From the NCBI RefSeq assembly GCF_033170155.1, contig NZ_CP137079.1, positions 1,860,001 to 1,924,000 of the forward strand: DNA of 64,000 nt, given 5' to 3'. This document shows, one piece after another, positions 1 through 64,000 of this stretch. The notes beneath the pieces are model-generated. The model saw only the letters and a list, made by a program, of their open reading frames with translations. It was not told the origin of the DNA and searched no databases. The stretch is from Raineyella sp. W15-4 (GTDB taxonomy: Bacteria > Actinomycetota > Actinomycetes > Propionibacteriales > Propionibacteriaceae). A program made the translations under genes and the position numbers. Every line of letters begins with the position of its first letter. The stretch's first letter is position 1.

Positions 1-822
1 GGCCGTGTCGACGTCCAGGGGCACGTTCTGGTGGGCGATCAGGCCGGCCTCGGCGAGCACTGACCCGATCACCGCGATCGGCAGTGGCCTGATCGAGTGC
101 CGCGCCGCCAGCCCCGGGTCACGGAAGAAGTCCACCGGGCGGCCCTGCCAGCCGACGCGGCCCTCGTCCAGGACGACCAGGCGGTCGGCCCTGCGGACGA
201 CATCGGCGCCGTCGTGGTCGACCACGATGACCGCCGTCCCCGGGGTGTGACGCAGCAGGTCCAGGGTGGCATAGACCTCCCTGCGACCCTGGGGGTCGAG
301 CTCCGCGGCGGGCTCGTCGAGGCACAGCACCTCCGGCTCGAGGGCCAGGATCCCGGCGATGGCGAGGCGTTGCTTCTGGCCGCCGGAGAGCTCGGCCGTC
401 GCCCGCTCCTCGAGACCGGCCAGCCCCACCCGGGCCAGGCATCCCGTCACCCGGCGCCGGATCTCGTCGCGGGGCACCAGATAGTTGCGCGGACCGAAGG
501 CGACGTCCTCGGCGACCGTACGACCCAGCAGTTGGCCCTCGGGATCCTGCAGCACCAGGCCGACGTGCTCGGTGATGGTCTGGACCCGATAGTCGGCGAG
601 ATCGGCTCCGTCCAGCCGGACGGCACCGTGGAGGGTCCCCTCCGTCAGTTGTGGGATCACGCCGTTGAGGGTCATCAGCAGGGAGGACTTCCCGGCGCCC
701 GTCGGGCCCATCACCGCGGTGAAGCTGCCGGCCGGAAAGCGGAGATCGACCCCCCGGAGGGCGTCCGCGTCGCCGCGGGGGTAGCGATAGGTGACGTCGA
801 CCACGTCGAGAGAGTCCCGCAT
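1..822 (-). CDS. ECF transporter ATPase (CbiO/EcfA type), 3' end cut by window edge
   Basis: This is the energy-coupling ATPase of an ECF vitamin transporter, which hydrolyses ATP at the inner face of the membrane. It starts at ATG 822 (MRDSLDVVDVTYRYP) and stays open to base 1, about 274 residues with no stop. Walker A is GPTGAGKS (about residues 40-47), followed by a Q-loop LQDPEGQL, the signature LSGGQKQR and Walker B VLCLDEPAAELDP. The Q-loop with PEGQ and the QKQR signature are typical of CbiO/EcfA. It lies 4 bp downstream of the S-component gene, so the two are probably co-transcribed. A second ATPase domain or the T component could lie beyond the left edge. Confidence 0.9.
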   Translation of the reverse strand, partial: MRDSLDVVDVTYRYPRGDADALRGVDLRFPAGSFTAVMGPTGAGKSSLLMTLNGVIPQLTEGTLHGAVRLDGADLADYRVQTITEHVGLVLQDPEGQLLGRTVAEDVAFGPRNYLVPRDEIRRRVTGCLARVGLAGLEERATAELSGGQKQRLAIAGILALEPEVLCLDEPAAELDPQGRREVYATLDLLRHTPGTAVIVVDHDGADVVRRADRLVVLDEGRVGWQGRPVDFFRDPGLAARHSIRPLPIAVIGSVLAEAGLIAHQNVPLDVDTA

Positions 823-826
823 CGGG

Positions 827-1351
827 TCAGTTCACGAGCCTGGTGTTGCGGACGGCGTAGTAGGCGATGGTGGCGATGACGAGGTTGACCACCGCCCCCA
901 CCAGCAGCGACGGGACCGAGGCGACGTACATGCCCCAGCCGCCGACGGGCAGGACGACCAGGCCCAGGCCGAAGCTGTTCAGCACGGCAGTGACGACCAG
1001 ACCCGCGACCATCCCGACGGTCCCCCGCCGGCCGAGCCAGCAGAAGACCTGGGCACAGATGCCCATGCCGAGCGCGATCAGCAGGTGCAGCGGCAGAGTC
1101 AGTGGGAAGCCCGCGATCGCGGAGGTGAGCAGGTGGCCGACGGCTGCGACGACGAAGCCCAGCCACCCGCCGAAGGCGACCGCGGTGAAGAAGCCCGGGG
1201 CCGAGTCGAGGGCGACCGTGCCCAGCGGGCTGGGGAGCTTGATCAGGGAGCCGACGGCGCTCAACGCGATGAAGACCGCCATGATCGCCACCTTCCGCGC
1301 GGACACGGCCGGCCTCACGGTGCGATCCGGTTTGCGGTCGGTCAGGCTCAT
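827..1351 (-). CDS. ECF transporter S component (substrate-binding membrane protein)
   Basis: A 174-residue integral membrane protein with about five to six hydrophobic segments (for example FFTAVAFGGWLGFVVAAVG and LLIALGMGICAQVFCWL), the size and shape of an ECF S component that binds a vitamin and docks on the EcfA/EcfT module. The N-terminal VAIMAVFIALSAVGS segment is typical of the family. Start ATG 1351 has an AAGGAG box about 7 bases upstream. The S-then-ATPase order supports one operon. The substrate cannot be read from sequence. The SPLGTVALDSAPGF stretch reminds me of the alpha-ribazole/cobamide-precursor CblT group, but that is inference. The 123 bp upstream contain no recognisable riboswitch. 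Confidence 0.82.
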   Translation of the reverse strand: MSLTDRKPDRTVRPAVSARKVAIMAVFIALSAVGSLIKLPSPLGTVALDSAPGFFTAVAFGGWLGFVVAAVGHLLTSAIAGFPLTLPLHLLIALGMGICAQVFCWLGRRGTVGMVAGLVVTAVLNSFGLGLVVLPVGGWGMYVASVPSLLVGAVVNLVIATIAYYAVRNTRLVN

Positions 1352-1474
1352 GGGAGTGCTCCTTCGAGGCGGTGGGTGTCGGTCGATCCAACGGCCTGAG
1401 CGACACTAGCGCCCGTCCGGACTGCCGAGGGGACAGGGTTGTCCGTTGTCCGTCAACCCGGAGGACGACCCGGA

Positions 1475-2959
1475 TCAGTCCTCCGGGTGACCCGAGCGGG
1501 AATCGAGGAACTGGTAGACCTCGGCGTCCTCGACCCCTGGGAACGTGCCGGGCGGAAGCGCGGCAAGCAGGTGTGCGTGGGCCCGCGCGCTCGGCCAGGC
1601 GTAGCCGGACCACCGCTGGGTCAGCTCCGCCGGCGCCCGGCGACAGCAGCTCTCGTCGGGGCACCGGGAGACCGAGTGCTCCTTGGTGTCGCGGCCCCGG
1701 AACCACTTCGACTCCTTGTAGGGCACGCCGATGCTGGTGGAGAACGCGCCGCTGGCATCGGCCCGATCGACGCGGGCCGTGCACCAGTACGTGCCGTCGG
1801 GGGTGTCGGTGTACTGGTCGAACGCATTGAACTTGTCCGGCACGTCGAAGACCTGCCGCGACGTCCAGTAGCGACACAACGGCTGGCCCTCGATCGCGCC
1901 CAGGCTGTCCTTGGGGAAGGTGACCCCGTCGTTCTCGTACGCCTTGTAGATGACGCCGGATTCGTGCACCCGCTGGAAGTGGATCGGGATGCCCAGGTGC
2001 TCGGTGGCCAGATTCGTGAGCCGGTGGCAGGCACCCTCGTAGCTGACCGCAAAGGCGTCCCGCAGGTCCTCCGGCGCCAGCTCCCGCCGGTCCTTCGCCT
2101 GCTGCAGGAAACGTACGGCTGGCGCCTCGGGCATCAGCAGCGCCGCGGCGAAGTAGTTGGTCTCGACCCGCTGGCGCAGGAAGTCGCCGTAGCTCGTCGG
2201 CGGCGTGTGGCCGAGGATGTGGTGTCCGAGCGCCTGCAGCAGGACCGACTTGGGGTCGTGGTCCCCCAGCCCGGCGGTGGGCAGGTAGATCCTCATGTTC
2301 CTCAGGTCGGTGACCGAGCGGGTCGAATGCGGCAGGTCGCTGGCATGGTGCAGGGTGAACCCGAGGTGCTCGGTGATCTCGCCGATGAGGTGTTGCGACA
2401 GCGGCCCCGACACGTAGCCGACGCGGTTCAGCAGCTTCGCCGCCTCCGCCTCGAGTTCGCCGTAGTAGTTGTTGCGGGCACGCATCTCGTCCCGCAGTTG
2501 GGCGTTGGCGCGCCGCGCCTCCTCCGGCGTGGCGACCCGTTCGGCGGCCTCCCGGGCGAGTTCGCGGTGCAGCCCGACGAGTGCCTCGAGGACGTCGATC
2601 GGCATCCGTGGGGAGATCCGGACCGTCGGCAGGCCCTTGGCCCGGGCCAGCGGGGAGCGCATGTGGTGCTCGAGCTCGATCTCCAGCTGGGCGCGGCGGC
2701 TGGGCACCGGGGCGGTGAGATCGTCGAGCGTCGCGTCGTACACCCGGGCGATCCGTTGCAGCATGGACAGCTTCGCCTCGCGCTTGCCGTTCTCGAGCAG
2801 GGAGAGTTGCGACGCCGAGACGCCGGACCGCTCGGCGACCTGGCCCAGCGTCAGGTGGTGCTCCTTGCGCAGGTGCCGCAACCGCCGGCCGAGGGAAAAC
2901 GGATCGAAAGCGTCGGCCGCGTCGTCAGGGTCCGTGGGCTGATCATCATTGACAAGCAC
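1475..2959 (-). CDS. ramB: RamB-type regulator of acetate/glyoxylate metabolism (XRE + ImmA/IrrE-like)
   Basis: A 494-residue transcription factor. An XRE helix-turn-helix occupies about residues 24-80 (LTLGQVAERSGVSASQLSLLENG), followed by a long DUF955/short-chain acyl-CoA regulator region (HHILGH, a degenerate metallopeptidase-like motif) and a Cys-containing C-terminal part (CPDESCCRR). This is the architecture of Corynebacterium RamB and its mycobacterial orthologue, which control isocitrate lyase and malate synthase. Divergent placement from aceA supports the name. Start GTG 2959 follows a -10-like TACCGT (2967-2972, minus) by 7 bases, which suggests a leaderless transcript. Which acyl-CoA or acetate signal it senses is not visible. 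Confidence 0.85.
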   Translation of the reverse strand: MLVNDDQPTDPDDAADAFDPFSLGRRLRHLRKEHHLTLGQVAERSGVSASQLSLLENGKREAKLSMLQRIARVYDATLDDLTAPVPSRRAQLEIELEHHMRSPLARAKGLPTVRISPRMPIDVLEALVGLHRELAREAAERVATPEEARRANAQLRDEMRARNNYYGELEAEAAKLLNRVGYVSGPLSQHLIGEITEHLGFTLHHASDLPHSTRSVTDLRNMRIYLPTAGLGDHDPKSVLLQALGHHILGHTPPTSYGDFLRQRVETNYFAAALLMPEAPAVRFLQQAKDRRELAPEDLRDAFAVSYEGACHRLTNLATEHLGIPIHFQRVHESGVIYKAYENDGVTFPKDSLGAIEGQPLCRYWTSRQVFDVPDKFNAFDQYTDTPDGTYWCTARVDRADASGAFSTSIGVPYKESKWFRGRDTKEHSVSRCPDESCCRRAPAELTQRWSGYAWPSARAHAHLLAALPPGTFPGVEDAEVYQFLDSRSGHPED

Positions 2960-3093
2960 GAAATTGACGGTAGCAGAATTTTTGCGTTTCTTTCCAGAGT
3001 TTTCTCTAGGAAGTTGTGGTGCAGGTCACGCAAGGTGGTGTCAACGGGACGCGCAGCAAGGACGCTGGCCCGACGAACCGAAGGAACACCATC
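2960..3093. promoter_or_regulatory. ramB-aceA divergent control region
   Basis: A 134-bp spacer, clearly richer in A+T than its surroundings at about 2975-3015 (runs of T with TTTTGCGTTTC). RamB family members bind A/T-flanked TTTGC-type motifs in acetate promoters; the TTTTGCG run is a candidate site, but I cannot score it. The left side carries TACCGT as a probable -10 for ramB. The aceA side has an AAGGAA ribosome site before ATG 3094. Confidence 0.5.
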
Positions 3094-4365
3094 ATGAGCT
3101 CCACCTCCGCCGAACTCATCCAGCACGACTGGAAGACCAACTCCCGCTGGGCCGACGTCCGGCGGGACTACACCGCTCACGATGTCGTCCGCCTCCGTGG
3201 CACCGTGCAGGAGGAGCACACGCTCGCCCGCCGGGGCGCCGAGCGGCTCTGGGAGAAGATCCACACCGAGGACTACCTCAACGCGCTCGGCGCGCTCACC
3301 GGCAACCAGGCGGTGCAGCAGGTCAAGGCCGGTCTGCGGGCCATCTACCTCTCCGGCTGGCAGGTCGCGGCGGACGCCAACCTGGCCGGCCAGACCTACC
3401 CCGACCAGTCGCTGTACCCGGCCAATTCGGTGCCGCAGGTCGTCCGGCGGATCAACAACGCGCTGCTGCGCGCCGACCAGATCGAGCACTCCGAAGGCAT
3501 CCGTACGGTCGAGGACTGGCTGGTCCCGATCGTGGCCGACGCCGAGGCCGGTTTCGGTGGTCCGCTCAACGCCTATGAGTTGATGAAGTCGATGATCGTG
3601 GCGGGTGCCTCCGGCGTCCACTGGGAGGATCAGCTGGCCTCCGAGAAGAAGTGCGGCCACCTCGGCGGCAAGGTGCTGGTGCCGACCAAGCAGCACGAGC
3701 GCACCCTCAACGCCGCCCGGCTCGCGGCCGACGTCGCCGACGTCCCGTCGGTGATCATCGCCCGCACCGACGCCGAGGCGGCCACCCTGATCACCTCCGA
3801 CGTCGACGAGCGGGACCAGGAGTTCCTCACCGGCGAGCGCACCAGCGAGGGCTTCTACAAGGTCCGCAACGGGCTCGAGGCCTGCATCGCCCGGGGCAAG
3901 GCGTACGCCCAGTACGCCGACCTGCTGTGGATGGAGACCGGCACCCCCGACCTCGAGGTCGCCCGGAAGTTCGCGGAGGGCGTCAAGGCGGAGCATCCCG
4001 AGCAGCTGCTGGCGTACAACTGCTCGCCGTCGTTCAACTGGAAGAAGCACCTCGACGACGCCACGATCGCCAAGTTCCAGCGTGAGCTGGGCGCGATGGG
4101 GTTCAAGTTCCAGTTCATCACCCTGGCCGGTTTCCACGCCCTCAACTACTCGATGTACGACCTCGCCCACGGCTACGCCCGCCACGGGATGTCCGCCTAC
4201 GTCGACCTGCAGGAGCGCGAGTTCGCGGCCGAGGAGCGTGGCTACACTGCCACCAAGCACCAGCGCGAGGTCGGCACCGGCTACTTCGACGACATCGCCA
4301 CCGTGGTCAACCCGCAGAGCTCGACGACAGCTCTGAAGGACTCCACCGAGATCGCCCAGTTCTGA
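3094..4365 (+). CDS. aceA: Isocitrate lyase
   Basis: A 423-residue isocitrate lyase, which cleaves isocitrate to glyoxylate and succinate as the first step of the glyoxylate bypass. The catalytic signature KKCGHLGGK is present with the active-site Cys near residue 187, and the substrate/metal regions ([27 protein letters not shown]) are intact. The length fits the short prokaryotic AceA class. I chose ATG 3094 ([13 protein letters not shown]) because an AAGGAA box precedes it; the frame is open back to 3016, but those extra residues do not look like protein. glcB follows after 31 bp, and ramB is divergent upstream. Confidence 0.96.
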
Positions 4366-4396
4366 TCCGACACCGCACGGGAGTGAGGAGACCGCC

Positions 4397-6625
4397 ATGA
4401 CCACATCGACCATGCCCCCCGCCGGGCTGCGGACCGAGACCCACCAGCCGATCGGTGACCTGCTGGTCGACCGCAGGCTGGTGGCGTTCCTCGACGAGGA
4501 GGCGTTGCCCGGCGCCGGCGTCCCGCAGGAGACGTTCTGGGACGGCTTCGTGCAGCTGTTCCACGGGTTCACCGACCGCAACCGCGCCCTGCTGCAGGAG
4601 CGCGAGCGGCTGCAGACCGCCCTCGACACCTACCACCGGGAGCATCCCGGCGTCCCGGAGCCGGTCGCCTACCAGCAGTTCCTCCGCGACATCGGCTACC
4701 TGCTCGACGAGCCGACCGGCGTCCGGGCCCGCACCCGGAACGTCGACACCGAGATCGCGGAGGTGGCCGGCCCGCAGCTGGTGGTGCCGGTGATGAACCG
4801 GCGGTTCGCGATCAACGCGGCCAACGCCCGGTGGGGCTCGCTCTACGACGCGCTCTACGGCACCGACGCGATCAGTGCGGACGGCGGCGCCGAGCGCGGC
4901 CGTGGCTACAACCCGGTCCGCGGACAGCGGGTGATCGCCTGGGCCCGCGCGTTCCTGGACCGGGCGGTGCCCCTCGCCTCCGGCTCCCACGCCGACGTCG
5001 TGGAGTACCGGGCCGGGCGCCGGCTGCTGGCGACGCTGCGGTCCGGCGATGTCGTCGGGCTGGCCGACGAGGACGCCTTCGTCGGGTTCACCGGCGCCCC
5101 CGGCGTGCCGAGCAGCGTCCTGCTGCGCCACCACGGACTGCACATCGAGATCCGGTTCGAGGCCGACAGCGCCATCGGCCGGTCGGACCGCGCCCATATC
5201 AGCGACGTCATCCTCGAGGCCGCGATCACAGCGATCATGGACTTCGAGGACTCCGTGGCGGCGGTCGACGGACCCGACAAGGTGATCGGGTACCGCAACT
5301 GGCTGGCGCTCAACGACGGCACCGCGGCGGAGGAGATGGCGAAGGGCGGGCGTACGTTCACCCGCACCCTCGCCGAGGATCGCCGCTGGTCCGCGCCGGA
5401 CGGCACCGAGCTGCGCCTGCCGGGCCGGTCACTGATGCTGACCCGCAACGTCGGCCACCTGATGACCACCCCGGCGGTGCTCGACGAACACGGCCGGGAG
5501 CTGCCCGAAGGCATCCTGGACGCCCTCGTCACCAGCCTGTGCGCGATGCCGGGCCTGGCCGCCGGCAACGAACGGGCCAACTCCCGCGCCGGTTCGATCT
5601 ACATCGTGAAACCCAAACAACACGGGCCCGCGGAGGTGACGTTCACCTCGGACCTCTTCGGCGCCGTCGAGGACATCCTCGGGCTGGAGCGGCACACCAT
5701 CAAGATGGGCATCATGGACGAGGAGCGCCGGACGACGGTGAACCTGATGGCCTGCATCGGGGAGGCCGCCGACCGGATCATCTTCATCAACACCGGCTTC
5801 CTCGACCGGACCGGCGACGAGATCCACACCTCCATGGTCGCCGGCCCGATGATCCGCAAGGCGGAGATGAAGTCGGCCACCTGGATGACCAGCTACGAGG
5901 ACTGGAACGTCGATGTCGGCCTGGCCGCCGGACTGCCCGGTCACGCCCAGATCGGCAAGGGCATGTGGGCGATGACCGAGCTGATGGCGGACATGCTGGA
6001 GACGAAGATCGCCCACCCGCTGGCCGGGGCGAACACCGCCTGGGTGCCCTCCCCCACCGGCGCGACCCTGCATGCCACCCACTACCACCAGGTGGATGTG
6101 CGGGAGCGTCAGGCCGAGATCGCCCGCGGGGGACGCCGCGCCACCCTGGACGGGCTGCTCCGGATCCCGCTCGCCCCGAGCACGGACTGGACCGCGGACG
6201 AGCGTCGCCGCGAGGTCGACAACTCCTGCCAGTCGATCCTCGGCTACGTCGTCCGCTGGGTCGAACAGGGGGTGGGTTGCTCCAAGGTGCCCGACATCAA
6301 CGACGTCGACCTGATGGAGGACCGGGCGACCTGCCGGATCAGCTCGCAGATGCTGGCCAACTGGATCCATCACGACGTGGTGTCGGCGGAGTTCGTGGTC
6401 GACGCGTTCCGGCGGATGGCGGTGGTGGTGGACCAGCAGAACGCCGACGATCCTGACTACCTGCCGATGACCCCGGCCACCCCGGAGGGATCGTACGAGG
6501 ACTCGATCGCCTGGTGTGCCGCCCGCGACCTGGCTCTGCACGGCACGGAGTCGCCCTCGGGCTACACCGAGCCGATCCTCCACGCGCGTCGGCGCGAGTT
6601 CAAGGCGCGCCACGGGCTGGTCTGA
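4397..6625 (+). CDS. glcB: Malate synthase G
   Basis: A 742-residue malate synthase of the large monomeric G type, which condenses glyoxylate with acetyl-CoA to malate. Recognisable family blocks are [22 protein letters not shown] (about residues 134-155), [40 protein letters not shown] and [15 protein letters not shown]. It starts at ATG 4397 with GTGAGGAG 8-15 bases upstream, 31 bp after aceA, so the two form one glyoxylate-shunt operon. A strong hairpin terminator follows 5 bp after the stop codon. Confidence 0.96.
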
Positions 6626-6630
6626 CGCGG

Positions 6631-6668
6631 ACCCGACCCCCCGGCGGCGCTGCGCCGGGGGGTCGGGT
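6631..6668 (+). terminator. Rho-independent-type hairpin after glcB
   Basis: A perfect 16-bp inverted repeat (ACCCGACCCCCCGGCG and its complement) with a 6-base loop lies directly after the glcB stop. There is no T-run, as is common in actinobacteria. The right arm runs into TATAGC (6667-6672), a possible -10 for the thi transcript. Confidence 0.85.
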
Positions 6669-6682
6669 ATAGCGTGGTCGCA

Positions 6683-6772
6683 TTCCCACGGGAGCCCCAG
6701 CAGGGGCTGAGAGCAAGCTGACGCGCTTGGACCGTCGAACCTGTCCGGATCATGCCGGCGTAGGAAGTGAGT
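6683..6772 (+). promoter_or_regulatory. TPP (thi-box) riboswitch
   Basis: Conserved thi-box elements occur in order: ACGGGAGCCC, then GGGGCTGAGAG (P2/J2-3), then GACCGTCGAACCTG (P4/P5 core) and CCGGATCATGCCGGCG followed by TAGGAAGTGAG. The last bases contain the Shine-Dalgarno-like GGAAGTGAG just before thiG ATG 6781, so thiamine pyrophosphate binding probably blocks translation initiation. Confidence 0.95.
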
Positions 6773-6780
6773 GCACCACA

Positions 6781-7569
6781 ATGTCTGACACGTTCACCCT
6801 CGGTGGACACGAGTTCTCGTCCCGGTTCATCCTCGGGTCGGGCAAGTACAACCTCGAGCTGATCAGAGCGGCCGTCGACCAGGCCGGAGCGCAGATGATC
6901 ACCCTCGCGCTGCGGCGGGCCACCGCCGATACCGAGAGCATCCTCGACCACATCCCCGACCACGTCACTCTGCTGCCCAACACCTCGGGGGCCCGTACGG
7001 CCGACGAGGCGGTGCGCATCGCGCGGCTGGCCCGCGAGCTCGGCTGCGGCGACTTCGTCAAGATCGAGGTCGTCCGCGACTCGAAGTACCTGCTGCCGGA
7101 CAACCAGGAGACCCTCAAGGCGACCGAGATCCTTGCCGCCGAGGGGTTCATCGTGCTGCCGTACATGCACCCCGATCTGACCGTGGCCCGCGACCTGGTC
7201 ACGGCCGGTGCGGCGGCGGTGATGCCGTTGGCGGCTCCGATCGGCTCGAACCGTGGGCTGGCCGCCAAGGAGTTCCTCCAGATCCTGATCGACGAGATCG
7301 AGGTGCCGATCATCGTCGACGCCGGCATCGGCCGGCCCTCGCAGGCCTGCGAGGCGATGGAGCTGGGCGCCGCCGCGATCATGGCCAACACCGCGATCGC
7401 CACCGCGTCGGACGTCCCGGCGATGGCCCGGGCCTTCCGGCTGGCGATCGAGGCCGGCCGCGCGGGCTATCTGGCCGGGCCGGGCCGGGTGCTGGAGCGC
7501 GGTGGCGAGGCGTCCAGCCCGCTGACCGCATTCCTGGATGAGGTGGAGCTGGACGAGGTGGCCCGATGA
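6781..7569 (+). CDS. thiG: Thiazole synthase ThiG
   Basis: A 262-residue TIM-barrel enzyme that forms the thiazole phosphate of thiamine from deoxyxylulose phosphate, dehydroglycine and ThiS-thiocarboxylate. The Schiff-base Lys is about residue 94 in FVKIEV; phosphate-binding blocks [14 protein letters not shown] and [10 protein letters not shown] are intact. ATG 6781 is chosen because the earlier in-frame codons (from 6727) lie inside the riboswitch. It overlaps thiH by 4 bp. No thiS or thiF is present in this window, so the sulfur carrier must be encoded elsewhere. Confidence 0.96.
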
Positions 7570-8717
7570 GGCACACCGACCACATGGGGTACTACCCCCG
7601 ACAGGAGCGACTCGACTCCGGGCTGATGGCGCAGGTGCTCGCCCGGGTGGCGGCGACTGATTTCTCCGTCTACACCAGCCGTGACGTCAAGGCGGCGCTG
7701 AGCCACCGGACCCGGACGATCGACGACTTCGCTGCCCTGCTCTCCCCCGCCGCCGCTCCCCTGCTCGAGGACCTGGCGGTGGCGGCCAGGCGCGAGACCC
7801 GCGAGCACTTCGGCACCTCGATCCAACTGTTCACACCGCTCTACATCGCGAACTACTGCGCCAACCTCTGCACCTACTGCGGGTTCGCGGCCGACAACCG
7901 GATCCACCGGATGCGGCTCACCCCCGACGGCATCGACGCGGAGCTGCGGGCGATCGCCGACACCGGCTTCGAGGAGATCCTCATCCTCACCGGCGAGAGC
8001 CCGAAATTCTCGAACACTGAGTACATCGCCGACGCCGTCCGCCGGGCCGCCCGGCTGTTCCGGACCGTCGCGGTGGAGATCCAGCCGGTCAACACCGCCG
8101 AGTACCGTACGCTCCACGAGGCCGGCGCGGACGCCGTCTGCGTCTACCAGGAGACGTACAACCCCGACGCGTACGACCCGCTGCATCCGGGTGGGCGCAA
8201 GCGCAGCTTCCCCTACCGCTTCCAGTCGCAGGAGCGGGCGCTGCGCGGCGGCATGCGCGGCGTCGGCTTCGGCGCGCTGCTCGGTCTGGACGACTGGCAC
8301 ACCGACGCTCTGGCCACCGGCCTGCACGCCTCCCTGGTGCAGAAGGCCTACCCGGCCGCGGAGATCAGCCTGTCCTGCCCACGGCTGCGTCCGACGGTGG
8401 CGGACGCCACCGTGAACCCGCGCGACGTCCACGAGCGGCAGCTGCTGCAGATCCTGTGTGCCTACCGGTTGTTCCTGCCGTACGCCGCCATCACGGTGTC
8501 GACCCGGGAGCGCGCCGGCTTCCGCGACAACGTGATCGGCGTGGTGGCGACCAAGGTGTCGGCGGGAGTCAGCACCGGGGTGGGTGCCCATGCGGAGGGG
8601 CTGGGGTCCGGCGACGAGCAGTTCGAGATCGCCGACGGCCGCAGCCTTCCGGAGGTGTGTGCCGCCATCCGGGCCCACGGGCTGCAACCGGTGATGAACG
8701 ACCACCTGCTGGTCTGA
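7566..8717 (+). CDS. thiH: 2-iminoacetate synthase ThiH (radical SAM tyrosine lyase)
   Basis: A 383-residue radical SAM enzyme that cleaves tyrosine to dehydroglycine (2-iminoacetate) and p-cresol for the thiazole step. The cluster motif CxxxCxxC is at Cys98, Cys102 and Cys105 ([11 protein letters not shown]). The BATS-type C-terminal region follows. It overlaps thiG by 4 bp (ATGA), so translation is coupled and under the same riboswitch. Using ThiH rather than glycine oxidase ThiO is the oxygen-independent route, which suggests an anaerobic or facultative lifestyle. Confidence 0.94.
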
Positions 8718-8775
8718 GGCGCGGCTGCCCGCTCCGACGACTCGCCGAGGTGACCGTCCGCCGCGCGGTCGCCGA

Positions 8776-9429
8776 TCAGTCCGAGGGCTCGCCGGCGGAT
8801 TCCCGTCGTTCCTGCTCGGTGTAGCCGATGTCCGCGGCCGGTGCTCCGGCGACCCGCGCGGTGCGTACCCGCCCGACCAGGTAGGACGTCATCCTCATCG
8901 CCGAACCGGCCGCGTCGCGGGCGTAGGTCATTGAACGGTTGGCGGCGACACCGAGGCTGGTACCGACCTCGATGGCGTCCTGGTCGGCGCCCAGGTAGAG
9001 GAACTCCCAGCTGTAGGTCGTCGTCTGCTGCTGGATGAGTGCTCTGATCGCCGGATGTGTCCACTCCCGGGAGGCGTTCTCGTAGCCGTCGGTCATGATC
9101 CCGACGATGACGGTGCCGGGCCGTTCCGGCTCGGGCAGGGAGGCGAGCTGGGCGCCGGCGTCCGTGACGAGGCGGCCGATGGCATCCAGCAGGGCGGTCG
9201 TCCCCCGCGGTTGCAGATCGAGCCCGGGCACGTCCCCGATGGGCTTGTCCCGGTAGACGACCTCGTACTGGTTGTCGAACTGGGCGAGGGTGACTCGGCA
9301 GTCGCCGGGGTGACGGCGTTGATCGGCGATGAAGGCGTTGAACCCGCCGATGGTGTCCTCGCGGATGGACTGCATCGAGCCCGAGCGGTCGAGGAGGAAG
9401 TACAGGTGGGTGAGGTGCGGGTTGGTCAT
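8776..9429 (-). CDS. VWA-domain protein (MIDAS intact)
   Basis: A 217-residue cytoplasmic protein made almost entirely of one von Willebrand factor A domain. The metal-ion-dependent adhesion site is intact: DRSGS at residues 14-18, the TTALLDA threonine and the TDGYEN aspartate. The short C-terminal tail is basic and acidic. It has no signal peptide or membrane segment. The gene for a 131-residue HTH-like protein lies 20 bp upstream on the same strand. Bacterial VWA proteins of this kind often act with AAA ATPases or in stress responses; nothing here fixes the role. Confidence 0.75.
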   Translation of the reverse strand: MTNPHLTHLYFLLDRSGSMQSIREDTIGGFNAFIADQRRHPGDCRVTLAQFDNQYEVVYRDKPIGDVPGLDLQPRGTTALLDAIGRLVTDAGAQLASLPEPERPGTVIVGIMTDGYENASREWTHPAIRALIQQQTTTYSWEFLYLGADQDAIEVGTSLGVAANRSMTYARDAAGSAMRMTSYLVGRVRTARVAGAPAADIGYTEQERRESAGEPSD

Positions 9430-9449
9430 GGGGACTCCTCCTGGGGTGG

Positions 9450-9845
9450 TCAGCTGTCGCGGCGACGACGGAATCTGAGCGGCTCGACCGGATGGTCGGG
9501 GGTGGGGGCAGGGCGTCCGAGTTCGGCGTCGTAGCGGGCGCGCTCGACAGATGTTCTCGTGACACGGCCTTCGGGCGTCGCGTACGGCATCAGCCGGGCG
9601 GTGCGGGCCAGCCGTGGCCCGACGGCGTTCTCGGAGAGCTGTGCGAGCTGGCCGGCTTGCCGTAGGGAGGTGCCCTCTTCGAGGACGGTGGCGGCCATCG
9701 CCTGGTCGATCGCCCGAGTGAGCTGCCCCTGGGCCTCGGCGATCAGCGGGAGGGCATCCGCAGCGCTGGTCGACTCTGCCGCCCGCGTGATGGCCGCGGC
9801 GGCGTCCCGGATCAGGGTGTCGAGTTCAGAGCTTCCAGTTCCCAC
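9450..9845 (-). CDS. Small protein with HTH-like segment
   Basis: 131 residues, not recognised as a named family. The first 60 residues are Ala-rich amphipathic helices. Residues about 66-95 (EGTSLRQAGQLAQLSENAVGP) resemble a helix-turn-helix of the kind used to choose between DNA sequences. The tail is Arg-rich (RFRRRRDS), compatible with nucleic-acid binding. It starts at ATG 9845 and is followed 20 bp later by the VWA gene, so the two are probably one operon. A regulatory partner of the VWA protein is a guess. Confidence 0.55.
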   Translation of the reverse strand: MGTGSSELDTLIRDAAAAITRAAESTSAADALPLIAEAQGQLTRAIDQAMAATVLEEGTSLRQAGQLAQLSENAVGPRLARTARLMPYATPEGRVTRTSVERARYDAELGRPAPTPDHPVEPLRFRRRRDS

Positions 9846-9912
9846 AGATCAAGAATATGCAGTTACTGCGGATCGGCAATAGGGCTGATCTGCGGTGTCG
9901 TAGATTCGGAGC

Positions 9913-10710
9913 ATGGTGGACGTGACGCGGTCACTCGAGGTCGGTGGGTGTGTGCTTCGGTTCGAGGCGAGTAGCGGCGGAGGGCCCGGTGTCGTGTTCC
10001 TGCACGGAGCCGGCGTCGATCACGTGATGTTCGACGCCCAGTACCAGGCGCTCGCGGAGGCGGGCTTCCGGGCTGTCACGGTCGATCTGCGCGGGCACGG
10101 CCGCTCGCGTCCGACCACGGTGCCGCTGACCGCAACACTCCTCGCCACCGACATCGAAGCGCTGACCGCACATCTCGAGCTGGAGCGGCCGGTGCTCGTC
10201 GGTCTCTCGCTCGGCGGGAATCTGGCCCAGTATCTGGTCCGCCGGGGCCCGGATCGCTACTCGGCGCTCGCCGTACTGGACGCGGCCTGGAACAGCGGTC
10301 CGCTGACCCCGGTGGAGCGGGCCGCGCTGCGGGCCGCCGCCCCGCTGCTGCGGCTCATCCCGGCTGGGTCGTTGCCGCGGCTGATGGCGAACGCCTCGGC
10401 CACCACCGAGGCAGCCCGTACGGATCTGCGACGCGCCTTCGCTCAACTGACCAAGCGCGAGTTCCTCGCCGCCTGGCAGGCGACGACCCAGTTCCTGCGC
10501 CCTGAGCCCGACTACCGCACCCCGATCCCGTTGCTGCTGGCGCGCGGAGCCGACGACCGCACCGGCAACATCGCGACCGCGATGCCCCGCTGGGCGGCCG
10601 CGGAAGGGATCGAGGAGCACGTCATCACCGGGGCCGGCCACGTGATCACCCAGGATGCCCCTGAGGTCGTCACGACGATGCTCCTGGACTTCCTGAGCAC
10701 TCTGCAATGA
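9913..10710 (+). CDS. Alpha/beta-fold hydrolase
   Basis: A 265-residue alpha/beta hydrolase. The nucleophile elbow is GLSLGG with Ser99; the oxyanion region is FLHGAG near residue 35; the acid is in RGADDRTG and the catalytic His is in GAGHVIT (about residue 243). There is no signal peptide, so it is cytoplasmic. The substrate is unknown; the cap region (residues about 125-190) is helical as in esterases and haloperoxidase-like enzymes. Start ATG 9913 has CGGAGC just upstream and a -10-like TAGATT at 9902-9907, so the leader is very short. Confidence 0.85.
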   Translation: MVDVTRSLEVGGCVLRFEASSGGGPGVVFLHGAGVDHVMFDAQYQALAEAGFRAVTVDLRGHGRSRPTTVPLTATLLATDIEALTAHLELERPVLVGLSLGGNLAQYLVRRGPDRYSALAVLDAAWNSGPLTPVERAALRAAAPLLRLIPAGSLPRLMANASATTEAARTDLRRAFAQLTKREFLAAWQATTQFLRPEPDYRTPIPLLLARGADDRTGNIATAMPRWAAAEGIEEHVITGAGHVITQDAPEVVTTMLLDFLSTLQ

Positions 10711-10874
10711 ATGCAGCGGTGATTGTCGGACGTGTGTCTGGTTCCGCGCAGCCACCGGGCCGGCCGGTCGCTCCCCCCGGGCAGCCAGCCCGAAGGGGTG
10801 CGCAGCCAGCACGGCGACACCGACCTGGGAGTCGTCCGCCCGGCGGTGTCCGGCGCGCCGCATAGCCTGTCGTC

Positions 10875-11594
10875 ATGACCGCCGCCTTCAGCTCACTCCC
10901 CGTCCGCGAGGTGATCGGTGAACCGGGCGATGACGACAGCGGGTGGCCGTTCTCCCTGGCCCCGGTGGCCCAGCTGCTGCGGGACGGTCTGGAGCTGTCC
11001 GAGCTGACTGTCCTGGTCGGGGAGAACGGGGTCGGCAAGTCGACCATCCTCGAGGCGATCGCGATGGCTTACGGGCTCAGTCCCGAGGGTGGAAGCATCT
11101 CGCTGAGGCCGTCGGACCGGCCCACCGAGTCGCCGCTGCACGAGCGGATCCGGGTGGTGCGTGGCGTCGGCCGCTCCCGGTGGGGCTACTTCCTGCGCGC
11201 CGAGACGATGCATGGTCTGCTGACCTACCTCGAGCAACACCCGGGCGCGGATGCCCGCTACCACGAACGCTCGCATGGTCAGGCGTTCGATGAACTCCTC
11301 GAGGTGAAGCTGGGGCACATGGTCGGCCGCGGTGGTTTCCTCGTGCTCGACGAACCGGAGTCGGGGCTCTCCTTCCTGTCCCAGATCAGGTTGGCGAACC
11401 GGCTCGCGCAGTTGCGGGACGACGGGATCCAGGTGCTGATGGCGACCCATTCGCCGATCCTCTCGGCCACCCCGGGAGCACAGATCATCGAACTGGACGA
11501 GGCCGGCTTCCGAGCCCGCCGCTGGAAGGAGCTGATGACCGTCGCCCTGTACGCTCGTTTTCTCGCCGATCCGGGTTACTTCGGGCTGGAATAG
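10875..11594 (+). CDS. AAA-family (ABC-like) predicted ATPase
   Basis: A 239-residue single-domain ATPase of the SMC/ABC-like type. Walker A is GENGVGKST (about residues 53-61), Walker B is FLVLDEPESGLS and the switch His is in MATHSPI. It has no membrane segments and no permease neighbour, so it is not a transporter in any visible way. Similar stand-alone predicted ATPases are common and mostly uncharacterised. The 164-bp spacer before it contains no other gene; TAGCCT at about 10863 could be a -10 for a nearly leaderless transcript. Confidence 0.75.
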   Translation: MTAAFSSLPVREVIGEPGDDDSGWPFSLAPVAQLLRDGLELSELTVLVGENGVGKSTILEAIAMAYGLSPEGGSISLRPSDRPTESPLHERIRVVRGVGRSRWGYFLRAETMHGLLTYLEQHPGADARYHERSHGQAFDELLEVKLGHMVGRGGFLVLDEPESGLSFLSQIRLANRLAQLRDDGIQVLMATHSPILSATPGAQIIELDEAGFRARRWKELMTVALYARFLADPGYFGLE

Positions 11595-11619
11595 ACGTCG
11601 GGGAATGGAGGGCTGTGTG

Positions 11620-12119
11620 ATGAAGAGTCACCTGGTGGAGGCATGGGAGACGTTGGTGCCGCCGAAGGGTGGCCCGCATGGTCCGTTGCCACCGCTTCTG
11701 TTGCTTCTGACGGTGGTCACCGGTCTCGTCGATGCGTTCAGCTATCTGGTGCTGGGCCGGGTGTTCGTGGCGAACATGACCGGAAATGTGGTGTTCCTGT
11801 CGTTCGCACTGGGCGGCGCCCCCGGATTCACCTGGTGGGCATTCCTTGGCGGACGCGTGGCTTCACGGGTGGGCCACCATCGCGGTCGTCATCTCTTGGT
11901 GGGCACACTTGCGCAGATGGTGCTCGTTCTCGTAGCGCTGGTACTGGCGCTGTCTTTTCCGATACCGCCGGTGAACCAGTCGTATACGGGGCTCCCGCTG
12001 GGGATTCTGATCGCCCTGCTGGGAGCAGCATGGGATTGCAGAATGCGGCGGCTCGTACGCTCGCAGTGCCTGATCTGACAACGACCGTGCTGACACTGAC
12101 GGTACGCAACACAAGGTGA
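11620..12119 (+). pseudogene. YoaK/DUF1275 membrane protein, frameshifted and internally deleted
   Basis: The N-terminal half reads as a YoaK (DUF1275) membrane protein: LTVVTGLVDAFSYLVLGRVFVANMTGN followed by VVFLSFALGGAPGF. Around 12030 the family C-terminal motif continues in another frame (SMGLQNAAARTLAVPDLTTTVLTLTV, read in frame with 11643), so a frameshift separates the two. The region between FLGGR and HRGRHLL is shorter than in intact members, and the protein ends early. ATG 11620 has GGAGG 9 bases upstream; an earlier in-frame ATG lies at 11605. Intact family members have about 220-240 residues. Confidence 0.75.
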
Positions 12120-12295
12120 TCGGTCTCGAGGCGTACGTCGATATCGATGCCCCCAGTGGTCCGCAACGCATCCTTTACCACACCCAGGAGCACCTGGACG
12201 CCGTATCGCGCAGATGAACCGAAAGTGATTCTCCACGGGCATCGAGAGATGTTGGTTGCTCGGAGCGGTCGACACGCGGCGACCACGGGCGAGGT
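12120..12295. other. Short spacer with no recognisable gene
   Basis: Between the broken DUF1275 gene and arsM, a short open stretch at about 12117-12220 (plus) ends in a stop after about 34 codons and matches nothing I know. I regard it as decayed sequence. Confidence 0.4.
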
Positions 12296-13090
12296 CTAGG
12301 CAGGCTTCGTCGCCTTGATGATCGCCCCGTGCATGCCGGGGGCGACCTCGTGGGTGAATGCGACGCTGGTGTCGGTGAAACCGACTTCCGCCAACCCGGC
12401 CAGGTATTCCGCGCGGGACAGCGCGCCGGCTATGCAGCCGACGTAGGAGCCGCGCTCCGCCCGCTCGCCCGGCGTCACGTCATCCTCGGCCACCACGTCG
12501 GCGATCCCGATCCGGCCGCCCGACCTGAGCAGGCGGAACATCTCGGCCAGCACCTTCGGCTTGTCGACCGACAGATTGATCACGCAATTGGAGATGACCA
12601 CATCGATCGATCCGGCCGGCAGCGGGACATCCTCGATCGTGCCCTTGACGAACTGGACATTGCGTACATCAGCCTTGGCTGCGTTGGCGCGAGCGAGGGC
12701 CAGCATCTCGTCGGTCATGTCCACCCCCACGGCGAATCCCTCGGGGCCGACCCGGCGGGCGGACAGCAGGACGTCAATGCCGCCGCCGGAGCCGAGGTCG
12801 AGCACGCGCTCACCGGGGCGCAGGTCGGCCACCGCGGTCGGGTTGCCGCAGCCGAGGCTGGCCGCCAGCGCTTCCGCCGGCAGGTCGACCGCGTCGCCGG
12901 CGACATAGAGTCCGGAGCCGAACCGCTCGTCGACCTCCAGCGGACCCGGGCCTGTGGGCTCGCAACACCCGCCGCCAGCACAGCGGTCGCCGGTGTCCAG
13001 GAGCAGACGACGATCGCCGACCGCCCGAGCCGTCTGCGCGTAGCGGTCGCGAACCTGCTCCTGGATCCGTGCCCTGTCCTCGTCCAACAC
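12296..13090 (-). CDS. arsM: Arsenite S-adenosylmethionine methyltransferase
   Basis: A 264-residue ArsM-type methyltransferase, which methylates As(III) with SAM. The SAM loop is LDLGSGGGIDVLLSA; the family block NCVINLSVDKPKVLAEM contains the conserved cysteine, and paired cysteines occur upstream (CCEPTG) and in YVGCIAGAL. GTG 13090 is chosen because AAGGAG sits 6 bases upstream (13097-13102); an in-frame start at 13144 would read through the operator. The usual arsR, arsB or arsC neighbours are absent. The promoter region has metal-regulator-like repeats. Volatile or less toxic methylarsenicals would be the product. Confidence 0.9.
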   Translation of the reverse strand: MLDEDRARIQEQVRDRYAQTARAVGDRRLLLDTGDRCAGGGCCEPTGPGPLEVDERFGSGLYVAGDAVDLPAEALAASLGCGNPTAVADLRPGERVLDLGSGGGIDVLLSARRVGPEGFAVGVDMTDEMLALARANAAKADVRNVQFVKGTIEDVPLPAGSIDVVISNCVINLSVDKPKVLAEMFRLLRSGGRIGIADVVAEDDVTPGERAERGSYVGCIAGALSRAEYLAGLAEVGFTDTSVAFTHEVAPGMHGAIIKATKPA

Positions 13091-13103
13091 GCCGGTCTCC
13101 TTA

Positions 13104-13167
13104 CATAGACGCTCATCTATCGGGACCATCATGCTCCAACGCATAGATGGATGTCAATGAGTCTATG
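13104..13167 (-). promoter_or_regulatory. ArsR/SmtB-type operator and promoter of arsM
   Basis: Two inverted repeats with ATAGA/TCTAT half-sites occur, one at 13142-13167 (CATAGATGG...GTCTATG) and one at 13104-13120 (CATAGACGCTCATCTAT). On the minus strand a -35 TTGACA lies inside the first repeat and a -10 CATGAT 18 bp later, so a bound repressor would cover the promoter. The half-site style resembles ArsR/SmtB/CadC-family operators. The regulator gene is not adjacent. Confidence 0.65.
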
Positions 13168-13241
13168 TGGATCCCTACCGTACGCATCCCGAGCCTCCTC
13201 CGGGAGCTCGGTCTGTAGAGAGCTCCACGGGGGCATGGTCG

Positions 13242-13910
13242 TCAGGCTCGCGCACGACGCAGCAGCAGCACCCCGGTCGCGGCCAACCACGCGCTCCATG
13301 CCACGTAGCCGATGAAGTTCACCGTGCCACCGGCCGCAAACCCGAACGGCTCGGCGACACCGATCACCACGGCCGCGGCGCAGAGAACGCCGAACCACCG
13401 CAGCCAGGACGGCTGGCCGAGGCGACGCAACGTGCCGAGCGCCACCAGCACCGTCCATCCGGCCGTCGTCAGGTAGCCGAGGGTCTCGCCGATGCCGACC
13501 CCCAGGTATTCGTGCAGGACGGTGAACCCGACAAGGGCCGCCGCAGCGCTGGACGGGTCCGCCGCGGCAGCCGCGAGCGCCGGGACCGCGAAGACCCAGC
13601 GCAACAGGCCGACCACCTGGACGACCCCCGCCAGGACACCCACCACAGCCGCCAGCCTGGCGGTCGAGCTGAAGTGATGCGGATCGAGACCGCGCAGGCC
13701 GACGCTGACCGGGACGAGCAGCGCGGCGAGCGCCGCAAGAGCCGCGAACAGCCACCGAACGCTGGCCGTGGCCGCGAATCGGCCCAGCACCACGGCGGGC
13801 GGTTCGCGCAGGATCGCCGGGTAGTCGAAGGCGTTCGCGAGAGCGACGAAGACGATGTTCGTGCCGAGTGCTGCGATGAGCATCGCTACACCGGTGAGCA
13901 GGCGGGTCAT
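13242..13910 (-). CDS. DUF4386-like integral membrane protein
   Basis: A 222-residue protein with about six to seven hydrophobic segments, consistent with an integral membrane protein of the DUF4386 type (LLRWVFAVPALA and VLHEYLGVGIGETLGYL resemble the family core). No catalytic motif is visible and the function is unknown. Start ATG 13910. It is divergent from a TetR gene, and a perfect palindrome fills the spacer, so the TetR protein very likely controls it. Confidence 0.7.
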   Translation of the reverse strand: MTRLLTGVAMLIAALGTNIVFVALANAFDYPAILREPPAVVLGRFAATASVRWLFAALAALAALLVPVSVGLRGLDPHHFSSTARLAAVVGVLAGVVQVVGLLRWVFAVPALAAAAADPSSAAAALVGFTVLHEYLGVGIGETLGYLTTAGWTVLVALGTLRRLGQPSWLRWFGVLCAAAVVIGVAEPFGFAAGGTVNFIGYVAWSAWLAATGVLLLRRARA

Positions 13911-13921
13911 GGCTTCTCCTT

Positions 13922-13958
13922 AATTGTACGGCGTACAGATAATGTACGCCGTACAATT
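13922..13958. promoter_or_regulatory. TetR operator, perfect inverted repeat
   Basis: AATTGTACGGCGTAC (13922-13936) and its exact complement (13944-13958) are separated by 7 bases, in the 53-bp spacer between the membrane-protein gene and tetR. It ends 5 bases before the tetR start codon, so binding would block both genes. Confidence 0.9.
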
Positions 13959-13963
13959 CCTGC

Positions 13964-14635
13964 ATGGCAAGTCGTTCTGCCGGGCGCCCCGGCCGCATGC
14001 GGGTGCTCACCCAGGACCAGGTCGTGGCCGCGGCGCTGGCCCTCGTCGACGCGGGCGGCACCGATGCGCTGAGCATGCGCGCTGTCGCCGCCGAGCTCGG
14101 CGTGGCGCCCAACGCGCTCTACACCTACTTCCCCAACCGTGCGGCGCTGGTCGCGGCGCTCATCGAGCAGGTGCTGGCCGAGGTGGACGGCGGCCCGCTC
14201 GGGAGCGACTGGCGAGCCGGTGTGCGCGGCATCGCCTCCGCGCTGCGCGCGGCCCTGGCCCGCCATCCCGGCATGGTGCCGCTGATGGTCGCCGGCCCGA
14301 TGTTCGGCCCCCAGGCGCTGGGACTCGGCGAACGTGTGCTCGCCCTGCTGGTCGACGCGGGATTCCCGCCGGACGACGCCGCCCGCGTCCTGTACACCGT
14401 CCTGGCGTACGTTCTCGGTTTCGCCGCGATGGATGCCGCCGAACTACCCGACGGACCTGCCCCGACCATGGCGGAACGGGTCGCGACCCGGCTCGTCGCA
14501 TTCGAGGACGTCCCCGCGGAGCACTTCCCCCACACCCGGGCGACGGCGACCACGGCTGCGGGCTACGTCACCGATGAGCAGTTCCGGTACGGGCTGGACG
14601 CTCTCATCGCGGGCATCGCCCCCTTGTGCCGCTGA
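13964..14635 (+). CDS. TetR/AcrR-family transcriptional regulator
   Basis: A 223-residue TetR regulator. The DNA-binding helix-turn-helix is at about residues 30-60 (ALSMRAVAAELGVAPNALYTYFPNR), with the typical YTYF recognition helix. The remaining part is an all-helical ligand-binding and dimerisation domain with no known ligand. ATG 13964 is 5 bp from the perfect operator. The gene is divergent from the DUF4386-like gene, the usual layout for a repressor and its target. Confidence 0.9.
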   Translation: MASRSAGRPGRMRVLTQDQVVAAALALVDAGGTDALSMRAVAAELGVAPNALYTYFPNRAALVAALIEQVLAEVDGGPLGSDWRAGVRGIASALRAALARHPGMVPLMVAGPMFGPQALGLGERVLALLVDAGFPPDDAARVLYTVLAYVLGFAAMDAAELPDGPAPTMAERVATRLVAFEDVPAEHFPHTRATATTAAGYVTDEQFRYGLDALIAGIAPLCR

Positions 14636-14691
14636 CGTATCGCGCTGCACCGTCCGGGCAGCTGCGAATCTCGGCGCCGGTCAGCAGGTAC

Positions 14692-15576
14692 TCAGGCCTC
14701 GGCGGTGGCGTCCTCGTCGGTGAACCGCTCCTGCTGGCCGGCGGCCCACGAGGCCAGCAGTTTCAGTCCGTCGGCGGTGGGTGAGCCGGCCGGGGCGGTG
14801 TAGACGTTCAGCACCAGTCCGGGTTCGCTGGGGAGTTCCATCGACTCGAAGTTCAGGTCGAGATCACCGACGACGGGGTGATGCAGCCGTTTCATGCCGC
14901 TGCGGTGGTACGTGACGTCCTGGGAGGCCCAGCGCTGCCGGAACAGCTCGCTCTGCGTGGACAGCTCGCCGACCAGGCGGATCAGGTCCGGGTCGTGCGG
15001 GTTCCGACCGGCTTCCAGCCGCAGCATCGCCGCAGCGTCCCAGGCGATCCTGTCGTAGTCGCGCCAGAAGGTGCGGGCGGCAGGATCGAGATAGGTGAAC
15101 CGGGTGGTGTTCACCGGGCGTCTCGGGTCGTCGAACACAGGGGCGTACAGGGCACGTCCCATCGGATTGGCGGCGATGATGTCGTGGCGACCGTTGCGCA
15201 CCCAGGCCGGGGCGTCGGAGATCGCATCGAGGACCTGCAGGACCGCCGGCCGCACACCGCCGGGCGTCTTCCGGGGCTTGCGGCGGCTCGGGCCCGCGGC
15301 GCGGGCGAGGTCGAAGAGGTACTCGCGCTCGGCCTCGTCCAGCTTCAAGGTGGTGGCGATCGCGTCCAGCACGCTCTCCGAGGCCCCGGCGAGGTTCCCC
15401 CGCTCGAGGCGTACGTAGTAGTCGACCGACACCCCGGCGAGCAGGGCGACCTCCTCACGGCGCAACCCCGCCACCCGGCGGTTGCCGCCGTAGACGGGCA
15501 GGCCCGCGTCCTGCGGGCTCAGCCGCGCACGCCGTGAGGAGAGGAACTCACGGACTTCTGCTTTCACGTCTGCCAT
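14692..15576 (-). CDS. XRE-family regulator with MmyB-like ligand domain
   Basis: A 294-residue regulator. The N-terminal helix-turn-helix (residues about 30-75, LRREEVALLAGVSVDYYVRLERG) is followed by an MmyB-like ligand-binding domain (WVRNGRHDIIAANPMGRAL and NTTRFTYLDPAARTFW), a pairing common in actinobacteria. ATG 15576 is preferred because a -10-like TACGGT lies 7 bases upstream, as expected for a leaderless transcript; GTG 15585 is the alternative. The aldo/keto reductase gene upstream on the same strand is a plausible target of regulators of this group. Confidence 0.88.
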   Translation of the reverse strand: MADVKAEVREFLSSRRARLSPQDAGLPVYGGNRRVAGLRREEVALLAGVSVDYYVRLERGNLAGASESVLDAIATTLKLDEAEREYLFDLARAAGPSRRKPRKTPGGVRPAVLQVLDAISDAPAWVRNGRHDIIAANPMGRALYAPVFDDPRRPVNTTRFTYLDPAARTFWRDYDRIAWDAAAMLRLEAGRNPHDPDLIRLVGELSTQSELFRQRWASQDVTYHRSGMKRLHHPVVGDLDLNFESMELPSEPGLVLNVYTAPAGSPTADGLKLLASWAAGQQERFTDEDATAEA

Positions 15577-15625
15577 GTCGATCACCGTAGGTCAGAGCTG
15601 GGACGGACGGGAGGCCCGGGACGTT

Positions 15626-16645
15626 TCAGCGGCGTCGAGCCGCCGGCTGTAGCTCGTGGGCACCGTAGCTGTTGTCGTCGGGGTTGATGGTCACGCCGGG
15701 CGCGACGAGTCGGTCGATGCGGTCCAGCACCTCGGCCGAGAGGGTGATGTCGGCGGCCGGCAGGTAGGACTGGAGGTGCTCCATCGTGCGCGGGCCGACG
15801 ATCGCGGCGGTCACTCCGGGGTGGTTGAGGACGAACGCGATCGCCAGCTCGATCAGCGTGATCCCGGTCTGCTCGGCGAGCTGGGCGAGGTCCTCGACGA
15901 TCGCCAGCTTGCGCTGGTTTGCGGGGCTGCTCATGTCGAAGCGGGGGCCGGGGCGGGCGGCGGACGTCGTGGTCGGTGCGTTCCCGGCCCGCCAGCGGCC
16001 GGAGAGCCAACCGCCGGCCAGCGGGCTGTAGGTCAGGGTGCCCATCCCGTGCCGCAGAGTGGTCGGCAGCACGTCCTCCTCGATGCCGCGTACCAGGATC
16101 GAGTACGGCGGCTGCTCGGTGACGAACCGCGCGTAGTGGTTCTCCTTCGCCGCCCACTGCGCCGCCACGATCTGCGAGCCGGAGTAGGACGAGGAGCCGA
16201 TGTAGCGCACCTTCCCGGCCCGGACGAGGTCGGTGAGCGCGCCCAGGGTCTCCTCCACGTCGATCTCGGGAGTGGGCCGGTGGACCTGGTACAGGTCGAT
16301 GTGGTCGGTGCCCAGGCGCCGCAGGGAGTTCTCGACCTCGGTCATGATCCACCGGCGGGACCCGCCGCCGTGGTTCGGGTCCTCGTCCATCGGCATGAAG
16401 AACTTGGTCGCCAAGAACACCTCGTCCCGGTGCCCCTTCAGCGCCCGCCCGGTGATCTCCTCCGAGACGCCGGCCGAGTAGACGTCGGCGGTGTCGACGA
16501 AGTTGATGCCCGCGTCCAGGGCTGCGTGGATGATGCGGATCGCGTCGTCGTGGTCGTTGTTGGCCCACGGGCCGAACATCATGGTGCCCAGGCACAGCGG
16601 GCTGACCCTGACGCCGGTGCGGCCGAGGTAGCGGTATTCCATCAT
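15626..16645 (-). CDS. Aldo/keto reductase
   Basis: A 339-residue NADPH-dependent aldo/keto reductase. The catalytic tetrad is recognisable: FVDTADVYS (Asp, Tyr), ATKFFM (Lys) and a His in DLYQVHRPTP. The NADP-binding end (AIVGPRTMEHL) is present. The N-terminus MEYRYLGRTGVRVSPLCLGTM is typical of the AKR11/YajO-like group. Start ATG 16645 or 16642 is preceded by AAGGAACG. It lies 50 bp downstream of a zinc alcohol dehydrogenase gene on the same strand, suggesting shared carbonyl metabolism. Confidence 0.92.
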   Translation of the reverse strand: MMEYRYLGRTGVRVSPLCLGTMMFGPWANNDHDDAIRIIHAALDAGINFVDTADVYSAGVSEEITGRALKGHRDEVFLATKFFMPMDEDPNHGGGSRRWIMTEVENSLRRLGTDHIDLYQVHRPTPEIDVEETLGALTDLVRAGKVRYIGSSSYSGSQIVAAQWAAKENHYARFVTEQPPYSILVRGIEEDVLPTTLRHGMGTLTYSPLAGGWLSGRWRAGNAPTTTSAARPGPRFDMSSPANQRKLAIVEDLAQLAEQTGITLIELAIAFVLNHPGVTAAIVGPRTMEHLQSYLPAADITLSAEVLDRIDRLVAPGVTINPDDNSYGAHELQPAARRR

Positions 16646-16695
16646 CGTTCCTTACTCTTCCTTCTCGTTCGAGCTCGCTCCGTCGACCGGATCGG

Positions 16696-17745
16696 TCACG
16701 GGCGGACCATCACCTTCAGCGCCTCGCGGGCGTTCATCGCCGCATACCCGGCGGGCACCTCGTCCAGGCTGACGGTGCGGTCGAAGACCTTGCCGGGGTT
16801 GATGGTGCCGTCCAGGACCTGCGGGATCGCGGCCTCCAGGTAGGCGCGCACCGGGGCGGGGCCGCCGGCCAGGCGGGCATTCTTGCCGAACAGTGAGCCG
16901 AATCCGATCGGGGCCTCTTCGTACTGCGGGACGCCGACCCGGGAGATGATGCCGCCGGGGCGTACGACGCCGTACGCCTGCTGGTAGGCCGGCAGATGGC
17001 CGACGGCCTCGATAACGACGTGGGAGCCTTCGCCGTTGGTGAGGTCGATGACCTTCGCGATGCCCTCCGCGCCACGCTCGGCGACCACGTCGGTCGCGCC
17101 GAACTCGACGCCCAGGTCGGTCCGCGCCGTGTGCCGGCCCATCAGGATGATCCGCTCGGCGCCCAACTGCTTGGCGGCGAGCACCGCGCCGAGGCCGACT
17201 GCGCCATCGCCGACCACGGTGACGGTCCTGCCCGGGGCGACCTCGCCCATGTGGGCGCCGTGGTAACCGGTCAGGTACACATCCGACAGGGTGAGCAGCG
17301 ACGCCAGCAGCGCCTCGTCGGCCGTCGCCGGGTCGATGTCCGGGACCTTCACCAGGCTGCCGTCGGCGAGCGGGACGCGGCCGTACTCGGCCTGCAGCCC
17401 GGCCGCCTGCGGGGTGCCGTACCAGCCACCGTGGACGCAGGCGGTGTGCAAGCCCTCCCGGCAGAACACACAGGTGTTGTCGCTGTACGCGAACGGGACG
17501 ATCACGAAGTCCCCCGGCCTCACGCTCGTCACCTCCGAGCCGATCTCCTCGACCACGCCGATCAGTTCGTGCCCCATCGACTGCCCCTCCGCCGTCTTCG
17601 GCAGCGAATGGTAGGGGTGCAGGTCCGAGCCACAGATGCACGCGCGGACCGTACGTACGATCGCGTCGGTCGGGTCCTGGACGATCGGGTCCGGGACGGT
17701 CTCGATGCGTACGTCACCGGCGCCGTACATGAACGTTGCCTTCAT
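16696..17745 (-). CDS. Zinc-dependent alcohol dehydrogenase
   Basis: A 349-residue medium-chain dehydrogenase. Catalytic zinc ligands are in CICGSDLHPYH and GHELIG. The structural-zinc loop reads CVFCREGLHTAC, with three cysteines rather than four, a variant I know in some actinobacterial homologues. The NAD(P)-binding motif GDGAVGLGAVLAA is intact. ATG 17745 (MKATFMYGAGDVRIET) is chosen because homologues begin so; the frame is open 90 bases further without protein-like content. Substrate unknown. Confidence 0.92.
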   Translation of the reverse strand: MKATFMYGAGDVRIETVPDPIVQDPTDAIVRTVRACICGSDLHPYHSLPKTAEGQSMGHELIGVVEEIGSEVTSVRPGDFVIVPFAYSDNTCVFCREGLHTACVHGGWYGTPQAAGLQAEYGRVPLADGSLVKVPDIDPATADEALLASLLTLSDVYLTGYHGAHMGEVAPGRTVTVVGDGAVGLGAVLAAKQLGAERIILMGRHTARTDLGVEFGATDVVAERGAEGIAKVIDLTNGEGSHVVIEAVGHLPAYQQAYGVVRPGGIISRVGVPQYEEAPIGFGSLFGKNARLAGGPAPVRAYLEAAIPQVLDGTINPGKVFDRTVSLDEVPAGYAAMNAREALKVMVRP

Positions 17746-17981
17746 GAGGACACTCGTCTTTCTTCTCGGGGCCAGGGGAGCACCGAGGGAGACGCGTCGG
17801 CGCACCACGAGGATGACCCGTGGTGCGCCCTCCATCGGGCCACGACCATCACACCCCCTCCCGCCGGCGTGCGGGAGTGCCTGTTCTTCCAGGTACTGCC
17901 AGTGCCTCCCTTTGCGCCCGGTTCCTGTGCGCGGGAGCGGACACGGGCCAACTACTTAAGAAACTTAACTACACTGCTCGA
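17746..17981. promoter_or_regulatory. Divergent promoter region with MarR operator
   Basis: The spacer holds TTAAG-AAA-CTTAA (17956-17968), a palindrome inside an A/T-rich patch, with a -10-like TACACT (17970-17975) placed 6 bases before GTG 17982. The operator therefore covers the start of a probably leaderless marR-MFS transcript and suits autorepression. The rest of the spacer contains no gene. Confidence 0.7.
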
Positions 17982-18485
17982 GTGACCCCCGACGACATGC
18001 TCAGCGACGCCGGCATCCCGGACCACGACGCGCAGGCGGACGATGCCCGGTTCGCCGCGGACCTCGCTCTGGCGACCACCCGGTTCACCCGGAATGCGCA
18101 GTACTTCGCGGGGACCCCGGTGTCGTCCGCCGACTGGCGCACGATCCGGATCGTCGCCACCGAGGGCCCGATGCGGATCGGTGAACTCGCCCGTCTGGAG
18201 CGCTACACCGCGGCCAGCGCGACCGTGCTGGTCAACCGTCTGGTCGACCAGGGGCTGCTCGCCCGCCGACCCGACCCGGACGACGCCCGCTCGAGGCTGC
18301 TCACCGCCACACCGGAGGGGCTCGCCCGGTGCTCCGAGTGGGAGGAGCAGTTGGGCCGGACCGTCGCCGACCTGCTGGCGGCGCTGCCGGAATCCCAGCA
18401 GGACACGCTCCGGGCCGCGCTGCCGATCCTGCAACGGCTCACCCGGCAGCTGAACGCATTGCGGAAGGAAAGAGACAACCAGTGA
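17982..18485 (+). CDS. MarR-family transcriptional regulator
   Basis: A 167-residue winged-helix regulator: recognition region MRIGELARLERYTAASATVLVNRL with the wing in GLLARRPDPDDARSRLLTATPEG. GTG 17982 sits 6 bases after TACACT and right after the palindrome, so it is probably leaderless; ATG 17997 is possible. The stop overlaps the MFS gene by 4 bp. The layout is that of a drug-responsive MarR repressor with its efflux pump. Confidence 0.92.
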   Translation: MTPDDMLSDAGIPDHDAQADDARFAADLALATTRFTRNAQYFAGTPVSSADWRTIRIVATEGPMRIGELARLERYTAASATVLVNRLVDQGLLARRPDPDDARSRLLTATPEGLARCSEWEEQLGRTVADLLAALPESQQDTLRAALPILQRLTRQLNALRKERDNQ

Positions 18486-19729
18486 TCCCCATCGCGCACC
18501 AACCACGTTCGGTCCAGGCCATCACCTTCGCCTGCGTCGTCAGCTACATGGGTGTCGGTCTGGTGGACCCGATCCTGCCGACCATCGCCGCATCGCTCGA
18601 CGCGTCGCCCGGCCAGACGGAGCTGTTGTTCACCAGCTACCTGTTCACCACCGCGCTGATGATGTTCTTCAGCTCGTGGGTCAGTTCACGGTTCGGCATG
18701 CGGAGGACATTGCTGTTGGGCCTGGGACTGGTCGTGACGTTCGCGACGGCCTGCGCGCTCAGTGGGGACGTCCGCCAGGTCATCGGGTTCCGCGGCGGCT
18801 GGGGCGTCGGCAACGCGCTGTTCGTCTCGACCGCTCTGGCGGCCATCATCGGCTCGGCCGCCCAGGCCCGCAGCGCCATCGTGCTCTACGAGGCAGCCCT
18901 CGGCGTGGGCATGGCGCTGGGTCCGCTGGCCGGTGGCCTGCTGGGCGCAGTGTCCTGGCGGGCACCGTTCGGCGGGACGGCGATCCTGATGGGCCTGGGC
19001 CTGCTCGGGATCGGCCTCTATCTGCAACGACGGACCGAGAAGCCAGCCCCGGTGTCGCTCGGTGCGCCGTTCCGCGCGCTCGGCCGCCACGACTTCGTCC
19101 CGGTGCTGGCGGCCACGTTCTTCTACAACTACGCGTACTTCACGATCCTCGCGTTCACGCCGTTTCCGCTGCACCAGGCTGCCTCGAACGCCGGACTCGA
19201 CTTCACGCCGATCGACCTCGGGCTCGTCTTCTTCGTCTGGGGCCTGCTGCTCGCGGTGGCGTCCGTGGTCGTGGCTCCCCGGCTCTCCCGCATCCTGGGG
19301 CTGAGGCCGACCCTGTTCGTCGCCCTCGCGGCGCTGGCCGTCGACGAGGTGGCGTTCTGGCTGGGCGCAGGCCAGCTGCCCGTGGTAATCGTCGCCACCC
19401 TGCTCTCGGGCGTGTTGCTGGGCGTCATGAACACTGCCATGACCGAAGCGGCGATGGAGGCGACGGACCTGCCGCGCGGAGTCGCGTCCAGCAGCTACTC
19501 CGGCATCCGGTTCGTCGGCGCGGCGCTCGCCCCGACCCTGACCGGTCCGCTCTCGCAGGTCGGCGGGATGGGACTCCCCTACCTGGTCGGCGCGGCGGCG
19601 ACGGTGCTCGCCGTCCTCGCGCTGGGCGCTGAGTGGTACCTCACGCGTCGGCACCGAACCGCTGTCGCCGAGGCCGAGACCCGTCGGTGCCGGGGTCTGA
19701 GTGCGGCAACGTACGCCCCCGGACGGTAG
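18482..19729 (+). CDS. MFS efflux transporter
   Basis: A 415-residue major facilitator with about 12 membrane segments. The motif after the second segment (SSWVSSRFGMRRTLLLG) matches the MFS loop 2-3 signature, and SYMGVGLVDPILPTIAASL is typical of multidrug/arabinose-efflux-like permeases. GTG 18482 overlaps the marR stop. Co-transcription with marR suggests inducible export of a toxic compound. It ends with a long polar C-terminal tail. Confidence 0.9.
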   Translation: MIPIAHQPRSVQAITFACVVSYMGVGLVDPILPTIAASLDASPGQTELLFTSYLFTTALMMFFSSWVSSRFGMRRTLLLGLGLVVTFATACALSGDVRQVIGFRGGWGVGNALFVSTALAAIIGSAAQARSAIVLYEAALGVGMALGPLAGGLLGAVSWRAPFGGTAILMGLGLLGIGLYLQRRTEKPAPVSLGAPFRALGRHDFVPVLAATFFYNYAYFTILAFTPFPLHQAASNAGLDFTPIDLGLVFFVWGLLLAVASVVVAPRLSRILGLRPTLFVALAALAVDEVAFWLGAGQLPVVIVATLLSGVLLGVMNTAMTEAAMEATDLPRGVASSSYSGIRFVGAALAPTLTGPLSQVGGMGLPYLVGAAATVLAVLALGAEWYLTRRHRTAVAEAETRRCRGLSAATYAPGR

Positions 19730-19869
19730 CCGGTTCCGGACCGATGGTCAGCTGCGGTGCAGCCGGGCGATGGTGGCGGGGTGATGGCGTACGCGTCGAC
19801 GGCGTCGCCGGCCAGGGCGGGGAGCAGACTGGGCGGGTCTGCGGCGGCAGGAGTCAGGACCTCCCGGCT

Positions 19870-20160
19870 GTGTCGCAACAGGAAGAGCAACGACAGGTCC
19901 GTGTTGACGGTGCGTAGCAGGACGTAGAGACCCCACGCGGTCATCAGGAAGAGGAAAGCGGACACGAACGCTGCCACGAGACCCAGGCGGAACAACCCGG
20001 GACTCGTGGTCAGTGCACCGTACATCTGCTGCGCATCTCCCAACCCGATGTGCCCGAGCGCATCGGCGAGCACGGAGACCGCAATGAACGACACATACAG
20101 TCCACCCGTGATTCTCGCCAACGTTGCGGGTGCGACACGATCAGTGATCTCGAAAAACAC
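19870..20160 (-). pseudogene. DUF4386-type membrane protein remnant
   Basis: The first 95 or so codons from ATG 20160 read as a DUF4386 protein: VAPATLARITGGLYVSFIAVSVLADAL, then SPGLFRLGLVAAFVSAFLFLMTAWGLYVLLRTVN. After LSLLFLL the frame continues to 19579 but loses hydrophobic character and runs opposite the MFS gene, so the coding part appears truncated. Intact members have about 220-240 residues. Confidence 0.6.
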
Positions 20161-20233
20161 CTGGCCTCCTTGCCCCGAGCCGGTGAGACGCCGTAGCCAG
20201 CACCGTGGTCAGCACTCGGCTGCGAGCATCGGG

Positions 20234-21028
20234 TCAGCGTTCATTTTCCGCCGCTGTCCCGTCATCGAGCAACTGCTCCATCGTCTCGCGTTCGGAACGG
20301 GCGATGAGCGCAGTGAAAGCTCCACCTGCGTCGGTGTCGGCCTGTTCGATCGCCGTAAGATACTCGCGGCGATCTTTCGGGTAGATCGGGACAGCCGGAA
20401 ATCCCGCGCGGCGCAGCAGCACGTTCATGAGGAGGCGTGCAGTGCGTCCGTTGCCATCGACGAAGGGATGGATCTTCACGAAGTCGAGGTGCACATGAGC
20501 GGCGTGGACGATCGGATGCAGTTCGGCAGGCAGATGGTTGATGCTCTCGACCAATGCGGCGACGAGATCGGGGACCTTCAGCGGGGTCGGGAAAATGGTC
20601 TGCGAGCCGGCTACCCGTACGCCGGTACGGCGGAGGAATCCGGCTTCCGTGTTGTTGGTGCTGTAGAGCACGCGCCGATGGAGAGAGAGGATGTCAGCTT
20701 CGGAAATCTCGGGCTGGTTCTGCAGCACATCGGTGGCGTAGTCCCAGGCGATCGCGTGGTCACGCGCTTCGAGGTGCTCGCGGAGGGACTTGTCCGGGAT
20801 GATCGCATCATCCTCGATGACCATGCGCGTTTCTATGCTGGAGAGGGTGCTTCCCTCGAGTGCGTTCGATGTGTAGGTCAGCTCGCTGCGCAGCCATTCC
20901 CGGTACTGCGCGATACCCGCTTCGATACCGTCAGGGAATCGCCGATGTAGCTGATCCTGGAGCTCGCCAATAATATCCAGTTCAGACTGAATATTCGCTT
21001 CATGCTGGCGGGCGATTTCCGGATTCAT
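20234..21028 (-). CDS. Fic-domain protein (AMPylase-like, class II)
   Basis: A 264-residue Fic protein, predicted to transfer AMP or a related group to a hydroxyl side chain. The active-site motif HPFVDGNGRTAR starts at His187. The inhibitory motif SNALEG (Ser54 to Glu58-Gly59) lies N-terminal to the Fic fold, which makes it a self-inhibited class II enzyme. Start ATG 21028. No antitoxin-like partner gene is adjacent, as expected when the inhibitory helix is built in. Target unknown. Confidence 0.92.
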   Translation of the reverse strand: MNPEIARQHEANIQSELDIIGELQDQLHRRFPDGIEAGIAQYREWLRSELTYTSNALEGSTLSSIETRMVIEDDAIIPDKSLREHLEARDHAIAWDYATDVLQNQPEISEADILSLHRRVLYSTNNTEAGFLRRTGVRVAGSQTIFPTPLKVPDLVAALVESINHLPAELHPIVHAAHVHLDFVKIHPFVDGNGRTARLLMNVLLRRAGFPAVPIYPKDRREYLTAIEQADTDAGGAFTALIARSERETMEQLLDDGTAAENER

Positions 21029-21072
21029 GTATGGCGATCATACGGGATTGCACAGGGTTTGACCATGGGGGT

Positions 21073-21129
21073 GACCGGGACCTGCTCGACCACGTCCGAG
21101 ATCTGACCGCCGCAGGAGGCCGGGCCGGC
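21073..21129 (+). pseudogene. Serine recombinase scrap
   Basis: Reads DRDLLDHVRDLTAAGGRAG in frame and aligns with ERDLFDHVQDLIAARGHSG of the large serine recombinase at 33174-33230, with about three quarters of the bases the same. It has no start or continuation. This is a relic of an element like the one at 31.3-34.1 kb. Confidence 0.65.
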
Positions 21130-21243
21130 CCCGTCTGGTCCGGCATGCTTCACCGGCCGTTCACCGGGAGTTCATCGAATCACTATTGATGTTTCATGCA
21201 TCACATCTCCCGCCATGACACGCCTGGAGTCAAGCATCAACAC

Positions 21244-21360
21244 GTGAGTGTTGAACTACTGCTGCTTCTCCTCGTGATTGCCACAGCCGTTGGCTTTGAC
21301 TTCACCAACGGCTTCCACGACACCGGCAATGCGATGGCCACCTCCATCAGCACTCGGCCG
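21244..21360 (+). pseudogene. PiT-family phosphate permease N-terminal fragment
   Basis: From GTG 21244 the frame reads SVELLLLLLVIATAVGFDFTN and then GFHDTGNAMATSIST, the first transmembrane segment and signature of inorganic phosphate transporters (PiT, family DFxNGFHDxANA). Similarity stops after about 38 codons, where the frame runs into unrelated sequence to 21465. The remaining 300 or more residues of the permease are missing, so this is a 5' remnant. Confidence 0.8.
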
Positions 21361-21492
21361 ACCCAGATCGTCCGCCCGGCGGCCTACGGGGGCACTCCTC
21401 TCGGGGAGTGTCCCCGTACCCGTGTGCAGACGGGACACCCGGCGAAATCCAGCTGCGGACGTTAACGACAGGCCGCGATGTGGCTGTCCGCG

Positions 21493-22494
21493 TCAGCAGC
21501 GCTCGACCACCATCGCGAGCCCCTGGCCCGATCCGGCCGACACGGCGGCCAGGCCGAAGCGCCCTCCATCCTCACGGACGATCTGGCTGAACAGCCGCGT
21601 CATCACGACCGCACCAGAGGCACCCCAGGGATGACCGAAGGCGAGCGCGCCACCCTCACGACACACCTGCTCCTCATCGATCCGCAGCACCGAGCAGGCG
21701 ACGAGTACGTTCGCCGCGAAGGCCTCGTCGAACTCGATCACGTCGAACTGCGCGATCTTCAGGCGAGTGGAATAGAGGACCTTCTCAATGGCGGGAACGA
21801 TGCCCCAGCCGACCCGCGCCGGGTCGCAGCCGAAGGCCGCGCTGGCCGTCACCCGCAGGCCGGGACGGCGGTCACGCCGATGGGTGGATCCGTCGACCAT
21901 CAACACCGCCGCGGCGCCGTCGTCGATCACGGACGGATCCGCTGCGGGATCGACCGGGTCATCCACCGACACCTTGCCGACCGGCACGATCTCCGCAGCA
22001 AAGACTCCACCGGCTGCCGCGTCGGTCGCCCGGCGACGGGAGCGCTCGGCGTAGCCGAGGCGCCGGTCGCGAGTGACGTGGTACTCCTCGGCGAGCCGGT
22101 CAGCCGCCTCGGCCATCGACGGGTTGATCGGCTCGTTCGCCGACGACCCGGACTCGACCCCGCCGGCGATGATGTAGCCGGGGTTGTTGACCGAGACGAG
22201 CTTGTCCGCGGCATAGTCGATGGCGGACAGACCGGAGGCCCGGCCACGCTCGAGCGACACGGCGGGCACTTCGTCGGGTACACCGGCAGCTTCCAGGGCA
22301 TCACGTCCCAGACCGACTCGGCCGAACGCGTGGCCGAGGATGACGTCGCGGAAATGTTCGGGAGCCGGGCACGCCTCGTAGAGGTGTTTCAGCACAGGGG
22401 CGGCAAGGTTGGCCGGGGCCACACCGGCGAGTGAGCCGCCGTTGTGGGCGAAGGGCGTGCGTACTGCGTCGATGATGACCGCGTTGTTGATCAC
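21493..22494 (-). CDS. Thiolase-like protein lacking both catalytic Cys (paralogue 1)
   Basis: A 333-residue thiolase-fold protein, about 60 residues shorter than PhaA-type thiolases. It keeps EFDEAFA and the active-site His block AFGHPWGASG, but the acyl-accepting Cys is Arg (ERGRASGLSA, where family members have NxxCxSG) and the second Cys is Ser (GLAAVSAGSGQG). GTG 22494 is chosen because AGGAGG lies 5 bases upstream. It stands alone, unlike its close paralogue at 36097-37098 in the biotin ECF operon. An acetyl-CoA acetyltransferase function is therefore unlikely; a cysteine-independent C-C lyase or a binding role is possible. Confidence 0.8.
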   Translation of the reverse strand: MINNAVIIDAVRTPFAHNGGSLAGVAPANLAAPVLKHLYEACPAPEHFRDVILGHAFGRVGLGRDALEAAGVPDEVPAVSLERGRASGLSAIDYAADKLVSVNNPGYIIAGGVESGSSANEPINPSMAEAADRLAEEYHVTRDRRLGYAERSRRRATDAAAGGVFAAEIVPVGKVSVDDPVDPAADPSVIDDGAAAVLMVDGSTHRRDRRPGLRVTASAAFGCDPARVGWGIVPAIEKVLYSTRLKIAQFDVIEFDEAFAANVLVACSVLRIDEEQVCREGGALAFGHPWGASGAVVMTRLFSQIVREDGGRFGLAAVSAGSGQGLAMVVERC

Positions 22495-22763
22495 AGCAAC
22501 CTCCTGGCATGTGCTCGAGCAGGAAGCCCGCGCACGGATGGTAAACGGACCCGGCCCGGACGGGTCCGATGCTGTGATGGATGAGCGCGGCGGAGACCAC
22601 GATGCGACCGCACCTACCTCACCGCACGGTCTCGCCAGTACGGGTAATACAGGTAGGGACTGTTGGTCGCAGAGCAACGATTTCATGGGCGAGCCCCACC
22701 GCCCAGGTCTCAGAGACTACCAGCCCTGGAGTCGGGGCACTCAACCATGGCTTTGGGCCGGGC

Positions 22764-23276
22764 CACGAATATATATCGAAAGTCCTGGGGGCCGGGTGGT
22801 GCTGGTTGCTCGCAGGATACGCGGCCTGTCTGACCGGCAAGAACTTCAAGATGTCCGTTCGCCGCGGCCTGGCGTTCCTGGTCCCCGCTGTCCTGGCCTA
22901 CGAGGTCGCTGACCTCGCCGGTGGCACCTACAGCACGACGATTCCACCGGCGCCTGGCCAGATCGACCTGCTGAACTTCATCGTCTGGACCGTCTACTAC
23001 GTCATCCTGAGTCTCGTCGCGGTGGCCGTGCTGTCGGCGATTCTGGCCGCCACCCGATCGGGCGGCGTAATTGGCTTCTTCGGCGCCGTTGCGGTGCCAG
23101 GCCTGGTCGCCTATCTCGCCCTCAGCACCTATCGCGGGTTGATCATCCCGCCCGGGTTCGATCCGATCGGCCAGGTCGTCAGCCTGGCGGCAGGCACGTC
23201 GGCGGCAGCGGTCACCGGCACTGTGGGGCTGGTCGTTCTGATCCGCCCCCTGGCGCGGCGTGTCAGGTCAAGCTGA
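22764..23276 (+). CDS. Unidentified membrane protein, N-terminus unclear
   Basis: The reading frame ending at 23276 encodes about four to five hydrophobic segments (GWCWLLAGYAACL, GLAFLVPAVLAYEVADL, LNFIVWTVYYVILSLVAV, GGVIGFFGAVAVPGLVAYL). The frame is open to 22581, but the first 60 codons do not look like protein, and the first ATG after them (22851) would remove part of the first segment. It may be a 5'-truncated gene. I do not recognise the family. Confidence 0.45.
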   Translation, partial: HEYISKVLGAGWCWLLAGYAACLTGKNFKMSVRRGLAFLVPAVLAYEVADLAGGTYSTTIPPAPGQIDLLNFIVWTVYYVILSLVAVAVLSAILAATRSGGVIGFFGAVAVPGLVAYLALSTYRGLIIPPGFDPIGQVVSLAAGTSAAAVTGTVGLVVLIRPLARRVRSS

Positions 23277-23425
23277 CCACTCCCTCCTGGGCCCACGAGC
23301 GGAACCCGGCCCGTCCTGGGCTCAGGTGTCGTGACGTGGCGGATATTCGGCAATACTCCAACGACGTGCGGGATCGTGGTGAGCACCCCGATCGTCTGGC
23401 TTCGCCCTGGGGCGGGCCCGCGGTG
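23277..23425. other. Intergenic spacer, nothing recognised
   Basis: A 149-bp spacer between the convergent membrane-protein fragment and pnkp. I see no clear hairpin or gene. Confidence 0.4.
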
Positions 23426-25930
23426 TCAGAGACGCGGGTCGACGGGTTCGGATTCGAGGGCGAGCACGCCGAACACGGCCTCGTGGATCCGCCACAGGGG
23501 TTCGCCGGCGACCAGCCGGTCGACGGCTTCCAGGCCGAGGGCGTATTCGCGCAGGGCGAGGGACCGCTTGCGCCCGAGGTTGCGGTCGCGGAGCCGGCTG
23601 AGGTTCTCCGGCTCGGTGTAGTCCGGCCCGTAGATGATGCGGAGGTACTCGCGTCCACGGACCTTGAGTCCGGGCTGGGCCAGGTGACCCCGAGTCGTAC
23701 GGGTCAGGTTGCCGAGCGGCTTGACCACCATGCCCTCGCCGCCGGCCTCGGTGATGGCCTCCCACCACTCGACGCCGGCCGCCCGATCGGCGGGGTCACC
23801 GGTGTCGACATGGTGGCGGCGGGTCGTCCGGAACAAACCCGGGTCCGCGGTGACCAGCCGGTCGGCAATCGCCAGATGCCAGTCGTGGTCGTGATCTGCG
23901 AAGGACGCCCCGGAGGCGGCCAGCACCTGGAAGACGGCGAGTTCGACGCCGTCGAGCCCGTCGGTCGGCCACGCGTAGCGCTGCCAGGCGGCGTCGTACG
24001 CCCGGGCGTTCTCCAGACGTGCCGTGGTGCGGGCCAGCAGTGGTCCGACGTCGAGGCCACGCGCCCGGGCGGCGGTGAGCGCCTCGAGCGCGGGGGGAAG
24101 CGCCATCAGCGCGGCGGCGCCGACGGGGGCGTACTGCTCGCGCAACAGTGGTCCGGCCTTGGCCGACCAGGGCAGCAGCTCGGCGTCCAGCAGCAGCCAG
24201 TCGGTGCCCAACTCGTCGAACACGCCCGCCCGGGACACCGCATCGCGGACGCGCGCCAGCAGGGTGGCGGTGAGATCGGAGGGGAAGAAGGCCCGTCCGG
24301 TGCGGGTGTAGACCGCCCCGCCGTCCGGGGTGAGGTAGACCACGGCCCGCGAGCCCATGTGCTTCTCCTCGCACACGACCCGGTCGATCCCCCACTCGGC
24401 GAACTGGCTGAACGCCTCGTCGGGGTGTTCGAGGTAACCATCGCGCTGCGAGGTGGCGACCGGCGACATGGTCGGCGGCAGATACGGCACGAGCCGCGGG
24501 TGGAGCGCGAACCGACTCATCACCTCCAGGGCACCGGCGGCGTTCTCAGCGGTGATGGTGACCCGCCCCAGTGCTCCGGTCTCGACAGCGCGTCTGCCGA
24601 CGACGTCGTCGAGGCGGAGTTCGTCCTCACCCCGAGGGGCGGCCGCCACGGCCGGGAACGGCTTGGCAGGTTCGTAGTGGACGGCGTACGCATCGACCTG
24701 GACGGTCTCTCGCTCCGGGTACCGCAGCGCAGAGAGCCGTCCGCCGAACACGCAGCCGGTGTCGACACACAGGGTGTTGTTGACCCAGTCGAGGGTGGGC
24801 GTCGGGGTGTGCCCGTAGACCACCATCGCGCGGCCGCGATACTCCTCGGCCCACGGGTAGCGCACCGGCAGCCCGTACTCGTCGGTCTCGCCCGTGGTGT
24901 CCCCGTACAGCGCGAAGGCGCGCACCCGGCCGGATGTACGGCCGTGATAGGCCTCCTTCAGCCCGGCGTGCGCGACGACGAGCCGGCCGTCGTCCAGGAC
25001 CAGGTGGGACACCAGCCGATAGCACCACTCCCGCACCGCGACACGGAACTCCTCGGACTCCTCGGCCAACTCCGCCAGGGTGCGCTCCAGCCCGTGGGAG
25101 ACCTGGACCGCGCGGCCGTCCAGGGCCCGGATCAGCTTGCTCTCGTGGTTGCCGGGCACTGCCAGCGCGTGGCCGGCCGCAGTCATCCCCATCGCCAGTC
25201 GCAGCACGCCGACCGAAGAGGGACCGCGGTCGACCAGGTCGCCCACGAAGACCACCCGCCGGCCCTCCGGGTGGGTGGCGTCGACCGCGGTGCCGTCCCG
25301 GTCCCGGGTGACGGCGTAGCCCAGCCGGTCGAGCAGCGCCAGGAGTTCGTCGAGGCAGCCGTGCACGTCGCCGATGATGTCGAACGGGCCGTGCTGGTCG
25401 CGATAATCGTTCAGCAGCCGCTCCCGTACGATCCTCGCGTCCGCCACCTCCGCGACGCTCGACAGCACGTGGACCGTGCGGAAGCCTTTCCGCCCCAGCC
25501 CGCGGATCGACGTGCGCAACTGGGAGGCTTGGCGCCGGATCGGGCCGTCACCGAAGGCACGGTCGGGCCGGGTCCGGTTGCGTTCGATCGCGACGTCGGT
25601 GGGGACGTCCAGGACGATCGCCACCGGGAGGACGTCGTGGTCGCGAGCCAGCTTCACCAGGCTGGCACGGGCCTCGCGGGAGGTGTTGGTGGCATCCACC
25701 GCGGTCAGCAGGCCTCGGTCCAACCGCTTGCCGGCGATGTAGTGCAGGACATCGAAGGCGTCGGCCGTGGCAGCCTGATCGTTCTCGTCCCCGCTCACCA
25801 GCGCTCGGCAGTAGTCGGAGCTGAGCACCTCGAACGGTGCGAACGCCTGCGCGGCGAAGGTCGACTTCCCCGAGCCGGAGACGCCGACCAGGGCGACCAG
25901 TGCGAGTGCGGGGATATGCAGATCACTCAC
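23426..25930 (-). CDS. pnkp: Polynucleotide kinase-phosphatase-ligase (bacterial Pnkp)
   Basis: An 834-residue RNA-repair enzyme with three domains in order: 5' kinase with P-loop GVSGSGKST (residues 16-24), a calcineurin-like 2',3'-phosphatase (GDVHGC, GDLVDRG, GNHE, HTPTPTLDW) from about 180, and a C-terminal adenylyltransferase/ligase with the nucleotidyl-Lys motif EEKHMGSR. In known systems Pnkp heals and seals tRNAs cut by ribotoxins, after Hen1 has methylated the 3' end. GTG 25930 overlaps the end of hen1 by 4 bp; longer in-frame extensions run opposite hen1 and are not protein-like. Confidence 0.95.
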   Translation of the reverse strand: MSDLHIPALALVALVGVSGSGKSTFAAQAFAPFEVLSSDYCRALVSGDENDQAATADAFDVLHYIAGKRLDRGLLTAVDATNTSREARASLVKLARDHDVLPVAIVLDVPTDVAIERNRTRPDRAFGDGPIRRQASQLRTSIRGLGRKGFRTVHVLSSVAEVADARIVRERLLNDYRDQHGPFDIIGDVHGCLDELLALLDRLGYAVTRDRDGTAVDATHPEGRRVVFVGDLVDRGPSSVGVLRLAMGMTAAGHALAVPGNHESKLIRALDGRAVQVSHGLERTLAELAEESEEFRVAVREWCYRLVSHLVLDDGRLVVAHAGLKEAYHGRTSGRVRAFALYGDTTGETDEYGLPVRYPWAEEYRGRAMVVYGHTPTPTLDWVNNTLCVDTGCVFGGRLSALRYPERETVQVDAYAVHYEPAKPFPAVAAAPRGEDELRLDDVVGRRAVETGALGRVTITAENAAGALEVMSRFALHPRLVPYLPPTMSPVATSQRDGYLEHPDEAFSQFAEWGIDRVVCEEKHMGSRAVVYLTPDGGAVYTRTGRAFFPSDLTATLLARVRDAVSRAGVFDELGTDWLLLDAELLPWSAKAGPLLREQYAPVGAAALMALPPALEALTAARARGLDVGPLLARTTARLENARAYDAAWQRYAWPTDGLDGVELAVFQVLAASGASFADHDHDWHLAIADRLVTADPGLFRTTRRHHVDTGDPADRAAGVEWWEAITEAGGEGMVVKPLGNLTRTTRGHLAQPGLKVRGREYLRIIYGPDYTEPENLSRLRDRNLGRKRSLALREYALGLEAVDRLVAGEPLWRIHEAVFGVLALESEPVDPRL

Positions 25931-27336
25931 CGGGCCTCCCGAGCAAACAACGCCAGCTGGGTGGGCGGGCCGGCCACAGGGTCGACGGCGCCGACGGCGC
26001 GGAACTCCACCCGGTAGCCGCGACGCTCGGCCACCCCGTGCGCCCAGTCGGCGAACTCGGCCCGGGTCCACTCGAACCGGTGATCGGGGTGGCGCCGGCC
26101 GCCGTCCGCCAGGCCGTAGACCGGGTTGTAGTCCCGATTCGGCGTCGTCACCACGACATGAGCCGGTCGGGCGGCGCCGAACACGCTGGCCTCCAACGAC
26201 GCGATCCGATCCGGCTCCAGGTGCTCGATGACCTCCACCAGCAGGATGGCGTCGAACCCGGCCAACTGATCGTCCCGGTAGATCACCGAGGACTGCCGCA
26301 GGGTGATCTTGTCCCGCTGGTGGTCGGGGAGCCGGTCGAGGCCCAGCCGCCGCTCCGCCTTCGCCAGCACCCGGGGCGACACGTCCACCCCCACCACGTC
26401 GGTGATCGCCGGATCGGCGAGCAACACCCGCAGGTAGTAGCCCTCGCCGCAGCCCAGGTCGACCACGCGTCGGGCGCCGACCTCGTGGACCACTCCCATC
26501 ACCGCCTCCAGGCGCTGCACCTTCAACGGGGCGGCCGTCTCCTCCTCGGCATCGTCGCCTGGCTCATCGACCGGCGAGTCATCCAGCGCCGCGAGCCGCT
26601 GGGTCGCGTCCTCCACGTAGTCGCGCCGGGCAGCCAGGTAGCGTCGTACGATCAGCTCGCGCCGCGGGTGGTCGGCCAGCCAGCCCTCGCCGCGGCGCAC
26701 CAGCTTGGTGACCTCGTCCGACCCGACCCAATAGTGCTTGGCATTGTCCAGCACCGGCAGCAGCACGTACAGGTGTGACAGCGCATCCGCCAGTCGCACC
26801 GACCCGGTCAACGTCAGGTCGACGTACGGCGCCGGCCCCCAGCTGCCCTCCGGTCCGAACGGCGCCTCGGCCGCCCGCACCTGCCAGCCCAGCGGCTCGA
26901 ACAGTTCCCGGACCAGCTGCCCGCCCGCCAGTGGATCACCACCTGCGGTCGCGCGTGCCGGCACAGCCGGGACACGGATCTCCAGCGGCAGCGGCGATGC
27001 CGCCAGTTCGGGGAAGGAGTCGCAGCGCCCGTTCATCGCCGTGGTGAAGACCCGGCCGATCGCGACGGCGAGCATCGACGCCGCGGCGTACGGGCGATCG
27101 GTGACGTAATCGGTCAGCGCCAGACCCTCGCGCGACGTCAGTCGCCGCTTCACCATCCCGATCGGATCGACCTCCAGCAGCAACGCCGCCGTGACCCGCT
27201 CCGCGGAGGACTCCGGGTAGAAGACCGTCGCCTCGCCCACGGGCAACGCGAACGTCTGCACCCGGTCGGGATGCTTGTGCAACAGGTGGCCGAGCGCCGG
27301 AGCGTCCGGGCCCGTCAACGATACAGTCACCAGCAC
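25927..27336 (-). CDS. hen1: 3' terminal RNA ribose 2'-O-methyltransferase Hen1
   Basis: A 469-residue Hen1. The N-terminal half (residues 1-250) is the bacterial Hen1-N domain that activates the Pnkp ligase. The C-terminal half is a SAM methyltransferase: DLGCGEGYYLRVL, then EVIEHLEPDRI with the metal-binding Glu/His, and HRFEWTRAEF with further metal ligands. It adds 2'-O-methyl at the broken 3' end so the repaired RNA resists re-cleavage. Start is GTG-type at 27336. It overlaps pnkp by 4 bp and forms a two-gene repair operon. Confidence 0.95.
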   Translation of the reverse strand: MLVTVSLTGPDAPALGHLLHKHPDRVQTFALPVGEATVFYPESSAERVTAALLLEVDPIGMVKRRLTSREGLALTDYVTDRPYAAASMLAVAIGRVFTTAMNGRCDSFPELAASPLPLEIRVPAVPARATAGGDPLAGGQLVRELFEPLGWQVRAAEAPFGPEGSWGPAPYVDLTLTGSVRLADALSHLYVLLPVLDNAKHYWVGSDEVTKLVRRGEGWLADHPRRELIVRRYLAARRDYVEDATQRLAALDDSPVDEPGDDAEEETAAPLKVQRLEAVMGVVHEVGARRVVDLGCGEGYYLRVLLADPAITDVVGVDVSPRVLAKAERRLGLDRLPDHQRDKITLRQSSVIYRDDQLAGFDAILLVEVIEHLEPDRIASLEASVFGAARPAHVVVTTPNRDYNPVYGLADGGRRHPDHRFEWTRAEFADWAHGVAERRGYRVEFRAVGAVDPVAGPPTQLALFAREAR

Positions 27337-27442
27337 GCGCCGAATCTAGCAGCGGGCCGGCCGGTCCGGCGGACGGCTCGGGGGTTACGTATTCACTGGT
27401 GTCGGCTGGGACGCCACCGCTCTGACTGTCGCGAGGCGGCCG

Positions 27443-27730
27443 TCAGGCCGTCGCCAACGTCGCACGGCCCAAAGCTCCCGTCGCGGAGCCGTGGCGGAGG
27501 TCGGCCCAGATCTCATCCAGCGACAACCCCAACACATCGGCGATCGCGGCGATGGTGGGGAAGGACGGCGTGGCCACCCTCCCGGACTCGATCTTCCGCA
27601 ACGTCTCCGGGGAGATGCCCGCCTCCAGGGCGACCTGCACCATCGTGCGCTCACCTCGCGCGTGACGCAGCATCGCGCCGAGCTGCTCGCCGCGCCGAAG
27701 GTCCTCCGGTGTGAGGGGAAGTCTGACCAC
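27443..27730 (-). CDS. XRE-family regulator (copy 1)
   Basis: A 95-residue helix-turn-helix protein: RTMVQVALEAGISPETLRKIESGRVATPS with the whole XRE fold (residues about 15-80) and a short tail. GTG 27730 (MVRLPLTPED) lies 7 bases after the -10-like TAGAAT on the minus strand, indicating a leaderless message. It is divergent from a methionine aminopeptidase gene, with a perfect palindrome between them, so autoregulation and control of the aminopeptidase are likely. A near-identical copy lies at 30518-30805. Confidence 0.9.
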   Translation of the reverse strand: MVRLPLTPEDLRRGEQLGAMLRHARGERTMVQVALEAGISPETLRKIESGRVATPSFPTIAAIADVLGLSLDEIWADLRHGSATGALGRATLATA

Positions 27731-27741
27731 GCACCCGATTC

Positions 27742-27769
27742 TAATACCGGTGTAGTTTGACCGGTATTA
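27742..27769. promoter_or_regulatory. Palindromic operator between XRE copy 1 and map-like gene
   Basis: TAATACCGGT, 8 bases, then its exact complement ACCGGTATTA. It overlaps the -10 region of the XRE gene and the TATTAT that could serve the aminopeptidase gene. The same 28 bases recur at 30817-30844. Confidence 0.85.
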
Positions 27770-27788
27770 TTATTGGGGCCTGAAAGGG

Positions 27789-28565
27789 GTGACCGTGATC
27801 GAGATACTCAACATCAACAAGCTTGCGCGCGCCAGGGAGACCGGGCGCCTCGTCGGCACCATCCTCCAGACTCTCAAGGCCCGGTGTGCGGTCGGCACGA
27901 ATCTGCTGGAGATCGATCAATGGACGAAGGAGATGATCCTCCGTGCCGGCGCCACCTCCTGCTACATCGACTACGCGCCCTCCTTCGGGCGGGGGCCCTT
28001 CGGGCACTACATCTGCACGGCGGTCAACGACGCGGTCCTGCACGGCTTGCCGCACGACTACCGGCTCACCGACGGCGACCTGTTGACTCTCGATCTCGCG
28101 GTGGTCAGGGACGGTGTCGCCGCGGACGCCGCAATCAGCTTCATCGTCGGCAACGCGCGCGACGAGGATGTGACGATGATCGCCGCGACCGAGCGTGCGC
28201 TCGCCGCGGGAATCCGCGCCGCCGCCCCGGGCGCCCACATCGGTGACATCTCCCATGCGATCGAGCGCGTGCTCTCCGAGGCCGGATATGCCATCAATCG
28301 CGAGTTCGGCGGTCACGGCATCGGGTCCACCATGCATCAAGACCCTCACGTGGCCAACGCGGGCCGCCCCGGACGCGGATACAGGCTCCGTCCCGGGCTC
28401 CTCCTGGCGCTCGAACCGTGGGTGATGGCCGACACCGACGAACTCGTCACCGACCCCGACGGGTGGACCCTCCGCAGCGCCACCGGAAGTCGGACCGCAC
28501 ACAGCGAGCACACCATCGCGATCACCGAGACCAGCGCAGAAATCCTCACGCTCCCGGCCACTTGA
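27789..28565 (+). CDS. map: Type I methionine aminopeptidase
   Basis: A 258-residue type I methionine aminopeptidase, which removes initiator Met. All five metal ligands can be seen: Asp in LTLDLAV, Asp in VAADAA, His in GGHGIGSTMHQDPHV, Glu in LALEPWV and Glu in SEHTIAI; the substrate His is in DAVLHGLP. GTG 27795 has AAAGGGG upstream and is an alternative to GTG 27789. It is divergent from an XRE gene with a shared palindrome, so unlike a housekeeping map it appears to be regulated. It may be a second, conditional enzyme. Confidence 0.92.
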   Translation: MTVIEILNINKLARARETGRLVGTILQTLKARCAVGTNLLEIDQWTKEMILRAGATSCYIDYAPSFGRGPFGHYICTAVNDAVLHGLPHDYRLTDGDLLTLDLAVVRDGVAADAAISFIVGNARDEDVTMIAATERALAAGIRAAAPGAHIGDISHAIERVLSEAGYAINREFGGHGIGSTMHQDPHVANAGRPGRGYRLRPGLLLALEPWVMADTDELVTDPDGWTLRSATGSRTAHSEHTIAITETSAEILTLPAT

Positions 28566-28611
28566 GCCCCTGTGCCACCAGCGTGACCGCAGCGGGCCAG
28601 TAGCCCTGGGC

Positions 28612-30423
28612 TCAGTCGCGAGGCGGGCGCCGCCGGTCGTTTCGCCACGGACGGCCCCGGTCCAGTTCGAGCTTGATGAGCTGGCCCGAGATGCGGGTGG
28701 ACCGCAGCGCCTCCCAGACGTCCGGCGGCAGCGTCGCCGGCAGCTCGACCAGCGAGTGGTCGGCACGGATGTCGATCCGGCCGAAGTCGTCCCGTCCCAG
28801 CCCACCTTCGTTGGCCAGTGCACCGACGATCTGTCGTGGAGAGACCTGCTGCCGGCGCCCGACAGCGATGCGGTAGGCGACGAGATCACCGGCGGATCGG
28901 CGCCCGCCCCTGCCCGGCCGCCCGCCTCGATCGTCACGGCGATCCCGGGACCCGCGAGCGTCCTCCTCTCCCGCGCCGCGCTCGCGGCGCCCCTTCCTGT
29001 CGTCACGGGAAGGGGGGCGCGTCGGCTCGGGCTCGGGTTCCAGCAGCATCGGCTCGTCGCCCTGCAACACGGCGGCCAGAGCCGCGGCGACGTCCACCTC
29101 CGGGACGTCGTACTCGCGGACGTAGTGGGTCACCACGTCGCGGAAGAAATCGATCCGCTCGGGGGTCTCCAGTGCTGTGCTGATCGCGTCGTCGAACCGG
29201 GTCAGGCGGGTGGCGTTGATGTCCTCGACGGTCGGCAGGTCCATCTGGGTCAGGGTCTGCCGGGTGGCCTTCTCGATGTCACGGAGCAGGCGGCGCTCGC
29301 GCGGCGTGACGAACGAGATGGCATCGCCGCTGCGTCCGGCCCGGCCGGTGCGCCCGACGCGATGGACGTACGACGCGGTGTCGGTCGGGATATCGAAGTT
29401 GACCACGTGACTGATCCGGTCCACGTCGAGCCCGCGAGCGGCGACATCGGTGGCGACGAGGATGTCGAGCTTGCCCGACTTGAGCTGGTTGATCGTCCGC
29501 TCCCGCGCCGCCTGGGCGATGTCGCCGTTGATGGCGGCCGCAGAGAATCCACGGGCCCGCAGCTTCTCGGCCAGCGTCTCGGTCTCGTTCTTGGTGCGGA
29601 CGAAGACGATCATGCCCTCGAAGTTCTCCACCTCGAGGATGCGGGTGAGCGCGTCCACCTTCTGCGGATAGGACACGACCAGATAGCGGTGGGTGACGTT
29701 CGCGGCGGTCGAGGTGGTGCCCTTGACGCTCACCTCCAGTGGATCGGTCAGGTACTTCTTCGACAGCGCCCGGATCTGCCTGGGCATGGTCGCCGAGAAC
29801 AGCGCGACCTGCTTGTCCGTCGGCGTGTCGGCGAGGATCCGCTCGACGTCCTCGGCGAATCCCATATTGAGCATCTCGTCGGCTTCGTCGAGCACCAGGT
29901 AACGCAGTTCGGATAGGTCGAGCGTGCCGCGGTCGAGGTGGTCGATGATGCGTCCGGGTGTGCCCACGACCACGTGGACGCCGCGAGCAAGGGCGCTGAG
30001 CTGGACGCCGTAGCCCTGCCCGCCGTACACCGGCAGCAGACGGACATCCCGCAGCTGGGCCGCGTAGCTCTCGAACGCCTCGGCGACCTGCAGGGCCAGC
30101 TCGCGAGTCGGGGCGAGCACCAGCGCCTGCGGCGCCTTCTGCTTCCGGTCGAGGCGCTCGAGGATGGGCAGCGCGTACGCGGCGGTCTTGCCCGTGCCGG
30201 TCTGGGCCAGGCCGATGACGTCATGGCCTGCCAGCAGCGCGGGGATTGTCGCCGCCTGGATCGGCGAGGGCGACTCGTAGCCCAAGTCCCGCAACGCCCT
30301 GAGGATCTTGTCATCGAGACCCAGGTCGGCGAACGAGGCCCGCTCCTCGGTCTCCCGATCAGGATCGGCCTCGCTCTCGGACGTCGCCACGGCATCCACG
30401 ACACCAGGTGTTTGGTCGCTCAC
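28612..30423 (-). CDS. DEAD-box RNA helicase (DeaD/CsdA type)
   Basis: A 603-residue ATP-dependent RNA helicase. Motifs in order: Q-motif region SPIQAATIPAL, Walker A AQTGTGKT, PTRELA, TPGRI, DEAD in VLDEADEML, SAT in LFSATMP, then helicase C with ATDVAARGLD and HRVGRTGRAG. A long Arg/Asp-rich linker (about 440-510) leads to a C-terminal DbpA-type RNA-binding domain (YRIAVGRRQQVSPRQIVGAL). It is usually involved in ribosome assembly and cold response. It is flanked on both sides by a 382-bp direct repeat. Confidence 0.95.
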   Translation of the reverse strand: MSDQTPGVVDAVATSESEADPDRETEERASFADLGLDDKILRALRDLGYESPSPIQAATIPALLAGHDVIGLAQTGTGKTAAYALPILERLDRKQKAPQALVLAPTRELALQVAEAFESYAAQLRDVRLLPVYGGQGYGVQLSALARGVHVVVGTPGRIIDHLDRGTLDLSELRYLVLDEADEMLNMGFAEDVERILADTPTDKQVALFSATMPRQIRALSKKYLTDPLEVSVKGTTSTAANVTHRYLVVSYPQKVDALTRILEVENFEGMIVFVRTKNETETLAEKLRARGFSAAAINGDIAQAARERTINQLKSGKLDILVATDVAARGLDVDRISHVVNFDIPTDTASYVHRVGRTGRAGRSGDAISFVTPRERRLLRDIEKATRQTLTQMDLPTVEDINATRLTRFDDAISTALETPERIDFFRDVVTHYVREYDVPEVDVAAALAAVLQGDEPMLLEPEPEPTRPPSRDDRKGRRERGAGEEDARGSRDRRDDRGGRPGRGGRRSAGDLVAYRIAVGRRQQVSPRQIVGALANEGGLGRDDFGRIDIRADHSLVELPATLPPDVWEALRSTRISGQLIKLELDRGRPWRNDRRRPPRD

Positions 30424-30517
30424 CCCTCGACCCTAGTCGGTCCGACGGTGCCGCGGCACGCTGTCACGTCGAGTCGCGCCGGAGGGAGGCCGGGATCTCG
30501 TTCGCCTCGAAGCCGTG

Positions 30518-30805
30518 TCAGGCTGTGGCCAAGGTCGTACGGCCGGGTGCTGCCGTCCCGGAGCCGTGACGGAGGTCGGCCCAGATCTCATCCAGCGACA
30601 ACCCCAACACATCGGCGATCGCGGCGATGGTGGGAAAGGACGGCGTGGCCACCCTCCCGGACTCGATCTTCCGCAACGTCTCCGGGGAGATGCCCGCCTC
30701 CAGGGCGACCTGCACCATCGTACGCTCACCTCGCGCCTGACGCAGCATCGCGCCGAGCTGCTCGCCGCGCTGAATGTCCTCCGGCGTGAGGGGCAGTCTG
30801 ACCAC
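30518..30805 (-). CDS. XRE-family regulator (copy 2)
   Basis: 95 residues, differing from copy 1 at about a dozen positions, mainly in the N-terminal PEDIQRGEQL and the C-terminal GTAAPGRTT segments; the helix-turn-helix is unchanged. GTG 30805 follows TAGAAT in the same arrangement as copy 1. Its divergent partner gene is reduced to a 5' stub, so if expressed it can only autoregulate or act on the copy 1 promoter. Confidence 0.85.
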   Translation of the reverse strand: MVRLPLTPEDIQRGEQLGAMLRQARGERTMVQVALEAGISPETLRKIESGRVATPSFPTIAAIADVLGLSLDEIWADLRHGSGTAAPGRTTLATA

Positions 30806-30816
30806 GCACCCGATTC

Positions 30817-30844
30817 TAATACCGGTGTAGTTTGACCGGTATTA
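30817..30844. promoter_or_regulatory. Palindromic operator, copy 2
   Basis: Identical TAATACCGGT / ACCGGTATTA palindrome with an 8-base spacer, as at 27742-27769. Confidence 0.85.
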
Positions 30845-30863
30845 TTATTGGAGCCAAAAAGGG

Positions 30864-30900
30864 GTGACCGTGATCGAGATACTCAACACCAACAAGCTCA
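30864..30900 (+). pseudogene. Methionine aminopeptidase 5' stub
   Basis: Reads MTVIEILNTNKL as in the intact map gene, then diverges. The frame runs on to 31115 but the added residues (Arg/Pro/His-rich) show no aminopeptidase similarity. Confidence 0.8.
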
Positions 30901-31354
30901 CGATTCGTTCAATAATCGTCAGTAATAAAAGCCTCGAAGCACCTGGCGGCGACTTGGTCGACGGGGCGAAACACGGTCGGCGAATCAGGCGTTTCCTCAG
31001 CGCACTTCGACGCCCAGGTCTTCGCGATCAACGTGCTCCCTTCCCCAGACGGCCCCGGCATCAGCGTCATCCTCACCGCGACACCCACGGAACCCGGCCA
31101 ACAGTCCCTCAATAGACCGCATGACGACCCGGTGACACCGGCTCAGGGGACATACCAATGCCCAGATGCCTGCGAGTCATGGTCCGCGACCCATTCGACC
31201 CGTAGGATGAGCACCGGGCTCTCCGATCGGACGATCCGGAGGAACGATGTTGCACCCTGACCTCCTCGGAACACTGAGGTCGTCGGCATCCCAGTTACCA
31301 CAGGACACGGCCGGCATCCCAGCAACAACACCCGAATGAGAGGGAGACACACCC
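30901..31354. other. Gene-poor stretch with decayed coding sequence
   Basis: It begins A/T-rich (30900-30935). Frame 1 from about 30920 to 31260 is open and reads plausibly as the end of a protein (HFDAQVFAINVLPSPDGPG, ISVILTATPTEPG), but it has no start and matches no family I know. I see no RNA gene or hairpin. It is probably debris at the edge of the integrated element. Confidence 0.4.
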
Positions 31355-31576
31355 ATGACCGCACACATTTTCGGCAACCCGAACCCGCTCGACTCGATCA
31401 ACAAGGCCTTCCCCGCTGCCAAGGGGATTGACCCGCTGCAGTGGGCGGCCGATGTGCTGTCCGCCAAGGGCCTGTCGGCTTCCAACAACACCGTCAAGGC
31501 CGTGAAGGCGGTGCGAGACGCCGAGCCGTCCCTCGACCTCAACAGCGCGGTCTACCTCGTCGACCGCCTGAAGTGA
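31355..31576 (+). CDS. Small hypothetical protein
   Basis: 73 residues, mixed composition with two to three predicted helices (IDPLQWAADVLSAKGLS, NTVKAVKAVRDAEPSLDL), no membrane segment and no recognised domain. ATG 31355 is preceded by GAGAGGGAG. It ends 33 bp before another well-placed start (31610) that is broken by the IS insertion. Its place next to recombinase remains suggests a small phage- or element-borne protein, but that is only context. Confidence 0.6.
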   Translation: MTAHIFGNPNPLDSINKAFPAAKGIDPLQWAADVLSAKGLSASNNTVKAVKAVRDAEPSLDLNSAVYLVDRLK

Positions 31577-31609
31577 TCACCACCCCACCATCGAAGGAGG
31601 TGTACGGCA

Positions 31610-31628
31610 TGACTGGATCGCACCGGGT
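31610..31628 (+). pseudogene. Start of a gene interrupted by the IS
   Basis: GAAGGAGGTG lies 6 bases before ATG 31610 (MTGSHRV), an unusually strong ribosome site for this window. The coding sequence then runs into the IS3 element. It could be the original 5' end of the serine recombinase whose 3' part resumes after the IS at about 33126, with most of the N-terminal half deleted. Confidence 0.45.
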
Positions 31629-32585
31629 TCAGTGGAGGGCGAGTTCTGCCGAGTCTGCTGACGTCGGCGGGGTGGTTGTAGCGTAGTAGAGGTCCTCGTG
31701 TTCTGCTGGTGGTCGGTCGTTGCACCAGCTGTGGAGGCGCCGGTTGTTGTACCAGTCGACCCATTCGAGGGTGGCGTATTCGCCGGCGTCGAGCCCGGTC
31801 CAGGGGCCTTGGCGCCAGATGAGTTCTTTCTTGTAGAGGCGATTCAGCGCTTCGGCAGCGGCATTGTCGTAGGAATCCCCGACGCTGCCGACGGAAGCTT
31901 CTATTCCGGCTTCCTTTAATCGTTGGGTGTAGGCAATCGCAAGATATTGCGACCCATGGTCGGAATGATGGACCAGATTCTCCATTTCGTGGCCAGCGCG
32001 CCGGCGTTGCCAGATCGCCTGTTCCAGGGCATCGAGGGCCAGGTCGGTGCGCAGGCTCGCCGAGACCCGCCAGCCGACAATGCGCCGGCTGAACAGGTCC
32101 ATCACGAACGCCACGTAGCAGAACCCTGCCCAGGTGGCGACGTAAGTGATGTCGGCCACCCAGCGCCTGTTCGGCGCGGGGGCGGTGAAGTCCCGGCGCA
32201 GCAGGTCGTCAGGGCGCTGGTCGGCTGCCCGTGGTCTGGTCGTGCGGGTGGAGCGGGCCGGTGAGACTCCTTGCAGGCCCAGGGCCCGCATTCGACGTTG
32301 GACGGTGCAGCGGGCGACCGGGTGGTCGGGGTCGGTTCGGTTGAGTTCCTTCCAGACCTTGCGGTGACCGTAGACGCCGTAGTTGGCCGTGTGGACCTCC
32401 TTGATGCGCTCATCGAGGAGGGCGTCGCTGATCGTGCGAGCCGCTGGTGGGCGTGACTTACTGGCGTAGTAGGTGGACGGGGCGATCCTGATGTCGGCTT
32501 CGGTCAGCGTGACGCAGATCGGCTCGACCCCGTGTTCATCACGATGGGTGTCGATGAACCCGATGATGTCTTCTATTGGCGGTCG
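31629..32585 (-). CDS. IS3-family transposase OrfB (DDE integrase core)
   Basis: A 318-residue DDE transposase segment. HTH_21-like region ERIKEVHTANYGVYGHRKVW, then the catalytic core with Asp in WVADITYV, Asp in HHSDHGSQY and Glu in NAAAEALNRLYKKELI. It has no own start near its 5' end; it is read by -1 frameshift from orfA at the junction CTCGACCGCC (about 32578-32587), where OrfA ends in AELDRQ and OrfB continues in DRPPIEDIIGF. All three acidic residues are present, so it may be active. Confidence 0.88.
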   Translation of the reverse strand, partial: RPPIEDIIGFIDTHRDEHGVEPICVTLTEADIRIAPSTYYASKSRPPAARTISDALLDERIKEVHTANYGVYGHRKVWKELNRTDPDHPVARCTVQRRMRALGLQGVSPARSTRTTRPRAADQRPDDLLRRDFTAPAPNRRWVADITYVATWAGFCYVAFVMDLFSRRIVGWRVSASLRTDLALDALEQAIWQRRRAGHEMENLVHHSDHGSQYLAIAYTQRLKEAGIEASVGSVGDSYDNAAAEALNRLYKKELIWRQGPWTGLDAGEYATLEWVDWYNNRRLHSWCNDRPPAEHEDLYYATTTPPTSADSAELALH

Positions 32586-33058
32586 AGCTCCGCCTGCGCG
32601 AAATACGCGCTCGCCTGGCGCAGAATCGTGTTCGCGCGCCGCAGTTCGCGATTCTCCTTTTCCAACTGTGCGATTCTTTGCGCGTCGTCGGTGGTGGTCC
32701 CGGGCGCCTCGCCGGCATCGATGCGTGCCTGCTTGACCCAGTTGCGCAGCGTGTCGGTGTTGATGCCCAACTGCTCGCCGACCTGGCGGCAGGCCCGGGT
32801 GACGGTCAAGCCAGGGGTCTCGGCGAGCTTGTCACGGACCAGTCGGGCCGCGCGCTCACGCATCTCATCGGGTACTTCTTCGGAGCTGGCATGGCCTGCA
32901 TCCTTCCGTTGGATCAGACCCTCCACCAACCCCGGTGCGATCCACAACGCGGACTTCGAGACACCGAAATCACGGGCGATCTGCTCGACCGGGGCATCGG
33001 AGGCCCGCGCGGCGCGCACGACGTCGCGGCGGAACTCGTCGGGGCACTTCCTCGGCAT
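32573..33058 (-). CDS. IS3-family transposase OrfA, longer than usual
   Basis: 161 residues, against about 90-110 for most OrfA. The C-terminal 100 residues are an ordinary OrfA: MRERAARLVRDKLAETPG, a helix-turn-helix (LGINTDTLRNWVKQARID) and a leucine-zipper-like end (IAQLEKENRELRRANTILRQ). In front of it lies a second OrfA-like helix-turn-helix (PRKCPDEFRRDVV and IARDFGVSKSALW) joined through IAPGLVEGLIQ. It looks like a fusion of two OrfA N-termini. Start ATG 33058 has AAGGATC upstream. Confidence 0.8.
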   Translation of the reverse strand: MPRKCPDEFRRDVVRAARASDAPVEQIARDFGVSKSALWIAPGLVEGLIQRKDAGHASSEEVPDEMRERAARLVRDKLAETPGLTVTRACRQVGEQLGINTDTLRNWVKQARIDAGEAPGTTTDDAQRIAQLEKENRELRRANTILRQASAYFAQAELDRQ

Positions 33059-33125
33059 GGGTTGATCCTTCCATGAGCCAGCTCCACCAGCTCGTATCAG
33101 GAGTCAACCAAACCTGCAGCGGTCC

Positions 33126-34124
33126 CCCACGTACAAAGATGAGGCCTACCCCGGCCGGCACGAACCGCTGATCGAGCGTGACCTGTTCGACCACGTCCAA
33201 GATCTGATCGCCGCACGAGGCCATTCCGGCGAGCGGCGCCGGGTCGTCAACCACTACTTGAAGGGCACCCTGTGGTGCGGCGCCTGCTTTCGCCGTGACG
33301 GCTCCATCCGACGCATGATCGTCCGGCGCACCATCGCCCGCAACGGCGACGAGTACCTGTACTACTTCTGCCGCGGTACCCAGGACGGACTCTGCGACGC
33401 GAAGTACTCCAACCTGCAGCGCATCGAACGCGCCGTCGAGGAGCACTACCGCACCGTCCAGTTCTCCCCGGACTTCCTGCAAGCCATGCGCCAGACCCTG
33501 GCCGATGCGCTGGCCGACCAGGAAGCTTCCCAACGAGCCCTCAAGGAGCAGCTCGACGGTCACCTGGCCCGCCTCGACGCCCAGGAAGCGAACCTCCTCG
33601 ACCTGATCGGCGACGTGACCATCCCCCGGGACATGATCCGCGCCAGGCTCCGCGAGATCGGCACCTCGCGCGAACGCATCACCGCCCAGCTCAACGCCAC
33701 AACGGACAGTCTCACCGACGCCATCGCATTCATCGAGGCCAACCTGCAACTCCTCGAGAATCCCTATGAGCTCTACCTGAACGCCAGCGATGAAGTCCGC
33801 CGCCGCCTCAATCAGGCCATCTTCAAGCGGATCTTTATCGACCACGACGAGATCATCGACCACGACCTCGAAGATCCACTGGGCGACCTGTTCACCGTCC
33901 AGACGATCTACCACGCCACGCTCGTCGGGGCACCGCCCGGCGACTTGCCCGCCATCGCCCAGCACACCTGGAACACCCACCACCCAACGAAGAAAGGAGC
34001 CGTCCCGAAGGACGACTCCTTTACTTCACGGGCCCTGAAAGCTCCAGCGCCCGTGCAATGGGGCGCTGTTTGCAGTAAGCCTCACAAGGTCGGGCTGACA
34101 GGATTTGAACCTGCGACCCCCTGA
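33126..34124 (+). pseudogene. Large serine recombinase, N-terminal catalytic half missing
   Basis: The open frame begins inside the recombinase domain (TYKDEAYPGRHEPLIERDLF), followed by the zinc ribbon (LWCGACFRRDGS and YYFCRGTQDGLCDAKY, with CxxC-type pairs) and a coiled coil (QASQRALKEQ to FIEANLQLLENP). The N-terminal resolvase domain with the catalytic Ser is absent; an IS3 element lies directly upstream. The frame reads through a hairpin and the end of tRNA-Pro, giving a spurious LTGFEPATP tail. TTG 33258 could start a fragment, but it could not catalyse recombination. Confidence 0.85.
33993..34022 (+). terminator. Hairpin near the end of the recombinase fragment
   Basis: AAAGGAGCCGTCC, loop CGAA, GGACGACTCCTTT: a 13-bp stem with two mismatches, followed by a short T-run. 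It lies inside the open frame, which supports the view that the original coding sequence ended before it. Confidence 0.7.
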
Positions 34125-34163
34125 CCCCCAGTCAGGTGCGCTACCAAGCTGCGCTACAGCCCG
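34090..34163 (-). tRNA. tRNA-Pro (anticodon GGG)
   Basis: Complete 74-base cloverleaf on the minus strand: acceptor CGGGCTG/CAGCCCG with discriminator A, D stem GCGC/GCGC, anticodon stem CCTGA/TCAGG with loop CTGGGGG, variable GGGTC, T arm GCAGG-TTCAAAT-CCTGT. The CCA is not encoded. The 3' end of the tRNA faces the serine recombinase fragment, so it is a plausible attachment site of the element. Confidence 0.96.
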
Positions 34164-34258
34164 TGAGCCGCGGATCTCGCCGCGGCCACGAGTGGCAACC
34201 CTACTACCCCGGCCCTGATCGCGCCAATCGCGCCACCGGGTCGCCTAGCATCGATCTC

Positions 34259-35293
34259 GTGGCAACGGCGAACGAAGCCCTGGCAACAGGGAACACGACA
34301 GGCAACAACGTGGCGATCGCCCTCGGCGGTGGCGGCGCCCGCGGATACGCTCACATCGGTGTGGTCGCCGAGCTCCGGGACCGCGGCTACCGGGTCACCC
34401 GGATCGCCGGCACGTCCATGGGGGCGATCGTCGGCGCCCTCTACTCCTCCGGGCATCTCGACGCCTTCACCGACTGGGCGCTCGAGCTGCGTACGCAACG
34501 CGAGGTGCTCCGCCTGATGGATCCGAACCTCCGCGGCCCGAGCACCGTCAAGATCGACCGGGTGCTCCAGCGGGTCGCCGAGATCATCGAGGTGGAGCGG
34601 ATCGAGGATCTGCCCATCCCGTTCACCGCGGTCGCCGCCGACCTGTGGACCCGACGCGAGGTGTGGTTCCAGGAGGGCCCGATCGGTCCAGCCGTCCGCG
34701 CCTCCATCGCGATACCGGGAGTCTTCCCACCCGTCGTCCTCAACGGGCGGCTGCTCGTCGACGGCGGGGTGCTCAACCAGGTGCCGGTCAGCGTGCTGGC
34801 CTCCGCCCCCGCCGACATCACCCTCGCCGTCACCCTGGACGGCTACGAACCCCACCGTGGCGCCGCCCTGCCGGTGCGGACCTCGGCCGACGAGCAGCCC
34901 GAGGAGGAGTGGACGTCCCGGCTGCGCCAGACCATGGGGCACCTGATGGAGGCCGAGCCGCTGCGTACGCTCGCCTCCCTGATGGTCGGCCGCGGCCGCA
35001 CCCTTCCGTCCGGTTCCGCAGCCCCCTCGGTGGAGGAACTGTTCGGGGAGATGCCGCCCGGGCTGCGGACGACCGACGTGATGACGATGGCGCTGGAGAC
35101 GATGCAGACGATCGTGCAGCGCTACCAGTTCGCCTCCTTCCCGCCCGACGTGGTGGTGACGGTCCCCCGCGACTCGCTCGGCACGCTGGACTTCCACAAG
35201 GCCGAGGAGCAGATCGCGCTCGGTCGCTGGCTGGCGGCGCAGGCCTTCGACCGGGCTGGCATGGTCGGCGGCGACAGCGCCGTCACCCCCTGA
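34259..35293 (+). CDS. Patatin-like phospholipase
   Basis: A 344-residue patatin/RssA-like lipid acyl hydrolase with a Ser-Asp dyad: oxyanion GGGGARG (from about residue 22), nucleophile GTSMG with Ser53, and Asp168 in DGGVLNQ. There is no signal peptide. The start is uncertain: the frame is open to 34136, inside the tRNA gene; GTG 34259 is preferred since TAGCAT lies about 8 bases upstream and would make a leaderless message. Confidence 0.9.
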   Translation: MATANEALATGNTTGNNVAIALGGGGARGYAHIGVVAELRDRGYRVTRIAGTSMGAIVGALYSSGHLDAFTDWALELRTQREVLRLMDPNLRGPSTVKIDRVLQRVAEIIEVERIEDLPIPFTAVAADLWTRREVWFQEGPIGPAVRASIAIPGVFPPVVLNGRLLVDGGVLNQVPVSVLASAPADITLAVTLDGYEPHRGAALPVRTSADEQPEEEWTSRLRQTMGHLMEAEPLRTLASLMVGRGRTLPSGSAAPSVEELFGEMPPGLRTTDVMTMALETMQTIVQRYQFASFPPDVVVTVPRDSLGTLDFHKAEEQIALGRWLAAQAFDRAGMVGGDSAVTP

Positions 35294-35309
35294 CCGGCCC
35301 GGCACGACC

Positions 35310-35340
35310 TGAACGCTGTTCACCACCTGAACGCTGTACA
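35310..35340 (+). promoter_or_regulatory. Tandem BioQ-like operators before bioY
   Basis: TGAACGCTGTTCA (35310-35322) is a perfect TGAAC-N3-GTTCA palindrome, and TGAACGCTGTACA (35328-35340) repeats it with one change, 18 bp apart. BioQ (TetR family) of corynebacteria and mycobacteria binds TGAAC-N3-type palindromes at biotin genes. A -10-like TACACT follows at 35361-35366, so binding would block the promoter. Confidence 0.75.
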
Positions 35341-35399
35341 AGTCGACGGGTCCCGGACCTTACACTCGCGGTGTCCGTCCCACGACCCAAGGACTCGAA

Positions 35400-36008
35400 G
35401 TGGCCCACACCCGCACTCCTGCCCGTGACCTCGCGCTGATCGCCGTCTTCGCCGGCGTCACCGCCGCACTCGGACTCATCCCGGCGTTCTACACGCCGTT
35501 CTCCCCGGCCCCGATCACCGCCCAGTCGTTCGGCATCATCCTGGCCGGCACCATCCTCGGCGGCCGCCGTGCCTTCCTCTCCCAGCTGCTCTTCGTCGCC
35601 CTGGTCGCCATCGGCCTGCCGCTGCTGGCCGGGGGCCGCGGCGGCATCGGCGTGTTCGCCAGCCCGACCGTCGGCTTCCTGGTCGGCTACGTGGTCTGCG
35701 CCGGGGTGATCGGCTGGGCGACCTACCGCAAGGGCGCCCCGTACTCCATCGGCTGGGGGCTGCTGATCAACGTGCTGGGCGGCATGGTGCTGATGTACGC
35801 CTTCGGCATCGCCGGCATGATGGCCGTCGCCCATCTGTCCCTGCCGGCCGCCGTCGCCGCGAACCTGCCCTACCTGATCGGCGACTCGATCAAGGTGGTC
35901 GCCGCCACGCTGATCGCCAAGGGGGTGCACGCCGCCTACCCCGGCCTGCTGCCCTGGCGCGGCGCCCGGCCGGCCCCGGAAGAGGCGGCCCACCACGCCG
36001 AGGCCTGA
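35400..36008 (+). CDS. bioY: Biotin transporter S component BioY
   Basis: A 202-residue BioY, the biotin-binding membrane subunit of an ECF transporter, with about six hydrophobic segments. Family features: PFSPAPITAQSFGIILAGTILG in the first loop and GGRGGIGVFASPTVGFLVGY. GTG 35400 is the start, with AAGGACTCGAAG upstream. It lies after two BioQ-like operators and 88 bp before the thiolase-like gene, and the ATPase and T component follow, so the four probably form one biotin-repressed operon. Confidence 0.94.
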   Translation: MAHTRTPARDLALIAVFAGVTAALGLIPAFYTPFSPAPITAQSFGIILAGTILGGRRAFLSQLLFVALVAIGLPLLAGGRGGIGVFASPTVGFLVGYVVCAGVIGWATYRKGAPYSIGWGLLINVLGGMVLMYAFGIAGMMAVAHLSLPAAVAANLPYLIGDSIKVVAATLIAKGVHAAYPGLLPWRGARPAPEEAAHHAEA

Positions 36009-36096
36009 GGTCGTGGCCGACGTCGGCGCCGTACCGGACGATAGGGTGCAGACAGCGGGGCCGCCCCCGTCCCGTCGTCATGCCCTGGAGGATGCA

Positions 36097-37098
36097 GTGA
36101 TCAACAACGCGGTCATCATCGACGCTGTTCGGACGCCGCTGGCCCACAACGGCGGGCCGCTGGCGCAGTTCACCGCTGCCGACCTGTTGGCTCCGCTGCT
36201 GGAGCGCCTGTACCGGGCCTGCCCCCAGCCGGAGCTGTTGCGTGACGTCGTGATCGGGCACGCCTTCGGCCGGGTCGGCCTGGGCCGGGACGCCCTCCGC
36301 CAGGCGGGAGTGCCGGTCGAGGTGTCGGCACTGTCGGTCGAGCGCGGCCGGGCCTCCGGCCTGTCCGCCATCGACTACGCGGCCGACAAGCTCGTCTCGG
36401 TCAACACTCCCGGTTACATGATCGCCGGTGGGGTGGAGGCGGGTTCGCAGGCGCAGGAGCCGGTCAACCCGGCGATGGCCGACGCCGCGCATGCCCTCGC
36501 GGATGAGTTCCGGATCACCCGCGAGCAGCGCCGGGCGTACGCCGAGCGCTCCCGCACCCGGGCCGCCACCTCCGCCGACAAAGACCTGTTCGGCCACGAG
36601 ATCGTCCCCGTCGGCGGGGTGAGCACCGACGACCTCAGCTGGGAGGACGCCGACCCGTCGGTGATCGACGACGGCGCCGCCGCGGTGCTGATGATCGACG
36701 GCGCCAGCCAGCGCCGGCTGCGCAGGCCGGGGCTGCGGGTCACCGCCAGCGCGACCTTCGGCTGTGACCCCGCCCGGGTCGGCTGGGGCATCGTGCCGGC
36801 GATCGAGAAGGTCCTCTACGCCACCCGGCTGAAGCTGGACCAGTTCGACGCGATCGAGTTCGACGAGGCGTTCGCCTCCAACGTGCTGGTCGCCTGCTCC
36901 GCCCTGCACCTGGATCCCGAACGGATCTGCCGCCAGGGCGGCGCGATCGCCTTCGGCCACCCGTGGGGCGCCTCCGGTGCGGTGGTGATCACCCGGCTGT
37001 TCGCCCAGCTGGTCCGCCAGAGCCAAGGCCGCTTCGGCCTGGCCGCCGTCTCGGCCGGCTCCGGCCAGGGCATCGCCATGGTGGTCGAACGGTGCTGA
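36097..37098 (+). CDS. Thiolase-like protein lacking both catalytic Cys, in the biotin ECF operon (paralogue 2)
   Basis: A 333-residue thiolase-fold protein. The His block is intact (His288 in AFGHPWGASG) and EFDEAFA corresponds to the NEAFA loop, but the nucleophilic Cys is Arg85 (ERGRASGLSA) and the second catalytic Cys is Ser319 (AAVSAGSGQG). GTG 36097 has GGAGG upstream. It lies between bioY and the ATPase gene, whose start it overlaps by 7 bp, so the link to biotin uptake is tight. It may act on a biotin precursor or acyl-CoA without Cys chemistry, or may be a binding/regulatory protein. An ordinary acetyltransferase role is unlikely. Confidence 0.85.
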   Translation: MINNAVIIDAVRTPLAHNGGPLAQFTAADLLAPLLERLYRACPQPELLRDVVIGHAFGRVGLGRDALRQAGVPVEVSALSVERGRASGLSAIDYAADKLVSVNTPGYMIAGGVEAGSQAQEPVNPAMADAAHALADEFRITREQRRAYAERSRTRAATSADKDLFGHEIVPVGGVSTDDLSWEDADPSVIDDGAAAVLMIDGASQRRLRRPGLRVTASATFGCDPARVGWGIVPAIEKVLYATRLKLDQFDAIEFDEAFASNVLVACSALHLDPERICRQGGAIAFGHPWGASGAVVITRLFAQLVRQSQGRFGLAAVSAGSGQGIAMVVERC

Positions 37099-37784
37099 TC
37101 GAGGCCGACCACGTCACCCACACGTACGGCGACGGACCCGCCGCCCGGACGGTGCTGCGGGACCTGTCGGTGCGGCTGACCGAGCGCCGGGTGGGCATCG
37201 TGGGCCACAACGGGTCCGGCAAGTCGACCTTCGCCCGGATGGTGAACGGCCTGATCGTCCCCACCCGGGGCAGGATCCTCGTCGACGGTCGGGACACCGC
37301 CAGCCAGGCGCGGGAGATCCGCAAGCACGTCGGTTTCCTCTTCACCGACCCGGACAACCAGATCATCATGCCGACGGTTGCCGAGGACGTCGCCTTCGGG
37401 CTGCGTCGCAGCAAGCTGCCCGCCGACGAGATCCAGCGCCGGGTCGGCGAGCTGCTGGACCGGTTCGGTCTGGCCGGCCACGCCGACCATCCGGCTCATC
37501 TGCTCTCCGGTGGGCAGAAGCAGTTGCTCGCCCTCGCCTCGGTGCTCGTCACCCGCCCCGACATCCTGGTGATGGACGAGCCGACCACCCTGCTCGATCT
37601 GCGCAACGCGCGGATCATCGGCGAGGTGGTGGCCGGGCTGGACCAGTCGGTGCTGCTGGTCACCCACCACCTGCACCTGCTGGAGTCCTTCGACCGGGTG
37701 CTCGTCTTCGACGACGGCCGGCTGGTCGCCGACGACGCACCGGCGGCCGCGCTGGCCCACTACCGGGAGCTGATGGCGGCTTGA
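37092..37784 (+). CDS. bioM: ECF transporter ATPase (BioM type)
   Basis: A 230-residue ATPase of the biotin ECF transporter. Walker A GHNGSGKST (about 38-46), Q-loop TDPDNQIIMP, signature LLSGGQKQLLAL, Walker B ILVMDEPTT with LLDLRN, and H-loop VTHHLHLL. The PDNQ Q-loop is typical of EcfA. GTG 37092 overlaps the thiolase-like stop by 7 bp and the stop overlaps the T-component start. Only one ATPase is present, as in BioMNY systems. Confidence 0.93.
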   Translation: MLIEADHVTHTYGDGPAARTVLRDLSVRLTERRVGIVGHNGSGKSTFARMVNGLIVPTRGRILVDGRDTASQAREIRKHVGFLFTDPDNQIIMPTVAEDVAFGLRRSKLPADEIQRRVGELLDRFGLAGHADHPAHLLSGGQKQLLALASVLVTRPDILVMDEPTTLLDLRNARIIGEVVAGLDQSVLLVTHHLHLLESFDRVLVFDDGRLVADDAPAAALAHYRELMAA

Positions 37785-38398
37785 TGCAGTCCACTCTCGG
37801 CCTCTACCGGCCCGGCACCAGCGCGCTGCACCGGATCCCGGCCGGCCCGAAGCTGCTCGCCCTGCTGGTGCTCGGTGCTTCCTCGGTCTTCCTCACCTAC
37901 TGGTGGCTGGTGCTCGCCCTGCTGGCCGCGCTGCTGGGGGCGTACGCGCTGGCCGGCATCGGCCCGCGGGTCGTCGTCCGGCAGCTCCGGCCGATGCTGT
38001 GGCTGCTGGCCTTCACCGCTGCCTATCACGTCTGGGCCACGTCCTGGCAGCGCGCGGTGGTGGTCACCTGCACCATCGTGCTGCTGGTGCTCACCGCCGC
38101 CCTGGTCACCCTCACCACGCCCACCTCGGCGCTGATCGACGCCGTGGTGCGGGTGGTCGGGCCGCTGCGCCGGCTGGGGGTGGACCCGGACCGGGTCGGT
38201 CTGATGCTCACCCTCGGCATCCGCTGTGTCCCGCTGGTGGCCGATCTGGCCGCCCAGGTGCGCGAGGCTCAGCTGGCCCGCGGGGTCGGGACGAGCTGGA
38301 AGGCCTTCGCCGTCCCGCTGGTCGTCCGCGCCCTGCGCGAGGCCGACGCGATGGGCGAGGCGCTGGTCGCCCGCGGTGTCGACGACGAGCCGTCCTGA
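37784..38398 (+). CDS. bioN: ECF transporter T component (BioN type)
   Basis: A 204-residue membrane protein with about five segments in its first 140 residues and the CbiQ/EcfT cytoplasmic coupling helix at the end: REAQLARGV (the Ala-Arg-Gly signature) and EADAMGEALVARGVDD (a second ARG motif). These bind the ATPase grooves. ATG 37784 overlaps the bioM stop. It completes the S-A-T set with bioY. Confidence 0.93.
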   Translation: MQSTLGLYRPGTSALHRIPAGPKLLALLVLGASSVFLTYWWLVLALLAALLGAYALAGIGPRVVVRQLRPMLWLLAFTAAYHVWATSWQRAVVVTCTIVLLVLTAALVTLTTPTSALIDAVVRVVGPLRRLGVDPDRVGLMLTLGIRCVPLVADLAAQVREAQLARGVGTSWKAFAVPLVVRALREADAMGEALVARGVDDEPS

Positions 38399-38448
38399 CC
38401 GGCGGTATCGTCGGTGCCGGGACACGCACGGAGGGGACGGGACGACTG

Positions 38449-39462
38449 ATGGCGGAGCGTTCGGACACCGTGACCATCCGGGACGTGGCCGAGCGGGCCG
38501 GAGTCTCGAAGTCGCTCGTCTCCCTGGTGCTGCGCGGTGACCCGCACGTCAGCGACCAGCGCCGCCGTGCCGTCATCGAGGCGATGGCCGAGCTGGGCTA
38601 CCGCCCCAACCGCGCCGCCCGGACCCTGTCCAGCTCGCGGTCCGGCGCGGTCGGGGTGCTGCTCAACGATCTGCGCAACCCGTGGTTCGTCGACCTGCTG
38701 GAGGGGCTCACCAGCATCCTGCAGGCCGCCGACCTCACCCCGGTGCTGTCCGACAGCGCCACCGTCCGCCTGGTCGGCGGCGACCCGGTGGACTCCCTCA
38801 CCGGCCTGGGCGTGGACGGCATCGTGGTGGTCGGCACCACCCCCGACGGGCCGGCCCTCACCGAGGCGGCCGCCCTGCTGCCGATCGTCCTCGCCGGCAC
38901 CCGGAACCCTCCCCTGCCGTACGCCGACGTCGCCGTCGACGACGACGAGGCGGGCGGCCGGCTGGCCACCGACCACCTGATCACCCTGGGGCACCGGCGG
39001 ATCGCCCATCTGTGGGGGCCCGGCGATGTCGGCGGCCTGCGCCGCGACGGCTTCCGTACGGCGATGCGGGCCGCCGGCCTGGACCCGGAGCGCTACGCCG
39101 AGGCCGGCGGGATGAGCGAGGAGAGCGGCTACGCCGCCACCCGGCGACTGCTGGCGCTGGACGAGCCCCCCACCGCCATCTTCGCCTTCAACGACATCTC
39201 CGCGGTGGGCGCCCTGTCGGCGGCCGCCGACGCAGGGGTGAAGGTGCCGGCCCAGCTGTCCCTGGTCGGCTACGACAACACCTACCTCGCCCGGGTCCGG
39301 CACATCTCCCTCACCTCGGTCGACAACGGCAACTACGCCGTCGGGGTGCAGGCCGGCCGGTTCCTGGTCGACCGGCTGGAGGATCCGCATCGCCCGGCCC
39401 GGACGGCCCGGGTGGCCACCTCGCTGCACGTACGGTCGACTACCGCCCCGCCCAGATCCTGA
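38449..39462 (+). CDS. LacI-family transcriptional regulator (1)
   Basis: A 337-residue LacI repressor: HTH TIRDVAERAGVSKSLVSLVLRG (residues about 8-29), hinge YRPNRAARTLSSSRSGAVGV, then a periplasmic-binding-protein-like sensor domain. ATG 38449 has GGAGGGGAC upstream. The hinge lets it bind a symmetrical operator; the TTGGA-type palindrome upstream of the next gene and of the divergent dehydrogenase pair is the best candidate. The inducer is unknown; a polyol is likely from the neighbours. Confidence 0.93.
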   Translation: MAERSDTVTIRDVAERAGVSKSLVSLVLRGDPHVSDQRRRAVIEAMAELGYRPNRAARTLSSSRSGAVGVLLNDLRNPWFVDLLEGLTSILQAADLTPVLSDSATVRLVGGDPVDSLTGLGVDGIVVVGTTPDGPALTEAAALLPIVLAGTRNPPLPYADVAVDDDEAGGRLATDHLITLGHRRIAHLWGPGDVGGLRRDGFRTAMRAAGLDPERYAEAGGMSEESGYAATRRLLALDEPPTAIFAFNDISAVGALSAAADAGVKVPAQLSLVGYDNTYLARVRHISLTSVDNGNYAVGVQAGRFLVDRLEDPHRPARTARVATSLHVRSTTAPPRS

Positions 39463-39502
39463 CGGCTCAACAATTTGTTCGGACGTTTTACTTCCTTATG
39501 TC

Positions 39503-39532
39503 TTGACAAATTTGGAGCGCGCCAACTACCGT
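39503..39532 (+). promoter_or_regulatory. Promoter and LacI-type operator of the MFS gene
   Basis: -35 TTGACA (39503-39508) and -10 TACCGT (39527-39532), 18 bp apart, with near-palindrome TTGGAGCGCGCCAA (39512-39525) between them. The same 12-mer GACAAATTTGGA begins the operator at the dehydrogenase promoter (43903-43923). A 140-base leader follows before GTG 39673. Confidence 0.75.
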
Positions 39533-39672
39533 CGAGGGCAAGCCGAGTGGTGAACACGTCGCCCCTCGGCCCCACACAGGCAATGAGGCCGTATGGCGGT
39601 TCGGTCGTGTCGACCACCGATAAGGGCCTCGAAGGTCCGGGGTGCATCCACGGACCGGACAGGAGAAATGAC

Positions 39673-41175
39673 GTGTCAACAACCACCAGTAGCTCATCCG
39701 GCGCGAGTACCGAGCTGCCCGCCCTGGGGCGTGGCCCCTACAGCCGCCGGCTCGGATGGGTCGCAGTCATCGCCACCTTCGGTGGCCTGCTCTTTGGGTA
39801 CGACACCGGTGTCCTCAACGGTGCCCTGGGGTTCATGAAGATCGACCCCGTCCTGACCGGCTCGCCCGGTGCGGAGCTGTCCGCCGCGGAGGTCGGTCTG
39901 ATCACCTCCATCCTGCTCGCCGGCGCCGCCATCGGTGCCCTCGTCGGCGGTCGTCTTTCGGACAAGGTCGGGCGCCGGCGGCTGATCGTCGTGCTCGCGG
40001 TGATGTTCTTCGTCGCGGCGGTCGGCGTCGTCGCCTCGTGGAACTACGAGGTGCTGCTCGCCTTCCGGTTCCTGCTCGGCCTGGCGGTCGGCGGAGCCTC
40101 GGTGACCGTCCCGGTCTACCTGGGTGAGATCGCCCCGTTCGAGCAGCGCGGGTCGATCGTCAGCCGCAACGAGCTGATGATCGTCACCGGCCAGTTCCTC
40201 GCCTTCCTGATCAACGCCATCATCGGCAACGTGTTCGCGGCGACGCCGCACACCTGGCGCTACATGATGGTCGTCGCGGCCCTGCCGGCGATCGTGCTCT
40301 TCCTCGGCATGCTGCGGATGCCGGAGAGCCCGCGCTGGCTCGTCCTGCAGGGACGCGACCGTGAGGCGCTCGATGTGCTGCGCCAGGTGCGGAGCGAGGA
40401 GCGGGCCGTCGCCGAGATGGCGGAGGTGCGTGAACTGGCCCAGATCGCCCGTGAGGAGCAGTCCGGCCACCTCAGCGAGGTCATCCGCACCCCGTGGATG
40501 CGGCGGCTGCTGCTGATCGGCATCGGCCTGGCGATGTTCCAGCAGCTCACCGGGATCAACTCGATGATGTACTACGGCGAGCTGGTCCTGCAGGATGCCG
40601 GCTTCTCCCACCAGATCGCCCTGATCGTCAACGTCTTCAGCGGCGTCGCCTCGGTGTCGGCCATGCTTATCGCACTGAACTTCGTGATCGACCGCTTCAA
40701 CCGCCGCGCCGTCCTGATCTTCGGGTTCGCCGCCATCACGATCGCGCACGTGCTGGCCGGCGTGGTCGGCACCCAGATGGACACCGCGGACCCGGCCCGC
40801 CGCTGGCTGCTGCTGGGGATCATCGTCCTGTTCGTCTTCATCATGCAGGGCACCGCGGGGCCGCTGGTGTGGCTGATGGTCTCCGAGATCTTCCCGCTGC
40901 GGATGCGCGGCGCGATGATCGGCGTCACCGTCTTCCTGCTCTGGGGCACGAACATGGTCATCGCCCAGGTGTTCCCGATGCTCACCCAGGCGATCGGCTT
41001 CGGCACCTTCTTCGCCTTCGCCGGGGTGAACGCGCTGGCGGTGGTCTTCATCGCCACAAACGTGCCGGAGAGTCATGGCATCACTCTGGAACGACTCGAG
41101 GAGCACTTCATGACCACGCTGGGCCGGTCCCGTCGCGGCGCGGAGGCCGAAGAGATCGCCCCCGACGCGGTCTGA
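39673..41175 (+). CDS. MFS sugar/polyol porter (inositol-transporter-like)
   Basis: A 500-residue sugar porter with 12 membrane segments. Family signatures: GGLLFGYDTGVLNGAL (segment 1), GGRLSDKVGRRRLI, PESPRWLV, the QQLTGINSMMYYGE motif in segment 7 and PLVWLMVSEIFPLRMRG. The mixture resembles IolT/IolF myo-inositol transporters. GTG 39673 has AGGAG upstream; the frame is open 66 codons further, but those codons span the promoter. It is regulated by the adjacent LacI through the operator at 39512. A related porter lies at 63365. Confidence 0.9.
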   Translation: MSTTTSSSSGASTELPALGRGPYSRRLGWVAVIATFGGLLFGYDTGVLNGALGFMKIDPVLTGSPGAELSAAEVGLITSILLAGAAIGALVGGRLSDKVGRRRLIVVLAVMFFVAAVGVVASWNYEVLLAFRFLLGLAVGGASVTVPVYLGEIAPFEQRGSIVSRNELMIVTGQFLAFLINAIIGNVFAATPHTWRYMMVVAALPAIVLFLGMLRMPESPRWLVLQGRDREALDVLRQVRSEERAVAEMAEVRELAQIAREEQSGHLSEVIRTPWMRRLLLIGIGLAMFQQLTGINSMMYYGELVLQDAGFSHQIALIVNVFSGVASVSAMLIALNFVIDRFNRRAVLIFGFAAITIAHVLAGVVGTQMDTADPARRWLLLGIIVLFVFIMQGTAGPLVWLMVSEIFPLRMRGAMIGVTVFLLWGTNMVIAQVFPMLTQAIGFGTFFAFAGVNALAVVFIATNVPESHGITLERLEEHFMTTLGRSRRGAEAEEIAPDAV

Positions 41176-41205
41176 CCGACCGGCGTCGACCGGATCGACA
41201 AAGTA

Positions 41206-41246
41206 AGTTCGGGCTGGCGGAGTTCTCCACTTCGTCAGCCCGAACT
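41206..41246 (+). terminator. Terminator hairpin after the MFS gene
   Basis: An 18-bp stem (AGTTCGGGCTGGCGGAGT paired with 41229-41246, two G-U pairs) and a 5-base loop. It lies between convergent genes and may serve both. Confidence 0.85.
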
Positions 41247-41287
41247 CGTACGTCGCGTCCCAGGTCCGCCCGGGGCGCGTCGGTAGC

Positions 41288-41512
41288 TCATCGCACCAGC
41301 ATCACGGCGGCCCAGGACGCCGCGAGACCGACGACGGTGACCACGACGCCGAGGCCGAGGACCAACAGGACGGCGGGACCCACCAGGGTCATCGCGATGC
41401 CGAGGAGCAGCGCGACGATGCCGATGATCACAGTCATCGGTGCGGGGCCTTCGAAGGACGGGGTGGCCGTGGGAGCGGTCCCCGGGGTCCGCTGGATCAG
41501 TTCGGTGGACAT
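41288..41512 (-). CDS. Small two-segment membrane protein
   Basis: 74 residues: a polar N-terminus (MSTELIQRTPGTAP) and two hydrophobic segments (TVIIGIVALLLGIAMTLVG and AVLLVLGLGVVVTVVGLAA). ATG 41512 has AAGGAGG 6 bases upstream, one of the best ribosome sites here. No known domain. It lies 3' of the dehydrogenase genes on the same strand, 176 bp away, so it may be separately expressed. Confidence 0.75.
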   Translation of the reverse strand: MSTELIQRTPGTAPTATPSFEGPAPMTVIIGIVALLLGIAMTLVGPAVLLVLGLGVVVTVVGLAASWAAVMLVR

Positions 41513-41688
41513 TGCTTCCTCCTTCTCGGACACCACGAGGGTGCCCGTTCGGCGTGCGAGAGGAGGCCCACCTGGAGCCGTGCCCCGCACGACTCCGTAC
41601 GTCCCACCGGCTGGGCCGGTCAAGGACTTCATTTGTCTTAACAATAGCAGTGCCGAGCAGACAACAAACACAGCGTGCCGCGGTGGGG

Positions 41689-42693
41689 TCAGAGCACCGG
41701 GTAGTCGATCGTCTCCGCCCGGCCCGAGTGCAGCGACAGGGTCGCGGCCTCGGCGATCGCCTGGGCCCGGATGCCGTCCTCGAGAGAGGCGGCCGGGGCG
41801 GTCCCGGCCTCCAGCGAGGCGACGAAGTGGTCGAGGGCGGTGCGGTAGGTCGGCCGGGCGCGCTCGAACCAGCCGGCGTCCATCCCGTCCTCGACCACCT
41901 TGCCCAGCCCGTACCGGGCGACCGTGCCGGTCCGGTGCCCACGGGCCTGCACCAGGCCGGCCGAGCCGAGTACTTCGAGCCGTTCGTCGTAGCCGTAGCC
42001 GATCCGGCGGGTGCAGTCGATCTGGACCAGGGCCCCGGTCTCCAGCCGGAGGGTGAGCACCGAGGTGTCGACGTCGTCGTACTCGGTCAGCCGCGGTTCG
42101 GCGAGCGCCGATCCCGCGGCGTACACCTCGACCGGGTCGGCGCCGGCCAGCCAGCGGGCCAGGTCGATGAAGTGCACCGCCTGGTCGCGCATCTGGCCGC
42201 CCGACACGGCGATGTACTCCAGCGGTGGGACTGCCGGGCCGCGCGAGGTGAGCTGGACCAGCTCGACCGTCCCCACCTCCCCCGCCTCGACGACCCGCCG
42301 GACCTCGGCGTAGTCCCGGTCGAAGCGGCGGTTGAAGTCCACCATGGTGGGAATCCCGCTGGCCTTGACGTACCGGGCGACGTCGATCGCCTTGGCCAGG
42401 TCGAGGTCGATCGGCTTCTCCACCATTACTGCCACCCCGGCATCGGCGGCGCGGCGCAGGTTCGCGGCGTGGGTGTCGGTCGACGAGGCGATGAACACGG
42501 CATCCACCCGGTCGGCGGCGATCGCCTCTCCGACCTCGCCGGTCCACCGGGCGCCGTGGCGGTCGGCGAGCGTACGGGCCCGCTCGACGTTCGGGTCCGC
42601 GATCACGACCAGGTCGACGTCCGGGTGGGCGGCCAGGTTGGCGGCGTGCACGCCGCCGATGAACCCGGCTCCGATCAGTGCGAAGCGCACCAT
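41689..42693 (-). CDS. Gfo/Idh/MocA oxidoreductase (inositol 2-dehydrogenase-like)
   Basis: A 334-residue NAD(P)-dependent dehydrogenase. Rossmann motif GAGFIGGVHAANL at the start, catalytic Lys in VEKPIDLD, and DxxxH in MRDQAVHFIDLARWL. This resembles IolG-type inositol dehydrogenases. ATG 42693 has AAGGAG in the end of the preceding gene, 1 bp after its stop, so translation is coupled. With the LacI-regulated porter it suggests polyol oxidation. Confidence 0.88.
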   Translation of the reverse strand: MVRFALIGAGFIGGVHAANLAAHPDVDLVVIADPNVERARTLADRHGARWTGEVGEAIAADRVDAVFIASSTDTHAANLRRAADAGVAVMVEKPIDLDLAKAIDVARYVKASGIPTMVDFNRRFDRDYAEVRRVVEAGEVGTVELVQLTSRGPAVPPLEYIAVSGGQMRDQAVHFIDLARWLAGADPVEVYAAGSALAEPRLTEYDDVDTSVLTLRLETGALVQIDCTRRIGYGYDERLEVLGSAGLVQARGHRTGTVARYGLGKVVEDGMDAGWFERARPTYRTALDHFVASLEAGTAPAASLEDGIRAQAIAEAATLSLHSGRAETIDYPVL

Positions 42694-42694
42694 C

Positions 42695-43879
42695 TCACTG
42701 CTCCTTTCCGGCCGACCCGTACGCCGGGGCGACCCAGGCGGCATCGGCGTCGTGCGAGGCGGTCACCGCCTCCACGAACTGCACCCCGATCAGGCCGTCC
42801 TCCCCGGTCGGGAAGGTCAGCTCGCGGATCGTGCTGGGCCGGCCGTCGCGGCGGGCGGCCAGTTCGTCGGCGAGATCGCGGTAGAAGTCGGCGAAGGCCT
42901 CGATGAAGCCCTCCGGATGCCCCAGGCCGATCCGGGTCAGCCGGGAGGCGTCCTCGGACAACGTGGCAACTCCCTGGGCCAGGATGGTGGTCTCCCCCGC
43001 CAGGTTCTGCAGGGTCAGGTGGTGCGGGTCCTCGTGCTGCCACTCGAGGTTGCCCCGGTCGCCGAACACCCGGATCCGCAGGCCGTGGTTGTGACCGGTG
43101 GCCGCCATGCTGGCCCACAGCCGGCCGGAGACCCCGTCGGACAGCCGCAGCGCCACGGTGGCGTTGTCGTACACCCGCCGGCCGGGGACGAAGGTCTGCA
43201 GCTGCGCCGAGACCTGTTCGGCGTGCAAACCGGTGATGTAGCGGGCCAGGTGGTAGCCGTGGGTGCCCAGGTCGGCGACCACGCTGGCCCGGCCGGCGAT
43301 GTCGGGGTTCATCCGCCAGGAGGCCTGCTTGTGGCCGGTGAACTCCAGGCCGGTGGCCGCCCAGCCGGAGGCGTGCTCGACATCGACGTGCAGCAGCTTC
43401 CCCAGCCGGCCGTCCCGGACGATCCGGGCGGCCTCACGGACCATGGCGTACGCCGAGTAGCAGTGCGGCACCCCGAGCAGGACGTCGTGTTCGGCGGCGA
43501 TCCGGACCAGTTCCGCGGCGGAGCCGGAGTCGGTGGTCAGCGGCTTCTCGCAGACCACATTGATCCCGGCCCGCAGGAAGGCCGCGGCGATCGTGAAGTG
43601 GCTGTCGTTCGGGGTGGTCACCGCGACCACGTCGACCCCGTCCGGGCGGGCCGCCTCCGCCTCGGCCATCGTGCGGTGGTCGGGGTAGACGCGGTCCTCG
43701 GCGATCCCGAGGCGCTCCCCGAGCTCTCGGGACGCGGCGGGATCCTGTCCGAACACCCCGGCCACCAGGTCGTAGCGGTCGTCGAGGCGGATGGCGTAGC
43801 GGTGGGTCTTGCCGATGTCGGCCCCCGGCCCGCCGCCGACCATCCCGGCCTGCAGGCGCAGGGTTCCTGGTTGACTCAT
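42695..43879 (-). CDS. Gfo/Idh/MocA oxidoreductase
   Basis: 394 residues. Rossmann motif MVGGGPGADIGKTHR, an extended form found in larger family members, catalytic Lys in CEKPLTTD and the substrate loop DLGTHGYHLARY. The substrate is unknown. ATG 43879 has AAGGAG upstream, and the promoter carries the LacI-type palindrome at 43910-43923. It is the first gene of the pair with the inositol-dehydrogenase-like gene. Confidence 0.88.
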   Translation of the reverse strand: MSQPGTLRLQAGMVGGGPGADIGKTHRYAIRLDDRYDLVAGVFGQDPAASRELGERLGIAEDRVYPDHRTMAEAEAARPDGVDVVAVTTPNDSHFTIAAAFLRAGINVVCEKPLTTDSGSAAELVRIAAEHDVLLGVPHCYSAYAMVREAARIVRDGRLGKLLHVDVEHASGWAATGLEFTGHKQASWRMNPDIAGRASVVADLGTHGYHLARYITGLHAEQVSAQLQTFVPGRRVYDNATVALRLSDGVSGRLWASMAATGHNHGLRIRVFGDRGNLEWQHEDPHHLTLQNLAGETTILAQGVATLSEDASRLTRIGLGHPEGFIEAFADFYRDLADELAARRDGRPSTIRELTFPTGEDGLIGVQFVEAVTASHDADAAWVAPAYGSAGKEQ

Positions 43880-43909
43880 CTGTCGACTCCTTCGTCGTAT
43901 TGGACAAAT

Positions 43910-43928
43910 TTGGAACGGTCCAATAGTA
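43910..43928 (-). promoter_or_regulatory. LacI-type operator and -10 of the dehydrogenase pair
   Basis: TTGGAACGGTCCAA (43910-43923) matches the palindrome at 39512-39525 in TTGGAnCGnnCCAA. The -10 on the minus strand is TACTAT (43923-43928), so the operator covers the transcription start. Confidence 0.75.
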
Positions 43929-44005
43929 AGCCGGCGAACGCCCCGGAGGCCAGACCCCGAGGGGGTGAACCGGTGCGCCGCCGGTCACACCGGGGTCGAG
44001 TGCCC

Positions 44006-45328
44006 TCAGGAACGCTTCGCCCGGGGCCGCACCTCGACGTGCACCGGGGTGCCACGGAAGCCGAAGTCCTCCCGCAGCCGGCGCTCCACGAACCGTACGT
44101 AGCCCGCGTCCAGCTCGCCGGTGGTGAACAGGATGAAGGTCGGCGGGCCGGCCTGGGCCTGGGTGGCGAACAGTATCCGCGGCTGCTTCCCGCCGCGGAC
44201 CGGATGCGGGTGGGCGGCGACCAGCCGGCCGAGGAAGGCGTTCAGGCGACCGGTGGAGATCCGGGTCTCCCAGCCCTCGATGGCGGTGTCGATGGCGGTG
44301 CGCAGCTTGACCACGTTACGGCCGGTGAGGGCGGAGATGTTGACATGGTCGGCCCACTGGAACTGCACCAGGTCGCGTTCGATCTCCCGGTCCAGGTAGC
44401 GGCGGCGTTCCTCGTCGGTGAGGTCCCACTTGTTGAAGGCGATCACCAGCGCCCGGCCGGCCTCCTCCACCATCGACAGGATCCGCAGGTCCTGTTCGGA
44501 GACCTCCTCGGAGGCGTCGATCACCGCCACACACACCTCGGCCCGCTCGATCGCGCCGGCCGTCCGCAACGAGGCGTAGTACTCGTGGCCCGAGGCTTCC
44601 TTGACCCGCTTGCGCAGGCCGGCGGTGTCGATGAAGCGGTAGACCTCTCCGCCCACCTCGACCAGTTCGTCGACCGGGTCCACGGTGGTGCCGGAGATGT
44701 CGGAGACGACCGACCGCTGGGTGCCGACCAGGCGGTTCAGCAGGGAGGACTTGCCGACGTTGGGCTTGCCGACGATCGCTACCCGGCGCGGGCCGCCGGT
44801 CGGCTCGTCGGCGACCGCGGACCGTTCCGGCAGCACGGCGACGATGGCGTCGAGCAGGTCGCCGGTGCCACGCCCGTGGATCGCCGACACCGGCCACGGC
44901 TGGCCGAGGCCGAGGTTCCACATCGAGGCGGCCTCGGCCTCGGTGCGCTGGTCGTCGACCTTGTTCGCGGCCAGCACGACCGGCTTGCGGGACCGGCGCA
45001 GCACGGCGACCACCGCCTCGTCCTCGTCGAGGGTGCCGACGGTCGCGTCCACCACCAGGACGACCGCGTCGGCGGCGTTGATCGCCAGTTCGGCCTGTTC
45101 GGCGATCCGGCCGGCCAGGCCCTTGGCATCGGAGGCCCAGCCACCGGTGTCGACGACGACGAAGTCACGCCCGTTCCAGGTGGCGTCGTACGAGATGCGG
45201 TCGCGGGTGACCCCGGGAACGTCCTGGACCACGGCCTCCCGCCGGCCGATGATGCGGTTCACCAGCGTCGACTTGCCGACGTTGGGACGTCCGACGATGG
45301 CGACGACGGGCTTCTGGTTCTCGGTCAC
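44006..45328 (-). CDS. der: Ribosome biogenesis GTPase Der
   Basis: A 440-residue tandem GTPase for 50S assembly. First G domain: [17 protein letters not shown]; second: [21 protein letters not shown]; then a KH-like C-terminal domain ([16 protein letters not shown] to [12 protein letters not shown]). Start ATG 45328. It is the last gene of the long minus-strand series, 29 bp after the acyltransferase gene. In actinobacteria cmk, plsC and der commonly lie together. Confidence 0.96.
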
Positions 45329-45357
45329 CGGCCCAGCCTAGTGCAGGGCGGCAACGG

Positions 45358-46125
45358 TCAGGCCCGGGCGATCCGATCGCGCGGGATGCCGGGCAACGGC
45401 ATCCCGGTCAGTTCCGCGGCGTGCCGGACGTGGTCGGCCAGCTGCACCCGCAGCTCCTCGGCGGTGGCCCGTACGCTGGCCTGCCGCCGCGGCCACGGCA
45501 CCGGCTGGGAGGTCAGCGGTGCGCCGAAGACGACGTGCATCCGGGTGCGCAGCCGCGGGGTGCCGTGCGGGCTGCCGCCGACCACCCGGGTGCCGAGCAT
45601 CGCCACCGGCACGACCGGCGCGCCGGTGACCATCGCCAGGTAGGCCACCCCGGACCGGATCCAGGCGAACTCCCCGGTGTCGCGCATGCCCTCGGGGAAG
45701 ATCACCAGCGCGGCGCCGTCCCGCAACACCCGGATGCACCGGTCGACCGCCGTACGGTCCACCGTCACGTCCCGGTCGATCGGGATCTGGCCGGAGCGGT
45801 CCAGCACCCCGCCGACCGCGCCGCGGAAGAGCTCCCGCTTCGCCAGCGCGTACGTCGGCCGCCGCGGCGACATCAGCACCGACAGCGGCCCGTCCAGGGT
45901 GGCGATGTGGTTGGACGCCAGGATCACCGGCCCCTCGGCGGGCACCTGGTCGGACCCGTGCACCCGGACGTCCCACAGCCCGCGGACCACCGCCCTGGCC
46001 GGACCGGCCAGGGCGCGCAGCAGACCGTGCCGGGGCGCCGGCAGCAGGTCGGTGTGCGGGAGGCCGGCCGTGGACACCGGGGCGGTCGGCCGGGCCGACG
46101 TGACGTTCCGGGTGTCCACGGTCAT
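45358..46125 (-). CDS. 1-acylglycerol-3-phosphate acyltransferase (PlsC type)
   Basis: A 255-residue membrane-associated acyltransferase of phospholipid synthesis. The catalytic motif NHIATLDG (NHx4D) and the glycerophosphate-binding FPEGMRDT are intact, with VPVAMLGT following. A hydrophobic stretch near the start may anchor it. It lies between cmk (16 bp) and der (29 bp), the conserved actinobacterial order. Confidence 0.9.
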   Translation of the reverse strand: MTVDTRNVTSARPTAPVSTAGLPHTDLLPAPRHGLLRALAGPARAVVRGLWDVRVHGSDQVPAEGPVILASNHIATLDGPLSVLMSPRRPTYALAKRELFRGAVGGVLDRSGQIPIDRDVTVDRTAVDRCIRVLRDGAALVIFPEGMRDTGEFAWIRSGVAYLAMVTGAPVVPVAMLGTRVVGGSPHGTPRLRTRMHVVFGAPLTSQPVPWPRRQASVRATAEELRVQLADHVRHAAELTGMPLPGIPRDRIARA

Positions 46126-46141
46126 GGCGGGGTCCTCTCGG

Positions 46142-46819
46142 TCAGTGCTCCTCGGCGAGCGTCTGCTCGACGAGGGCGACGACCCGGCCCACCACGGTCG
46201 GCAGGTCGTCGTAGGTGGAATCGATGACGGTGACGCCCGCGGCGGCCTCGGTGAAGGTGGTCACCCGGGAGTCGTCGCGGTCGCGGCGGATCACCTGGTC
46301 GGTCACCTCGGCGCCGGTGGCCCGCGCGCCGAGCTCGGCGGCGCGCCGGGCGACCCGGGCGCCCGGGTCGGCGACGAGCAGGATCCGGACGTCGGCGTCG
46401 GGGGCGACCACGGTGGTGATGTCCCGGCCCTCGACGACGATCCCGCCGTCGGCGGCGGCGATCAGTGCCCGCTGCCGGGCGATCAGTTCGTCGCGTACGC
46501 CCTGGATCGACGAGACCTTGGAGACCTCGGCGGAGACCCGGGGGTCGCGGATCGCGGTGCTGACATCGGTGCCGTCGACGGCGATGCCGGGGGCCGCGGG
46601 GTCCGTGGTGATCCGTAGCGGGGTCCGGCGGACCATCGCGACGATCGCGTCGGCGTCCTCGAGCGGGATGCCCGAGCCGAGCCACGCCCAGGCCACCGCC
46701 CGGTACATCGCCCCCGTGTCGAGGTAGGCCCACCCGAAGTGCTCGGCGACGGCCCGTGAGGTCGAGGACTTCCCCGACCCGCTCGGCCCGTCGATGGCCA
46801 CGACTACCACGCTGATCAC
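46142..46819 (-). CDS. cmk: Cytidylate kinase
   Basis: A 225-residue (d)CMP kinase. P-loop DGPSGSGKSS (residues 9-18), DTGAMYRAVA, the CMP-binding NMP region and GRDITTVVAPDADVRILLVA, with RRDRDDSR for phosphate binding. Start ATG 46819. The spacer from tyrA is 72 bp, the largest within this series, so an internal promoter is possible. Confidence 0.95.
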   Translation of the reverse strand: MISVVVVAIDGPSGSGKSSTSRAVAEHFGWAYLDTGAMYRAVAWAWLGSGIPLEDADAIVAMVRRTPLRITTDPAAPGIAVDGTDVSTAIRDPRVSAEVSKVSSIQGVRDELIARQRALIAAADGGIVVEGRDITTVVAPDADVRILLVADPGARVARRAAELGARATGAEVTDQVIRRDRDDSRVTTFTEAAAGVTVIDSTYDDLPTVVGRVVALVEQTLAEEH

Positions 46820-46891
46820 CCTAACTTTCCTGGTCGACGGTTCCCGACGCCCACATGTCCTGCAGGTGGCCGCCGGGCGACGGTTCGGCGA

Positions 46892-47962
46892 CTAGGACAG
46901 CCGCCAGCCCGCAGTCCTCATCGCCTCGGCCACCTCGCGGACGTGGCCGGGCTCCACGGAGACTTCCAGATAGCCCACCTGGCGGACCAGGTCGTGCTGG
47001 ATGTCGATGTCCTCGATGTTGACCCCGGCGTCGGCGATGTCGCGGAACAGCTGCGCCAGCGCGCCGGGCGTGTCCGGGATCTCGATCACCAGCCGGGCAT
47101 AGTCCATCGCCGGTGCCCCGTGCTTGCCGGGGATCTGGCGGGTGCCGTTCACCCCGCGCTGGAGGATCGGCCGGACCTTGTGCAGCGGGTCGTCCAGGGC
47201 GGCGATCATCTCGTCGAGATGGTCGCGCACCTCCTCCAGCTCGGGCCGCAGCGCGTCGACGTTGCCGGCGATGATCTGCTCCCACAGGGTCGGGTCGGAG
47301 CCGGCGATCCGGGTGACGTCACGCAGCCCCTGGCCGGCCAGGGCCAGATGGGACGTGGGGATGCCGAGCAGGTGATCGGCCATCAGCACCGACACCAGCT
47401 GCGGCAGGTGCGAGACCTGGGCGACCGCCCGGTCGTGCTCGTCGGGGGTGAACGCCACGTACCGGGCACCGCACAGCCGGATCATCGCCCGGACCCGGTC
47501 GGCGGTGGCCTCGGTCACCTCGCGGTGCGGGGTGACCGCCCAGGTCCGGTCCTCGAAGAGATCCGGGCTGGCGCTGACCGGGCCGGAGTGCTGGCTGCCC
47601 GCCATCGGATGCGAACCGAGGTAGCGGGAGAGGTCGCGGCCGGTGGCCTGCAGCTGGCGCAGCACCCGGCCCTTGACCGACCCGACGTCGGTGACGGCGG
47701 CGTTCGGGTAGCGATCCAGGGCCTCACCGATCACCGCGGCCAGCGAGCGCGGCGGGGTGGCCACCACGACCAACCGGACGGCCGCCGGCTCCGGCTTCGC
47801 GGTGGTCCCGGCGCCGAGGGTCTCCGCCACCCGGGCATGGGAGAGCACCGCGTCGGACAGGTGCACGGTGACCCCGGCCCGGGTCAGCGCGGCACCGATC
47901 GAGGCGCCGAGCAGTCCCGCCCCGATCACCACGGTCGGGTCGAGCTCTGCTGCGTCACTCAC
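46892..47962 (-). CDS. tyrA: Prephenate dehydrogenase with ACT domain
   Basis: A 356-residue TyrA. NAD-binding [13 protein letters not shown], the catalytic His in [13 protein letters not shown] and the [16 protein letters not shown] motif are present. Residues about 280-356 form an ACT-type regulatory domain ([19 protein letters not shown]), so tyrosine feedback is likely. GTG 47962 overlaps prcA by 4 bp, so it is translationally coupled to the proteasome operon. Confidence 0.94.
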
Positions 47963-48672
47963 TTGGTCTCCTGTTCTTCCAGCACCTCGGGGAGGGTGGA
48001 ACGACCGAGCCGGCGGAACTTCCGCGGCCGGGGCCTGGTCCGGTCGAGGACCGCCACTTCCAGCGAGTCCGGCCCGAGCACCCGCGGTGAGGGCGCCGAG
48101 GTGTCGGCGGCGAGTGCCCGGACGGCCAACCGGACGGCGCTGCCGAGATCGGCCTGCGGGTCGATGCCGCGGCGCACCACCTCGGCGATCGTCTCGGTGG
48201 CACCGCCCATCGCGGCGAAGTTCTCCTCGTCCGCGACGGACCCGTCGTAGGTGAGCCGGTAGATCTGGTCACCGGCCCGGTCGTGGCCGAGTTCAGCGAC
48301 GACCAGCTCCACCTCGAACGGCTTCTCCGCGCCGGAGGAGAACGCCGACCCGAGCAGCTGGGCGTACGCGTTGGCGAGCATCCGCCCGGTCACGTCGGAG
48401 CGGTCGTACGCATACCCGCGCAGGTCGGCCTGCTGGATCCCGGCGATCCGCAGCTGCTCGAACTCGTTGTAGCGACCGACGGCCGCGAACGCGATCCGGT
48501 CGTAGATCTCGGAGATCTTGTGCAGGGCCAGCGACCGGTTCTCGGCGACGAAGCAGATCCCGTCGCGATAGCGCAGCACCACCACCGCCCGGCCGCGGGC
48601 GATGCCCTTGCGGGCGAAGTCCGAGCGGTCCTTCATCTGCTGCTCGGGCGCGACGTAGAACGGCATGCTCAT
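47959..48672 (-). CDS. prcA: Proteasome subunit alpha
   Basis: A 237-residue alpha subunit of the actinobacterial 20S proteasome: [26 protein letters not shown] as the N-terminal gate and H0 helix, then the alpha fold with [19 protein letters not shown]. It lacks a catalytic Thr, as expected. The C-terminal tail is charged. It lies 10 bp after prcB, and its stop overlaps tyrA. Confidence 0.96.
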
Positions 48673-48682
48673 GGACTGCTCC

Positions 48683-49483
48683 TCAGATCAGCGGGGCCGC
48701 CGGACCGTCCGGGCGGTGGCGCCGCCCGTCGATGACCCGGTCGGTGATGGCGGTCATCTCCTCGTCGGACAGCTGGTGCACCCCGTCCGGCCCGGCCACC
48801 ATGATGATCGGGTAGATCCCGCGCATCAGGTCCGGGCCGCCGGTGGCGGAGTCGTCGTCCGCGGCGTCGAACAGCGCCTGCACCACGACGGTGGCGCAGC
48901 CCTGCAGGTCCAGATCGGGACGGTAGAGCTTCTTCAGCGATCCGCGGGCGAAGATCGACCCCGACCCGACCGAGTGGAAGGCGGTCTCCTCGTAGCGTCC
49001 GCCGGTCGCGTCGTAGGAGAAGATCCGGCCCAGGTCGCCGGCCAGGTCCCAGCCGGCGAACAGCGGCACCACCGCCAGGCCCTGCAGGGCGTTGCCGAGG
49101 TTGCCCCGGATCAGGGCGGCCAACCGGTTGGCCTTGCCGTCCAGCGACAGCGGCGCACCCTCGATCTTCTCGTAGTGCTCCAGCTCCACCCGGAACAGCC
49201 GGACCATCTCCACCGCGAGGCCGGCCGCGCCGGCGATGCCGACCAGGGAGAACTCGTCGGAGGCGTAGACCTTCTGGATGTCGCGCTGGGCGATCAGGTT
49301 GCCCATCGTCGCCCGCCGGTCGCCGGCCATCACCACGCCGTGCGGGAAGGTCGCGGACACGATGGTGGTGCCGTGCGGGGTGAGCTCGTCGGCCCGGCCG
49401 GACGGTACCCGCCGGGAGGGGAGCAGGTCGGGCGCGACCCGGGACAGCAGCTCGGTGAAGGAGCTGGTCAGCTCGTCGGTCAC
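48683..49483 (-). CDS. prcB: Proteasome subunit beta (catalytic)
   Basis: A 266-residue beta subunit. The propeptide is residues 1-38; self-cleavage after PHG exposes Thr39 of [20 protein letters not shown] as nucleophile, with Lys/Asp partners in GDRRAT and VGSGS near the end. It overlaps pup by 4 bp upstream, in the usual pup-prcB-prcA order. Confidence 0.97.
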
Positions 49484-49662
49484 TGTCCGCCCTTCTGCAC
49501 GAAGCCGCGGACGAACTCCTCGGCATCGGTCTCCAGGACGGAGTCGATCTCGTCGAGCAGGGCGTCGAAGCCCTCGTCCTGCTGCTGCCGCGCCGGGGTC
49601 AGCGTCTCGGCCTCCTCGGCCGTCTCCTCGGCACGGTGTCGTGCGTGCTGCTGCTCGGACAT
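49480..49662 (-). CDS. pup: Prokaryotic ubiquitin-like protein Pup
   Basis: 60 residues, disordered and acidic, with the Mpa-binding coiled-coil segment ([21 protein letters not shown]) and the C-terminal [11 protein letters not shown]. It ends in Gln, so Dop must deamidate it to Glu before ligation. ATG 49662 has AAGGAG upstream. It lies 35 bp after dop and overlaps prcB by 4 bp. Confidence 0.97.
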
Positions 49663-49697
49663 CGGGGGTCTCCTTCCGGACCAGGGGCAGATCGAGT

Positions 49698-51200
49698 CTA
49701 TCCGGCGTACGTGCCGGGGAAGAGGTCCCCCAGCTCGGTGGGGCGCGTCGCCCGGTCGATCCGGTCCCCGACCTGCTCCCGGGTGCCGCCGAGCGGGTCG
49801 GTCAGCTCGAGTCGGACGATGCCGCGCCCGTGCTCGCCGCTGAAGGTCAGCCCGTCCCAGCCGGCACCCAACAGCTGGTCGACGAACCGGCCGACGATCC
49901 GGCCGCGGGCCCAGGCCCGGGTGTCCGGCGGGGGCGTACGCCGTGCCGCTGCGACCTCCTCGGGGGTGACCAGGGTGCGCAGCCGGCCGGCTCGCTCCAG
50001 CCGCAGCGCCAGGCTGCGGGCCGGGTCGATGTCGGCGTACTGCAGGTCCACCAGGGCCAGCTTCGGGTCGTCCCAGCCGAGGCGGTCCCGGGCCCGGTAG
50101 GACTCCAGCAGCAGCCGCTTCGCGGCCCAGTCGAGCCGGTCGGCGGCCCGGCGCCAGTCCGCCCGCAGGTCGTCGAGCAGCTGTTGCCAGGCGTCCAGCA
50201 GCGCCAGGTCCTCGGCGCCGAGGACCGGCAACGTACGACCGGCCTCCAGCCAGGCCTGCTGGATGTCCAGCGCGGTGACCTTGCGGCCGTCCTGGAGGGG
50301 CACGGTGCGGGTCAGGTCGGGATCGTGGGAGATCGCCCGGAAGGCGTCGACCGGCCGCAGCGGTCGCAGGTCGGGGGCCCGGTCGGCCTCCACCAGCCGG
50401 ACCGCCAGCGCAGCGGTGCCGACCTTCAGCCAGCCGGCGACCTGGGCCTGGTTGGCGTCGCCGGTGATCACGTGCAGCCGCCGCCACAGTCGGCGCAGCG
50501 CGTGTGGCTCGTCGCGGGTGTTGATGATCGGCCGGTGCACGGTGGTTTCCAGGGCCACCTCGGTCTCGAAGAAGTCCGGGCGCTGGCCCAGCTGGAAGCC
50601 CACCGCCTGACCGGTCTGGCCGATCCCGACCCGGCCGGCACCGATCACCACGGTGCGGGACACCAGGAATCCGGTCAGGTCGCGGACGATCCGCCCGAAC
50701 GGGACCGCGCGGGAGACCAGGTAGTTCTCGTGGGTGCCGTACGAGGCCCCCTTGGAGTCGGTGTTGTTGCGGTAGAGCCGGATCTCGTGCCCGATCGCCG
50801 CGGAGGCGACGTGGGTCGCCGCCAGCATGATCGCGTCCCCGGCACGGTCCCAGACGATCGCGTCACGGGCGGTCCGCACCTCCGGCCCGGAGTACTCCGG
50901 ATGGGCGTGGTCGACATACAACCGAGCGCCGTTGTCCAGCATGGCGTTGCCGAGGCCCTGGTCGACGTCGGTGAGCTGATCCAGGCTGGCCCGTTCCCGC
51001 GGCATGGTGAAGCCCCGGGCGTCGATCAGCGGCGACTCGGCGGTGTAGTCCCACCGGCCGGTCCCGAAGCCGATCGACTCCAGGTAGCTGCGGACCACGT
51101 GGTTGGCCAGGTACATCGGGTGCGGGGCCTCGGCGGCCGGCACCCCGAGCAGGCTGATGCCGTACTCGGTCTCCAGGCCGTGTACCCGCCCGGAGGTCAC
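49698..51200 (-). CDS. dop: Pup deamidase/depupylase Dop
   Basis: A 500-residue carboxylate-amine-ligase-like enzyme that deamidates Pup and removes Pup from substrates. Start-proximal [12 protein letters not shown] is the conserved ATP/Mg site, and [15 protein letters not shown] and [20 protein letters not shown] are family blocks; the long insert distinguishes Dop from PafA. GTG 51200 overlaps the DUF3054 gene by 4 bp. No pafA is found in this window. Confidence 0.95.
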
Positions 51201-51586
51201 CGGGCCGGGCTCCGGCGACGCCGCAGGATCACCCCGGCGACCAGTCGCCAGCCCACCAGCAGGACGGTCAGCGCGATGATGCTGACCAGGATGAACGACC
51301 AGTGCGTGGTGCCGCCGGTGAGCACCCGCAGCACATGGCCGACCAGGACGGTGCCGATCACCAGCGCACCGCCGGTGCGCGGTCGCAGCGGCTCCCGCCA
51401 GGCGCGGACCGCGGCCCAGCTCAGCAGGCAGCCGACCAGGAACGGCCAGGCGGTCAGCGCAACGGCACCCGCCCCGGTCCCCTCGCCGTGGGCGCCCCGC
51501 CCGGCAAGGGCGAAGACGACGACGCCGATCAGGTCGGCCAGCAGCACGTACGCAGCTCTCACCCACCCCACCCTAGTGGGCGTCAC
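51197..51586 (-). CDS. DUF3054 membrane protein
   Basis: A 129-residue four-segment membrane protein: AYVLLADLIGVVVFALAGRG, ALTAWPFLVGCLLSWA, RTGGALVIGTVLVGHVLRVL and WSFILVSIIALTVLLVGWR. It matches DUF3054, of unknown function. It is placed between mpa and dop and overlaps both by 4 bp, so its expression is coupled to the proteasome, an unusual position. Confidence 0.85.
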   Translation of the reverse strand: MTPTRVGWVRAAYVLLADLIGVVVFALAGRGAHGEGTGAGAVALTAWPFLVGCLLSWAAVRAWREPLRPRTGGALVIGTVLVGHVLRVLTGGTTHWSFILVSIIALTVLLVGWRLVAGVILRRRRSPAR

Positions 51587-53250
51587 AGGTACTGGCCGGT
51601 GCCCGGTCCGGGGACCGGCTCGGCCCGGCGCAGCGGACGGACCGCGATGATCGTCTCGCCGGCGTGGTCGCCCTGGTCGGTCCCCAGCACCCGGGCCCAG
51701 TCGGCCGGATCGGTGGTCGGCCGGTCGGTGTTGTCGGTGAGCTCGGTGCGGGCGGACCGCCGCAGGTGCTCGGCGCTGATCCCGGCCGGGCCACCGGCCA
51801 GCACGTCCTTGATGGCGTACTTCTTCGCCCGGGAGACGATCGACTCGATCATCGCCCCGGACACCAGGTCGCCGGAGCGGATGGTCGCGGTGGCACCGGA
51901 GGCGTACGTCACCTCGAACACTTCGGCGGCGGCGTCGGTGGCGTAGAGCCGTTCGAGGGTGGCCTCGATCATCGCCGGGCGGGTCTCCCCGGCCCGGATC
52001 GGCACCCGGTCGTTGAGGTAGGTGGCGAAGATCTCCTCGGCGGCCGTCCGGTCGGGCCGCTCGATCCGGATCTTCACGTCGAAGCGACCCGGGCGCAGGA
52101 TCGCCGGGTCGATCATGTCCTGCCGGTTCGAGGCGCCGATCACGATGACGTTGGCGAGCTGCTCGACGCCGTCGATCTCGGCCAGCAGCTGCGGCACGAT
52201 CGTCGTCTCCACGTCGGAGGACAGGCCGCTGCCGCGGGTGCGGAAGATCGACTCCATCTCGTCGAAGAAGATCACCACCGGGGCACCGTCGGAGGCCTTG
52301 TCCCGGGCCCGCTGGAAGACCACCCGGATCTGCCGCTCGGACTCCCCGACGTACTTGTTCAGCAGCTGGGGACCCTTGATGTTGAAGAAGTACGCCCGGC
52401 CGTCGGCGCCGCCCTCACCGGACAGCGAATGGGCGACGGCCTTCGCGATCATCGTCTTGCCGCATCCCGGCGGGCCGTAGAGCAGGATGCCCTTCGGCGG
52501 GGTGAGGTCGTAGGCGCCGAACAGGTCGCGGTGCCGGAACGGCAGCTCCACCGCGTCGCGGATCTGCTCGATCTGCGGGCCGAGACCGCCGATGTCCCGG
52601 TAGCCGATGCTCGGTGTCTCCTCCAGGATCAGGTCGGCCACGTCGGTGGTCGGCACCCGGCCCAGCGCAATCCCGGCCCGGGTGTCGACCAGCAGGGACT
52701 GCCCGACCCGGAGCTGCTGGTCGACCAGCACCGCGGCCCGGTGCAGCACCTCCTCCCGGTCGGTGCCGGTGGTGACCAGCACCCGGCCGTCGTCGAGGGC
52801 CTCCTTGACGGTGGCGAGCTCGCCGGTGACCGCGGTGTCGGCGAGGCCGATCACCTGCGGCACGTCGTTGAGCAGCACCTGGCCACCGAGCTGCAGCGTG
52901 GACATCTCCAGCGAGGGCGAGACCTGCACCCGGAGCCGGCGCTGGCCGATCGCCACATCGGCGACCTGGTCGCCCGGCAGCCCGGTCACCAGGCCGAACG
53001 AGGAGGGCGGCCGGCGCAGTTCGTCGACCTTCTCCTTCAGGGCGACGAGCTGGTCGCGGGTCTGGCCGAGCAGGTCGGTGAGCCGGGCGTTCTGGTCGAC
53101 CAGCCCTCGGGTCTCGGTGCGCAGCTGGGCGACCCGGCGGTCGGCGGAGCCCTTCTCCTGGGCCAGTCGCCGGGACTGGTCGGTGAGCGTACGCACCTCG
53201 TCGCGCAGCCGGTAGATCTCCGCCTGCAGCTGCTCGGTCTGCTCAGCCAT
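51583..53250 (-). CDS. mpa: Proteasome-activating AAA ATPase Mpa/ARC
   Basis: A 555-residue ring ATPase that unfolds pupylated proteins. N-terminal coiled coil (about 1-60), two OB domains, then the AAA domain with Walker A GPPGCGKT, pore loop KYVGES, Walker B VIFFDEMES and SRH RPGRFDVKI. It ends in GQYL, the penultimate-Tyr tail that docks in the alpha ring. ATG 53250 has GAGGA upstream; GTG 53262, which overlaps trmI, is the alternative. Confidence 0.96.
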   Translation of the reverse strand: MAEQTEQLQAEIYRLRDEVRTLTDQSRRLAQEKGSADRRVAQLRTETRGLVDQNARLTDLLGQTRDQLVALKEKVDELRRPPSSFGLVTGLPGDQVADVAIGQRRLRVQVSPSLEMSTLQLGGQVLLNDVPQVIGLADTAVTGELATVKEALDDGRVLVTTGTDREEVLHRAAVLVDQQLRVGQSLLVDTRAGIALGRVPTTDVADLILEETPSIGYRDIGGLGPQIEQIRDAVELPFRHRDLFGAYDLTPPKGILLYGPPGCGKTMIAKAVAHSLSGEGGADGRAYFFNIKGPQLLNKYVGESERQIRVVFQRARDKASDGAPVVIFFDEMESIFRTRGSGLSSDVETTIVPQLLAEIDGVEQLANVIVIGASNRQDMIDPAILRPGRFDVKIRIERPDRTAAEEIFATYLNDRVPIRAGETRPAMIEATLERLYATDAAAEVFEVTYASGATATIRSGDLVSGAMIESIVSRAKKYAIKDVLAGGPAGISAEHLRRSARTELTDNTDRPTTDPADWARVLGTDQGDHAGETIIAVRPLRRAEPVPGPGTGQYL

Positions 53251-53258
53251 CACGGTCC

Positions 53259-54191
53259 TCACGCATCGTCGTCCTCCTCTGCCTCCGCGACCGGGACCCC
53301 CGGCGGGATCGGGCCGTGGTAGTCGGGCCCGTACGCCCCGGGGGCGGGGCGGCGCTTGCGCAGCGGTGCGTCGACACCGTGGGCCATCCGGCGGGCGATC
53401 ACCAGGAAGCCGGTGTGGCCGGAGGTCTGGTGACCCGGCCGGATCGCCAGCCCCTCGGCATGCCAGGACCTGATCGTCGTCTCGGTGGCCCGCGGCTCGG
53501 TGTAGCAGCGGGTGCTGCGCAACGTGTCCATCACCCTACCCAGCTGGGTGGTCGTCGCGACATAGCAGCACACCAGGCCGCCGCCGACCAGCCGCTCGGT
53601 GACCGCGTCGAGACAGTCCCAGGGAGCCAGCATGTCCAGCACCACCCGGTCCACCTCGTCGTCGGTGATCACCTCGGCGAGGTCGCCGAGGTGCAGCTGC
53701 CAGGTGCCCGGGTGGGCGCCGAAGAAGCCGGTGACGTTGCGTTCGGCGACGGCGGCGAACTCCGGGCGCCGTTCGTAGGAGTGGACCACCCCGGCCGGCC
53801 CGACCGCCCGCAGCAGGGAGAGGGTCAGCGCGCCGGAGCCGACGCCGGCCTCCAGCACCCGGGCCCCGGGGAACACGTCGGTGAACATGGTGATCATCGC
53901 GGCGTCCTTGGGGTAGATCACCGCGGCGCCGCGCTTCATCGACACGGTGAACTCCTCCAGCAGCGGCCGGAAGCAGACATAGGTCTGGCCGAGGCTGGAC
54001 TCCACCGTGACCCCGTCCGGCCCGCCGATCAGCGCGTCGTGACGGATCTCGCCGCGGGAGGTGAAGAACGATCCACCGGGCTGCAGCACGATCGAGTGCC
54101 GCCGTCCCTTGGCGTCGGAGAGGTTGACCCGCTCCCCCGCCGCGAGCGGGCCCAGCCGTACGCCGGACCAGTGCGGGTCGTTGCCGGTCAT
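53259..54191 (-). CDS. trmI: tRNA (adenine-58-N1)-methyltransferase TrmI
   Basis: A 310-residue SAM enzyme that makes m1A58 in tRNA. N-terminal beta domain (RRHSIVLQPGGSFFTSRGEIRHD), AAMITMFTDVFPG, SAM motif LEAGVGSGALTLSLLRAVG and catalytic DMLAPWDCLDAV. Start ATG 54191 overlaps the lipoprotein gene by 4 bp. trmI next to mpa is the usual actinobacterial order. Confidence 0.95.
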   Translation of the reverse strand: MTGNDPHWSGVRLGPLAAGERVNLSDAKGRRHSIVLQPGGSFFTSRGEIRHDALIGGPDGVTVESSLGQTYVCFRPLLEEFTVSMKRGAAVIYPKDAAMITMFTDVFPGARVLEAGVGSGALTLSLLRAVGPAGVVHSYERRPEFAAVAERNVTGFFGAHPGTWQLHLGDLAEVITDDEVDRVVLDMLAPWDCLDAVTERLVGGGLVCCYVATTTQLGRVMDTLRSTRCYTEPRATETTIRSWHAEGLAIRPGHQTSGHTGFLVIARRMAHGVDAPLRKRRPAPGAYGPDYHGPIPPGVPVAEAEEDDDA

Positions 54192-55744
54192 GAGTTCTTG
54201 CTGAAGGCGGCCAGGTCCAGCTGCCAGCCGGGTCCCATCCGCCCGGTGTCGACCGACCAGCCCTCGCGGACGAAGACGACCTCGTCGGTCTGGCTGAGCG
54301 GGGTGACGTACGCGTCCTCGGCCGCGAAGTACTGCAGCTGGCTGACCGCGGCCTTATGGGTGGCCTGGTCGGAGGACGGCAGCCCCCGGGTCAGGATGGT
54401 CTGGATCTCCTGCTCGTGCGGCGAACCGGTCACCGACAGTGGGCGCTGCAGCCAGGCGCGGGCGGTCCAGGTGCTGGCCCGCTCGTCGAGCAGCTGCAGG
54501 TCGGCCGAGCCGGTGTCCGACCCCGCCGCGTTCGGGACGACAGTGACCGTCGCCAGCCCGGTGGCGTCCAGGGAGCGGGCCAGCTCGGCGGCGAGGTCCG
54601 CCCCGTCGGGCATCCGCGGGTCGTAGCCGAGGGTGAGCGCGAGCGGGGTGCCACTCGGTTTGTCGAGGGCCGGGGTGCCGCCGGCCGGGAAGAGGCCGGT
54701 GCGAGCGCCGGTCACCCCGATCGGCAGCAGACTGGTGAGCGTACGCCGGTCCCCCGCCGCCTGGCTGACGAAGGCCCGAACCGCGGCGTCCCCGGCGTAG
54801 CGGGAGCCGGTGTTCCAGGCCAGCCGCAGCACCCTCGACCCGGCGATGGTGACCGGGGTCAGCCCGGTGACCGGTGTCGTCGTCGCCGCGGAGGAGTCGG
54901 CGGTCGCGTCGGCCCGCTGCCGGATCACCGCCGCGGCGGACAGACCGCGCCAGGTCGCGTCGACGTCGCCGGACATCATCGCCTGTTCCAGGGCGGCGGA
55001 GCTGTCGTACTCGCGCAGCACCACCCGGACGATGGAGGCCGGCGCGTAGCCCTGGTAGCCCTCGTAGCGGCCGAACGACCAGGTGCCGCCGCCGCTGGCG
55101 GTGACCCGGTAGGGCCCGGAGCCGACCGGACGGGTGCCGGCGTCGACCACCTTGTCGGTCGGATAGACGTCGGGGTCGACGATCGACGCCGCCGGGGTCG
55201 CCAGCGCGTAGCCGATGTCGGTGTCGGCGTACGACAGGACGAAACGTACGGTCTGCGGGTCGGGGGTCTCGATCGAGCTGATCGACGCCAGCTGGGCAGC
55301 CCCCGACCCGGCGACACCGAGGCGCTGGGCCCGTTCGATGGAGTACTTCACGTCGGCGGACGTCACTGGCCGCCCGGACTGGAACCGCAGCCCGTCGAGC
55401 AGGGTGCAGGTGTAGACGGTGGCCTGTTGGAAGATGCAGTCCCGGGCCGCGTCGGGCTTCAGTAGGTCCTGGCCCGCGGGCGTGGTCATCAGTCGCTGGA
55501 ACACCGAGAAGGCGATCGTCTCCGACCCGCCGGTGGTCATCGCCACCGGATCGGTGCTGGTGATCGCGTCGGTGGTGCCGACGGTGAAGTCCCGGTCCGG
55601 CCGCGGGGTCGGGGTGGGACTGGGTGACTCGTGCGGCACCGGCTGGCCGACCTGCGGCGCCGGCGGCGCCGTCTGCTGGGTGCACCCGGCGACGGTCACC
55701 ACCACGGCCAGTGCGAGCGCCGCGCCGAGCCTCCGGCGGGTCAC
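54188..55744 (-). CDS. ABC-type peptide/solute-binding lipoprotein (family 5)
   Basis: 518 residues. The signal peptide ends in the lipobox VAGC with acylated Cys21, so it is exported and lipid-anchored. A Pro-rich linker follows, then an SBP_bac_5 fold: GGSETIAFSVFQRLMT, RFQSGRPVTSADVKYSIERA, RPVGSGPYRVT and WNTGSRYAG. This resembles DppA/OppA. No permease or ATPase gene is next to it. GTG 55744 overlaps the HAD gene by 4 bp and its end overlaps trmI. Confidence 0.9.
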   Translation of the reverse strand: MTRRRLGAALALAVVVTVAGCTQQTAPPAPQVGQPVPHESPSPTPTPRPDRDFTVGTTDAITSTDPVAMTTGGSETIAFSVFQRLMTTPAGQDLLKPDAARDCIFQQATVYTCTLLDGLRFQSGRPVTSADVKYSIERAQRLGVAGSGAAQLASISSIETPDPQTVRFVLSYADTDIGYALATPAASIVDPDVYPTDKVVDAGTRPVGSGPYRVTASGGGTWSFGRYEGYQGYAPASIVRVVLREYDSSAALEQAMMSGDVDATWRGLSAAAVIRQRADATADSSAATTTPVTGLTPVTIAGSRVLRLAWNTGSRYAGDAAVRAFVSQAAGDRRTLTSLLPIGVTGARTGLFPAGGTPALDKPSGTPLALTLGYDPRMPDGADLAAELARSLDATGLATVTVVPNAAGSDTGSADLQLLDERASTWTARAWLQRPLSVTGSPHEQEIQTILTRGLPSSDQATHKAAVSQLQYFAAEDAYVTPLSQTDEVVFVREGWSVDTGRMGPGWQLDLAAFSKNS

Positions 55745-56434
55745 GGCATGCCTCCGCTGATCGCCGCGCCGCGCATCGCGTACAGCGCCGCCGGGGTGAC
55801 CCCCGCCAGGGTCCGCAGCACCGTCCGGCGCGGCATCACCGGCAGCGGGAGGATACTCGGCACCCCGATCACCCAGGCGCCGGACGCCTGTCCGGCGGTG
55901 CTGCCGGTGACCGAGTCCTCGAAGACCAGACAGTCCTCCGCGGCGACACCGAGCAGCCGGGCGGCCCGCAGGTACGGGTCGGGGGCGGGCTTGCCGGCGG
56001 TGACCTCGTCGCCACCCACCACGGCCCGGAAGGTGCCGACCGGAAGCCGCTCCAGGACGGCCTCCAGCACCGGTCGCCAGGACGAGGACACCAGCGCGCA
56101 CGGCACGTCCTCCTCGGCCAGTGCGGCGAGCAGGTCGAGCGCGCCGGGACGCCACTCCAACTCGTCGGCGGCCCGGATCCGGCCGGTGACCCGCTGCACC
56201 ATCCAGTCGACCACCCAGGTGGGGGTCAGGTCGTCGCGGCCGGCCACCGACAGCATGTAGCGGGCCGCGGCGGTCAGGTCCGCACCGATCAGCCGATGGG
56301 CGTGCCCGTCGTTCCACTCCCCGCCCAGCAGCGCCATCAGCTCGTACTCGGCGCTGATCCAGATCGGCTCGGTGTCGGCCAGCGTCCCGTCGAAGTCCCA
56401 CAGGCAGGCGGCGGGGCGCCCGCCCGGTCCGGCA

Positions 56435-56445
<11 letters not shown>
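55741..56445 (-). CDS. HAD-superfamily hydrolase
   Basis: 234 residues with HAD motifs: WDFDGTLADTEP (nucleophile and acid/base Asp), VSSSWRP (motif II), Lys in AGKPAPDPYL and ED in CLVFEDSVTG. The cap is of the phosphoglycolate/beta-phosphoglucomutase-like type. Substrate unknown. It overlaps metH by 11 bp and the lipoprotein gene by 4 bp. This metH-HAD pairing is common in actinobacteria. Confidence 0.93.
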
Positions 56446-59938
<3,493 letters not shown>

Positions 59939-60013
59939 CGGGCCACTCTACGTGGCGGTCGACACGGGTACCCTCGCTCTCAAGCGGTGGCGCCGACAGG
60001 GGGTGGACAAGGC

Positions 60014-61015
60014 ATGGGCTCCGAGCCGACCCAGAGCGACGTGGCGCAGCTGGCAGGCGTGTCGCGGGGACTGGTGTCGCTGGCCCTGTCCGGCTCGCCC
60101 GCGGTGGCCGAAGCGACCCGGGACCGGATCCTGGCGGCTGCCGAGCAGCTCGGCTACTCCCGGCACCTGGGCGCGGCTTCGCTGGCCGCCGGGCGATCCC
60201 CGGTGGTCGGTGTGGTGCTGCCGGATCTCCGCAACCCGTTCTTCGAGGGTCTGGTCGCCACCCTGCAGGCGGAGAGCGATCGCCACCGCCTGCTGCCGTT
60301 GGTGGCCACTGTCTCCAATGATCCGGCGCGGGAGGCCGTCGTCCTGGAGCGGTTCCGTCAGCTGCGCGTCGCCGGCGCCGTACTGGTGTCGCCGGTCCAG
60401 CCACTGGCGGACCTCTCCGCCGCCGGCCGGTCACTGCCGCTGGTGCTGGTGGGAGCGGACGCGCCGGGGACGACCATCGACTGCGTCCACATGGACGAGG
60501 ATGCCGCCGCCCGCCTGGTGGTGGACCATCTCGCCGCCCGTGGCTGGCAGCGCATCGTCTATCTGTCGTCGGAGGCCGGGGCGGGCCAGGTGTGGGTCGA
60601 CCGGCGTCGCTCCGCCATCGAACGGATCGCCGCGGAACGTTCGCTGCCGGTCACCGTGGTGGAGGTCGGGGCCGACGACGGTGTCGCCGCCGCACTGCTC
60701 CCGCAGCTGACCTCGGCCGCCGAGCGGGTGGCGGTCGTTGCCCACAACGACCTGGTGGCCGCCGACGCCGTGGTGGTGCTGCGGGGCCATGGCCTGGTGC
60801 CGGGCCGGGACATCGCCGTCGTGGGCTTCGACGACACCCATGTCGCCCGGCGTCCCGAGTACAACTTCACCTCCGTGTCACAGAACCTGTCGCAGTTGGT
60901 GCATCTGGCGCTCGCCGCGCTGGTGGAGCGGCGAGCCGCCGAGCCCGACGGAGCCCGCCCCACGGGGCGGGAATGGGTCGTCACCCCGTCGCTGTCGGTA
61001 CGCGATTCGTCCTGA
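60014..61015 (+). CDS. LacI-family transcriptional regulator (2)
   Basis: A 333-residue LacI repressor: HTH TQSDVAQLAGVSRGLVSLALSG, hinge AASLAAGRSPVVGV, then the sensor domain (DLRNPFFEGLVATLQ, GFDDTHVARR). ATG 60014 is the start, but its upstream bases lack a good ribosome site. It precedes the palindrome at 61072 and the dehydrogenase cluster, its likely target. It is not a recent duplicate of the LacI at 38449. Confidence 0.92.
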   Translation: MGSEPTQSDVAQLAGVSRGLVSLALSGSPAVAEATRDRILAAAEQLGYSRHLGAASLAAGRSPVVGVVLPDLRNPFFEGLVATLQAESDRHRLLPLVATVSNDPAREAVVLERFRQLRVAGAVLVSPVQPLADLSAAGRSLPLVLVGADAPGTTIDCVHMDEDAAARLVVDHLAARGWQRIVYLSSEAGAGQVWVDRRRSAIERIAAERSLPVTVVEVGADDGVAAALLPQLTSAAERVAVVAHNDLVAADAVVVLRGHGLVPGRDIAVVGFDDTHVARRPEYNFTSVSQNLSQLVHLALAALVERRAAEPDGARPTGREWVVTPSLSVRDSS

Positions 61016-61038
61016 CAAAAAGCTCGACCACGGACCTG

Positions 61039-61085
61039 ATGACAGGACAAAACAAGCGTGCTACCGTTCTTTTAACGCGCGTTAA
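61039..61085 (+). promoter_or_regulatory. Promoter and LacI-type operator
   Basis: -35-like ATGACA (61039-61044), 17 bp, -10 TACCGT (61062-61067), then the perfect palindrome TTAACGCGCGTTAA (61072-61085) at the transcription start. Confidence 0.8.
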
Positions 61086-61140
61086 GTGATGAGGAAGACG
61101 CGCCCGCCGACCACATCCGCGTCAAAGGAGACCGCAGCAC

Positions 61141-62328
61141 ATGTCACCCAGAACTCTGTCCGTAGCCGTCATCGGGGCCGGGATGGCCGGACGCACCCAC
61201 GCCAATGCCTGGCGTCAGGTGGGCACCGTCTACGGCACCGAGGGGATCCCACCGGTACGCCTCGCCGCCGTCTGCGACGCCTACCTGCCGTTCGCCGAAG
61301 CCGCCGCGGCCAGTTACGGCTATGACCGCGCCACCACCGACTGGCACGACATCGTCGCGGCCGACGACATCGACATCGTCTCGATCGTCGTCGCCAACCG
61401 GCTGCACCGGGAGATCGCCGAGGCCCTGATCGCCGCCGGAAAGCACGTCCTGTGCGAGAAGCCGCTCAGCGATACACTCGCCGACGCCGCGGCGATGGCC
61501 CGCGCGGCGGAGGCCGCCGACGTCATTACCGGTATCGGCTTCGGGTACCGCCGGCAACCCTCGATCGCCGAGGTGGCCCGGCTGGCCGAGGACGGCGCCC
61601 TGGGCCGGATCGTCCACTTCGAGGGCCGTTACTGGTGCGACTACGGCGCGGACCCGACGGTGCCGATCGCCTGGCGCTACCGGGGGCCGCAAGGTTCCGG
61701 GGCCCTCGGTGACCTCGGCTCACACATCACCGACCTGGCCGAGTTCATCTGCGGGCCGATCCGATCGGTCAACGGCGGCACCTTCGCCACGGTGATCACC
61801 CACCGCCCACCCGCCGTCGAGGGACTGTCCGGCGGTCGTGGTGCCACCACCACCGCGGCGGCCACCGAACCGGTGGAGAACGACGACATCGCAAAGTTCA
61901 ACATCGTCTTCGAGTCCGGCGCCATCGGCTCGATCTCCGTGTCGCGGGTCGCCTTCGGGCTGCCCAACGGCTTGGCCTTCGACGTCTTCGGCACCGGTGG
62001 CCGGGCATCGTTCGACCTGCTGCGTTCCGGCGAGATCACCCTCGACGACACCCACTCCCCGGCCGGGATCCGCGGCCCCAAGCGGGTGCTCGCCGGTCCT
62101 GACTTCCCCTATTTCAAGGACGGCTCCTCGATGGCCTTCGCCGGCGTCGGCACCACCCAGATCGAGCAGTTCACCTACCAGGCACGCGCCTTCCTGGACC
62201 AGGTGATCGGCCTCGACGAGGGTCTGCCCCCCGTCCCCTCCTTCGCCCACGGCTACCGCGCGCTCCGGATCCAGGACGCGGTGGCCCGTTCCGCAGCCGC
62301 CGGCGGCGCCGCCGTCGACATCCACTGA
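61141..62328 (+). CDS. Gfo/Idh/MocA oxidoreductase
   Basis: 395 residues. Rossmann motif GAGMAGRTHANAW, catalytic Lys in CEKPLSDT and the substrate loop DLGSHITDLAEFI. Close in plan to the dehydrogenase at 42695 but with a different N-terminal motif. ATG 61141 has AAAGGAG upstream. First gene of a LacI-controlled cluster with an isomerase and a sugar porter, so it should oxidise an imported sugar or polyol. Confidence 0.9.
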   Translation: MSPRTLSVAVIGAGMAGRTHANAWRQVGTVYGTEGIPPVRLAAVCDAYLPFAEAAAASYGYDRATTDWHDIVAADDIDIVSIVVANRLHREIAEALIAAGKHVLCEKPLSDTLADAAAMARAAEAADVITGIGFGYRRQPSIAEVARLAEDGALGRIVHFEGRYWCDYGADPTVPIAWRYRGPQGSGALGDLGSHITDLAEFICGPIRSVNGGTFATVITHRPPAVEGLSGGRGATTTAAATEPVENDDIAKFNIVFESGAIGSISVSRVAFGLPNGLAFDVFGTGGRASFDLLRSGEITLDDTHSPAGIRGPKRVLAGPDFPYFKDGSSMAFAGVGTTQIEQFTYQARAFLDQVIGLDEGLPPVPSFAHGYRALRIQDAVARSAAAGGAAVDIH

Positions 62329-62353
62329 CCCGCACCTCTCGAAAGAACTCGCG

Positions 62354-63352
62354 ATGACCATGAACCTGGGCGCCTACACCGCCTGCCTGCACAACTACGA
62401 CCTCCCCGAGGCCCTCGACATCCTGGCGGCCGACGGCCTGACCGGCGCCGAGGTCAACGCCGGCGGCTTCATCCCGTCACCCCACTGTCCGGTCGACCTG
62501 CTGATCGGCTCGCCGACAGCGCGGGACGACTATCTCGGTGTCTTCACCGAGCACGGCATGCGGCTGGCCGGTCTCAACACCTCCGGCAACCCGCTCAGCC
62601 CGCTGCCCGACACCGGGCCACGCCATGCGTACGACCTGCGCCGGACGATCGAGCTGGCCGGCAAGCTAGGGATCACCGATGTCGTCTGCATGTCCGGCCT
62701 ACCGGGCTCCGACCCGGCCGCCCGCTACCCGTCCTGGGTGGTCAACCCCTGGGACGGCACCTACTTGGAGGTTCTCGAGTACCAGCAGACCGTGGTCGAC
62801 CCGTTCTGGCGCGAGATGGACCTGCTCGCCCAGGACAACGGCGTCAAGGTGGCCCTGGAGCTCCATCCCCACAACCACGTCTTCACCCCGGTCGGTTTCC
62901 TGGAGTTCGCCGACCGGATCGGCGCCACCAACGTCGGCGTCAACATGGATCCCTCGCACCTCTTCTGGCAGGGGATGGACATCCTCGCCTCGATCCGGCT
63001 GCTCGGATCACACATCTTCCACGTCCACGCCAAGGACACCCGGATCTTCCCCGGCGTCGCCACCCGCGGTGTCCTCGACCCGAGCTTCGGCCCGGTTCCC
63101 GAGGACCCGGCGGACCGTACGCCCACCGGCATGGCCCACTTCTGCTCCACCTGGCCGAGCGATCCCGCCTGGCGGTTCGTCGCGATCGGGCAGGGGCACG
63201 ACGTCGCGTACTGGACCGAGTTCCTGCGGGCGATCCACGACATCGACCCCGAGATGAACGTGAACATCGAGCACGAGGACCAGAGCCTCGGCCAGCTCGA
63301 GGGCATCGAACTCGCCGCCCGCACCCTGATCGCGGCCGACGCCGCCCGCTGA
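62354..63352 (+). CDS. Sugar phosphate isomerase/epimerase-like TIM barrel
   Basis: A 332-residue AP-endonuclease-2/xylose-isomerase-like TIM barrel. Metal-site residues appear in ALELHPHNHVF, NMDPSHLFW, HVHAKDT and NIEHEDQSL. This suggests isomerisation or dehydration of the keto product of the dehydrogenase before it, as IolE or IolI do in inositol catabolism. ATG 62354 has GAAAGAAC upstream; it lies 25 bp after the dehydrogenase and 12 bp before the porter. Confidence 0.88.
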   Translation: MTMNLGAYTACLHNYDLPEALDILAADGLTGAEVNAGGFIPSPHCPVDLLIGSPTARDDYLGVFTEHGMRLAGLNTSGNPLSPLPDTGPRHAYDLRRTIELAGKLGITDVVCMSGLPGSDPAARYPSWVVNPWDGTYLEVLEYQQTVVDPFWREMDLLAQDNGVKVALELHPHNHVFTPVGFLEFADRIGATNVGVNMDPSHLFWQGMDILASIRLLGSHIFHVHAKDTRIFPGVATRGVLDPSFGPVPEDPADRTPTGMAHFCSTWPSDPAWRFVAIGQGHDVAYWTEFLRAIHDIDPEMNVNIEHEDQSLGQLEGIELAARTLIAADAAR

Positions 63353-63364
63353 CCGGCCACTCCA

Positions 63365-64000
63365 ATGACTGAGACAACGAAGTCTGTCGCGACCGACCTT
63401 CCGCCGCTCACCCCCGGGCGGCACCAGAGACGACTCGACCAGATCACCGTCATCGCCACTTTCGGCGGACTGCTGTTCGGGTACGACACCGGCGTCATCA
63501 ACGGCGCCCTGAGCTCCATGAAAGTCGAACTGGGCATCGGCCCGGTGGGCGAGGGCCTGGTAACGGCCTCGCTGCTCCTCGGCGCCGCGATCGGAGCGGT
63601 GGTCGGCGGACGTGTCGCCGACCATGTCGGTCGCAAGCCCACCATCCACTGGCTGGCGGCGCTGTTCTTCCTCGCCACGCTGGGGACGGTGTTCGCTCCC
63701 GATCTGGCCGTGATGGTGCCGGCGCGGTTCGCGCTCGGCCTGGCCGTCGGGGCCGCATCCTCGCTGGTGCCGGTCTTCCTGGCCGAGCTCTCCCCCACCG
63801 AACGCCGAGGAATCATCTCCGGGCGCAACGAGGTCGCCATCGTCATCGGGCAATTGCTCGCTTTCACCATCAACGCCGTCATCGGCCTGACGCTGGATCA
63901 TCCGAGTGTCTGGCGACTGATGCTCGCCGTCTGCGCGATCCCCGCCCTGGCACTGTTCTTCGGCATGATGCGAGTGCCCGAGTCGCCCCGCTGGCTGGTG
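63365..64000 (+). CDS. MFS sugar/polyol porter, 3' end cut by window edge
   Basis: The first 212 residues of a sugar porter: GGLLFGYDTGVINGAL, GGRVADHVGRKPTI, PVFLAELSPTERRG and RVPESPRWLV. It is strikingly like the porter at 39673 through this whole stretch. It starts at ATG 63365, 12 bp after the isomerase gene, with no stop before the window end. Confidence 0.92.
   Translation, partial: MTETTKSVATDLPPLTPGRHQRRLDQITVIATFGGLLFGYDTGVINGALSSMKVELGIGPVGEGLVTASLLLGAAIGAVVGGRVADHVGRKPTIHWLAALFFLATLGTVFAPDLAVMVPARFALGLAVGAASSLVPVFLAELSPTERRGIISGRNEVAIVIGQLLAFTINAVIGLTLDHPSVWRLMLAVCAIPALALFFGMMRVPESPRWLV

Follow-up and report, generated by a model that had tools for sequence, protein, structure and literature searches.

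The window (the whole 64,000-nucleotide stretch of the Raineyella sp. W15-4 genome analysed here) carries a biotin ECF transporter operon that includes a thiolase-like gene, a pair of predicted regulatory sites upstream of the operon, and a second, solitary copy of the thiolase-like gene:

21493-22494, - strand: second Cys-less thiolase paralogue, solitary, 75% identical to the operon copy
35310-35322, no strand assigned: BioQ-type operator 1, TGAACGCTGTTCA, which fits the predicted BioQ site exactly
35328-35340, no strand assigned: BioQ-type operator 2, TGAACGCTGTACA, 18 bp downstream of operator 1
35400-36008, + strand: bioY, S component of a biotin ECF transporter (Pfam BioY, PF02632, 1.7e-34)
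36097-37098, + strand: Cys-less thiolase homologue (candidate pseudo-thiolase), with Arg85, Asp256, His288 and Ser319
37092-37784, + strand: bioM-like ECF ATPase (ABC_tran, 3.1e-29; sub-threshold with ECF_ATPase models)
37784-38398, + strand: bioN-like T component (CbiQ/EcfT, 4.4e-15)

The thiolase ORF (36097-37098, + strand) reads from a GTG at 36097 to a TGA at 37096-37098 (333 aa), with a GGAGG located 5 bases 5' of the start codon. It is separated from bioY by 88 bases, and the GTG of bioM at 37092 gives a 7-base overlap with its stop; the gene of a YhfT-like ligase is not adjacent. The first-pass annotation had placed a Cys-less thiolase within a biotin ECF operon, and the neighbours (bioY, an ECF-type ATPase and a CbiQ/EcfT protein) bear this out, together with the overlap with bioM. 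The order bioY, Cys-less thiolase, bioM, bioN is identical in all four Raineyella genomes examined. The window's genome has two Cys-less copies and the other three Raineyella genomes have one each. The second copy adjoins a Fic-domain gene (20234-21028), and a gene pair assigned to IS3-type transposases by resemblance only (31629-33058, - strand) lies between this copy and the biotin operon.

The thiolase fold proposed at first reading was confirmed by the Pfam domains Thiolase_N and Thiolase_C, by an AlphaFold model (pLDDT 93.8, pTM 0.94), and by Foldseek and VIA-align, in which classical thiolases matched along the full chain (for 3ss6, Z 49.8 and 1.7 A across 330 residues). With TIGR01930 the protein scored 216.8 bits, below the cut-off of 240.55 that its Cys-type relatives pass at 322-402, and with PRK06690 (NCBIfam), the nearest specific equivalog model, which we take to represent YhfS, it reached 186 bits vs a cut-off of 498 (Actinomycete Cys-type proteins, 300-313). 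The suggestion of an SCP2-type lyase was not upheld: in structure the protein is best matched by classical thiolases, the loop that corresponds by position in the thiolase alignment to the Y-D-C/H-F/Y motif of SCP2 lyases reads EFDEAF, and the scanned operon proteins did not include a DUF35 partner.

In a 46-row alignment, the position of the nucleophilic Cys (Cys89 in Zoogloea numbering) is occupied by Arg85 in the five Raineyella Cys-less copies and by Cys in all 41 relatives, the surrounding loop reading SVERGRASGL in the window protein vs TVDRQCGSGL in most relatives. The second Cys (Cys378, acid/base) is also absent from the window protein, its position being held by Ser319; since the relatives show Ala, Ser or Gly there (30, 6 and 1 sequences, respectively, with 4 gaps), Ser319 is a family trait and the special change is that from Cys to Arg85 only. 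The two Cys losses claimed at first reading were therefore half sustained: the replacement of the nucleophile is real, and the second Cys is absent family-wide. The active-site His (His348) is kept, as had been claimed (His288, invariant in 46/46 sequences), and the active-site Asn position is Asp256 in the window protein and Val, Asn or Thr in the others. The alignment revealed no catalytic Cys at an offset position: none of the five other conserved Cys (residues 42, 223, 267, 278 and 333) falls within an active-site motif, and all are aligned with variable positions of the relatives.

Further losses affect the body of the protein. Among 83 near-invariant columns of the family, 47 are retained, 29 altered and 7 deleted in the Cys-less form, and its loop domain (from AGG to DGAA) comprises 82 residues vs mostly 109-133 in relatives. 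About 40-45 residues are missing from this domain, the GN[SA]CG stretch included (TAGNSCG of the relatives is replaced by ADPSVID); in the Zoogloea thiolase, the loop-domain region with this stretch touches CoA. The fold, the GHPWGASG loop, SAGSGQG and the reading frame are retained.

The retained residues may instead belong to an enzyme that dispenses with Cys, i.e., a lyase, hydrolase or decarboxylase that would act on the thioester of a biotin precursor or vitamer through His288 with Asp256 and/or Ser319. These three residues and their neighbouring loops are invariant across the five Cys-less copies, the thiolase superfamily includes lyases without a nucleophilic Cys (PMC12329534), and the operators suggest a role linked to biotin; conservation of His288, GHPWGASG and SAGSGQG may reflect retained chemistry, and Ser319 and Asp256 could participate in Cys-free catalysis, both of which count against a pseudo-thiolase. 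We nevertheless regard such an enzyme as rather unlikely, given that the loop domain is partly deleted and the GN[SA]CG stretch not conserved, that the scanned operon proteins include no DUF35 and the Y-D-x-F motif is missing, and that the nucleophile position is filled by the side chain of an Arg.

To place the operon among other bacteria, we used an even class sample of 395 Actinomycete genomes (family membership at E <= 1e-110), in which the biotin-operon thiolase family was found in 46 genomes (21 of 138 genera). With the window's own genome left out, bioY, ligase and thiolase are consecutive in 42 of the 45 family genomes, and the nucleophilic Cys is kept in 45/45 and the second Cys seen in none. 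The order bioY-ligase-thiolase-bioM-bioN is common across Actinomycetes (bioM detection by probes was incomplete in this comparison) and its carriers include eight genomes from a different family of the same order, G023 (same family), Prauserella and an Actinomycetales MAG. In the alphaproteobacterium Azospirillum sp. B510, plasmid pAB510c carries bioM-bioN-bioY-AMP-binding-thiolase (L169 1589-6158). The biotin-operon thiolases of other genomes (loci L115-L159 and L055-L063) have Ala, Ser or Gly at the second-Cys position; the whole family thus looks single-Cys from its alignment, and ordinary thiolysis or condensation is probably not the family chemistry, even where the nucleophile is kept. 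The first-pass annotation had asked for the bioY-thiolase-bioM-bioN order in other genomes: it holds in the four Raineyella genomes, but neighbouring genera have either bioY-ligase-(Cys)thiolase-bioM-bioN or bare bioYMN, the latter in several Propionibacteriaceae. The absence of the order from neighbouring genera, named at first reading as a refutation, therefore applies in part.

These gene orders bear on whether the Cys-less protein binds biotin or a precursor and acts directly with BioY/BioMN, as a trap or delivery factor, without a Cys-type thiolase. The slot between bioY and bioM and the stop/start overlap, conserved in four genomes, speak for such a link to the transporter. However, bare bioYMN in several relatives indicates that the transporter there has no need of a thiolase, and a thiolase ancestor already stood in the identical slot, so that the position may be merely inherited; we consider this explanation improbable.

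The Cys-less form was found in the four Raineyella genomes only; even samples of the order (294 genomes) and of the class (395 genomes), searched with strict E-values, gave none outside this genus, and two further family matches in the order sample (L115 and L160) carry the nucleophilic Cys. All four Raineyella genomes encode, in addition, a separate Cys-type ligase-thiolase pair elsewhere (L069, L072, L073 and L161), which in the window's genome is:

L069 4742-6960 (about G000:C1:1836741-1838960), - strand: Cys-type ligase-thiolase pair, nucleophile motif IDRQCGSGM

The Cys-less clade received support of 100/100 and sits on a stem of 1.58 (67-row tree) or 1.04 (26-row tree) changes per column, with short branches inside it. 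Origin by duplication inside Raineyella was rejected (a clade of Cys-less and Raineyella Cys-type sequences without G023, AU p 0.0006, a value tempered by the long branches). dN/dS (NG86) is 0.17-0.34 within the Cys-less clade vs 0.12-0.17 for the Cys-type, and the window copy differs from the copy of G003, another Raineyella genome, by 30 amino acids vs 66 expected neutrally (minimum 52 in 1000 simulations). The long stem, the short inner branches, the low dN/dS and the 30 vs 66 differences point to one fast change that is now held: along the stem branch the Cys-less lineage lost the adjacent ligase and the 40-45 loop residues, and since then it is, as judged from codon comparisons, under purifying selection. 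The loss of nucleophile, loops and ligase gene would also fit a decaying remnant, kept only for its operon position and translational coupling to bioM, for whose expression the stop/start overlap could matter. Decay is opposed by a dN/dS well below 1, by the neutral simulation, and by the five copies, which are exactly 333 codons long and free of frameshifts and gaps, the solitary copy outside the biotin operons being likewise intact; we find a remnant very improbable.

The predicted actinobacterial BioQ site is TGAAC-N3-GTTCA (PMC3398298). The tandem sites of this type that precede bioY in the window are arranged in the same way in the Raineyella genomes G001 and G003. BioQ-type sites are few per Raineyella genome and several of them lie at biotin genes. 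In the window's genome they occur upstream of bioY, where the ligase-thiolase pair has its 5' end, in the interval that separates bioB from a TetR gene, and close to a further TetR gene; in the other three they accompany the bioY operon as well as the Cys-type ligase-thiolase pair (G003 has an additional site about 140-170 bases upstream of bioA). Those of both the bioY operon and the Cys-type pair fit TGAAC-N3-GTWCA exactly. The TetR-family gene is divergent to bioB (L070 3277-5205), with TGAACGGCGTTCA at 3965, at their 5' ends; the two genes are a probable BioQ-bioB pair, the TetR protein being the putative BioQ. From these predicted sites, the window operon is probably biotin-regulated. No BioQ-type site within one mismatch was found near the second Cys-less copy (21493-22494), so biotin control is not universal for Cys-less copies.

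A context of de novo biotin synthesis was considered and rejected, as no bioF match above the cut-off was found in the Raineyella genomes, and bioA exceeded it in G003 only. The best bioF match in the window's genome is an acyltransferase/ACP/AONS-like fusion (domains judged by eye) that follows a ketosynthase gene:

L164 5274-9796 (about G000:C1:2543273-2547795): ketosynthase and AONS-like fusion, a cluster of secondary-metabolite type that mimics bioF

We are evenly divided on whether the window protein is a pseudo-thiolase, a non-catalytic binding or scaffolding protein whose likeliest partner is a Cys-type thiolase, and we favour this as the best explanation. Its ancestor would have been a thiolase beside an acyl-CoA-ligase-like enzyme in an Actinomycete bioY-ligase-thiolase-bioM-bioN operon, from which the window copy would have diverged by exchange of the nucleophilic Cys for Arg and of the active-site Asn position for Asp, by loss of part of the loop domain and by disappearance of the adjacent ligase. 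Because BioQ-type operators precede the operon, the protein would be made when biotin is scarce. Thiolase chemistry would no longer be possible for the Cys-less protein, and CoA binding is presumably lost with catalysis, which leaves a role in binding or scaffolding. We infer that the likeliest partner would be the Cys-type thiolase encoded with a ligase at another operator-bearing locus; by analogy with KS-alpha/KS-beta, the Cys-less and Cys-type proteins may form a mixed dimer or tetramer. Within the same class of explanation, the protein could alternatively bind a biotin vitamer as a homodimer. More speculatively, and with considerable doubt, the Cys-less protein could be a regulatory subunit induced by biotin starvation, which together with the single-Cys thiolase and the ligase would control a thioester reaction of biotin salvage.

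The claim made at first reading that no role had been described for such a protein was too strong, since the thiolase/acyl-CoA-ligase genes yhfS-yhfT belong to the BirA biotin regulon with bioY in B. subtilis and S. aureus (PMC6391492, PMC7235819, PMC11089781). Thiolase-ligase pairs in the biotin regulon were thus known already, and the pseudo-thiolase branch is new. In the literature we found thiolase/ligase genes described as biotin-controlled in Gram-positives, and no report of their reaction; no literature on the Actinomycete bioY-ligase-thiolase-ECF operon or on the pseudo-thiolase was found in a search that mostly excluded subscription papers. The association of thiolase, ligase and biotin is wide in Actinomycetes and extends to Azospirillum; the operon thiolase there has a single Cys and lacks the usual acid/base one, and the genus Raineyella has evolved, and retained, a form in which all catalytic Cys are missing. 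As Cys-type and Cys-less copies occur here as a natural pair, each preceded by BioQ-type operators, the function of the system is accessible to simple tests. Should the regulatory-subunit reading be true, it would mean a dedicated pseudoenzyme in ECF vitamin uptake and provide a handle on the function of YhfS/YhfT.

Among known systems, KS-alpha/KS-beta (chain length factor) provides the case of a Cys-less protein of thiolase fold that persists because it pairs with a subunit that has the Cys; those pairs serve polyketide synthesis, and for the window protein a heteromer is only presumed. The SCP2-thiolase-like aldolases Ltp2/Sal belong to the thiolase superfamily and perform chemistry without a nucleophilic Cys (PMC12329534), but they have a DUF35 partner and the Y-D-C/H-F/Y motif, whereas the window protein lacks the motif and the scan of its operon proteins showed no DUF35. 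BioYMN of Corynebacterium glutamicum is a biotin ECF transporter, and BioQ sites have been predicted for bio genes there (PMC3398298); its operon is described as bioY, bioM and bioN, with the thiolase gene absent, whereas the window operon has one. YhfS/YhfT resemble the window system in that a thiolase-like protein is tied to biotin repression alongside bioY, but they include an acyl-CoA-ligase partner, and the window protein has neither an adjacent ligase nor a nucleophilic Cys; on the level of sequence it is set apart by the PRK06690 profile score. The Actinomycete bioY-ligase-thiolase-bioM-bioN operons have a thiolase of the same family in the same slot before bioM. In the operons of Actinomycetes and Azospirillum sp. 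B510 the thiolase retains its nucleophile (DRQC) and has a longer loop domain, and a ligase is encoded with it, in contrast to the Raineyella form, which is without these.
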